35,057 nt of DNA from Actinomycetes bacterium (GTDB lineage: Bacteria; Actinomycetota; Thermoleophilia; Gaiellales; Gaiellaceae): assembly GCA_023251945.1 (NCBI GenBank), contig JAHEXT010000005.1, forward strand, positions 1 to 35,057. Direction: 5' to 3'. A model generated the notes under the pieces. That model made no database searches, was not told the origin of the DNA, and saw nothing but the letters and a program-made list of their open reading frames with translations. Numbering within the stretch: position 1 is the stretch's first letter; the number at the start of each line of letters is the position of its first letter. The position numbers and the translations under genes were made by a program. Shown here piece after piece: positions 1 through 35,057 of the stretch.

Positions 1-738
1 GCTCGTGTCGACGGGAGGACCGGTCACGACGCCCTGATGCGACGGCGGCCGATGCCCGTGCACGTGTCGTCCCCGAATCTCACCGGGGACGAAGCTCGTA
101 TGGCGGAGGCCGAGCGGCCCGAAGAGACGCTCCCGAAGCTGGCGGCGGAGAGGCGCGCCGCCGGCTTCCTCCGCGATCAGGCCGAGCACGACGTAGTTCG
201 TGCTCGAGTACGCGAAGCTCCGCCCGGGAGGCGACCGCTCAGGGGGATGCGCGATCGCGAGCGTGACGAGCTCCCTCGGACTCCATCGCCGCTCGGGATC
301 GCGGAGGACTCGGGCATCCTCGACGTAGTCGAACAGCCCGGCCGTGTGGGAGAGCAGCTGCCGCACCGTGATCGCCCGACCGCCCGGGATCAGGCCCGGG
401 AGCCAGCGCTCGACCGAGTCGTCGAGCCGTAGCCTGCCGTCCTCGGCGAGCCGAAGCACGAGAGTGGCGACGAAAGTCTTCGTGACGCTGCCGATGCGAA
501 ATCGCTCGTCAGGGCGCATCCGGATCGACCGGCTGCGATCCGCGAAGCCGCGCGCCTCGCTGTGCACCTTGCCGTCTTCGCGCACGACGACGAAAACTCC
601 GGGCGCGCCGGCGGCAACGACGCGGTCGAGCAGCGTCCCGAGCTCGGGCTCGTCATGACTCCAAGAGACGGTGCAGCCGACGAGGACGAGTGTCGAGACG
701 GCGACGAGGAGCACGGCTGCGGCCAGCACGCGTCGCAT
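1..738 (-). CDS. Serine hydrolase, beta-lactamase/DD-peptidase class C fold (lipoprotein), C-terminus cut by window edge
   Basis: An open frame of 246 codons runs off the left edge of the window, so the C-terminal part is missing. The first ~22 residues form a lipoprotein signal (MRRVLAAAVLL, then LVGC with Cys22), which suggests membrane anchoring outside the cytoplasm. The body carries the SxxK nucleophile motif of penicillin-binding/class C enzymes (S84-V-T-K87, in GSVTKTF) and the second motif as Y177-S-S179 where YxN is usual. LLSHTAGL and YSSTNYVVLG are typical of this family (Pfam Beta-lactamase). Likely a D-alanyl-D-alanine carboxypeptidase-like or esterase-like hydrolase; the substrate cannot be told. 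The KTG-type third motif would lie beyond the edge. The ATG has no Shine-Dalgarno sequence but a TACAGT hexamer 10 nt upstream. Confidence 0.85.
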   Translation of the reverse strand, partial: MRRVLAAAVLLVAVSTLVLVGCTVSWSHDEPELGTLLDRVVAAGAPGVFVVVREDGKVHSEARGFADRSRSIRMRPDERFRIGSVTKTFVATLVLRLAEDGRLRLDDSVERWLPGLIPGGRAITVRQLLSHTAGLFDYVEDARVLRDPERRWSPRELVTLAIAHPPERSPPGRSFAYSSTNYVVLGLIAEEAGGAPLRRQLRERLFGPLGLRHTSFVPGEIRGRHVHGHRPPSHQGVVTGPPVDTS

Positions 739-748
739 GGGTGCATCG

Positions 749-754
749 ACTGTA
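749..754 (-). promoter_or_regulatory. -10 hexamer TACAGT, probable leaderless promoter of the serine hydrolase
   Basis: TANNNT-type -10 box on the minus strand, 10 nt before the ATG at 738. No convincing -35 was found. This would give a leaderless or nearly leaderless mRNA. Confidence 0.5.
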
Positions 755-820
755 CTCGTCAACTGCGTGACCCGGATGTCGTACGATGTATCCCTCGGTG
801 AACGCAGGGAGGGGGGCAGC

Positions 821-922
821 GTGACCGCAACGATCCGCTTGTTCTTTTACGCGGTGGGCGTCTCAGCCATTCTCGTAGTGGTCTTTCTCATCGTCTCCGC
901 CGCGCTGGAGGGGGGCTCATAG
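821..922 (+). CDS. Tiny single-pass membrane protein (33 aa)
   Basis: GTG start preceded by a strong purine-rich site (GGGAGGGGGG at 807-816). The peptide is a short basic/aromatic N-terminus, one hydrophobic helix of about 22 residues (AVGVSAILVVVFLIVS) and the tail AALEGGS. No family is recognised. The ribosome-binding site and the clean transmembrane helix argue that it is translated. It faces a second tiny membrane-protein ORF on the other strand. Confidence 0.55.
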   Translation: MTATIRLFFYAVGVSAILVVVFLIVSAALEGGS

Positions 923-946
923 CGCCGGAGCCGGCAGCGGCTTCGG

Positions 947-1069
947 TCAGTCGATACCCGAAACGCTGAGGATCAGCGCCGCGAGTCCCACGGCGAGCGC
1001 GGCGCCACGGCCGCGGACGATGTAGAAGGCGAGGTAGAAGGCGGACAGGAGGAGGGGCAGAAGCCTCAC
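947..1069 (-). CDS. Possible small two-helix membrane protein (40 aa)
   Basis: From a GTG, the minus strand encodes two hydrophobic stretches (LLPLLLSAFYLAFYIV and AALAVGLAALILSVSGI) joined by a basic RGRG turn: a helical hairpin with positive-inside features. The start is uncertain because the frame is open upstream and the ribosome-binding site is weak (GCGAGGCGGCG). No family is recognised. It converges on the 33-aa membrane protein at 821-922. Confidence 0.4.
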   Translation of the reverse strand: MRLLPLLLSAFYLAFYIVRGRGAALAVGLAALILSVSGID

Positions 1070-1193
1070 AGCCGCCGCCTCGCTAGGGTGCCGTCAGCAC
1101 GAGCTCCGGGATCGAGCATTGCCCCCTCCCCTCACACAGGTCCCCGGGTACAACCCGACCTTACACAAGTACGCGCTCGTAGCGAAGGACCGC

Positions 1194-2036
1194 ATGCGAT
1201 TCGCTTCTTCTCACACGATCTCGGCTCGAACCGGCGCGCGCCGCGTGGCAAAGAACCTCCCGATGCGCTGGCCGGCCCTCGTGACCCTCGCGACCGTGAC
1301 CGCGTGGACCGTGGGCGGTCTCTGGCTCGACGGCCACGTCGGCGGGACTGGTCAGTTGCTCCTCGGCGTGCTGACCGTCGCGGTTCTCTTCGGCCTGCTC
1401 GCCCTCCACGACCCCGCGGTGCGGCTGCAGGCGCTCGCCGTCGTCGGGATCGCGACCATCGGCGAGGTCGTCGGCTCGCTCCTCTGGGGGCTGTACACCT
1501 ACCGGCTCGACAACCTGCCGGCGTTCGTGCCGCCGGGACACGGGCTCGTCTACCTGGCCGGGCTCTCGCTGGCGACGCTGGCGGTGCGGCATACGCGCGT
1601 GCTTCTCGGTATTGCAGCGATCGGCGCCGCCGTGTGGGGTCTCGCTGGCGTGACCGTCCTCCCGGCGACAGACCTCGCAGGCGCGATCGGCTGTGGGTTC
1701 CTCGTCGTCGTGCTGCTGCGAACGCGCCGCGCGGTGTACGCAGGCGTCTTCCTCGCCGTCGCGGGGCTCGAGCTCTACGGCACGGCGCTCGGCACGTGGA
1801 CGTGGGAATCCAGCGTCCCCGGCCTCGGACTCGCGCAGGGCAACCCGCCGAGCGGCGCTGCGAGCGGGTACGTCGTGTTCGACGTCCTCGCGCTGTGCCT
1901 GGCTCAGTCGATCAGGCTGCGAACGATCTCACCGTGGACCGGCTGGCGCGCCCGGATGAGGTCGCGCGCGGAGTCGACCTTGCCCCAGACGTCCCAGAGC
2001 AGCCACCCGCAGGCCCTGCTGTCACCGTCCACGTAG
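1194..2036 (+). CDS. Multi-pass membrane protein of unknown function
   Basis: About 280 residues with seven or so hydrophobic segments between residues ~30 and 240. A loop containing WGLYTYRLDNLPAFVPPGHG and a later LGTWTWESSVPGLGLAQGNP segment look like conserved periplasmic or active-site loops. I do not recognise the family. The ATG at 1194 is chosen for the GAAGGA just upstream; ATG 1263 (MRWPALVTLA), right before the first helix, is the alternative. The last ~43 codons read in antisense through the 3' end of the FAD reductase (133-bp overlap), and the encoded tail is hydrophilic and low-complexity. The true C-terminus may therefore be atypical, or a base may be wrong near 1900. Confidence 0.65.
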   Translation: MRFASSHTISARTGARRVAKNLPMRWPALVTLATVTAWTVGGLWLDGHVGGTGQLLLGVLTVAVLFGLLALHDPAVRLQALAVVGIATIGEVVGSLLWGLYTYRLDNLPAFVPPGHGLVYLAGLSLATLAVRHTRVLLGIAAIGAAVWGLAGVTVLPATDLAGAIGCGFLVVVLLRTRRAVYAGVFLAVAGLELYGTALGTWTWESSVPGLGLAQGNPPSGAASGYVVFDVLALCLAQSIRLRTISPWTGWRARMRSRAESTLPQTSQSSHPQALLSPST

Positions 2037-3085
2037 CAGACGACCCCTTTGCGGTTCGGCTCCGCCCACTCGACGACGGTGTCGAGCCGGGAGTCGACGT
2101 CGCCGACCGCCTCGTAGCCGAGCTCGAAGAGGTCGGAGTAGAAGAAGGGGAGGTGGTCGTAGGGCTCGTGCGCGCCGGCCATGTTCGCGCCCACGTGCCG
2201 CCCGTGGGTGTTCGCGTGATCCTCGTGCTCGACGCGCCGGGAGCCTCCGAGCGCCGGGACGGGGAAGCGGGCGACGTCGCCGGCGGCGAACACGTTCTCG
2301 TGCCCCTGGACGCGGCCGTACTCGTCGACGAGGATGCCGTCCTCCACCGGGAGCCCGGCCTGCTCCGCGAGGTCCGTTCTCGGCACGATGCCGAGCCCCG
2401 CGACGACGGCGTCCGCCTCGACCGAGCGGCCGCCCATCGTCTTCACTCGAAAAGCGTCCCCGTCCCTGGAGATCGACTCGACGAGCTCCTCCGGGAGAAC
2501 GTCGACCCCCTTGGAGCGGTAGTACTCGTTCACGAACACGGAGAGCTCGGCCGGGAAGAGGCAGGCACCGATTCCCACTTCCGGGAAGACGTTCGTGACC
2601 GCGCACCCGTTCGTGGTGAGCGCGGCGGCGAGCTCGGAGCCGATGAAACCGCCGCCGATCACGGCGACCCGCACTCCCTCGCCCGCAAGGGCATGCAGCT
2701 GCCGGAAATGGTCCAGCGTCCGGTAGTAGATGACGCCCTCGTCCCCGGACGGAAGCGTCCGCGGAGTGCCTCCGGTCGCGAGCAGGAGCCGCTCGTACGA
2801 GTAGGTCTCGTCCGCTTCGTCGGTCGCCGTGCCCTTCCCGAGGTCGAGCGAGACGATCCGGCGCCCGAGAGTGAGGTCGACGCCGAGGCCGGGCGTGCCC
2901 CGCCAGATCGAGTTCTCGTCCTTCCCCGCCCACAGCGCCTTGGAGAGCGGGGGGCGTGCGTACGGTTCGTGCTCCTCCTCCGCAACGACGCCGATCGCGC
3001 CGTCAGCGTCGTGGTCGCGGATCCCACGGCAGGCCGCGTCCGCCGTCATGCCGCCCCCGACGATGAGGTATCGGTACTCGGCCAC
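1904..3085 (-). CDS. FAD-dependent NAD(P)H:ferredoxin/rubredoxin-type reductase
   Basis: 393 residues of the pyridine-nucleotide-disulfide oxidoreductase fold. An FAD-binding GGG motif lies near the N-terminus (YLIVGGGMTADAACRG, residues 6-21), the NAD(P)-binding motif is VAVIGGGFIGSE (140-151), and the second FAD motif NVFAAGDVARFP is near residue 270. The C-terminal domain resembles the reductases that feed Rieske-type oxygenases and the AIF family (PF07992 plus a reductase C-terminal domain). It likely passes electrons from NAD(P)H to a ferredoxin or Rieske protein; no partner is encoded nearby. GTG start with TAGGAT 8 nt upstream and no Shine-Dalgarno sequence. Confidence 0.85.
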   Translation of the reverse strand: MAEYRYLIVGGGMTADAACRGIRDHDADGAIGVVAEEEHEPYARPPLSKALWAGKDENSIWRGTPGLGVDLTLGRRIVSLDLGKGTATDEADETYSYERLLLATGGTPRTLPSGDEGVIYYRTLDHFRQLHALAGEGVRVAVIGGGFIGSELAAALTTNGCAVTNVFPEVGIGACLFPAELSVFVNEYYRSKGVDVLPEELVESISRDGDAFRVKTMGGRSVEADAVVAGLGIVPRTDLAEQAGLPVEDGILVDEYGRVQGHENVFAAGDVARFPVPALGGSRRVEHEDHANTHGRHVGANMAGAHEPYDHLPFFYSDLFELGYEAVGDVDSRLDTVVEWAEPNRKGVVCYVDGDSRACGWLLWDVWGKVDSARDLIRARQPVHGEIVRSLID

Positions 3086-3093
3086 CGCCCGTG

Positions 3094-3099
3094 ATCCTA
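3094..3099 (-). promoter_or_regulatory. -10 hexamer TAGGAT of the FAD reductase gene
   Basis: TANNNT box 8 nt before the GTG at 3085; probably leaderless transcription. Confidence 0.5.
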
Positions 3100-3185
3100 G
3101 TCGTGTACAGACGCGTCGAAGGTCGGTGACAGGCGGCGTCGAACCCGGAGTGCCGTGGGAGCGTTCAACGATCAGAGCCGAACGC

Positions 3186-3191
3186 TAGAGT
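3186..3191 (+). promoter_or_regulatory. -10 hexamer TAGAGT of the GH99-like gene
   Basis: TANNNT box 10 nt before the GTG at 3202. A weak -35-like TTCAAC lies 16 nt further upstream. There is no Shine-Dalgarno sequence. Confidence 0.5.
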
Positions 3192-3201
3192 CTCGCCCGG
3201 C

Positions 3202-4200
3202 GTGAGCGGTGCGCGAATCTTGATCTCCCTGGCCGCCGTGGCGTGCGCCGCGATCGTCGCCGTCCCGGCCGGTGCAGAGCGCGTCGAATCCGCAGCCCGG
3301 TCGCGCGAGTCGTCCATCTTCTACTACCCCTGGTACTCGACGCCCGTCCGGGACGGCGGCTGGGCTCACTGGTACGTCGAGCGCCAGGGCGAGACGCCGA
3401 CCCTGTCCACGCGTTACTACCCGAGCCGCGGCCTGTACTCCTCCTCCAACGAAAAGGTGGTCGACGCGCACATGCGCGAGATCGCGGCCATGGGCATCGG
3501 GACCGTGGTCGTGTCCTGGTGGGGTACGGGGTCGCCCGAGGACCTGCGTCTCCCGCTTGCCGTGGCTGCCGCTCGCCGCCACGGGCTCGAGGTCGCCGTC
3601 CACCTGGAGCCGTATCCGGGACGAACACCGGCGAGCGCTGCGGCGGACATCGCCCGCCTGCGCGAGACGGGCATCACCGACTTCTACGTCTACGACGCCG
3701 ATCGCGATCCGGCGGCGGCGTGGGCGGAGGCGCTCGCCGACCTCGACGGCGTCCGTATCTTCGGCCACACGACGTTCGACGGACGCGCGAAGGCGGCGGG
3801 GTTCGACGGCGTCTACACGTACGACGTGGGAACGTGGAACGGCTCGACGTTCCGGCGTTTCTGCACGCAGGCCCACACCGTCGGCCTGCTGTGTGCGCCC
3901 TCGGTCGGCCCGGGCTACGACGCCCGCCTCGCGACGCCCCAGACGCTCGTCCGCTCTCGGCTCGACGGTGCGACGTACGACCGCATGTGGAAGGTAGCGC
4001 TCCGGGCGAACGCCGATGTCGTGTCGATCACGAGCTACAACGAGTGGCAGGAGGGAACGCAGATCGAGCCGGCGAAGATCCAGGTCGGCAGGCCGGGGTA
4101 CGACGGAGCGTGGGGGAGGAGAGGTCTCGCCGCGCAGCGCGCATACCTCGACGCGACGGCTCGCTGGGTGGCCCGGCTCCGGGCCCTCGCCCGTCAGTAG
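3202..4200 (+). CDS. Secreted glycoside hydrolase, family GH99-like (endo-alpha-mannosidase/mannanase type)
   Basis: 332 residues. A Sec signal peptide covers ~1-25 (ILISLAAVACAAIVAVPAGA), then a TIM-barrel-like body opening with FYYPWYSTP. Characteristic GH99 elements are VVVSWWGTGS (103-111), LEPYPG (135-140) and the C-terminal SYNEWQEGTQIEP (278-290). That last motif keeps the two glutamates (E281 and E284) equivalent to the catalytic pair of GH99 enzymes. Members cleave within alpha-mannosyl or glucosyl-mannosyl glycans; here the substrate is inferred only, perhaps its own cell-wall mannan or environmental glycans. The stop overlaps that of the convergent thioredoxin gene by 7 nt. Confidence 0.82.
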   Translation: MSGARILISLAAVACAAIVAVPAGAERVESAARSRESSIFYYPWYSTPVRDGGWAHWYVERQGETPTLSTRYYPSRGLYSSSNEKVVDAHMREIAAMGIGTVVVSWWGTGSPEDLRLPLAVAAARRHGLEVAVHLEPYPGRTPASAAADIARLRETGITDFYVYDADRDPAAAWAEALADLDGVRIFGHTTFDGRAKAAGFDGVYTYDVGTWNGSTFRRFCTQAHTVGLLCAPSVGPGYDARLATPQTLVRSRLDGATYDRMWKVALRANADVVSITSYNEWQEGTQIEPAKIQVGRPGYDGAWGRRGLAAQRAYLDATARWVARLRALARQ

Positions 4201-4757
4201 AGCGCGGTCGCGAGCTTCCGGCGGTACGACACCGTTACCGGGTCGTCGTGCCCGAGGTCGTCGAAGACGGCGACGGCGAGCTCCCGGAGCCGCTCCCGGC
4301 GCTCGGGAGGCGCCTCCGGGATGGCCTCGAGGACGAGGTCGAGCGCGCGCTCCTCGTCGCCCGCTTCGAGCGCGGCGAGGACCTCGGGCAGCTCCCCGCT
4401 CGCCCGGAGATCCTCGACGACTCCGGCGATGCGCGGGGGCGCGAGGAGCTCGTCGACGAAGGTCGCGACCGCGGCCGGGGGACGCGCGCCGACGAACTCG
4501 GCGACGACGCGCCCGTCCTTGAAGCCCTTCACTGCGGGAATGCCCTGGACGCGGTACGTCGCGGCGAGCTCTGGATTCGCGTCGACGTCGATCTTGGCAA
4601 GGACGACGGCACCGTCACGACCCTCGACCTCTCGCTCGAGGATGGGCGTGAGCGCATGGCACGGCCCGCACCAGGCTGCCCAGAAGTCGACGATCACAGG
4701 CGTCTCCCGTGACCGCTCGATCACGTCCTCCTCGAAGGTCGCTTCGCTGACGTCCAT
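4194..4757 (-). CDS. Thioredoxin-TPR fusion protein (CnoX/YbbN-like)
   Basis: 187 residues. An N-terminal thioredoxin fold (1-105) has the complete WCGPC active site (Cys30, Cys33) and the cis-proline region GIPAVKGF. The C-terminal ~75 residues form helical TPR-like repeats (VLAALEAGDEERALDLVLEA). This is the architecture of YbbN/CnoX co-chaperones, which hold and transfer oxidation-damaged proteins; an intact CxxC implies redox activity. It lies 30 nt downstream of rtcB on the same strand and is probably the last gene of the archease-rtcB operon. GTG/ATG choice is not an issue: ATG at 4757. Confidence 0.85.
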   Translation of the reverse strand: MDVSEATFEEDVIERSRETPVIVDFWAAWCGPCHALTPILEREVEGRDGAVVLAKIDVDANPELAATYRVQGIPAVKGFKDGRVVAEFVGARPPAAVATFVDELLAPPRIAGVVEDLRASGELPEVLAALEAGDEERALDLVLEAIPEAPPERRERLRELAVAVFDDLGHDDPVTVSYRRKLATALY

Positions 4758-4787
4758 CGCGCTGTCAAACGTCGGAAGCCACGCGGA

Positions 4788-6215
4788 TCATCCCTTGACC
4801 ACGCCGAGCGGCACGAGCCGCGCGACACGGCGCGCGAGGCCGGCCTGCTCCACGACCCGCACCACGCGGTCGACGTCCTTGTAGGCGAACGGGGCCTCCT
4901 CCGCCAGCCCCTTCGGAGAAGGGCAGCGGACGACGATGCCGCGCGCCTCGAGCTCGCGGCGAAGCTCGTTGCCGTGGATTCGCTTGCGTGCGGCCGTGCG
5001 CGAGAGCCGGCGCCCGGCACCGTGGCACGTCGTCCCGAAGGATCGCTCCATGGAGCCGGGCTCCCCCGCGAGCACGAAGCTCGCGGTGCCCATCGAGCCG
5101 GGGATGAACACCGGCTGGCCGACATCACGGTAGGCCTCCGGGATCTCCTCGGAGCCCGCAGGGAACGCACGCGTCGCGCCCTTCCGGTGCACGCACACGC
5201 GCATCCCTCCGTGCTCCTCGACCTTCGCGACGTTGTGCGCGACGTCGTACACCTGATGCGTTCGCTCGGCGACGTCCTGCCCGAGCACCACCGCGATCGC
5301 CCGGCGCACGCCGTCCGCGATCGCCTGCCGGTTCGCCCAGGCGAAGTTCGCAGCCGCGGCCATCGCGCCGAGGTACTGGCGGCCCTCGGGAGAGGACGCG
5401 GGCGCGCAGGCGAGCTGCCGGTCCGGGAGGTGGATCCGGTAGCTCGCCAGGCGGCCGTCCATGAGGCGGACGTAGTCCGTGCAGACCTGGTGGCCGAGGC
5501 CGCGGGAGCCGGAGTGGATGAGCATGGTGACCTGACCCTCACGCAGTCCGTACGCGTCGGCCGCTCCTGCGTCGAGCACCTCCTCGACCGCCTGAACTTC
5601 GACGAAGTGGTTCCCCGAGCCCATCGTCCCGAGTTGATCGCGCCCGCGGACGTGCGCCCGCTCCGAGACGGCCGAAGGATCGGCACCCTCGAGCCGGCCC
5701 TCGGACTCCGTCCGCTCGATGTCCTCGGCGCGCACGTTCGGGAGCGCGCGGGGCCCGTCGCGAAGGACATCGTCGAGCGACGTGCCCCGGAGATGAAGGA
5801 CGCCTCTCTTCCCGGCCCCCGCAGGCACCGAGCGCGAGATCTCGTGGACGAGCGCCTCGCGTCGGTCGCCGAGCTCGCTCTCGAGGAGGGGCAGCGCCAG
5901 GAGCCGGACGCCGCAGTTGATGTCGTACCCGACGCCTCCGGGGGAGACGACACCGTCCGGGAGCTCCGTCGCCGCGACGCCGCCGACCGGGAAGCCGTAG
6001 CCCTGGTGGATGTCCGGCATCGCGATCGCGGCGCCGACGACGCCGGGGAGCGTCGCGACGTTTTGGAGCTGCTCCAGCGAGAGGTCGTCCGCGATCTCGT
6101 CGAGGATCTCGTCGTCGGCGAAGATCCGGGCCGGGACTCGCATGTCGGCGCGAGCGGACATCGGGATCTCCCAGGTCGTGTCGTCGACTCGTACCAGCGC
6201 CGAGCGTTCAGACAT
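4788..6215 (-). CDS. rtcB: RNA-splicing ligase RtcB
   Basis: 475 residues, full length for RtcB. The protein joins RNA 3'-phosphate or 2',3'-cyclic phosphate ends to 5'-OH ends using GTP and Mn2+. Visible motifs: PDIHQGYGFPVGGV (67-80), the metal ligands in GYDINCG (D98, C101), GNHF (H203), HSGSRGLGHQ (H234), DVAHN (H327) and the guanylated histidine in CHGAGR (H398). Its ATG overlaps the end of the archease gene (ATGTCTGA, 8-nt overlap), so the two are translationally coupled. In bacteria RtcB serves RNA repair after damage; no CRISPR, toxin or RtcR regulator is adjacent here. Confidence 0.97.
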   Translation of the reverse strand: MSERSALVRVDDTTWEIPMSARADMRVPARIFADDEILDEIADDLSLEQLQNVATLPGVVGAAIAMPDIHQGYGFPVGGVAATELPDGVVSPGGVGYDINCGVRLLALPLLESELGDRREALVHEISRSVPAGAGKRGVLHLRGTSLDDVLRDGPRALPNVRAEDIERTESEGRLEGADPSAVSERAHVRGRDQLGTMGSGNHFVEVQAVEEVLDAGAADAYGLREGQVTMLIHSGSRGLGHQVCTDYVRLMDGRLASYRIHLPDRQLACAPASSPEGRQYLGAMAAAANFAWANRQAIADGVRRAIAVVLGQDVAERTHQVYDVAHNVAKVEEHGGMRVCVHRKGATRAFPAGSEEIPEAYRDVGQPVFIPGSMGTASFVLAGEPGSMERSFGTTCHGAGRRLSRTAARKRIHGNELRRELEARGIVVRCPSPKGLAEEAPFAYKDVDRVVRVVEQAGLARRVARLVPLGVVKG

Positions 6216-6594
6216 CGAGCACCACCCGACCGCGCCAGGCTCCGTCCCGCCTCCCGAAGCGGAGCCGGTGCAGCGTCACCGCCTTCACGAGCGGGCGCGG
6301 CTTGCCGCGACGACCGCGTACGACACCTGTGGCACGCGTTCCGGAGACGGAGATGTCCGCGCTCTCGGGGACGAGCCCTTCGGTGTCCGCGAGGAAGACG
6401 AGCTGGTCCAGCCACGCGGCCAGGAGCGCGGGGAGGTCAGTCGCCTCGAGGTCGATCGGCTCTTCGACCGGCTCGCCGCGCGCGGGCCCGGTGAGCTCGC
6501 CGAAGGCGCGGAGCGCCTCCTCGAGGACTCCCTCTGCCGACTCGGCCTCGAGCTCGACCTCGAGCTCGGCCGTGTGCTCGACGAAGCGGTACAT
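6208..6594 (-). CDS. Archease, RtcB activator
   Basis: 128 residues matching the archease family (PF01951), which lets RtcB turn over by promoting its guanylation and can widen its NTP use. N-terminal signature YRFVEHTAELEVELEAES; C-terminal WRGRVVLDV. The conserved metal-binding aspartate of the HTAD motif is glutamate here (HTAE, E10), a conservative change. First gene of the operon archease-rtcB-thioredoxin/TPR. The ATG has TACTCT 10 nt upstream, and an overlapping GAAGGT might serve as a weak ribosome-binding site. Confidence 0.9.
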   Translation of the reverse strand: MYRFVEHTAELEVELEAESAEGVLEEALRAFGELTGPARGEPVEEPIDLEATDLPALLAAWLDQLVFLADTEGLVPESADISVSGTRATGVVRGRRGKPRPLVKAVTLHRLRFGRRDGAWRGRVVLDV

Positions 6595-6604
6595 CGCACC
6601 TTCG

Positions 6605-6610
6605 AGAGTA
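6605..6610 (-). promoter_or_regulatory. -10 hexamer TACTCT of the archease-rtcB operon
   Basis: TANNNT box 10 nt before the ATG at 6594, in the 132-bp divergent region shared with the site-2 protease gene. Confidence 0.45.
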
Positions 6611-6726
6611 GCGCCGAAGCGCCTCGGAGAGGCCCGTACAACCCCGCATGTGCCCTCCGCGGATCTCCGCTTGTCGACACGCTCTCCCCACGTGAGACTG
6701 GTGCAGAGAGCTCTCGGGGGTCTGTA

Positions 6727-7845
6727 ATGGGTGACACCATCTCGCTCGGTCGAATCGCCGGCGTCCGGATCGGGATCAACTGGAGCTGGGCGGTCATCTT
6801 CGCTCTCATCACGTGGACGCTGGCCACAAACGTCTTTCCTTCGCAGAACCCAGATCTCTCGACGAGCGCGTACGTCGCCATGGCAGTCATCGCCGCCCTC
6901 CTCTTTTTCCTTTCATTGCTGCTGCACGAGCTCGGGCACGCGCTGCAAGCGCGTCGCGAGCACGTCGAGATCGACGGGATCACGCTCTGGCTCTTCGGCG
7001 GTGTTGCGAAGTTCAAGGGTGACCTTCCGAGCGCCGGGACCGAGTTCCGCATCGCCGCCGCCGGCCCCCTCGTGACGCTCGTACTCGGTTTGTTCTTTGT
7101 GTTTCTGGCCGGCGCGGCGAGCCTTCCCGAGGCGATGGATGGAGTTGCGGCGTGGCTCGGCTATACGAACGTCGCGCTCCTCGTCTTCAATCTTCTTCCC
7201 GCGCTGCCGCTCGACGGCGGTCGCGTGCTGCGCTCGCTCCTGTGGATGAGGAGCGACGACCGCGCGGCAGCTACGGCAACCGCGGGAGGGGTGGCTCGCG
7301 TCCTCTCGTATCTCCTGATCAGCCTCGGCGTCGCGCTATTCCTCTTCTCCGGCGCGCTCGGCGGCGCCGGGCTCGCGCTCATCGGCTGGTTCGTGCTCCA
7401 GGCATCGCGCGCCGAGGTGCGCTGGGCCGCCGCGGCGCGGGCCCTTGCCGGGCTTCACGTTGGCGATCTCATGACCCGTGATCCCGTTTCTGTGCCGCCG
7501 TCGATGCGGCTCGGGCGCTTCGTCGACGACGTCGTGTGGGGCCATCGCTACACCACGTATCCGGTGGTCGAGGACGGGCGGGTCATCGGGCTCCTCCCGT
7601 TTCGGTCCGTCGCGCAGGCTGCGCGCGCCGACTGGGACGAGCTGACCGTGAGGGACTGCATGCTGTCGATCGAGCAGACGCCCATCCTGCACGAGGTCGA
7701 GGACGCGGCTCAGGCGCTGGTCCAGCTACAGGAAAGCGGTGTGAACCGCGGCCTCGTCATCGAAGACGGGCGTCTCACCGGCATCCTCTCGGTAACCGAT
7801 ATCGCGGCGGCGCTCGAGATCCGTGACCTTCGGCAGCGGCGATGA
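6727..7845 (+). CDS. Site-2 protease family membrane metalloprotease (M50) with C-terminal CBS pair
   Basis: 372 residues. Transmembrane segments at ~20-35, 48-75, 108-130, 145-165 and 190-225 house the zinc motif HELGH (H67-E68-x-x-H71) and the third ligand region LPALPLDGGR (D163). Two CBS domains follow (~240-370; LMTRDPVSVPP and DCMLSIEQTP start the repeats). M50 proteins with CBS domains cut membrane-embedded substrates, and CBS pairs usually bind adenine nucleotides, so activity may sense energy state. The substrate is unknown; no anti-sigma factor is adjacent. The start follows a GGGGGTC stretch that may act as a ribosome-binding site. Confidence 0.92.
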   Translation: MGDTISLGRIAGVRIGINWSWAVIFALITWTLATNVFPSQNPDLSTSAYVAMAVIAALLFFLSLLLHELGHALQARREHVEIDGITLWLFGGVAKFKGDLPSAGTEFRIAAAGPLVTLVLGLFFVFLAGAASLPEAMDGVAAWLGYTNVALLVFNLLPALPLDGGRVLRSLLWMRSDDRAAATATAGGVARVLSYLLISLGVALFLFSGALGGAGLALIGWFVLQASRAEVRWAAAARALAGLHVGDLMTRDPVSVPPSMRLGRFVDDVVWGHRYTTYPVVEDGRVIGLLPFRSVAQAARADWDELTVRDCMLSIEQTPILHEVEDAAQALVQLQESGVNRGLVIEDGRLTGILSVTDIAAALEIRDLRQRR

Positions 7846-7981
7846 GGGGCACTGGGGCCGTCTATCGCATGGAACCAGTGTGCCGCAGCGCCCCCCGTAG
7901 AACTCCGCAGCCACGTTCCGCGCATCCCCGCTTGCCGGGCCAAGTCTCCGCAACCGAGACTGGGCACATGAACCCGGGAGC

Positions 7982-7988
7982 GAAGGAG
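7982..7988 (+). promoter_or_regulatory. Shine-Dalgarno GAAGGAG of the SQR-like gene
   Basis: GAAGGAG lies 5 nt before GTG 7994 and fixes this start. This operon is translated by a conventional leader, unlike many neighbours. Confidence 0.7.
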
Positions 7989-7993
7989 CAGCG

Positions 7994-9268
7994 GTGAAGC
8001 GCATCGTGATTCTCGGCGGAGGTACGGGGGGCACGATGATGGCCAACCGGCTCCGCCGCCTGTACGACGAGGACGAGGCGGCGATCACCGTCGTGGACAA
8101 GGACGACCGGCACGTGTACCAGCCGGGCCTTCTCTTCGTGCCCTTCGGACTCGCGAGCGTGGACGAGATCGTGCGCCCACGGAGGCAGCAGCTCAGGAGC
8201 GGCATCGACCTCCACGTGTCCGAGATCGACCATGTCGCCCTGACCGAGGACCGGGTGCATCTCGTCGACGGGAGCACGCTTCCCTATGACGTCCTGATCG
8301 TCGCGACCGGCGTCACCCTTCGACCCGAGGAGACCGAGGGCCTCACCGGGCCGGGCTGGCGAGAGCGGATGTTCACGTTCTACGACGTGCCCGGTGCGGA
8401 GCAGCTCGCACGCGTCCTCGACGCCTTCGACGGCGGCCGTCTGGTCGTGAACCTGATCGACATGCCGATCAAGTGCCCGGTCGCGCCGCTCGAGTTCGCG
8501 TTCCTTGCCGACTGGTACTTCGCCGAGCGAGGTATCCGGGACCGGGTCGAGCTGACGTACGTGACGCCGCTGGATGGTGCATTCACGAAGCCGATCGCCT
8601 CCGAGCGCCTCGCCGGGCTGCTCGCGGAGAAGGGCGTCGAGCTCGTGACCGAGTTCGCGGTCGGCGAGGCCGACGGCGAGGGGGGCCGGCTCGTGAGCTG
8701 GGACGAGCGCGAGGTGCCTTTCGACCTCCTCGTGACCGTGCCCCTGCACGAGGGCGCACCCTACGTCGGCCGCTCGGAAGGGCTCGGCGACGAGCTTGCG
8801 TTCGTGCCTACGGAACCGCACACGCTGCAGTCGCTTGCGCGCCCCAACGTGTTCGCGCTCGGCGACGCGACGAACGTTCCGATCTCGAAAGCGGGCTCGG
8901 TGACCCACTTCGAGGGAGAGGCACTGACCGAGAACGTGCGCCGGTTCCTCGCCGGCGACGAGCTCGAGGGCTCGTACGACGGACACGCGAACTGCTTCAT
9001 CGAGACCGGGTTCGGGAAGGCGCTTCTCATCGACTTCAACTACGAGACGGAGCCCCTCCCTGGGCGCTTCCCGAACGCAGTCGGGCCGCTGCCGCTCCTC
9101 AAGGAGTCGCGGCTGAACCATCTCGGCAAGCTGATGTTCCAATGGCTCTACTGGCACGCGCTCCTTCCCGGACGAGACATCCCCGGCATCTCCCCGTCGA
9201 TGGAGATGAGCGGCAAGGAGCGGCAGTTGGAGCACGTATCGGAAGGAGGCAAGAGACGATGGCCATGA
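7994..9268 (+). CDS. Sulfide:quinone oxidoreductase-like flavoprotein
   Basis: 424 residues. FAD-binding GGGTGGTMMANRL (8-20) at the N-terminus, IVATG (102-106) and FALGDATNVP (287-296). Two cysteines stand at the positions of the SQR redox pair: C161 (IKCPVAPLEF) and C334 (HANCFIETGFGK). The third cysteine found in some SQR types is absent. The C-terminus (LGKLMFQWLYWHALLPGR) looks like the amphipathic membrane-binding segment. The enzyme would oxidise sulfide or a persulfide and reduce quinone at the inner face of the membrane. It heads an operon with DsrC/TusE-like and DsrE2-like proteins, which supports a sulfur substrate rather than NADH (NDH-2). Confidence 0.82.
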   Translation: MKRIVILGGGTGGTMMANRLRRLYDEDEAAITVVDKDDRHVYQPGLLFVPFGLASVDEIVRPRRQQLRSGIDLHVSEIDHVALTEDRVHLVDGSTLPYDVLIVATGVTLRPEETEGLTGPGWRERMFTFYDVPGAEQLARVLDAFDGGRLVVNLIDMPIKCPVAPLEFAFLADWYFAERGIRDRVELTYVTPLDGAFTKPIASERLAGLLAEKGVELVTEFAVGEADGEGGRLVSWDEREVPFDLLVTVPLHEGAPYVGRSEGLGDELAFVPTEPHTLQSLARPNVFALGDATNVPISKAGSVTHFEGEALTENVRRFLAGDELEGSYDGHANCFIETGFGKALLIDFNYETEPLPGRFPNAVGPLPLLKESRLNHLGKLMFQWLYWHALLPGRDIPGISPSMEMSGKERQLEHVSEGGKRRWP

Positions 9269-9576
9269 CCGAAGTCGCCGGAGCCGACGTGGAGGTCGAT
9301 GCGGAAGGCTTTCTCGTGTACCCGGAGGACTGGAACCGCGTGCTCGCGGAGGAGATCGCCCGCGAGAACGGCATTCCCGAGCTGACGCCTCGTCACTGGC
9401 AGGTCGTCGAGTTCATGCGAGAGCGCTACCTCGAGACGGGCACGGCTCCTTCGATCCGCTCGCTCGGCAAGGAGTCCGGCGTCCCCATCAAGGAGCTGTA
9501 CCAGCTGTTTCCCAAGGGCCCGGCGAAGCTCGCCGCGAAGATCGGCGGCATCCCGAAGCCCCGAGGCTGCATCTAG
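9259..9576 (+). CDS. DsrC/TusE-family sulfur carrier protein, single-cysteine type
   Basis: 105 residues of the DsrC/TusE family (LTPRHWQVVEFMRERYLETG; C-terminus IPKPRGCI). The penultimate cysteine C104, the persulfide-carrying CysA, is present. The position 11 residues upstream, a second cysteine in true DsrC of sulfite reductase systems, is A93. It is therefore TusE-like: it can carry a persulfide but cannot form the intramolecular trisulfide. ATG 9259 is preferred because GGAGG lies 9-10 nt upstream. It overlaps the SQR gene end by 10 nt. Confidence 0.88.
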   Translation: MAMTEVAGADVEVDAEGFLVYPEDWNRVLAEEIARENGIPELTPRHWQVVEFMRERYLETGTAPSIRSLGKESGVPIKELYQLFPKGPAKLAAKIGGIPKPRGCI

Positions 9577-9587
9577 AGGTGAGAGCG

Positions 9588-10097
9588 ATGACCCAGCTGT
9601 ATCACGAGCTCGAGCCGGCGCAGGAGGTGGAGCGCGAGCTCATCGAGAAGGTCTCCATCGTCGTCTCCAAGGGCTCACTCGACGGGATCTACCCGGCGCT
9701 GATCATGGCCAACGGCGCCCGCATGGAGGGGATCGAGGCCGATCTCTTCTTCACGTTCTTCGGCCTCGACGCGCTCCGCAAGGACCGCCAGGCGAAGATC
9801 AAGGTGGCGACGGTCGGGAACCCCGGCCTGCACATGCCCACCCTGGTCGGAGCGATTCCGGGCATGTCCTGGGTTGCAACGAAGATGATGGCCCGCCAGA
9901 TGGAGAGCCTCGACATCCCGCCGATTGGCGAGTTCCTCGAGCTGATCCACGACTCGGGCGGTGGGATCTACGCCTGCCACGCGACGGTGGAGATGTTCGG
10001 TCTGACCGAGGACGACTTCGTCCCGCAGGTGGACGGCATCCTCACGGTCGGCGAGTTCTACGACCGAAGCGCAGGCGCTCAGATCATCTTCACATAG
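9588..10097 (+). CDS. DsrE2-like sulfurtransferase (DsrE/F family)
   Basis: 169 residues matching the DsrE_2 type (VSIVVSKGSLDGIYPALIMANGA at ~22-44; GIYACHATVEMFGL at 127-140). Its only cysteine, C130, lies in the conserved loop that carries persulfide in these proteins. GTG 9579 is in frame, but ATG 9588 is preferred because AGAGGTGAG sits 5-10 nt upstream. It lies 11 nt after the DsrC/TusE-like gene, consistent with a relay in which DsrE2 passes sulfane sulfur to C104 of the carrier. Confidence 0.85.
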   Translation: MTQLYHELEPAQEVERELIEKVSIVVSKGSLDGIYPALIMANGARMEGIEADLFFTFFGLDALRKDRQAKIKVATVGNPGLHMPTLVGAIPGMSWVATKMMARQMESLDIPPIGEFLELIHDSGGGIYACHATVEMFGLTEDDFVPQVDGILTVGEFYDRSAGAQIIFT

Positions 10098-10108
10098 CGC
10101 GAGACACC

Positions 10109-11128
10109 ATGAAGGCAATCGTCCAAGACACGTACGGCTCACCCGACGTACTGGAACTCAGGGAGATCGACAAGCCGGTGGTCGGGGATGACGACGTGCT
10201 CATACGGGTGCACGCGGCCGGCGTCGATCAGGGCGTCTGGCATTTCGTGGCGGGGTTGCCGTACCTCTTCCGCCTCGCGGGCATCGGGCTGCGCGCGCCC
10301 AAGAACCCCGTCCGCGGCCTGGACGTGGCGGGGCGCGTCGAGGCGGTGGGCAAGAACGTGACCCGGTTCCAGCCGGGCGACGAGGTGTTCGGCACCTGCC
10401 GCGGCTCCTTCGCCGAGTACGCATGCGCTCGAGCGGACCGGCTCGCGCCCAAGCCGGCGAACGTCAGCTTCGAGCAGGCCGCGGCCGTCCCCATCTCCGG
10501 CTACGCCGCCCTCCAGGCCGTTCGTGACCAGGGGAAGGTTCGACCCGGTCAGCGAGTCCTGATCATCGGCGCAGGGGGCGGCGTCGGGACGTTCGCAGTG
10601 CAGCTGGCCAAGGCGTACGGGGCGGAGGTGACCGGCGTCTGCAGCACCACGAAGACCGACCTGGTGCGATCGATCGGCGCCGACCATGTCATCGACTACA
10701 CCCGCGAGGACTTCGCCGACGGTCGCAACCGCTACGACGTCATCCTCGACATCGCCGGCAACCGCTCGCTGCCACACCTCCGGCGCGCCCTCGCCCCCAA
10801 GGGGATGCTCGTGATCGTCGGAGGAGAAGGAGGCGGACGGTGGCTCGGAGGCATCGATCGCCAACTCCGGGCGCACCTGCTCTCGCCGTTCGTGCGTCAG
10901 AAGCTGGGCACGTTCATCTCGAGGGAGCGCGAGGAAGATCTGGAGACGCTTCACGAACTCCTCGAGGCCGGCAAGGTCACGCCCATCGTCGACAGGACGT
11001 TCCCGCTGAGCGAGGTCCCCGAGGCCATCGGGTATATGAGAAAGGGCCACGCACGCGGCAAGGTCGTCATCACCGTGTCACGTGCGACCGGCCCCAGTCC
11101 TTCCCCGCAGACGCCCCAAGAGACTTGA
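10109..11128 (+). CDS. Zinc-independent medium-chain dehydrogenase/reductase (quinone reductase-like)
   Basis: 339 residues with an N-terminal GroES-like domain and a Rossmann domain carrying LIIGAGGGVGTFAVQLAK (151-168). Catalytic zinc ligands of alcohol dehydrogenases are absent (AGVDQGVWH replaces the Cys-bearing loop), so this is an NADPH:quinone or enoyl reductase-type MDR. It starts 11 nt after the DsrE2-like gene, so it is probably in the sulfur operon, though its role there is unclear. The last ~15 residues are a proline/threonine-rich tail. Confidence 0.85.
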   Translation: MKAIVQDTYGSPDVLELREIDKPVVGDDDVLIRVHAAGVDQGVWHFVAGLPYLFRLAGIGLRAPKNPVRGLDVAGRVEAVGKNVTRFQPGDEVFGTCRGSFAEYACARADRLAPKPANVSFEQAAAVPISGYAALQAVRDQGKVRPGQRVLIIGAGGGVGTFAVQLAKAYGAEVTGVCSTTKTDLVRSIGADHVIDYTREDFADGRNRYDVILDIAGNRSLPHLRRALAPKGMLVIVGGEGGGRWLGGIDRQLRAHLLSPFVRQKLGTFISREREEDLETLHELLEAGKVTPIVDRTFPLSEVPEAIGYMRKGHARGKVVITVSRATGPSPSPQTPQET

Positions 11129-11238
11129 TGTGAACACGTGGGTCCCGGCAGGGACCGCCGATCTGGAAGCCCTTGTCGTTGCAGCGTACGTGGTCATGGC
11201 TCGGCCGCGGTTCGTGTCCGCGGCGCTTCTGCTCGGTC

Positions 11239-12255
11239 TCACTTCGGTGTGAGGACGACGTCTGCTCCGCAGCCCGAGACGAGGGCGGCTGGGACGTCGT
11301 CGCGCGAGACGCCCGAAAGCGAGCGATGCCCGAGATCGACCTCGATCGAAGGCCACGCGTCGATTGCGAGCGCCCGCGCCCCGAGCTCGGAGCCGAAGCG
11401 GAGGAGCTCCTCGGTCGTAAAGACTCCTCGGCGACCCGTCTGGCGGCGCGCGATCCCCTCTAGCTCGCGAAGCTCCTCCAACGGGTCGATCCGCACGTTC
11501 GAGTCGGAGCCGATACAGAGCGGGATCGAGCGGGTGCGGATGCGCTCGGCGGGGAGGAAGCCGTCGCCGAGGTCGGCCTCCGTCGTCGGGCAGGTGCAGA
11601 TCGTCGCTCCCGCGGAGGCGAGCAAGTCGAGCTCCGGTCCGTCGGCGTGCGTCGCGTGGACGATCGTCGTCCGCTCTCCGAGACAGCCGGTGCGCGCGAG
11701 GAGCTCGATCGGGCGGCACCCGTGCTCGGCGAGGCATTCCTTCACCTCGCGCGGCTGCTCGTCCGCGTGAACGTGGAGCGGGAGTCCTTCCCGCTCCGCG
11801 AAGCGCGCGATCTCCTCGAGCCAGTCGCCCGGGCACGCACGCACGGAGTGGGGAGCAACCCCGACTCGAAGGTCGGCTCCGCGGAGCTCCTCGACCTCGG
11901 CAAGGTAGGCGCCGACCGACTCTTGCCGGAAGCGCGGGAGCCCGCCCCGGGCGTAGGCGACGTGGAGAAGGACCAGTTCCACGCCCGCAGCGGCGGCCGC
12001 CTCGGCGGCGGCGAAGGCCTCGGGGAGCCCGAGGTAGTGGAACTCGCCGACCGCCGTGTAGCCGGCGGCGCGCATCTCGCGGTAGGCGGCCTCGTACGAC
12101 GCGCGCACGAGCTCCGGGGTCTGGCGCTCGGCCTCGCCGAGCATCGTGTCCCGCCAGGCCCAGAAGTCTCCGCCGGCTGCGCGGCCCCGGAGCGTGCGCT
12201 GGAACGTGTGGCTGTGCGCATTGACGAAACCAGGCAGCACGTAGGGCTCGGCCAC
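11239..12255 (-). CDS. hutF: Formimidoylglutamate deiminase-like amidohydrolase (HutF), short N-terminus
   Basis: 338 residues of the amidohydrolase superfamily. HSHTFQR gives metal ligands H14 and H16; AAGYTAVGEFHYLG, PHSVRACP, LHVHADEQ and CIGSDSNVRI match HutF, which converts N-formimino-L-glutamate to N-formyl-L-glutamate in histidine breakdown. HutF is usually ~450 residues. Here the protein starts almost directly at PGFVNAHSH and so lacks most of the N-terminal half of the composite beta-domain. A TAG stop lies 14-15 codons upstream in frame. The GTG has TAGCGT 8 nt upstream, which supports this start. No other hut genes are in the window. A related deaminase (guanine or 8-oxoguanine type) is possible but the motifs fit HutF best. 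Confidence 0.78.
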   Translation of the reverse strand: MAEPYVLPGFVNAHSHTFQRTLRGRAAGGDFWAWRDTMLGEAERQTPELVRASYEAAYREMRAAGYTAVGEFHYLGLPEAFAAAEAAAAAGVELVLLHVAYARGGLPRFRQESVGAYLAEVEELRGADLRVGVAPHSVRACPGDWLEEIARFAEREGLPLHVHADEQPREVKECLAEHGCRPIELLARTGCLGERTTIVHATHADGPELDLLASAGATICTCPTTEADLGDGFLPAERIRTRSIPLCIGSDSNVRIDPLEELRELEGIARRQTGRRGVFTTEELLRFGSELGARALAIDAWPSIEVDLGHRSLSGVSRDDVPAALVSGCGADVVLTPK

Positions 12256-12263
12256 GGGTGGCG

Positions 12264-12269
12264 ACGCTA
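12264..12269 (-). promoter_or_regulatory. -10 hexamer TAGCGT of hutF
   Basis: TANNNT box 8 nt before GTG 12255; it decides the start of this shortened HutF. Confidence 0.5.
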
Positions 12270-12278
12270 GCAGGCCCG

Positions 12279-12299
12279 AGAGCTCCTTCAGGAGGCTCT
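12279..12299. promoter_or_regulatory. Imperfect dyad in the hutF-pgsA divergent promoter region
   Basis: AGAGCTCCT (12279-12287), 2-nt spacer, AGGAGGCTCT (12290-12299): a palindrome with one bulged base. It sits immediately upstream of the pgsA -10 box and about 10 bp upstream of the hutF -10 box, a position suited to an operator for both genes. Confidence 0.35.
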
Positions 12300-12304
12300 A
12301 GGGT
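12299..12304 (+). promoter_or_regulatory. -10 hexamer TAGGGT of pgsA
   Basis: TANNNT box 7 nt before GTG 12312; no Shine-Dalgarno sequence in the interval. Confidence 0.5.
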
Positions 12305-12311
12305 TTCCGGC

Positions 12312-12860
12312 GTGACCTGGGACGAGGTTCGCCCACGGATCCCGAACGCGCTCACGATCGCGCGCTTCGCTGCGATTCCGGTCTTCGCCTGGCTGTTCCT
12401 CGAGGCGGGCGACGGCCCGGCGTGGGGGGCAGGCGTGTTCTTCGCGGGCGCCGCCGTCACGGATCAGCTCGACGGGTACCTCGCACGCCGTTGGCATGTG
12501 CAGTCGAGGTTCGGGAAAGTCGCCGACCCCCTGGCCGACCGGCTGATGATCGGCGTCGCCGTCGTCCTTCTCTGGACCGAGGGTCGGATCCCGCTGGTCG
12601 CGATGCTCATCGTCCTCTCGAGAGACCTGGTGCTCGTCCTCGGCTACAAAGTCGTCGTGCCGCGGGGCTACGACTTCGAGGTCACCTTTCTCGGCAAGGC
12701 CGCGACCTGGGTGCTCTATGCCTCGCTCTGCTTCCTCATCGTGACCGCAAAGGGCACGGACTGGCCGCTCGTCCTGTTCTGGATCGGAGTCGCGCTTGCC
12801 GTCGCCGCCGGGGTGCAGTACGTGCTCAGGGTCCGCCGCGAGCTCGCCTCGCCGCGCTGA
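12312..12860 (+). CDS. pgsA: CDP-alcohol phosphatidyltransferase, PgsA-like
   Basis: 182 residues with several transmembrane helices and the complete CDP-alcohol phosphotransferase signature D51-x2-D54-G55-x2-A58-R59-x8-G68-x3-D72-x3-D76. PNALTIARF at the N-terminus is typical of phosphatidylglycerophosphate synthase, which joins CDP-diacylglycerol and glycerol-3-phosphate at the membrane. Phosphatidylinositol-phosphate synthase is a possible alternative in Actinomycetota. GTG 12312 is chosen for position just before PNALT and for the TAGGGT box. Confidence 0.88.
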   Translation: MTWDEVRPRIPNALTIARFAAIPVFAWLFLEAGDGPAWGAGVFFAGAAVTDQLDGYLARRWHVQSRFGKVADPLADRLMIGVAVVLLWTEGRIPLVAMLIVLSRDLVLVLGYKVVVPRGYDFEVTFLGKAATWVLYASLCFLIVTAKGTDWPLVLFWIGVALAVAAGVQYVLRVRRELASPR

Positions 12861-12901
12861 CAGCAGGGGGGTGGGGATCGACCGCGAATAGAGGGAAAGT
12901 C

Positions 12902-12916
12902 TCAACCTGAGGTTGA
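12902..12916. promoter_or_regulatory. 15-bp perfect palindrome, candidate operator of the rsiG-like/FHA/MerR/apt operon
   Basis: TCAACCTGAGGTTGA: 6-bp arms around a central TGA, overlapping the -35 box TTGACC at 12913. A MerR-family gene is the third gene of the operon, so autoregulation is plausible, but the binding protein is not known. Confidence 0.5.
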
Positions 12917-12942
12917 CCCCTGGGAGCGCCTGCTGCTTTACT
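12913..12942 (+). promoter_or_regulatory. Promoter of the rsiG-like/FHA/MerR/apt operon
   Basis: -35 TTGACC (12913-12918), 18-nt spacer, -10 TTTACT (12937-12942). A leader of about 20 nt follows, with a GAAAGG ribosome-binding site at 12958-12963. Confidence 0.5.
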
Positions 12943-12970
12943 CAGGTGACCCACGACGAAAGGCCGCGAC

Positions 12971-13228
12971 TTGGAACCGCTTCCCGATCTCTCCACGCTG
13001 ACCGACGACGACCTCCGCGTGACGATCCGCGAGCTCGAGAAAGAGGAGGACGAGATCTCCTTCCGTCGCCGCGTGCTGCATGGGCGCATCGACATCCTCC
13101 GCGCGGAGCTCGTTGCGCGCCTGCGCGAGCAGGTGAGCGCGGGCGAAGCGAAGCTCGCGGACGTCGAGCGCCTGAGCGAGATCCTGACCGGGAAGGCCAC
13201 ATCGGCGGCCGACCGCGACGACACGTGA
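12971..13228 (+). CDS. RsiG-like helical protein with a c-di-GMP-binding-type motif
   Basis: 85 residues, highly charged and predicted all-helical: a coiled-coil hairpin. The motif reported for the anti-sigma factor RsiG, E-x3-S-x2-R-x3-Q-x3-D, is matched as E26-x3-S30-x2-R33-x3-H37-x3-D41 with His for Gln. It is followed by ILRAELVARL. Only one motif copy is present, as in homodimeric RsiG forms known from deep Actinomycetota, rather than the two-motif Streptomyces type. RsiG sequesters the sigma factor WhiG when bound to c-di-GMP; no WhiG is in this window. The TTG start is chosen because GAAAGG lies 7 nt upstream. Its stop overlaps the next gene's GTG (GTGA). Confidence 0.7.
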   Translation: MEPLPDLSTLTDDDLRVTIRELEKEEDEISFRRRVLHGRIDILRAELVARLREQVSAGEAKLADVERLSEILTGKATSAADRDDT

Positions 13229-13689
13229 CGCACGTTTACTGTCCCGAGTGCGGCTTCCGAAGCCCGGCGACCGCCAACTACTGCCCGCGTTGCGGCGCTC
13301 TCCTCGCCACGGAGACCGGATCCGAGACGACCATGAGCTTCGACGTCGACGCGGCAGGTGAGGAGGCGGACGCCGCGGAGGGGGCAGTCGGCATCAAGGG
13401 GCCTGCGCTCGTCGTGCGCTCGGGGGGAGGCATGGCGGGCCAGTCGTTCCGGCCGGCCGACGGGCGGACGCTCATCGGGCGCTCGCCGGAGTGCGACGTC
13501 TTCCTCGACGACGTCACCGTTTCCCGCCAGCACGCCGAGCTCGTGCGCGAGGGCGACACGTTCACGATCCGCGATCTCGGCAGCCTCAACGGCACCTACG
13601 TCAACCGCCGGCGAATCGAGTCGGCGGTCCTCGAGGACGACGACGAGATGCAGATCGGGAAGTACCGGCTGACCTTCCGGCAGCGATGA
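13225..13689 (+). CDS. FHA-domain protein with N-terminal zinc ribbon, GarA/OdhI-like
   Basis: 154 residues. A Cys4 zinc ribbon (C6, C9, C20, C23) leads, then E34-T-T-M-S-F39, which resembles the ETTxxF phosphorylation site of GarA/OdhI. The FHA domain (~60-152) has GRS (85-87), SRQH (100-103) and NG (122-123). In mycobacteria and corynebacteria the phosphorylated N-terminal threonine folds back onto the FHA domain and switches control of 2-oxoglutarate/glutamate metabolism. The order FHA then MerR matches garA-ftsR. The zinc ribbon is not part of the classical GarA. GTG start overlaps the upstream stop; its own stop overlaps the next ATG (ATGA). Confidence 0.82.
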   Translation: MTHVYCPECGFRSPATANYCPRCGALLATETGSETTMSFDVDAAGEEADAAEGAVGIKGPALVVRSGGGMAGQSFRPADGRTLIGRSPECDVFLDDVTVSRQHAELVREGDTFTIRDLGSLNGTYVNRRRIESAVLEDDDEMQIGKYRLTFRQR

Positions 13690-14402
13690 GCACGGTCGCG
13701 GCCACCAGACGCGGGAAGGGCGGCGCGGAGCCGAGGCTCCGGACGATCGGGTCCGTGTGCGAGGAGCTTCGCGAGGCGTTCCCTGACATCTCCGTCTCGA
13801 AGATCCGCTATCTGGAGGACCAGGGGCTGATCACGCCGCGCCGGACGCGTGGCGGGTACCGGCTCTTCTCGCCCGACGACATCGAGCGGCTGACGACGAT
13901 CCTCCGGCTCCAGCGCGACGAGTTCCTGCCTCTCCGAGTGATTCGCCAGGAGCTCGACGGGCCCGGGGCGAGCGCCGACCGTACCCGGCGGAGAGTCGTC
14001 GGGCTGACCGGGACGGAGGATGAGATCCACGGCGCCGAGCTGTGCGAACGTGCGTCCGTCGCCCCCGACTTCGTCCGAGAGCTCGAGGAGTTCGGCGTCG
14101 TCATCTCGCGCGTCGAGAGCGGTGAGCGTCTCTACCGCGAGAGCGAGGCGGATGTCGCTGCGGCGTGTGCGCGCCTCGCGAGGTTCGGGATCGACGCACG
14201 TCACCTCCGTACGTTCCTCACGGCCGGAGGCCGGCAGGCGGCGCTCGTCGAGCAGCTCGTAGCTCCCGGCCTGCGGTCGCGGAACCCCGAGCGCCGGAAG
14301 GGGGCCGTCGAGGATCTCGAAGTCCTCGCTCGCGTCGCCGAGGAACTGTCGCACCTGCTCTTCCTCCGCGACCTGCGCGCCGTCGTGGAGCGGGCGTCAT
14401 GA
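13686..14402 (+). CDS. ftsR: MerR-family transcriptional regulator, FtsR-like
   Basis: 238 residues. An N-terminal winged-helix MerR domain (~19-90: IGSVCEELREAFPDISVSKIRYLEDQGL, RTRGGYRLFSPDDIERL) is followed by a long helical region and a second HTH-like segment (SVAPDFVRELEEFGVV). This layout is that of the FtsR/Rv1828 group, which activates ftsZ in corynebacteria and sits next to garA. It may bind the dyad at 12902-12916. Overlaps apt by ATGA. Confidence 0.8.
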   Translation: MSTVAATRRGKGGAEPRLRTIGSVCEELREAFPDISVSKIRYLEDQGLITPRRTRGGYRLFSPDDIERLTTILRLQRDEFLPLRVIRQELDGPGASADRTRRRVVGLTGTEDEIHGAELCERASVAPDFVRELEEFGVVISRVESGERLYRESEADVAAACARLARFGIDARHLRTFLTAGGRQAALVEQLVAPGLRSRNPERRKGAVEDLEVLARVAEELSHLLFLRDLRAVVERAS

Positions 14403-14917
14403 CCCTCGACCTGCGAGCACGCGTCCGCGACGTCCCCGACTTCCCGAAGGAGGGGATCGTCTTCAAGGACGTCATGCCGCTGATCGCCGATCCGGACTAC
14501 TTCTCGGAGACGATCCGCCGCCTCGCCGAGTGGGCGAGACCGCGAGAACCCGACCTCATCCTCGGTGCCGAGGCCCGGGGTTTCATCTTCGGAGGCGCAC
14601 TGGCGTACGCGCTCGGCGCGGGCTTCATCGCGGCGCGGAAGCCCGGGAAGCTCCCGCGGGAGACGATCGAGGCGACGTTCGAGCTCGAATACGGGACGGA
14701 CCGTCTCCAGGTGCATCGGGACGCGGTGCAGCCGGGCGCGCGGGTGATCGTCCTCGACGACGTGCTCGCGACCGGGGGAACGGCGAAGGCGAAGCTCGAG
14801 CTCGTCGAACAGCTCGGCGGGGTCGTCGCCGGCGTCGTGTTCGTGATCGAGCTGACCTTCTTGCACGGGCGCGACCGCCTCGACGGATACGACGTTCACT
14901 CCCTCATTCAGTACTGA
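14399..14917 (+). CDS. apt: Adenine phosphoribosyltransferase
   Basis: 172 residues, usual Apt length. Converts adenine and PRPP to AMP. Visible motifs: RDVPDFPKEGIVFKD at the N-terminus, GAEARGFIFGGALA, RKPGKLP and the PRPP-binding loop VIVLDDVLATGGTA. Last gene of the four-gene coupled operon; a short dyad overlaps its stop codon. Confidence 0.96.
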   Translation: MTLDLRARVRDVPDFPKEGIVFKDVMPLIADPDYFSETIRRLAEWARPREPDLILGAEARGFIFGGALAYALGAGFIAARKPGKLPRETIEATFELEYGTDRLQVHRDAVQPGARVIVLDDVLATGGTAKAKLELVEQLGGVVAGVVFVIELTFLHGRDRLDGYDVHSLIQY

Positions 14918-14928
14918 TCCTGTACTGA
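14908..14928 (+). terminator. Weak hairpin at the apt stop codon
   Basis: TCAGTAC / GTACTGA, 7-bp stem with a 7-nt loop, spanning the TGA of apt. No U-tract; function uncertain. Confidence 0.25.
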
Positions 14929-14970
14929 GCGCTCGGGCGCGCTGTCCGCCCGGCCGATTACAACGAGACA

Positions 14971-15576
14971 GTGTTCGATCCGCTCACGAGCAGGTATTCG
15001 TTCCCGTGCCCGCACGGACGGGATCCGCGGGTGCCGCTCTCCGCGTTTCGCTCGCTCGAGCGCCTACCCGGAGCCGCGCATCCGGCCGTCTACCGGATCT
15101 CGTTCGAATGCTCCTGCGGCGGCGAGCATCCCGGTCTCGTCTCGCACGACGACCTCGACTGGGCCCCGCTCGGCCTGCGGGCGGGAGGGACGTTCCGGAA
15201 TCTGATGACGTCCCTCGACGATCCGCTCGCCGGCGAGCTCGTCGAGGTCGCCGCCGCGCGGATCGGAGCGGGGGAGTGGCCCTGGAGCTTCTACTGCTTC
15301 CTCGAGGGACGCCCGCGTCCGGTCACGCCCTCCGCATTCGCGCTCATCGCACCCGGCGGCGGCTCGCTCGGCCTCGCCGTGCGCTGTCCGGCGTGCGCGG
15401 CCGTCTCGGTCAACCTCGTCTCCCGTGCGCATCTCGACGTCCCCTTCTGGAACGACGTGCGGATCGGCGTGGTGGATCACGTCTTCGGTGAGGACGCCCT
15501 CCGCACGATCGAGGAGTTCCGCGGCGAGCTCGACTCGGCCCGCTTCGACGAGAGGAGACTCGATCTCGAGCCCTGA
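14971..15576 (+). CDS. Hypothetical protein with cysteine pairs
   Basis: 201 residues, soluble, GTG start. It contains FPCPHG near residue 12, ECSCGGEHPG near 48 and RCPACAAVSVNLVSRAHLDVPFWND near 150: three Cys/His clusters suggesting zinc binding. No family is recognised. Codon usage is like its neighbours, so it is likely a real gene. A TTACAAC sequence lies a few bases before the start; no Shine-Dalgarno sequence is visible. Confidence 0.65.
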   Translation: MFDPLTSRYSFPCPHGRDPRVPLSAFRSLERLPGAAHPAVYRISFECSCGGEHPGLVSHDDLDWAPLGLRAGGTFRNLMTSLDDPLAGELVEVAAARIGAGEWPWSFYCFLEGRPRPVTPSAFALIAPGGGSLGLAVRCPACAAVSVNLVSRAHLDVPFWNDVRIGVVDHVFGEDALRTIEEFRGELDSARFDERRLDLEP

Positions 15577-15646
15577 GAGCCCGCCTCCCGACGCTTCCCT
15601 CCCGCCAGGGATCGTCCCCTTGGACACCAGGGTCGATAGCCGTCGC

Positions 15647-15832
15647 ATGAGTGCCGCCGTCCTTACGAAGGTCGCCCCTGCCGGCTCCTCCCGACTGCTC
15701 GCCGACGTCAACGCGCTCGGCGAACGAGGGGAGGACGAGCGGGCGACTGCGCTCACTCGGCTCGAAGCCGCCCTGGGCCGCGACCTCGCGGACCGTCTCG
15801 TCACGGCTCTGAGCAACGAGCCGAAGCGTTAG
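15647..15832 (+). CDS. Small hypothetical protein (61 aa)
   Basis: Short helical, charged peptide (residues LLADVNALGERGEDERATALTR in the middle) from an ATG 70 nt after the preceding gene. No Shine-Dalgarno sequence is obvious and no family is recognised. Composition (Ala/Leu/Arg/Glu with third-position GC bias) supports coding. The start could also be further upstream in the same frame. Confidence 0.5.
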   Translation: MSAAVLTKVAPAGSSRLLADVNALGERGEDERATALTRLEAALGRDLADRLVTALSNEPKR

Positions 15833-15845
15833 GTGCCGTCAAGGC

Positions 15846-16043
15846 TTACCGCGGCCCGGGGTAGTCGCCTCCCCGGGTGCGGACGAGGAGGAAGATCCCT
15901 CCCGCTGCGACGAGCGAGATGACAAGCGACGCCCCGCTGGGAGCGCCCACCAGGACGGCACCAAGCCACATGTAGAGGAAGAAGACCAGCGCCCACGCAA
16001 AGGCGTGGACGCCCTGGTCGACGCTCGCCGCACGAAGATGCAT
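15846..16043 (-). CDS. Small two-helix membrane protein (65 aa)
   Basis: Two hydrophobic segments (HAFAWALVFFLYMWLGAVLVG and ASLVISLVAAGGIFLLV) with a short loop and a basic C-terminal tail RTRGGDYPGPR. No family is recognised. ATG with TACGAT 8 nt upstream. A long palindrome begins 18 nt upstream of the start codon and occupies the place of the -35 region. Confidence 0.6.
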   Translation of the reverse strand: MHLRAASVDQGVHAFAWALVFFLYMWLGAVLVGAPSGASLVISLVAAGGIFLLVRTRGGDYPGPR

Positions 16044-16051
16044 CGCGCGCG

Positions 16052-16057
16052 ATCGTA
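16052..16057 (-). promoter_or_regulatory. -10 hexamer TACGAT of the 65-aa membrane protein
   Basis: TANNNT box 8 nt before ATG 16043. The matching -35 would fall inside the palindrome at 16061-16114. Confidence 0.4.
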
Positions 16058-16060
16058 GCC

Positions 16061-16114
16061 GGGGTCAGGTCTCGCATGTTGCACGTCCCAATGCAACTTG
16101 CAAGACCTGACCCC
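16061..16114. repeat. Long imperfect palindrome (24-bp arms), REP/MITE-like hairpin
   Basis: Left arm 16061-16084 starts GGGGTCAGGTCT; right arm 16091-16114 ends AGACCTGACCCC. 21 of 24 positions pair, with a 6-nt loop. The outer 12 bp are perfect. It resembles the GGGGTCAGGTCT-type hairpins seen as dispersed palindromes near single-strand (REP-associated) transposases; no transposase is present here. It lies between the 65-aa gene and uppP. The downstream CCAGAAAAATTC is not a typical U-tract. Confidence 0.7.
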
Positions 16115-16345
16115 AGAAAAATTCACCGAGCCGGTGGCGCTTTCGTCCACTCAGCCCGCTGACCGTCCGCTTCCGCGTAGAGCCTTCGAGCTGGGCTTCA
16201 ACCTAGTCGCGCCCCGTGCTCGGTGCAGGAACGACGCTAAGCGACGGGGCCGACCCGGTCAAGGTCCGTTTTCACCGGATTGCCGCAATTTGCGTCGTTT
16301 TTCTTCCGGGGCTCTGGCGGACCAGCGCAACGTAGGATCAAGCCC
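16115..16345. other. Non-coding stretch upstream of uppP
   Basis: Apart from the -10 box at its end I see no gene-like frame. The first part (AGAAAAATTCACCGAGCC) is AT-richer than its surroundings and may be part of the same inserted element as the palindrome. Confidence 0.4.
16333..16338 (+). promoter_or_regulatory. -10 hexamer TAGGAT of uppP
   Basis: TANNNT box 7 nt before GTG 16346. The same bases could be read as a weak Shine-Dalgarno sequence (AGGA), but the spacing matches the leaderless pattern of other genes here. Confidence 0.45.
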
Positions 16346-17284
16346 GTGCGCCGCTCGCTCGTGTACGGCGCCGCGGGGGCGGCGCTCGGGCTCGCCCTCG
16401 TCCTCACGCTTCTCGGCGTCGCGGACGATCCGGACGCGCTCACGAACGGCCAGGCCTTCGTCCTCGGTGTCGTCCAGGGCCTGACCGAGCTGCTGCCGAT
16501 CTCGTCCTCCGCGCACCTCATCCTCGTCCCCTGGGCCTCCGACTGGACGTACCTGGAGGAGCACGACCGCTTCAACCAGACGTTCGACGTCGCGCTCCAC
16601 CTCGGAACGCTCGTCGCGGTCGGCGCCTACTTCTGGGGCGACGTCGTGCGGCTCGTCCGTGCCTTCTTTCGATCGGTGGGGTGCCGCCGCATCGAGACGC
16701 CCGACGAGCGCATCGCGTGGTTCGTCCTCGTCGCGACGATCCCGGCTGGCGTCATCGGCCTCGGCGGCGAGGACGTGATCGCGGACACGCTCGGCGAGCC
16801 CTGGCAGATCGCAGTGCTCCTCGCCGCAGGAGCGGCGCTCCTCTGGTGGGCCGACCGCTTCCCGCAGGAGCGCGGGATGGGCGACCTCGGGCTGCGGTAT
16901 GCGATCGTCATGGGGTTCGCCCAGGCGCTTGCGCTTGCGCCGGGCGTCTCGCGCTCCGGGATCACGATCACCGCGGGGCGTCTGATGCGGCTCGACCGCG
17001 ACAGCGCGGCGCGCTTCTCGTTCTTGCTCCTGCTGCCGACGGTGCTCGGCGCCGTGCTCCTCAAGGGAGTTGGGGACGTCCTCCTCGGCGATCTCCCCGA
17101 CGGGTGGGAGGGGCCGTTCCTCGTCGGAACGCTCGCGGCGTTCGGGAGCGGCCTGCTCGCGATCGACTGGCTGCTCGGATACGTGCGCCGGCACACGTAC
17201 GGCGTCTTCGTCCTGTACCGGCTCGTCCTGGCCGCGATCGTAGTGCTCGCGATCGTGGCGGGGGCGAGGTCCGCGACGTTCTAG
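16346..17284 (+). CDS. uppP: Undecaprenyl-diphosphatase UppP (BacA)
   Basis: 312 residues, polytopic. Both signature regions are present: QGLTELLPISSSAHL (44-58, catalytic E48) and APGVSRSGITI. It dephosphorylates undecaprenyl diphosphate at the membrane, recycling the lipid carrier for peptidoglycan and other wall polymers; overexpression gives bacitracin resistance in other bacteria. GTG start as discussed for the TAGGAT box. Confidence 0.95.
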   Translation: MRRSLVYGAAGAALGLALVLTLLGVADDPDALTNGQAFVLGVVQGLTELLPISSSAHLILVPWASDWTYLEEHDRFNQTFDVALHLGTLVAVGAYFWGDVVRLVRAFFRSVGCRRIETPDERIAWFVLVATIPAGVIGLGGEDVIADTLGEPWQIAVLLAAGAALLWWADRFPQERGMGDLGLRYAIVMGFAQALALAPGVSRSGITITAGRLMRLDRDSAARFSFLLLLPTVLGAVLLKGVGDVLLGDLPDGWEGPFLVGTLAAFGSGLLAIDWLLGYVRRHTYGVFVLYRLVLAAIVVLAIVAGARSATF

Positions 17285-17383
17285 CCGCGCCCAGAAGACA
17301 CCGCGCCTCGCGGCGAGAGGTCCGGACCCCCAATCGGGGACGTCACCGATGCCTTCCCGGCTCTCGGGTGGGACGGTACGTGC

Positions 17384-17392
17384 GGAAGGAGG
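17384..17392 (+). promoter_or_regulatory. Shine-Dalgarno GGAAGGAGG of the 260-aa membrane protein
   Basis: Near-perfect Shine-Dalgarno sequence 6 nt before ATG 17399; fixes the start. Confidence 0.75.
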
Positions 17393-17398
17393 CGCCAC

Positions 17399-18181
17399 AT
17401 GTCGATCTCGGTTGGACACATCCGGCGGGAAGCTCCGAGACAGGGGGCGGGCCGGCGAGCGCTTGGCGCCCGAACCCGCCGCGTCGGGCTTTCGGTCTTC
17501 TTCGTATCGGTCGCGATCAACGCCGCGTTCGGCATCTATGCGGTGCTCACACCCGACTTCGGTGAGACGCAGGCCAAGATCCTGGGAACGTCCCTCTGCA
17601 TAACGGGTGCGGTACTGCTTGCGCTCGCGTGCGAGCCCGCGTGGGAGCGCAGGCTCCTCGGTCCCGTGCCGCTTGGCGGCGCCACCCTGGGCGCCGCCGG
17701 CTTCGCGCTCGCGATCGTCCTCATCTGGACTCAGCCGGAGAGCGAGACCTGGACGAGGACCATGGGGACGATCCTGACGCTGTCTGTCGCAGGCGTAGCC
17801 GCGAGCTTGCTCGCGCTAACACGACTCGCGCCCCGACACGCATGGATTTTCGGGGCAACCCTCGTGCTTCTCGCCGCGGGCGCGGGAATGTACAGCCTCC
17901 TCCTGTGGTTCGATGATCCTGGGGAGTGGTACGTCCGCAGTCTCGGCGTCGTCATGATCGCCCTCGCCGCCTTCGTCGTCACGGTCCCCGTTCTGCACTG
18001 GGTCGACCGCGGAGCGCTTGCAGCCACTGACGCCGCGACGGGCACGGTTCGCTTCTGCCCCTACTGCGGCAGGCGGCTGGCCGGCGACATCGGCGTCAAC
18101 GTGAGGTGCTCGCGGTGCGGGCGGGAGTTCAGAGTCGCTCCGGCCGCGGAGAGGGGTGGGTCGAACGCCAACTTGACATAA
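17399..18181 (+). CDS. Membrane protein with C-terminal zinc ribbon, unknown function
   Basis: 260 residues: a basic N-terminal ~28 residues, six hydrophobic segments between ~29 and 205, then a cytoplasmic-looking zinc ribbon (FCPYCGRRLAGDIGVNVRCSRCGREF; four Cys in two CxxC pairs). No family is recognised. The strong Shine-Dalgarno sequence indicates efficient translation. Codon use is slightly less GC-biased than in the housekeeping genes. Convergent with the secreted protein at 18204-18674. Confidence 0.7.
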   Translation: MSISVGHIRREAPRQGAGRRALGARTRRVGLSVFFVSVAINAAFGIYAVLTPDFGETQAKILGTSLCITGAVLLALACEPAWERRLLGPVPLGGATLGAAGFALAIVLIWTQPESETWTRTMGTILTLSVAGVAASLLALTRLAPRHAWIFGATLVLLAAGAGMYSLLLWFDDPGEWYVRSLGVVMIALAAFVVTVPVLHWVDRGALAATDAATGTVRFCPYCGRRLAGDIGVNVRCSRCGREFRVAPAAERGGSNANLT

Positions 18182-18203
18182 CGCTGATTATCGTGCGTGA
18201 GCT

Positions 18204-18674
18204 TCAGCGAGAGGTCCGGCGCGCCGTCCACGTGCAGCGGAACGTCGACCCGGTGTCGACAGCACGCAGGAGGAGCGTGCCCGACGCGCGGCTCCCTTGA
18301 ATCCGGCCGCTGAAGGTCAAGTTGACGAAACCGAGGCCTGCGCCGCCGGCGGCGAGGTCCCCTCGAGTCGTCGTGAACGTGCCGTTCGCGCGGACCGCGA
18401 CTGGCTTCGCGACGCGGCTCTGTGAGATCACCACGTCCGAGGCCGCGCAGGGTTCGTACGCGTGCTCCCGCATGGTTTTGAGATTTGCGGTCAGCGTGAA
18501 GCACACCTTCGCCTTGCCGGCCGCCGCTCCCACATAGCGAACACCGGCGAGCTTGCATCCGAGCGCGGACGCTGCGTAGCCGGCTGCAGAGCCACCCGCA
18601 GCCAGGATGGCAGCGTTCAAAGCCAAGACGACTGCCGCTGCCGCAGTGAATCGGAGGCGCCCGACCGCCTTCAC
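18204..18674 (-). CDS. Secreted hypothetical protein
   Basis: 156 residues with a signal peptide (~1-34: RLRFTAAAAVVLALNAAILAAGGSAAGYA). The mature part contains four cysteines (near 40, 58, 77 and 147), probably two disulfides, and a beta-rich, glycine/threonine-rich body (NGTFTTTRGDLAAGGAG). No family is recognised. It has the best promoter in the window: TTGACA, 18 nt, TAGCAT, with GTG only 9 nt downstream. Confidence 0.6.
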   Translation of the reverse strand: MKAVGRLRFTAAAAVVLALNAAILAAGGSAAGYAASALGCKLAGVRYVGAAAGKAKVCFTLTANLKTMREHAYEPCAASDVVISQSRVAKPVAVRANGTFTTTRGDLAAGGAGLGFVNLTFSGRIQGSRASGTLLLRAVDTGSTFRCTWTARRTSR

Positions 18675-18683
18675 AGCGCAGCG

Positions 18684-18713
18684 ATGCTACAACACTTGTT
18701 CCAAATGTGTCAA
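18684..18713 (-). promoter_or_regulatory. Promoter of the secreted protein, leaderless
   Basis: -35 TTGACA (18713-18708) and -10 TAGCAT (18689-18684) on the minus strand with an 18-nt spacer. GTG begins 9 nt after the -10, so transcription should start at or next to the start codon. Confidence 0.7.
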
Positions 18714-18783
18714 GCGAGAAGGCGATTGCGACAGCCCCCACCTCTCGGCGAGCCAGAGTGCCAGTGTCTCAGTGACTCCGGGG

Positions 18784-18819
18784 CGACGGAGGGGCGGCCT
18801 CCCGGCCGCCCCTCCGTCG
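18784..18819. terminator. Strong GC hairpin, transcription terminator for the ABM-like gene
   Basis: Perfect 16-bp stem (CGACGGAGGGGCGGCC with its complement) and a TCCC loop, 13 nt past the stop codon at 18833. No U-run follows on either strand, as is common in high-GC Actinomycetota. Confidence 0.7.
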
Positions 18820-18832
18820 TTCAACTCGACGA

Positions 18833-19447
18833 CTACGTGGTCGTGGCCGCGAGGACTTCGTGGACGGCTACCTCGTATCGGTCGACGCCGGTGATCGACT
18901 CGCCCATAGCCTCGGCGGCCCGGCTGCGGAGCTGATTCGCCCGCTCCTCGCTCGCCCAGAGCGACTCCTCGCTGTCCCAGAACGTGACCATCTTCGTGCG
19001 GCCCGTCGTGCGGTCGACGACGGCGAGGATGCCCCTCCACCCCGTGAGGTCGCCGGCCTCGGGCGCGATCTGCTCCTTGATGAAGCTGATGCCCTCGTCG
19101 ATCCCTTCGGGCGGTCCAGCGAGCGAGCTCACGCGAGCGGCGCTCGCACCCTCTACCACGTCCTCGATCGCAACCTCGTAGATGTCGACGGAGGTGCGCC
19201 GCCCGCGCATCTCCTCCGGGATCTCGTCTCCCATCCGCTCGAACGCGGGTTCGGCTCGGCGGATGGCCTCTTCGCTCTCGAAGAGCGAGATACCGAGAGC
19301 GGTACCGGCCTGGCGGTCGATGAGCATTAGAAGCCGCTTGGCCTCGGGAATGTCCTTCCCCGCCCTGGCGCGTTCTCGCACCGTGGTGATCAGCTCGTCG
19401 ACCCGGCTCATGTCGCGGCTCTCGAAAGCCGCAACGCGTGCGTACAT
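18833..19447 (-). CDS. Protein with two ABM-like (dimeric alpha/beta barrel) repeats
   Basis: 204 residues containing two similar halves. Each half has a segment like GISLFESEEAIRRAE (first) or MVTFWDSEESLWASEE (second), followed by VDIYEVAIEDV or VDRYEVAVHEV. This pattern is that of antibiotic-biosynthesis-monooxygenase/EthD-like ferredoxin folds, fused in tandem so that one chain could form the usual dimer. Function is unknown; such proteins include monooxygenases and haem-degrading enzymes. ATG 19447 is chosen for GAGGAGGG 5 nt upstream. Confidence 0.7.
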   Translation of the reverse strand: MYARVAAFESRDMSRVDELITTVRERARAGKDIPEAKRLLMLIDRQAGTALGISLFESEEAIRRAEPAFERMGDEIPEEMRGRRTSVDIYEVAIEDVVEGASAARVSSLAGPPEGIDEGISFIKEQIAPEAGDLTGWRGILAVVDRTTGRTKMVTFWDSEESLWASEERANQLRSRAAEAMGESITGVDRYEVAVHEVLAATTT

Positions 19448-19516
19448 ACCTGCCCTCCTCTGTCGACTGGCACCGAGCATACGCCCGCGACCGTGCCGGG
19501 CCAAGCCGTGTCGGGA

Positions 19517-19522
19517 TAGCCT
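19517..19522 (+). promoter_or_regulatory. -10 hexamer TAGCCT of the GNAT gene
   Basis: TANNNT box 8 nt before ATG 19531; no Shine-Dalgarno sequence. Confidence 0.45.
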
Positions 19523-19530
19523 CAGGCCGA

Positions 19531-20043
19531 ATGGACGCCCCCATGCTTCACGGCGAGCAGGTCGTCCTGCGGCCTATGACCGAGCTCGATGCGGAGCGGG
19601 TCTCGGAGATCAGGCGGACGCCAGACGTAGCGCGCTGGTGGCGGAAACGCGATGCCGACTACACGCGCGGCAAGCTGGCGGACGACGATCTGGCCTACTG
19701 GGTCGTCGAGTTGGACGGCGCCGCCATCGGCTTCGTCCAAGCATACGAGGAGGCAGATCCGGAGTACCGGCACGCGGGCCTCGACCTGTTCCTCGATCCT
19801 GCGTTCCACGGCCAGGGCCTCGGGCGGGACGCCGTCCGCGCGGCCTCCCGGTACCTGCTCGAGGACCGGGGCCACCACCGCCTGGTGATCGACCCGGCGG
19901 CGGCGAACACGCGCGCGATCCGTTGCTACGAGGCCGTGGGCTTCCGCCGGGTCGGCGTTCTCCGCTCCTACTGGTGGGACCACGTCGAGGAGCGGTGGGC
20001 CGACGGTCTGTTGTTGGACCTGCTCGCGGACGAGCTCACGTAA
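19531..20043 (+). CDS. GNAT acetyltransferase, AAC(6')-like
   Basis: 170 residues. The N-terminus LRPMTELDAERVSEIRRTPDVARWWRK and the acetyl-CoA-binding region GQGLGRDAVRAASRYL, followed by IDPAAANTRAIRCYEAVGFRRVG, resemble the aminoglycoside 6'-N-acetyltransferase and RimJ-like groups. Substrate cannot be assigned from sequence: chromosomal members may modify aminoglycosides, protein N-termini or small amines. Confidence 0.82.
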   Translation: MDAPMLHGEQVVLRPMTELDAERVSEIRRTPDVARWWRKRDADYTRGKLADDDLAYWVVELDGAAIGFVQAYEEADPEYRHAGLDLFLDPAFHGQGLGRDAVRAASRYLLEDRGHHRLVIDPAAANTRAIRCYEAVGFRRVGVLRSYWWDHVEERWADGLLLDLLADELT

Positions 20044-20090
20044 TCACGACGAGGGATTTCCTCGCCACCCCCTAGACACGGGGCCGCACA

Positions 20091-20121
20091 CGCGAGAGAG
20101 TGTCACCTGACACTTCTCGCG
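20091..20121. promoter_or_regulatory. Hairpin directly upstream of the sigma-factor gene
   Basis: CGCGAGAGAGTGTCA and TGACACTTCTCGCG form a 14-bp stem with a one-base bulge and a 2-nt spacer. It ends 16 nt before GTG 20138. It may terminate the GNAT transcript, act as an operator dyad, or fold in the sigma mRNA leader. Confidence 0.5.
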
Positions 20122-20137
20122 TCCCCCGCCGCCGCGC

Positions 20138-21196
20138 GTGAGCCAGATCGACATCGAGCACATCCTCAAGACCGAGGACATCCGCCTCTTGCTCGAGCAG
20201 TCCGAGCAGGTCGGGACGATCCGGGCGTCCGACCTCGCCGAGATCGCCGAGGCGTACGAGCTCACGGAGCTCGAGCAAGATGCGTTCCTCCGCGAGCTCG
20301 ACCAGCGCGGGATCGAGATCGTCGAGCTGCCGCCCCCCCACTCCGAGGTCGTGGCGGCGATCACGGCGCCGGTGGAGACGACGACGGACGCGCTCCAGCT
20401 CTTTCTCCGCGAGGCCGGCCGCCATCAACTCCTGACGGCGGCGCAGGAGGTCGAGCTCGCGAAGCGGATCGAGCGCGGGGACATGGAGGCCAAGGAGCGG
20501 ATGATCCAGTCGAACCTGCGCCTCGTCGTCTCCATCGCCAAGAACTACCGGAACCAGGGGCTGCCGTTCCTCGACCTGATCCAGGAGGGGACGCTCGGCC
20601 TGATCCGGGCGGTCGAGAAGTTCGACTGGCGCCGCGGGTTCAAGTTCTCGACGTACGCGACCTGGTGGATTCGCCAGGCTGTCGCGCGGGCGCTCGCGGA
20701 CAAGGCTCGGACGATCCGGATGCCCGTGCACATCGTCGAGCGGCTCCAGAAGATCAACCGCGCCGACCGGCTCCTCTGGACGCAGCTCGGACGGGAGCCC
20801 ACGCTCGACGAGATCGCGGACGAAGCCTCCCTCACGGTCCAGCAGGTGCTGGAGGTGAGGGCCGCTGCGCGCGCGTCGACGAGCCTGGACGCTCCGGTGG
20901 GCGACGGAGAGGACGCCGTCTTCGGCGACTTCGTCGCCGGCGACGAGCCCCTGCCCGAGGAGGCGGTCGAGCTCCATCTCCGCAGTGAGGCGCTGCGCCG
21001 CGCGCTCGACGCCTTGCCCGCGCGAGAGCGCGAGGTCGTCGTCATGCGCTACGGGCTCGGCGGCGCCGAGCCGCAGACGCTCGAGGAGATCGGCCGGCGC
21101 CTCGGCCTCACCCGCGAGCGCGTCAGGCAGATCGAGCTCGAGTCCCTGCGGCGACTCGCAGGCCTCCGGGAGATGGAGTCGGTCGACGTAACCTAG
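20138..21196 (+). CDS. RNA polymerase sigma factor, principal (RpoD/SigA) type
   Basis: 352 residues. An acidic N-terminal region (~1-65; [33 protein letters not shown]) resembles a short region 1.1. Region 1.2 follows (~85-115, [15 protein letters not shown]), then region 2 ([45 protein letters not shown]), region 3 (~200-275) and region 4 ending with [16 protein letters not shown]. The RpoD-box features suggest a primary sigma or its close paralogue. The usual KLRHP-type C-terminus is absent. GTG start without a clear Shine-Dalgarno sequence. It converges on a second sigma gene with 22 nt between stops. Confidence 0.92.
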
Positions 21197-21218
21197 GCGG
21201 AAGCGTGAGACCCGACCG

Positions 21219-22190
21219 CTACGAGCGCAGATAGAGCTCGAGTCCGGGCGCGACCGCTCGCAGCTCGCGCAGTGCACGCGCCTCGAGCTGGCGGACGCGC
21301 TCCCTCGTGATCCCGAGGTTCGCACCGACCTCCTCGAGGGTTCGGGGACGCACGCCGTCGAGGCCGAACCGCTCGATGACGACGCGTCGCTGCCGGGGCT
21401 GGAGCTTCGCGAGCGCCTCGAGCAGCTCGCTCGAGCGGGCGCGGTCGGCGGTCTCGGTCTCCGGCTGGTCGGCGCTCAGATCGGGAATGAGGTCGGCCAC
21501 CGACGAGTCTCCGTCCCCGATCGGGGTCTCGAGACTGACGGGATCCTGGACGAGCTCGAGCAGCTCCTGGACGCGTTCGGGCGTGACGCCGATCTCGACC
21601 GCGATCTCGTCGATGGACGGATCACGATTGAGCTTCTGTCCGAGGAGGCGCCGCGCCTTGGTGACACGGCGTACCTGGTCGGCGACGTGCACGGGGAGTC
21701 GAATCGTCCGACCCTGCTCGGCGAGCGCGCGCGAGATCGCCTGCTTGATCCACCACGTGGCGTACGTCGAGAGCTTGTAGCCCAACTTGTAGTCGAACTT
21801 CTCGACCGCCCGAATGAGCCCCAGGTTGCCCTCCTGGATCAGGTCGAGCAGCGGCACGTCCGCGCGCGTGTAATTCCGTGTGATGGACATGACGAGCCGG
21901 AGGTTCGACTCGATCAGGCGCCGCTTTGCGACCTCGTCGCCCTCGTCCTTGCGCCGCGCCAGCTTTCGCTCCTCGGGAGGCGTGAGCAGCCGCCCGTCCC
22001 CGATCTGCCGGACGTAGAGCTTCAGGGGATCGTCGGGGCTCGGCCCCGCGAGGTCCACACGCTCGCGAGACTCGGCCTCGTCCGAAGCGGCCGGTGTCTC
22101 GTCGTCGGCGGAGTCGAAGAGATGCTCGGCCGCGTTGCCTTCCACGGCGCATGTATCGGCCTGCAAGTTGCCCCGCTTGAGGGATGACAT
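21219..22190 (-). CDS. RNA polymerase sigma factor, RpoD-like group 2 (SigB/RpoS type)
   Basis: 323 residues. No region 1.1; after an acidic ~45-residue leader come region 1.2 (DPLKLYVRQIGDGRLLT), region 2 ([45 protein letters not shown]), region 3 and region 4 (ITRERVRQLEARALREL). This is a group 2-like factor. The start is unsettled: ATG 22190 lacks a Shine-Dalgarno sequence, and an internal GTG (VEGNAAEHLF) is possible. Confidence 0.9.
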   Translation of the reverse strand: MSSLKRGNLQADTCAVEGNAAEHLFDSADDETPAASDEAESRERVDLAGPSPDDPLKLYVRQIGDGRLLTPPEERKLARRKDEGDEVAKRRLIESNLRLVMSITRNYTRADVPLLDLIQEGNLGLIRAVEKFDYKLGYKLSTYATWWIKQAISRALAEQGRTIRLPVHVADQVRRVTKARRLLGQKLNRDPSIDEIAVEIGVTPERVQELLELVQDPVSLETPIGDGDSSVADLIPDLSADQPETETADRARSSELLEALAKLQPRQRRVVIERFGLDGVRPRTLEEVGANLGITRERVRQLEARALRELRAVAPGLELYLRS

Positions 22191-22301
22191 CCGGGACGAG
22201 GGATCTCGCGCCGGAGCGAGAAGCCGAAGGACTCAGCGCAAACAGAGTCATCATCTCCGTCGTCTACGTTAGGTACTGGGGTCCGATCGAGTGCTCGATC
22301 C

Positions 22302-23102
22302 ATGTGCGGAATAGCCGGCTACAGCCTGAGTTCTGAATCCCCTGTCGAGCGCACGCTCGCCGCGCAGGCGCTGTTGGCCGGGATCGCCGAGCGCGGTGCC
22401 GACGCGGTCGGCTACGCAGCCTGTGGCCCCGAGGGAGCCATCGACGTGACCAAGCTCCGAGGCGGTGCGAGCGCGTTGCTGGACGAGATCGAGATGTCGC
22501 CGACGACGTCCCAGGCGCTCATCCACGTCAGGGACTACACCAAGGGTCACCCCGAGATCGAGGCGAACAACCACCCCATCCGCCACGGAGCGGTCGTCGG
22601 AGTGCACAACGGCGTCGTCCTCAACGACGACGAGCTCCTGGCGCGCTACGGGATCGAGCGGTTCGAGGCGAACATGACAGTCGACTCAGAGGCCATCTTC
22701 GCCCTCATGGAGATTCGCCGGCACGATCCCCGCGCGCTCTCCGAGCTCCACGGGGCGATGGCCGCAGCGTGGCTGGACGAACGCGATCCCGCGACCCTCT
22801 TTCTCGCCCGCGGCCTCAGGCGCCCGCTGTGGATCGGGTGCACGCGCGCCGACCTTTTCTTCGCCTCTACGCGGCGTGCGCTCGCGATCGTCGAGGCCGC
22901 GCTGCACGTGCGGCTCGAGGTTCGCGAGGTGCGCGAAGGAAGGCTCGTGCACGTCGTCGACGGTCAGGTCGTTCGCGAACGCCGCTTCCGCCCCGACCGG
23001 AGCTACCGCGAGGAGGACGCGCTCCCGCCCGTTCGCGCTCCGCACGAGGCTGTCTCCTGCCTCGAGCGGCTCGCCGTGATCGCCTCAACCGGCGCGGCCT
23101 AG
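22302..23102 (+). CDS. Stand-alone class II glutamine amidotransferase domain protein
   Basis: 266 residues beginning MCGIAGYS, so Cys2 becomes the N-terminal nucleophile. IHVRDYTKGHPEIEANNHPIRHG and VVGVHNGVVLNDDELL are the class II (PurF/GlmS-type) glutaminase motifs; the second half completes the fold (LFLARGLRRPLWIG, FFASTRRAL). There is no attached synthetase or phosphoribosyltransferase domain, so it either supplies ammonia to an unlinked partner or hydrolyses a gamma-glutamyl compound (as YafJ/EgtC-like proteins do). It overlaps the convergent gene by 18 nt. Confidence 0.82.
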   Translation: MCGIAGYSLSSESPVERTLAAQALLAGIAERGADAVGYAACGPEGAIDVTKLRGGASALLDEIEMSPTTSQALIHVRDYTKGHPEIEANNHPIRHGAVVGVHNGVVLNDDELLARYGIERFEANMTVDSEAIFALMEIRRHDPRALSELHGAMAAAWLDERDPATLFLARGLRRPLWIGCTRADLFFASTRRALAIVEAALHVRLEVREVREGRLVHVVDGQVVRERRFRPDRSYREEDALPPVRAPHEAVSCLERLAVIASTGAA

Positions 23103-23780
23103 AGTTCCATCCGGACCGACGTCAACTCCCTCCTCGCGCAGCCGCTCGCGGACCAGGTACTGGAACGCGGTCCACGCCCCCCGCGGGACGTCGAGCAGCC
23201 GGTACACCTGCCACTCCGACTGCATCCCCGGATCGGCCCGGCGCGCGTCGGCCCAGTCGGCCATCTTCGGAAGACGCCCGAGCTCCCTCGCGAGGAGCGC
23301 GCCCTGCGCGATCGCGCGATCGAGGCGCTCCTGGGCCAGAGGCACGTCGAATCCGGCCTCGCGGAGCGCGTTCGCGAGGGAGCCGAACGTGTGCGCGTAG
23401 AGGGACGCTGAAGGCAACGACCTTCTCCGTGCGGCGAGGTCACGGGCGGTCGGCGGGCGCCCGAGCTCCTTCCCCAGCCCGCGCAGCTGTTCGAGGAGCT
23501 CCTCCCGGGTGAGAAAGCGGCGCGGAAAGAGCCCGGCCGCGCGTTTGGCGGCGTTCCACGTCCCGAAGTGCTCGATGACGGTCTGCGGGTGAACCGCAGC
23601 CTCCGGATCCTGCGCGAACTCCCTCATCGTGGGCGAGCGCCCGAGCCGGCGTGCTCCGGCGCGGAGCTCGGCGAGGATCTCCTCGTCGGTGTAGCGGCGC
23701 CGCAGGCCGGCGCGGAAGGCGGCGAGCTCCGCCTCGTCGATGCGCAGCTGTGCACGCCTGCTGGTGCGCGGTCGGGTCAT
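23085..23780 (-). CDS. Protein built of homing-endonuclease-associated (HNH_repeat-like) repeats
   Basis: 231 residues with three related helical repeats at ~30-86, ~90-146 and ~152-222. The first two share the pattern (L/Y)TxEExLxxLRxxxxxLGRxPTxRD/EF...FGxxxxAxxxAGF/L. It is the repeat found next to HNH and homing endonucleases, where it probably binds DNA, but no nuclease motif is present. A DNA-binding role is an inference. ATG preceded by TAAGCT at 10 nt. Confidence 0.65.
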   Translation of the reverse strand: MTRPRTSRRAQLRIDEAELAAFRAGLRRRYTDEEILAELRAGARRLGRSPTMREFAQDPEAAVHPQTVIEHFGTWNAAKRAAGLFPRRFLTREELLEQLRGLGKELGRPPTARDLAARRRSLPSASLYAHTFGSLANALREAGFDVPLAQERLDRAIAQGALLARELGRLPKMADWADARRADPGMQSEWQVYRLLDVPRGAWTAFQYLVRERLREEGVDVGPDGTLGRAG

Positions 23781-23790
23781 ACGTGCAAGC

Positions 23791-23796
23791 AGCTTA
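23791..23796 (-). promoter_or_regulatory. -10 hexamer TAAGCT of the repeat-protein gene
   Basis: TANNNT box 10 nt before ATG 23780. A weak TTGCAG lies 16 nt further upstream. Confidence 0.45.
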
Positions 23797-23854
23797 GAGC
23801 GTTTTGAGAATCCTGCAAGTACTCCAGAGCAGGCCCTTCCTCCTCCCCACCCGC

Positions 23855-23860
23855 TACCCT
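23855..23860 (+). promoter_or_regulatory. -10 hexamer TACCCT of murT-gatD
   Basis: TANNNT box 9 nt before ATG 23870; no Shine-Dalgarno sequence in between. Confidence 0.45.
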
Positions 23861-23869
23861 CGCCGCTCG

Positions 23870-25240
23870 ATGGGCGTACGCATCGGGTTGGAGACGATCG
23901 CCGCCCGCACGGTCGGCCGGCTCTCGCGGGTCGCCGGGCGCGGGGGTGGGACGACGCTGCCTGGGAAGCTCCTGTGGAAGGTCGATCCCGGTGCGGTGGA
24001 CGCTCTCGCTGCACGCCTTCCGGCGGGCGTCGCGCTCATCTCGGCGACCAACGGGAAGACGACCACGACCGCGATGGCCGCCCGAATCCTCGGCGCCGAT
24101 CACCGCCTCGCGTGGAACCGCGCCGGCGCGAACCTGCTCTCGGGGATCGCGTCGGCGCTTCTCTCGGCTGACGGGGCCGAGCTGGGCCTCTTCGAGGTGG
24201 ACGAGGCGGCGCTTCCGGAGGCGATCGAGCGCACGCTGCCGCGGGCCTTGTCGCTGGCGAACCTCTTCCGCGACCAGCTCGACCGATACGGCGAGCTCGA
24301 AGTCGTGGCCGAACGCTGGCGTACAGCGGTCCGCACCCTTCCCGAGCGGACCATGCTCGTCGTGAATGCGGACGACCCCGTCGTCGCCGACCTCGCCGTC
24401 GGTCGGGAGCGTGTTCTCCTGTTCGGGCTCGACGACGCTCGCCACGCTCGCCCGACGCTCCAGCATGCCGCCGACTCCAAGTACTGCCTGCGCTGCGGCG
24501 CGCCGTACGAGTACGCGGCCGCGTACGTCGGCCACCTCGGGGACTACCGCTGCCCCGCGTGCGGTCATGCGCGGCCGCCCCTCGACGTGGCTGCACGCGA
24601 GATCGAGCTCCTCGGTCTCGCCGGGTCCCGGTTCCGGCTCGCGACGTCCGCCGGAGAGACGGAGATCGAGCTCGCTCTCCCCGGGCTCTACAACGTCTAC
24701 AACGCGGTTGCGGCGAGCTCGCTTGGTCTTGCGATGGGCGCTTCTGTCGGCGCGATTCGAGCAGGGCTCGAGGGCTTCAGCGCTGCCTTCGGTCGCTTCG
24801 AGCGGATCCCGGCCGGCAAACGGAGGATCGTCATGCTGCTGATCAAGAACCCGGCCGGCGCGAACGAGGTTCTTCGAACACTCGAGACGGGCGTGCCTCC
24901 CGTGCTCGTCCTGGCCTTGAACGACGCGATCGCGGATGGGCGGGACGTGTCCTGGATCTGGGACGTCGACTTCGAGCCTCTGCTTCCTCACGCGGGACGC
25001 GTCGTCGTGACCGGCGAACGCGCGGCTGAGCTGGGGCTGCGCCTTGTCTACGGCGGACTACCGCACGACCGGCTCGAGGTCGTGCCGTCGCTCGAAAGCG
25101 CGCTCGACCGCGGGCTGGAGCTTACGGAAGCCGGTACGGACCTCGTCGTCCTCCCCACCTACACGGCGATGCTCGCGCTCCGCGGGATATTGACCGAACG
25201 TGGACTCGTACGCCCGTACTGGGACGGGGACGCGCCGTGA
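23870..25240 (+). CDS. murT: Lipid II isoglutaminyl synthase, ATP-binding subunit MurT
   Basis: 456 residues of the Mur-ligase family. P-loop SATNGKTTTT (58-67), a MurT-specific Cys4 zinc ribbon inserted in the central domain (C206, C209, C228, C231), the central-domain motif LPGLYNVYNAVAA and a C-terminal DUF1727 domain. MurT and GatD together amidate the alpha-carboxyl of D-glutamate in lipid II using glutamine. gatD follows with a GTGA overlap, so the two subunits are co-translated. Confidence 0.96.
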   Translation: MGVRIGLETIAARTVGRLSRVAGRGGGTTLPGKLLWKVDPGAVDALAARLPAGVALISATNGKTTTTAMAARILGADHRLAWNRAGANLLSGIASALLSADGAELGLFEVDEAALPEAIERTLPRALSLANLFRDQLDRYGELEVVAERWRTAVRTLPERTMLVVNADDPVVADLAVGRERVLLFGLDDARHARPTLQHAADSKYCLRCGAPYEYAAAYVGHLGDYRCPACGHARPPLDVAAREIELLGLAGSRFRLATSAGETEIELALPGLYNVYNAVAASSLGLAMGASVGAIRAGLEGFSAAFGRFERIPAGKRRIVMLLIKNPAGANEVLRTLETGVPPVLVLALNDAIADGRDVSWIWDVDFEPLLPHAGRVVVTGERAAELGLRLVYGGLPHDRLEVVPSLESALDRGLELTEAGTDLVVLPTYTAMLALRGILTERGLVRPYWDGDAP

Positions 25241-25989
25241 AGATCCGGGTGGGGCATCTGTACCCGGAGTACCTGAACATCTACGCCGACCGCGGGAACA
25301 TCGCCGTCCTCGCGCGTCGGGCGGCGTTACGGGGACATGAGCTGGCGGTGGAGTCGATCGGGCTCGGGGACGAGCTCGAGCCCGGAGGGCACGACCTGCT
25401 GTATATCGGAGGCGGTCAGGACCGGGAACAAGCGCTCATCGCCCCGGACCTCACGTCGAAAGACGAGCCGATCCGCGAGGCGGTCGCGCGAGGTGTCGCC
25501 GTCCTCGCAGTCTGCGGCGGGTACCAGCTCCTCGGGCGAGGCTACCGGGGCAGGGACGGCTCGCTCATGCCAGGCGCATGCCTGTTCCCGCACGAGACCA
25601 GGGCAGGCGAGACCCGCATGATCGGAGACGTCCTACTCGAGTGCGAGCTCGAGCCGGGTGCTCCACACCCGCTCGCAGGCTTCGAGAACCATGCCGGACG
25701 GACGCTCCTCGATCCCGGTGCCGAGCCGTTGGGACAGGTCGTCTTCGGCTTCGGGAACGACGGCGAGTCGGGATTCGAGGGCTGCCGGGTCGGGCGGGCG
25801 ATCGGCACATACCTCCATGGGCCGCTCCTCCCCCGCAATCCCTGGCTCGCGGACTGGCTCCTCTCGCAGGCGCTCGCGCACGCGTCCGGTGGGGATCCGC
25901 CCGAGCTCGATCCGCTGCCGGACGAGCTCGAGGCCGAGGCGTATCGCGTGGCGGCGGGGCGGGCGCGGGCCCGCGGCGGCCGCCGCTGA
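25237..25989 (+). CDS. gatD: Lipid II isoglutaminyl synthase, glutaminase subunit GatD
   Basis: 250 residues of the CobB/CobQ-like class I glutaminase type. It opens IRVGHLYPEYLNIYADRGN; nucleophile C93 in LAVCGGYQLLG and catalytic H194 in GTYLHGPLLPRNP. It releases ammonia for MurT. GTG start overlaps the murT stop. Confidence 0.96.
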   Translation: MKIRVGHLYPEYLNIYADRGNIAVLARRAALRGHELAVESIGLGDELEPGGHDLLYIGGGQDREQALIAPDLTSKDEPIREAVARGVAVLAVCGGYQLLGRGYRGRDGSLMPGACLFPHETRAGETRMIGDVLLECELEPGAPHPLAGFENHAGRTLLDPGAEPLGQVVFGFGNDGESGFEGCRVGRAIGTYLHGPLLPRNPWLADWLLSQALAHASGGDPPELDPLPDELEAEAYRVAAGRARARGGRR

Positions 25990-26083
25990 CAACAGTTGCG
26001 CCAGTGGGGTACCCCAGCCCACCACCCGCCTCCAGCGTAACGCCGTACTGCGCACGGATGTGATACGGATCGTGCCGATTGTG

Positions 26084-26115
26084 AGGCGGCCTCGGCGATC
26101 GAGTGCCGGCCGCCT
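26084..26115. terminator. Possible bidirectional terminator between gatD and the Nudix gene
   Basis: AGGCGGCC (26084-26091) and GGCCGCCT (26108-26115) with a 16-nt loop that can itself pair weakly. It lies between convergent genes and overlaps the Nudix stop codon. No U-run. Confidence 0.4.
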
Positions 26116-26575
26116 ACGGCACCCACATCTCGCCGAGGTACACGGCCGGGTCGCCGGATTGCCAGCGCTGGAGAAACCGCTGGATCGGCGGGTGGAGAAC
26201 GATCCCGTCGAGCTCGCGCAACTCGAACGTGCGGTGCCCGCGAACGGCCTCGTCTTGCGAGGACACGTCCTCCAGCGACCCGGACACGTCCGCGGCGAAG
26301 ATCACGTGGACGACGTGCTTGCGCCGGAGGCCGAGCTCCGGGGCGATCGAGTCCACGAGGGCGACGGGCCCCTCCAGCGGCACCTCCGTGCCCTCCGGGA
26401 AGAGCCCTGTCTCCTCCCAGAGCTCGCGTCGAAGTGCGCGGAGGAGGCTCTCCCCACTCCGCACGCCGCCGCCCGGGAGCAACCAGATCTCGTTCTCCCC
26501 CTTCTCGTGCCGTGCGAGGAGAATCCGCCCGCGCCAGCGCAGGATCGCGGAGACGCGAATCCTTGGCTCACCCAT
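26114..26575 (-). CDS. Nudix hydrolase
   Basis: 153 residues with a complete Nudix box G36-x5-E42-x7-R50-E51-L-x-E54-E55-x-G57-L. Nudix enzymes hydrolyse nucleoside diphosphates linked to another group; the substrate is not evident. Position 2 nt after dut suggests nucleotide-pool cleaning. Third gene of the hflX-dut-nudix operon. Confidence 0.92.
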   Translation of the reverse strand: MGEPRIRVSAILRWRGRILLARHEKGENEIWLLPGGGVRSGESLLRALRRELWEETGLFPEGTEVPLEGPVALVDSIAPELGLRRKHVVHVIFAADVSGSLEDVSSQDEAVRGHRTFELRELDGIVLHPPIQRFLQRWQSGDPAVYLGEMWVP

Positions 26576-26577
26576 CC

Positions 26578-27012
26578 CTAGTGCGCCGACGACCCGAAGC
26601 CGCGGGAGCCGCGCTCCGTGGCGGCCAGTTCCTCGACCTCGACGAGGCGGACGGACGCGACAGGAGCGACGACGAGCTGTGCGATCCGCATCCCCGGCTC
26701 GACGGTGAAATGGTGGTGCAGATCCGTGTTCAGGAGCACGACCCGGATCTCGCCGCGGTAGCCCGGGTCGATCAAGCCCGGCGAGTTCACGACTCCGATC
26801 CCGTGCCGCGACGCGAGACCGGAGCGCGGTTGGACGAAGCCGGCGTAGCCGTCCGGGATCTCCACGGCGATGCCTGTTCCGACGACCGCCCGCTCCCCCG
26901 GCCCGAGCGTGACGCCGTCGCAGGCGGCGAGATCGAGCCCGGCGTCGCCGTGGTATGCCTGCGCGGGGAGCACGGCGTCGTCTCGCAGCCGCCGAACGGC
27001 GACCTCGATCAC
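26578..27012 (-). CDS. dut: dUTP diphosphatase
   Basis: 144 residues, typical trimeric dUTPase. Motifs: HGDAGLDLAA (motif 1), QPRSGLASRHGI (2), NSPGLIDPGYRGEI (3), PGMRIAQLVVAP (4) and the C-terminal RGSRGFGSSAH (5). Converts dUTP to dUMP. GTG start overlaps the hflX stop (GTGA), so it is coupled to hflX. Confidence 0.97.
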   Translation of the reverse strand: MIEVAVRRLRDDAVLPAQAYHGDAGLDLAACDGVTLGPGERAVVGTGIAVEIPDGYAGFVQPRSGLASRHGIGVVNSPGLIDPGYRGEIRVVLLNTDLHHHFTVEPGMRIAQLVVAPVASVRLVEVEELAATERGSRGFGSSAH

Positions 27013-28316
27013 CGAACCGAGACCTCCGCGTCCGTCTCTTCCGCTATCAGGAACCGGGCGAACCGCGGAATCTCACGGCGCGGGAGCCGCGCTCGAACGC
27101 GGACTCCCTCGGCGGTGTCCCGGCGCTCGGCGATCGGTGCGCCGAGGCCGTAGAGCTCTGCGAGCGCCCGGCCCTCCTGGTACGGCACCAACAGGCGAAC
27201 ATCCTCGAACCGGTCTGAGAAGAGTTCCTCGACACGTGACTTGAGCGCACCGAGTCCCTCCCCGGTGCTCGCGGAGATCTGGAGCGAGCGCGGGAAGCCG
27301 TTCGTGATCCGCCGCCGCGCGAGCGGATCGAGAAGGTCCACCTTGTTCAGCACGAACTCGACCGGGACATCGTCCACTCCGATCTCTGCGAGCACCGACT
27401 GCACGGCGTCGATCTGCCCTCGGAGGCGCTCCTCCGTCAGCGATGCATCCGCGACGTGGAGCACGAGATCGGCGACGAGCGTCTCCTCGAGCGTGGCGGC
27501 GAACCCCTCGACGAGTTGCGTCGGGAGCCGGCGGATGAAGCCGACCGTGTCGGTCACGAGGTAGCGCTTCCCCTGATGCTCGAACGCTCGCGTCGTGGGG
27601 TCGAGCGTCTCGAAGAGACGGTCGTCGACGGAGGCCTCCGCTCCCGTGAGCGCGTTGAGCAGCGTCGACTTCCCGACGTTCGTATATCCGGCCAGCGCGA
27701 TGGTCGGAGCCGTCGTCCCCCTCCGCTCCTTGCGCCGCGTCGCTCGTTGAGCGCTGAGGTCGCGCAGGCGTCGTTTGACGAGCGAGACGCGCGTCCGGGC
27801 AAGCCGGCGATCGGACTCGAGCTGGCTCTCGCCGGGTCCGCGCGTGCCCACGCCGCCGCCCAGCCGCTCGAGGTGCTGCCACAGGCCTCGCATGCGGGGG
27901 AGGTTGTACTCGAGTTGCGCGAGCTCCACCTGGAGCTTCCCCTCGGCACTGCGCGCGTGCTGAGCGAAGATGTCGAGGATGAGTTGCGTGCGGTCGACCA
28001 CACGCGCCTCGAGCGCGTTCTCGAGCGAGCGCTGCTGGGTCGGGCTGAGCTCCTCGTCGACGAGCAGGACCTCCGCCCTGGCGTCGGCGTAGGCCTCCTT
28101 CAGCTCTGTGAGCTTCCCTTTCCCGACGAACGTCCTCGGATCCGGACGGACCCGGTGCTGAACCACCTCGCCGACGGGCGCGACGCCGGCTGTGCGAGCG
28201 AGCTCACGGAGCTCGGCGAGCTCCGTCTCGCCGTCGACTCCCTTCGCAAAGACTCCGACGACGAATCCGCGCTCCGGCTCCGCCCCGGGGGCAGGATCGG
28301 GCTGGCGCGCAGTCAC
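27009..28316 (-). CDS. hflX: GTPase HflX
   Basis: 435 residues from GTG 28316. An N-terminal HflX domain (ELRELARTAGVAPVGEVVQHR; FVGKGKLTEL) and a coiled linker (GPGESQLESDRR) are followed by the G domain: GYTNVGKSTLLNAL, TDTVGFIRRLP and NKVD. HflX binds the 50S subunit and splits stalled ribosomes in stress. The frame is open further upstream, but those residues are shadow sequence of the adjacent membrane gene, so GTG 28316 (VTARQP) is preferred. Confidence 0.94.
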   Translation of the reverse strand: MTARQPDPAPGAEPERGFVVGVFAKGVDGETELAELRELARTAGVAPVGEVVQHRVRPDPRTFVGKGKLTELKEAYADARAEVLLVDEELSPTQQRSLENALEARVVDRTQLILDIFAQHARSAEGKLQVELAQLEYNLPRMRGLWQHLERLGGGVGTRGPGESQLESDRRLARTRVSLVKRRLRDLSAQRATRRKERRGTTAPTIALAGYTNVGKSTLLNALTGAEASVDDRLFETLDPTTRAFEHQGKRYLVTDTVGFIRRLPTQLVEGFAATLEETLVADLVLHVADASLTEERLRGQIDAVQSVLAEIGVDDVPVEFVLNKVDLLDPLARRRITNGFPRSLQISASTGEGLGALKSRVEELFSDRFEDVRLLVPYQEGRALAELYGLGAPIAERRDTAEGVRVRARLPRREIPRFARFLIAEETDAEVSVR

Positions 28317-28323
28317 CCGGAGA

Positions 28324-28655
28324 TTATGCCGCGGACGCGGTGCCGCTCCGGCGTCGCTCGAGGAATACTCCGACAGCCGCCAAAACACCCACCACGCCAA
28401 GAACGCCGAACGAGAGTTGGATGATCCAGTCGCTCGTCGAGTCTCGTGGATAGAACGGGAGGAATACGACCTCGATCAGCGACATGAGCCCGACGACGAT
28501 GACCCCGATGAGCTTCCTGCGGTAGGCCAACGCGGCTCCGACGAAGAAGACGCCGCGAAGACGATGACTCCCGGATCGGAGATCGCGAGGAGAGCCTCGC
28601 CCACACCGCCGGCGATCCCGACGAAAACGACCAGTCGCCACCCATCCGTCCGCAT
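28324..28655 (-). pseudogene. Small membrane protein split by a one-base frameshift
   Basis: From ATG 28655 the frame reads MRTDGWRLVVFVGIAGGVG and on to SDPGVIVFA, then loses sense. A second frame takes over exactly there: GVFFVGAALAYRRKLIGVIV, further hydrophobic helices and the end FLERRRSGTASAA, stop at 28324. Joining them requires one extra base near 28551-28556 and gives a four-helix membrane protein of about 110 residues. Either a recent frameshift or a sequence error. The promoter box TAGGGT 9 nt before the ATG is intact. Located 7 nt upstream of hflX, so it may be co-transcribed. Confidence 0.75.
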
Positions 28656-28664
28656 GTCGGGCGC

Positions 28665-28670
28665 ACCCTA
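28665..28670 (-). promoter_or_regulatory. -10 hexamer TAGGGT of the frameshifted membrane gene/hflX operon
   Basis: TANNNT box 9 nt before ATG 28655; probably drives hflX-dut-nudix too. Confidence 0.45.
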
Positions 28671-28695
28671 CGCGTTTCCGACACATCCGAGTGAC

Positions 28696-28701
28696 TAGTG
28701 T
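28696..28701 (+). promoter_or_regulatory. -10 hexamer TAGTGT of the dapE-dapD-VOC operon
   Basis: TANNNT box 7 nt before GTG 28709. It argues for this start over the in-frame GTG at 28691. Confidence 0.45.
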
Positions 28702-28708
28702 CCGCCGG

Positions 28709-29797
28709 GTGGACGCGCTCGCCGATCGCCTCGCCGCGCGGACGCTCGAGCTCGTCGACATCCCCTCCGAGAGCGGCCACGAGGGGGAGATCCGGGAGCA
28801 CCTGCTCCAGCTCGTGCCCTCTTCGCTCACACCCGAGTACGCGGGCGACGAGGCGTTCCTGTTCGTCCCGGAGCGGCGGCTCGCTGCTCCCCTCGTCGTC
28901 CTCGCAGGCCACTACGACACCGTGCCGGCACAGGGAAACCTCCCCGGCCGCATTTCCGCCGCGGCCGTGCACGGGCTCGGCGCGAGCGACATGAAGGGCG
29001 GAATCGCCGTCGCGCTCGAGCTCGTACGCGATCTCGCGGGAGTCCCTGCGGGTCCGTACGACGTCGCGCTGCTCCTCTTCGGACGCGAGGAGCTCCCCGC
29101 CGAGCAGAATCCCCTCTCCGCGCTCTTCGCCGGCTCGCGCCTGATCCACGAGACGTCGCTCGCGATCCTGCTCGAGCCGACCGACGGGACGATTCAGGCA
29201 GGCTGCCTCGGCAATGTGATCGCGCGGCTCACCTTCCGCGGAACGAGCGGCCACTCGGCGAGGCCCTGGCTCGCGGACAACGCCATCGCGCGCGCGGTCG
29301 AAGGTCTCGGGCCGCTGCTTTCGCTGGGCGGGCGCGACGCGCTCGTGGGTGGGCTCACCTTCACCGAGGTGCTCTCCGTCACGCGGCTCGAAGCGGGGAT
29401 CGCGGACAACGTCATTCCCGGCGAGGCGACGGCGACGCTCAATCTCCGGTACCCGCCGGACCGGACACCCGAGGAGGCGGAGGCGCACCTCCGCTCGCTC
29501 GTGCCGCAAGAAGCGCTGCTCGAAATCACGAGCCATGCGCGTCCGGCTCGCGTCGTCACGGACTCGCCGCTCGTCGAGGCGCTACGCGAGGCGGGCGGCC
29601 TGGACGTGGAGTCGAAGCAGGCCTGGACGAACGTCGCCGACTTCACGGCCAACGGGATCGACGCGGTGAACTTCGGGCCCGGGCACACCCGGTACGCGCA
29701 CCGACACGACGAGCTGGTCGAGATCACTGCGCTCGTCCACGCGTACGAGACCCTTCGGCGCTTCCTCGGCGGTCCGATGCGGGAAGATGTCGGCTGA
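28709..29797 (+). CDS. dapE: Succinyl-diaminopimelate desuccinylase (M20 family)
   Basis: About 362 residues. Metal ligands of the M20 fold are visible: GHYDTVPAQGN (His), GLGASDMKGG (bridging Asp), GREELPAEQN (catalytic Glu then Glu) and the late FGPGHTRYAHRHDE (His). It removes succinate from N-succinyl-LL-DAP. It overlaps dapD by one base (TGATG), and the DAP-pathway neighbours support the assignment over other M20 peptidases. The start at 28709 is chosen on promoter position. Confidence 0.92.
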   Translation: MDALADRLAARTLELVDIPSESGHEGEIREHLLQLVPSSLTPEYAGDEAFLFVPERRLAAPLVVLAGHYDTVPAQGNLPGRISAAAVHGLGASDMKGGIAVALELVRDLAGVPAGPYDVALLLFGREELPAEQNPLSALFAGSRLIHETSLAILLEPTDGTIQAGCLGNVIARLTFRGTSGHSARPWLADNAIARAVEGLGPLLSLGGRDALVGGLTFTEVLSVTRLEAGIADNVIPGEATATLNLRYPPDRTPEEAEAHLRSLVPQEALLEITSHARPARVVTDSPLVEALREAGGLDVESKQAWTNVADFTANGIDAVNFGPGHTRYAHRHDELVEITALVHAYETLRRFLGGPMREDVG

Positions 29798-30594
29798 TGG
29801 ACCTGGTCGCTCAGATCGAGGCCCTCTGGGAGTCCGACGAGCTCGATCCGACACCGATCGAGCAGGCGATCCGGCTCTTGGACCAGGGGGAGATCCGGGT
29901 CGCCGAGAAGCGGGACGGCGAGTGGGTCGTCAACGAGTGGGCGAAGAAGGCGATCCTCCTGTACTTCCGACTCCGCAAGGTCGAGCCCATGGACGTCGGC
30001 GCACTCCACTTCCTGGACAAGATCCCGGTGAAGGCGGACCACGCGGAGCGCGGCGTCCGCGTCGTTCCGCCCGGCGTCGCACGCTACGGATCCTTTCTTT
30101 CAGAGGGCGTCGTCCTCATGCCGGGATTCGTCAACATCGGCGCCTGGGTGGGGCCACGGACGATGGTGGACACCTGGGCGACGGTGGGTTCGTGTGCGCA
30201 AATCGGCGGGGACGTGCATCTCTCCGGCGGAGTGGGGATCGGCGGCGTGCTCGAACCGCCACAAGCGCGGCCCGTGATCGTCGAGGACGGCGTGTTCCTC
30301 GGGTCGCGCGCGGTCGTCGTCGAGGGCGTCGTCGTGGGCGAGCAGGCCGTGATCGCGCCGAACGTCGTCCTCTCCGCGTCGATCCCGATCATCGACGTGA
30401 CCGGCCCCGAGGCGGTCGAGTACCGTGGCCGCGTGCCGCCGCGATCGGTCGTGCTCCCAGGAACGAGGCCGAAGGACTTCCCCGCCGGACGGTTCGAGCT
30501 CCCCTGCGCGCTGATCGTCGGCGAGCGGAGCGCCTCCACCGATCTCAAGACGTCCTTGAACGACGTCCTCCGGGAGTTCGAGATCGCGTCGTGA
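29797..30594 (+). CDS. dapD: 2,3,4,5-tetrahydropyridine-2,6-dicarboxylate N-succinyltransferase
   Basis: 265 residues. An N-terminal helical domain (1-100) precedes a left-handed beta-helix of hexapeptide repeats. GAWVGPRTMVDTWATVGSCAQIG, VHLSGGVGIGGVLEPP and VIVEDGVFLGSRAVVVEGV are typical DapD. It uses succinyl-CoA. This is the shorter DapD class, close in length to proteobacterial DapD rather than the ~320-residue mycobacterial form. Stop overlaps the VOC gene (GTGA). Confidence 0.95.
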   Translation: MDLVAQIEALWESDELDPTPIEQAIRLLDQGEIRVAEKRDGEWVVNEWAKKAILLYFRLRKVEPMDVGALHFLDKIPVKADHAERGVRVVPPGVARYGSFLSEGVVLMPGFVNIGAWVGPRTMVDTWATVGSCAQIGGDVHLSGGVGIGGVLEPPQARPVIVEDGVFLGSRAVVVEGVVVGEQAVIAPNVVLSASIPIIDVTGPEAVEYRGRVPPRSVVLPGTRPKDFPAGRFELPCALIVGERSASTDLKTSLNDVLREFEIAS

Positions 30595-30935
30595 GCGAAC
30601 TCGTCGAGATCGCGCTCTTCACAGACGACGTGGAACGGGCGAAGGGGTTCTACGAGCGCCTGGTCGGGGGCGCGCCCGAGGCCGAATGGCCCGGAGGCGC
30701 GATCTTCTCGGCCGGACGCGTCAAGCTCCTCGTCCACGAGCGCGCCGGGGCGATTGACGGCGGGCCACCGAACGAGGACCACGTCGCCCTCGGCTTCGCA
30801 GATCTCGACGCCGCGTGCGCGGAGCTCGCTGAACGGGGGTTCTCCTTCCTCGTCGAGCCGCGCGACTATGCGTGGGGCCGATCCGCGTATCTGCGTGACC
30901 CCGACGGGCGGCTCGTCGAGCTCTCGCAGACCTAG
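30591..30935 (+). CDS. VOC/glyoxalase-fold protein
   Basis: 114 residues, a single vicinal-oxygen-chelate domain: VEIALFTDDVERAKGFYERLVGG at the N-terminus, DHVALGFADLDAACAEL in the middle and YLRDPDGRLVELSQ at the end. Metal-binding His/Glu positions are partly kept (H in DHVAL, E in VELSQ). Substrate unknown. Translationally coupled to dapD; the ends of this gene and dapF overlap by 4 nt. Confidence 0.82.
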   Translation: MSELVEIALFTDDVERAKGFYERLVGGAPEAEWPGGAIFSAGRVKLLVHERAGAIDGGPPNEDHVALGFADLDAACAELAERGFSFLVEPRDYAWGRSAYLRDPDGRLVELSQT

Positions 30936-31630
30936 ACGGGTTCGGCGGGGCCGGTGAGGTAGGCGCAGCCTCGCTTGAGTCTGACCCGAAGGTCGCCGCC
31001 CGGGAAGTGGACGAGCACGTCGCCCTCGCCGTGCGTCGCCGCGGTGACGGCGACGGCGCCCGTTCCCGAGGCCGTCGTCTCCCCCACGCCACGCTCCCAG
31101 ACACGCGCCGTCACCTCACCCGGTGCGTCGACGCGGACCACCTGCACGTTCGTTCGGTCCGGAAACCGCGCGTGCGTCTCGAGGAGTGGGCCGACCCACT
31201 CGATTGCGGCAGGGTCTCCTTCGACGACCGCGTGCGGGTTTCCGACAGAAACGGGGACGAAGGTGATCCCTTCCACCGTCTCGGGCCGCCCAACCTTCAC
31301 CGGGCCGAGCTCCTGCTCTATCTCGCCGTCATCGAGGATGCGGGCGACGACCACGTGGTCGCCGACGCGGACGTCCACTTTCCGCGCGCCCGTGTACTCG
31401 GCCAGCCAGGCCGCTGCTATACGTGTGCCGTTCCCGGAGAGCTCCGCGACGGAGCCGTCGCGGTTCCAGACGACGATCTCGACCTCGGTCTCACCCGTCG
31501 CGACGACCTCGAGCACACCGTCGGCGTCGCCGGCGAGCTCCCGTGCCCGCTCCGCATCGAGCGAGCCCGCGTCGTCTCGTTCGACGACGAGGTAGGTGTT
31601 ACCCAGTGCGTGCCACTTCGAGGATCGCAT
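30932..31630 (-). CDS. dapF: Diaminopimelate epimerase homologue with both catalytic cysteines replaced by serine
   Basis: 232 residues, shorter than the usual ~270. Family motifs are clear: KWHALGNTYLVVE at the N-terminus, GNPHAVV (130-136), DRTNVQVV and ERGVGETTASGTGAVA. The two residues that act as acid and base in DapF are serines: S65 in AELSGNGTR (usually CGNG) and S188 in TASGTG (usually ACGTG). The only Cys is C222. The gene sits downstream of miaA and its ATG overlaps miaA by 32 nt. Either a Ser-type epimerase, a different racemase, or an inactive copy; the motifs around the substitutions are otherwise intact. Confidence 0.88.
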   Translation of the reverse strand: MRSSKWHALGNTYLVVERDDAGSLDAERARELAGDADGVLEVVATGETEVEIVVWNRDGSVAELSGNGTRIAAAWLAEYTGARKVDVRVGDHVVVARILDDGEIEQELGPVKVGRPETVEGITFVPVSVGNPHAVVEGDPAAIEWVGPLLETHARFPDRTNVQVVRVDAPGEVTARVWERGVGETTASGTGAVAVTAATHGEGDVLVHFPGGDLRVRLKRGCAYLTGPAEPV

Positions 31631-32480
31631 CTGCCACCTCGGCCGGGGGGCGGTCGGCGTCGATCATGACGATGCCCGGAATCCGCCGCATCCACTTCCG
31701 CTGGTAGGCCGCATACCGCCGCGTCCTTGCCACGATCCGCTCGAACGCCGCCTCGGGAGCGAGCTCGGCGAGCTCGCGGAGCCCGAGGGCCTTCTCGGCG
31801 GTCCGGGAGACGGGCATCTGCAGCGCCGTCCGAGCCTCCCCGACCACGCCCCGCGCGAACATCTCCTCCGTGCGCTCGCGGATCCTCTGCTCGAGCACCT
31901 CGCGAGACACGTCCAGACCGGCCACGAGGGTCGGGCGACGCATCTCCTCCGACCAGAGCCGGTCGTCGGCGGGGACGAGCGATGCGCCTGCCTCGGCGAG
32001 CTCCAGCGCCCGGACGACTCGGCGCCGGTCGTTCGGATGAACGGCGGCGGCGGCGGCATGGTCGAGCTCCTCGAGTTGCGCGTGTGCCGCTTGTGGATCC
32101 GCGTCGTAGACCGTCTCCCAGCGCTCGCGCGTCCCCGGTCCCGGAGCCGGGGGCACGGCCATGTCCACCAGCGCCGCGCGCAGATAGAGCCCTGTGCCAC
32201 CCGCGACCACCGCCGTCCCGTTCACGCCGACAAGCTCGTCGATAGCGGCGTGAGCGAGACCGGCGTACTCGCCGAGGGACATCTCCTCCGCGAGCTCCCT
32301 GATCGCCACGAGCCGCGCCGGCCGCTCGGGCTGATTCGTGAGGATGGGAAGACCGTGGTAGACCTGGAGCGCATCTGCGGAGACGACCTGCGTGCCGAGC
32401 GAGTCGGCGAGCGCTTCTGCGACTGTGGACTTACCTGACGCGGTCGGTCCGAAGACCGCGATGACCTCAAGAACACTCAG
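31599..32480 (-). CDS. miaA: tRNA dimethylallyltransferase MiaA
   Basis: 293 residues if initiated at CTG 32480. The frame contains the P-loop VFGPTASGKSTV (G11-T19), SADALQVY, TNQPER, the AGGTGLYLRA loop and the C-terminal YAAYQRKWMRR. It adds a dimethylallyl group to A37 of tRNAs that read UNN codons; MiaB then methylthiolates it. No ATG, GTG or TTG lies in frame before the P-loop; a CTG overlapping the miaB stop (CTGA) is the best candidate. The next in-frame canonical start, at 32309, would remove the P-loop. Confidence 0.93.
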   Translation of the reverse strand: MSVLEVIAVFGPTASGKSTVAEALADSLGTQVVSADALQVYHGLPILTNQPERPARLVAIRELAEEMSLGEYAGLAHAAIDELVGVNGTAVVAGGTGLYLRAALVDMAVPPAPGPGTRERWETVYDADPQAAHAQLEELDHAAAAAVHPNDRRRVVRALELAEAGASLVPADDRLWSEEMRRPTLVAGLDVSREVLEQRIRERTEEMFARGVVGEARTALQMPVSRTAEKALGLRELAELAPEAAFERIVARTRRYAAYQRKWMRRIPGIVMIDADRPPAEVADAILEVARTG

Positions 32481-33799
32481 GCGGCGACCAAGGCGGGCTC
32501 GCGTCCGCGGAGCGTCGTCGAGGTCGAGCCCTCGATGAGGACTTCGACGAGATCGCCGGCCTTTCCCGAGCCCGCGAAGTTGACGGTCGTGTTCCGGCGG
32601 GTCCGGCCGCGCAGGAGCGTCGTGTCGGTTCTGCTCGGTCCCTCAACGAGCACCTCCTCGAGGCGCCCGACGCGCTCGGCGTTCCGCTCCGCGGCAATGC
32701 GCTGCACGACGTCAACGAGTCGCTCGAGGCGCTGATGCTTGACCTCGTCCGGTACCTGGTCGGGCATCGCGGCCGCCTCCGTCCCGGCCCGGGGGGAGAA
32801 GATGAACGTAAAGGCGCTGTCGTAGCGCACCTCCTCGACCACCTCGAGCGTCTGCTGGAAGTCCTCCTCCGTCTCATCGGGGAAGCCGACGATGAGATCG
32901 GTGCCGAGCGCGAGGTCGGGAATCGCGGCACGAAGCTTGTCGGCGAGCCGCAGGTAGCGCTCGCGGTCGTAGGTACGGCGCATGCTCTTCAGGATTCGGG
33001 AGGAGCCGGACTGGAGCGGCAGGTGGACGTGCTCGCAGACGGCGTCGCATTCGGCGACCGCCGCGATGACCGGATCGCGGAAGTCCTTGGGGTGCGGGCT
33101 CGTGAAGCGGATCCGTTCGACTCCTTCGACGGCGTCGCAGGCACGCAGGAGCTCCCCGAACTCGGTCCTGATCTCGGGGGCGAGGTCACGTCCCCAGGAG
33201 TTCACGTTCTGGCCGAGGAGTGTGATCTCGCGGACGCCGTCGCGGGCCAGCGCCGACACCTCGGCGACGACATCGCCGGGGCGGCGGCTCTGCTCGCGCC
33301 CGCGAACCGCGGGGACGATGCAGTAGGCGCACTTCGAGTTGCAGCCCATGGACACCTGCACCCAGGCCTGGAAGCGACGCTCGCGGTGCGTTGGAAGGTC
33401 GGCGGCGAAGTGCTCATGCGTCCCAAACTTGCCCCGCGGGACGGCGTACCCGCCCGCGCCGATCCAGTCGCCGAGGTGCGGGATCGACCCCGGCCCGAAT
33501 GCGACGTCGACGAACGGGTACTGCTCGAAGATTCGCTCCCGCTGCGCCTCCGCATAGCAACCGCCGACGGCGATCACGAGATCGGGTCGCTCGCGCTTCC
33601 GAGCCGCGGCGTTCCCGAGGTAGGCGGCGAGCCGTGTGTCGGGCTTCTCCCGGATCGTGCAGGTGTTGAAGACGACGACGTCGGCCGTGTCCGGCGAGAC
33701 GGCCTCCCCCAGCCCCAGCGACTCGAGCATGCCCTTGATCCGCTCCGAGTCGTGAGCGTTCATCTGGCAGCCGAACGTCGTGACGTGATACCGCCTCAC
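32477..33799 (-). CDS. miaB: tRNA-2-methylthio-N6-dimethylallyladenosine synthase MiaB
   Basis: 440 residues. N-terminal methylthiotransferase domain with three cluster cysteines (C11, C47, C81), radical-SAM cysteines C153-x3-C157-x2-C160 (MGCNSKCAYC), and a C-terminal TRAM domain (VEGPSRTDTTLLRGRTRRN). It completes ms2i6A37 after MiaA. GTG start; TACACT lies 9 nt upstream. The frame continues upstream into a pseudogene, so that extension is not part of MiaB. Confidence 0.96.
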   Translation of the reverse strand: MRRYHVTTFGCQMNAHDSERIKGMLESLGLGEAVSPDTADVVVFNTCTIREKPDTRLAAYLGNAAARKRERPDLVIAVGGCYAEAQRERIFEQYPFVDVAFGPGSIPHLGDWIGAGGYAVPRGKFGTHEHFAADLPTHRERRFQAWVQVSMGCNSKCAYCIVPAVRGREQSRRPGDVVAEVSALARDGVREITLLGQNVNSWGRDLAPEIRTEFGELLRACDAVEGVERIRFTSPHPKDFRDPVIAAVAECDAVCEHVHLPLQSGSSRILKSMRRTYDRERYLRLADKLRAAIPDLALGTDLIVGFPDETEEDFQQTLEVVEEVRYDSAFTFIFSPRAGTEAAAMPDQVPDEVKHQRLERLVDVVQRIAAERNAERVGRLEEVLVEGPSRTDTTLLRGRTRRNTTVNFAGSGKAGDLVEVLIEGSTSTTLRGREPALVAA

Positions 33800-33808
33800 A
33801 GCCGAGCC

Positions 33809-33814
33809 AGTGTA
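33809..33814 (-). promoter_or_regulatory. -10 hexamer TACACT of miaB-miaA-dapF
   Basis: TANNNT box 9 nt before GTG 33799; no Shine-Dalgarno sequence. Confidence 0.5.
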
Positions 33815-33969
33815 GCCTCGGCCATGCAGGGCTTTCGTCGAACACAAGGAGAGCCGATGGCCTTCGTCGAGACCGTGACGGAGAGGAGGCAGCGGGCACA
33901 GCCGCCGAGGTCTTCGCCGCCGATCGCGAACGGCTCTACTGCACACTCGACCACGCGAGAGAACAGCCG

Positions 33970-34177
33970 TCAGGCCGAAAGCGACTTCGAGTTGATCAGC
34001 CCGGCATCGGTCGTCTCGAACACGCAGGCGTCGAAAGTAGAACGCGCGAAGCTCGGGGTCGAAGTCGACGTGTAGCCACTCGCAGCCCGCCGCCTTCGCG
34101 TGTTGCGCGGCGAACTTCACGACGCGCGCGCCAGGCAAATTGCCGAATGCGCGACCGTCGACGGGGAGCTTCCTAAG
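33970..34177 (-). pseudogene. GNAT acetyltransferase remnant (C-terminal part, frameshifted)
   Basis: One frame reads LRKLPVDGRAFGNLPGARVV followed by KFAAQHAKAAGCEWLHVDF and PELRAFYF, a GNAT motif-A/B region. After FYF the homology continues in another frame as DACVFETTDAGLINSKSLSA with a stop at 33970. One extra base in the run at 34034-34036 explains the break. The N-terminal half is not recognisable. The first frame stays open and fuses by chance into miaB. Confidence 0.7.
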
Positions 34178-34341
34178 CGTCGCCGTGTACCACGTATCGC
34201 CCCTGTCGAGACAACGCCGTAGCGGCGGGCGTCTTCCGAAGTCCCCGACTACATTGAGCCCTTCCGCGGCTACGCGTCCGTGAACCGCTGCCAACTACTA
34301 CCGATGCGCAACATGCGGGCCCGAGCAACGCTGGAAGACGG

Positions 34342-34351
34342 AAGGAGGTGA
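34342..34351 (+). promoter_or_regulatory. Perfect Shine-Dalgarno AAGGAGGTGA
   Basis: Full complement of the 16S tail, 6 nt before ATG 34358; it decides ATG 34358 over GTG 34355. Confidence 0.8.
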
Positions 34352-34357
34352 CCTGTG

Positions 34358-34720
34358 ATGACGGTTGCTCCGGTTCTGGGTCAAGTTCCTGTGTCGGCAG
34401 GTTCCGGTCAGCGGCATGGCCGTCTCGCCCGGTGGGCAGTCGGGCTCTCCGCTCTCTTCGGGGTAGCGATTGCAGCGGGAATAGCGACATTCGCCATCGC
34501 GTATGCCGTCGGAGGCGCGAGTGCAACCGAGGACAACTGGGTCGGATACCTCGTAGCGAGCATGGGGTTTGTTGGGCTCCTCGGCTCGCTCGCTGCGTTC
34601 GTGCTGGCGATCATCGCCAAGGTCAAGCGCGAGCGCGGGGCGCTGCTGTGGCTGCCACTCTGCATGTTCCCCGCGTGCTTCCTCTTCCTGGTGCTCGGCG
34701 AAACCCTCTGGTGGGAATAG
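34358..34720 (+). CDS. Small membrane protein (120 aa), unknown function
   Basis: Three hydrophobic segments: WAVGLSALFGVAIAAGIATF, YLVASMGFVGLLGSLAAFVL and LWLPLCMFPACFLFLVLGET, with a basic loop KVKRERG between the last two. No family is recognised. The perfect Shine-Dalgarno sequence makes translation very likely. Slightly lower GC and more varied codons than the housekeeping genes. Confidence 0.75.
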   Translation: MTVAPVLGQVPVSAGSGQRHGRLARWAVGLSALFGVAIAAGIATFAIAYAVGGASATEDNWVGYLVASMGFVGLLGSLAAFVLAIIAKVKRERGALLWLPLCMFPACFLFLVLGETLWWE

Positions 34721-34793
34721 CACGTCAGGTCGAGGAGCCAAGCGGGGCTGGTCGAGCCTAGGGACATTTCTGAACGCTCGCACACTGAAGAGT

Positions 34794-35057
34794 TCACCTA
34801 CTGGCGGCGTGCGCGAGCGCCGAGGGCGTCTGACAGCCGACGATCGCCGGGGCCTCGTGGACGAGATCGTCGTTCTCGAGGGCCTCCACCATGAACAGGG
34901 CAAAGTCCACGCGGCGCGTGATGTTGCTCTCGAGGATGGGTCGCCCACGTGCCGGCTCCACACGGGCAGGCCCTGGCTCTCGCCCTCCTCAAGGTCGCTC
35001 CCGCGCACGACGGTCCATCGCGTGTCGCTGGCGAACACCCGCCGGCACGCCTCCACC
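34794..35057 (-). pseudogene. NAD(P)-binding SDR-like protein, C-terminal fragment, frameshifted and cut by the window edge
   Basis: Entering from the right edge, one frame reads VEACRRVFASDTRWTVVRGS, then LPVWSRHVGDP. The sense then shifts to another frame: ILESNITRRVDFALFMVEAL, HEAPAIVGCQ, ending HAASR and stop at 34794. The joined sequence is the C-terminal end of an atypical SDR/NAD(P)H-binding protein (NmrA/YwnB-like). A single missing base near 34936-34943 explains the break. The N-terminal Rossmann part lies outside the window. Confidence 0.7.

What the first reader, a model, noticed from the sequence alone, without database searches (positions are those of the whole stretch)
12902..12942. 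15-bp palindrome over the -35 box of the FHA/MerR operon
TCAACCTGAGGTTGA is a perfect 6-3-6 dyad that includes the TTGA of the -35 element, with an 18-nt spacer to TTTACT. Its position suggests control of promoter access by a dimeric regulator; the FtsR-like protein of the same operon is the obvious candidate.
Basis: partly seen in the sequence, partly recalled or inferred. Interest (0 to 1): 0.5.

Follow-up and report, generated by a model that had tools for sequence, protein, structure and literature searches.

The report
FtsR operator at FtsR's own operon
The short palindrome is very probably the landing site of FtsR, a regulator of the cell-division gene ftsZ, in front of FtsR's own operon; like sites sit before ftsZ, so the regulator appears to steer both cell division and its own production, together with a gene for a c-di-GMP-dependent anti-sigma factor.

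Summary
The dyad is real: TCAACCTGAGGTTGA at 12902-12916, in fact 7-1-7, overlapping TTGACC, 18 nt before TTTACT. As a dyad it is ordinary (31 of 6-3-6 in the window, 24.7 expected). What marks it is conservation: its half-sites, and usually its distance to the -10, are kept across Thermoleophilia, even where the upstream gene differs or the first gene rsiG is missing. It matches the published FtsR site of Corynebacterium glutamicum, and the operon encodes FtsR. A matrix trained only on Gaiellaceae operon sites found the box before this operon in 70 of 75 named loci (30 column-permuted controls: mean 4, at most 11), and before ftsZ, including ftsZ of this genome. In the genus the only genome-wide hits were these two promoters. 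Corrections: the first gene is rsiG, a c-di-GMP-dependent anti-sigma factor; the half-sites, not the perfect symmetry, are conserved. Most likely mechanism: negative autoregulation by -35 occlusion, alongside FtsR control of ftsZ. The sign is inferred; no binding was measured; some lineages lack the box.

The parts
12896..12921 (+). FtsR box (26-column motif AAAGTCTCAACCTGAGGTTGACCCCT), proposed operator
   Evidence: conserved in orthologous promoters; like motif before ftsZ; matches published FtsR motif (PMC6683498)
12913..12918 (+). -35-like element TTGACC, inside the right half of the box
   Evidence: sequence; position kept in relatives
12937..12942 (+). -10-like element TTTACT, 18 nt after the -35
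   Evidence: sequence; in 46 of 64 named loci with a box scoring over 15, the best -10-like hexamer lies 24-29 nt from the box centre when 10-50 nt are searched
12958..12963 (+). ribosome-binding-like GAAAGG before rsiG
   Evidence: sequence; GAAAGG seen at this place in many of the relatives printed
12971..13228 (+). rsiG: single-motif c-di-GMP-dependent anti-sigma factor, first gene of the operon (TTG start)
   Evidence: PF22802 71.5 bits, cut-off 27; E(X)3S(X)2R(X)3H(X)3D motif read from the translation
13225..13689 (+). zinc-ribbon + FHA protein, OdhI/GarA-like
   Evidence: PF00498 79.5 bits; NCBIfam OdhI 116.7 bits, below its cut-off of 200
13686..14402 (+). ftsR: MerR-type regulator, proposed to bind the box
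   Evidence: NF050798 TF_FtsR_Actino 203.1 bits, cut-off 150; helix-turn-helix region conserved
14399..14917 (+). apt, adenine phosphoribosyltransferase, start overlapping the end of ftsR
   Evidence: TIGR01090 206.4 bits, cut-off 185.85
12258..12860 (+). upstream gene: CDP-alcohol phosphatidyltransferase (pgsA-like), not part of the proposed circuit
   Evidence: PF01066 116.8 bits; a pgsA match lies here in 11 of 30 loci

Best explanation
The palindrome is the operator of FtsR at the promoter of its own operon rsiG-fha(garA-like)-ftsR-apt. An FtsR dimer reads the two half-sites CTCAA and TTGAc/g, centred about 39-40 bp before the start of transcription, so that its right half covers the -35 hexamer TTGACC. 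The same protein binds a like box about 65 bp upstream of the ftsZ start, the class of position at which C. glutamicum FtsR activates ftsZ. The most likely effect at its own operon is negative autoregulation: FtsR competes with RNA polymerase for the -35, holding FtsR, the FHA protein and the anti-sigma factor RsiG at a set level coupled to ftsZ expression. Shown: presence, conservation, position, match to the published motif, paired sites at ftsZ. Inferred: binding by this FtsR, the start sites, and the sign of regulation (repression about 0.6, activation about 0.3).
For: The box is kept while the upstream gene changes (pgsA match in 11 of 30 loci; a different long reading frame in L217) and while rsiG is absent (ten of eleven g32 loci show it right before fha, the eleventh is cut by the contig end). 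Matrix from Gaiellaceae operon sites alone: best window of the locus in 70 of 75 named loci, 48 of 53 with FtsR identity under 55%; 30 column-permuted matrices gave mean 4.0 and at most 11 of 75, the reversed matrix 5 of 75. The same sites' matrix puts the best window of the locus upstream of ftsZ in 31 of 41 ftsZ loci. Genome-wide in the genus the motif model gives 16 hits at E up to 5 in 11 genomes, nine at this operon and seven at ftsZ (the window's and own ftsZ sites were in the training set, and only the 150 best first-look candidates per genome were scored). In family f4 the box is missing before ftsZ in 5 of 5 loci and before rsiG in the 3 read, so both go together. Published C. glutamicum sites: AACCCTAAAGTAAAGGTTGAGGGTA at ftsZ and a like one at cop1 (PMC6683498). 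FtsR helix-turn-helix region conserved in the 15 aligned proteins. Many promoters have a good -10 (TATACT 12, TATAAT 7 of the 46 at 24-29 nt) with TTGACC, so they should need no helper, which favours repression.
Against: No binding or expression data. C. glutamicum FtsR ChAP-Seq lists nine peaks, none at odhI-ftsR. Family f32 has no top site within 150 bp of fha in 11 of 11 loci (one weak site at -164), nine further chosen phylum loci have it in 2, and 20 others in about five. One locus of the own family (L104, G014) has neither rsiG nor a box before fha. In g32 the -35 is degenerate (TGTACC and the like) while the left half-site is perfect, which would rather suit activation. In eight of the 64 loci the best -10 is 15-19 nt from the box centre, another geometry. 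L276, L279 and one Streptomyces (L287) fail the rank test.
Confidence: 0.77

Rival explanations
1. FtsR binds the box but acts as a class-II-type activator of its own operon (positive autoregulation), contacting RNA polymerase next to the -35.
For: FtsR activates ftsZ in C. glutamicum (PMC6683498). In the ten g32 loci the -35 is poor while the left half-site AACCCTCAAC and the spacing to TATGCT are kept. A mostly fixed centre-to--10 distance (46 of 64 at 24-29 nt) fits a contact as well as occlusion.
Against: In many loci the promoter has TTGACC and a good -10 and should not need an activator. The half-site coincides with the -35 instead of lying just upstream.
Confidence: 0.28
2. The box is bound by a different dimeric regulator (another MerR-type protein) that happens to read a similar half-site.
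For: The genomes carry other MerR-like proteins (weak second matches); half-sites of this kind occur in other MerR operators (recalled, not tested).
Against: In the genus the motif model hits only the ftsR operon and ftsZ, and the motif matches the FtsR site known from ChAP-Seq. It is missing at both places in family f4, whose FtsR is divergent or undetected.
Confidence: 0.08
3. No regulator: the conserved sequence is only an extended promoter, and the palindrome is chance.
For: Dyads of this size are common in the window (31 against 24.7 expected); the right half is a -35.
Against: The left half-site, outside any promoter element, is about as conserved as the right (profile), and a like two-sided motif recurs at ftsZ about 30 bp upstream of a separate TTGACA -35.
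Confidence: 0.05
4. Classic MerR spacer operator: FtsR binds between -35 and -10 and untwists the spacer.
For: MerR family; the published M. tuberculosis ftsZ site is placed between -10 and -35. Eight of 64 loci have the -10 closer to the box.
Against: At this promoter the spacer is 18 nt, not 19-20, and the box lies over the -35.
Confidence: 0.03

Closest known systems
FtsR operator at ftsZ of Corynebacterium glutamicum (PMC6683498)
   Same: Same core CTnAA-N6/7-GGTTGAG within an imperfect 25-bp inverted repeat; ftsR in an odhI/garA-ftsR cluster; ftsZ box centred at -73 there and near -65 here (counted by eye)
   Different: Here the box also sits at FtsR's own operon and over the -35; C. glutamicum ChAP-Seq lists no peak there; the operon here begins with rsiG and has apt after ftsR where C. 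glutamicum has the nuclease and second MerR genes
Rv1828 site at ftsZ of Mycobacterium tuberculosis (as described in PMC6683498)
   Same: Orthologous regulator, related half-site GGTTGAG at ftsZ
   Different: Site lies between -10 and -35; not examined here in that genome by name
Single-motif RsiG-WhiG-c-di-GMP switch of Rubrobacter and Conexibacter (PMC8325347)
   Same: First gene of this operon is a single-motif RsiG with the histidine variant that binds c-di-GMP in Conexibacter woesei (passages read)
   Different: That paper's main text has no occurrence of MerR, FHA or synteny, so it does not treat the link to ftsR or FtsR control of rsiG

Membership tests
FtsR operators | inverted repeat with half-sites CTnAA and TTnAG around 6-7 bp | tested here: met
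   window 12901-12917 CTCAACCTGAGGTTGAC against published AACCCTAAAGTAAAGGTTGAGGGTA; the outer base of the right half is C, not G
FtsR operators | a like site at the ftsZ promoter of the same genome | tested here: met
   G000:C14:15139-15163, E 9.4e-4 (site in the training set); found beforehand by a matrix trained without ftsZ sites
FtsR operators | FtsR orthologue encoded | tested here: met
   NF050798 203.1 bits, cut-off 150
FtsR operators | bound by FtsR in vitro or in vivo | not testable with these tools
   needs EMSA or ChIP
Classic MerR spacer promoters | operator between -35 and -10 with a 19-20 bp spacer | tested here: not met
   spacer 18 nt, box over the -35
Single-motif RsiG | RsiG domain | tested here: met
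   PF22802 71.5 bits, cut-off 27
Single-motif RsiG | one E(X)3S(X)2R(X)3[QH](X)3D motif | tested here: met
   EDEISFRRRVLHGRID read by eye in the translation; H variant described in PMC8325347
Single-motif RsiG | WhiG partner in the genome | tested here: inconclusive
   none over cut-off in this 63% complete genome; 16 of 21 genomes searched have one

The most novel reading that the evidence does not exclude
In early-branching Actinobacteria FtsR runs a two-promoter circuit: it drives ftsZ and autoregulates an operon that also makes the c-di-GMP-dependent anti-sigma factor RsiG and a GarA-like FHA switch, so that cell division, second-messenger signalling through WhiG and 2-oxoglutarate metabolism are set by one regulator; this autoregulated form is ancestral and was lost in lineages such as Corynebacterium where FtsR was first studied.
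Probability: 0.4. Interest if true: 0.68.

Novelty: new member of a known kind. Interest (0 to 1): 0.5.

Why it matters
FtsR is a known transcriptional activator of ftsZ in Actinobacteria whose signal is unknown (PMC6683498, section 14). A conserved operator at its own operon gives a ready reporter for that signal. It also places rsiG, a gene for a c-di-GMP-dependent anti-sigma factor, under the same control as ftsZ. Autoregulation of FtsR was not found in print in the searches, which cover an open-licence library only and of which I read three papers in part.

Tried and rejected
Symmetry as evidence: rejected, dyads of this size are at chance frequency. Exact palindrome as the conserved thing: rejected, two of the eight other genus members with the locus have CTCAAGCTGAGGTTGA. 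Loose pattern CTCAANNNNNGGTTGA with one mismatch in the own genome: nine places against eleven for the control, no signal beyond the operon site. The second exact CTCAANNNNAGGTTGA place in the own genome (C72:19808) scores only 11 on the matrix and its neighbours were not looked at. A claim that the box before the operon is phylum-wide was dropped: it is general in the class and in family f27, not seen in f32, patchy elsewhere. Classic MerR spacer mechanism rejected for this promoter. A first count of -10 positions searched only 24-39 nt and was biased; it was redone over 10-50 nt. A WhiG-type promoter here was not tested. No structure prediction was run.

Full report
What is there. The sequence TCAACCTGAGGTTGA is at 12902-12916. 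It is a perfect 7-1-7 dyad. Its right arm carries TTGACC (12913-12918), followed after 18 nt by TTTACT (12937-12942). It lies in the 110-bp gap between a pgsA-like gene (12258-12860) and an operon whose genes overlap by a few bases: rsiG (12971-13228), a zinc-ribbon FHA protein like OdhI/GarA (13225-13689), ftsR (13686-14402) and apt (14399-14917), identified with Pfam and NCBIfam. The genome is incomplete (1.28 Mb, 63%). Its genus includes Gaiellaceae bacterium KatS3mg012: locus L213 lies on a contig of 2,622,036 bases, the length and place of the G007 contig.

Chance. The dyad as such is unremarkable: 31 dyads of 6-3-6 and 8 of 7-1-7 in the window against 24.7 and 8.0 in 10 Markov resamplings.

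Conservation. In 30 FtsR loci from the genus and family, rsiG was recognised by tblastn in 28, the other two having the box before fha; the promoters share CTCAA, four variable bases, AGGTTGACCC and, in most, a TTTACT-like element about 18 nt on. CTCAANNNNAGGTTGA occurs in 31 of 61 genomes at 35 places, 25 of them beside ftsR by comparison; the pattern read backwards hit one genome. Of 25 further loci, two are cut by contig ends (L107, L115). In families f2 and f3 the box reads like AACCCTCAACTAGAGCTTGAGGAA and, directly before fha in ten loci of genus g32 that lack rsiG there, AACCCTCAACCnnCGCTGTACCCTT. Without a clear box are L104 (own family, no rsiG) and the three f4 loci L121, L124 and L126, the last with a partial left half. 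So the box follows the fha-ftsR unit rather than the gene upstream or rsiG.

Test on named genomes. Of 80 named loci five were too near a contig end. Of the other 75, the 170 bp before the first operon gene held the best site of the locus in 72 (this matrix had seen some of the same genomes) and in 70 with a matrix made only from Gaiellaceae operon sites (which also include some of the same genomes), 48 of 53 where FtsR identity was under 55%. Thirty column-permuted matrices gave a mean of 4.0 and at most 11 of 75; the reversed matrix 5. Seventy unnamed loci: in 20 of 20 (19 of the class, one of the family) the top site was upstream of the first gene, two with scores of only about 6; in 10 of 10 of family f27 (one score -0.7); in family f32 in 0 of 11 within 150 bp (L164 has a weak one at -164); in 2 of 9 other loci; in about 5 of 20 others fetched. 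Named Streptomyces loci carry the f27 sequence (TCAACCTCAAGTGCGGGTGGAGGGTT).

What binds it. PMC6683498 (sections 6, 11, 14 and found passages read) gives the FtsR site of C. glutamicum as AACCCTAAAGTAAAGGTTGAGGGTA, found by ChAP-Seq and bound by purified FtsR, and a similar one for M. tuberculosis. One relative here has AAACCCTAAAGCCAAGGTTGAAGGAT at its rsiG promoter (L103), close to the C. glutamicum site. The operon's own MerR gene is an FtsR by NCBIfam, and its DNA-binding region is strongly conserved in the 15 proteins aligned.

ftsZ. A matrix made only from operon sites put its best window upstream of ftsZ in 31 of 41 ftsZ loci (30 best matches and 11 fetched); some of these scores are low (down to -0.5), and in several the best site lies in the leader near the start codon. 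The 10 others are the 5 loci of family f4 and 5 loci with long open frames (478 aa and more) that look like a second ftsZ paralogue, for which the window tested may be coding (L087 is the least certain of these). In this genome and in G007 the ftsZ promoter reads TTGACA-N16/17 and a -10-like hexamer, with the box centred about 30 bp upstream of the -35 by eye, near -65; the C. glutamicum centre is -73. A sequence-only model of 27 sites (16 Gaiellaceae operon sites, one f2 operon site, 10 ftsZ sites) searched over the 11 genomes of the genus gave 16 hits at E up to 5: nine at the operon and seven at ftsZ. The window's site and its own ftsZ site were among the training rows, and only the 150 best first-look candidates per genome were scored. 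Of 31 family genomes each had a hit at E up to 0.5, with a tail of weak hits not examined.

How it works. Searching 10-50 nt downstream, the best -10-like hexamer lies 24-29 nt from the box centre in 46 of 64 named loci with a box scoring over 15, and 15-19 nt in eight (a first, narrower count was). That puts the centre of this box near -39 from the start, its right half being the -35. Many of these promoters have a good -10 (TATACT 12, TATGCT 9, TTTACT 8, TATAAT 7 of the 46) with TTGACC, so they should fire unaided; a dimer over the -35 would block them. I therefore favour negative autoregulation. Against this, g32 has a poor -35 with a perfect left half, and some loci have the -10 about one helical turn closer. 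In C. glutamicum FtsR is an activator at ftsZ and a likely repressor at cop1, so either sign is possible. The published ChAP-Seq lists no peak at the C. glutamicum operon, which limits the generality.

Link to c-di-GMP. RsiG of this operon has E(X)3S(X)2R(X)3H(X)3D; the histidine form from Conexibacter woesei binds c-di-GMP (PMC8325347, passages read). WhiG-type sigma factors over cut-off occur in 16 of 21 genomes; the five without are three incomplete genomes of the genus, this one included, and the two g32 genomes, whose operon lacks rsiG. FtsR control of rsiG transcription follows from operon structure and is not shown.

Novelty. The operator type is known. Its place at FtsR's own operon, its conservation there and the near-minimal two-promoter set are, as far as searches of an open-licence library show, not described. 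M. tuberculosis Rv1828 names an iModulon that holds cell-division genes (PMC9044949, passage read).

Noticed in passing
   Followed up: yes
L083, L085, L074, L075, L077 upstream of ftsZ: Several ftsZ leaders carry an FtsR-like box between promoter and start codon, besides or instead of the upstream one.
   Followed up: partly
L238, L240, L242, L244, L246, L248: In some Thermoleophilia loci the -10 lies about 15-19 nt from the box centre instead of about 27, roughly one helical turn closer; a second promoter geometry.
   Followed up: partly
G041, G044 (genus g32): The two g32 genomes checked lack both rsiG in the operon and a WhiG sigma factor over cut-off, yet keep the box before fha-ftsR.
   Followed up: partly
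L154, L155, L156, L157, L158: In family f32 and one other a box-like site lies downstream of ftsR; in L158 it precedes a second MerR-like reading frame of the cluster.
   Followed up: partly
G039, G042, G045, G048, G051 (family f4): A family with divergent or undetected FtsR lacks the box before ftsZ, and before rsiG in the three genomes where the operon could be read.
   Followed up: partly
L104 (G014:C47): One genome of the own family has neither rsiG nor a clear box before fha-ftsR, though an exact CTCAANNNNAGGTTGA lies elsewhere in it (C133).
   Followed up: no
L252, L268, L281, L285: Four public records titled Bifidobacterium breve MAG carry Thermoleophilia-type ftsR loci and are probably mislabelled.
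   Followed up: no
L127 (G016:C310), L128 (G034:C121), L129 (G014:C133): Perfect or near-perfect CTCAA-N6-TTGAG palindromes at places away from ftsR; their neighbouring genes were not identified.
   Followed up: no
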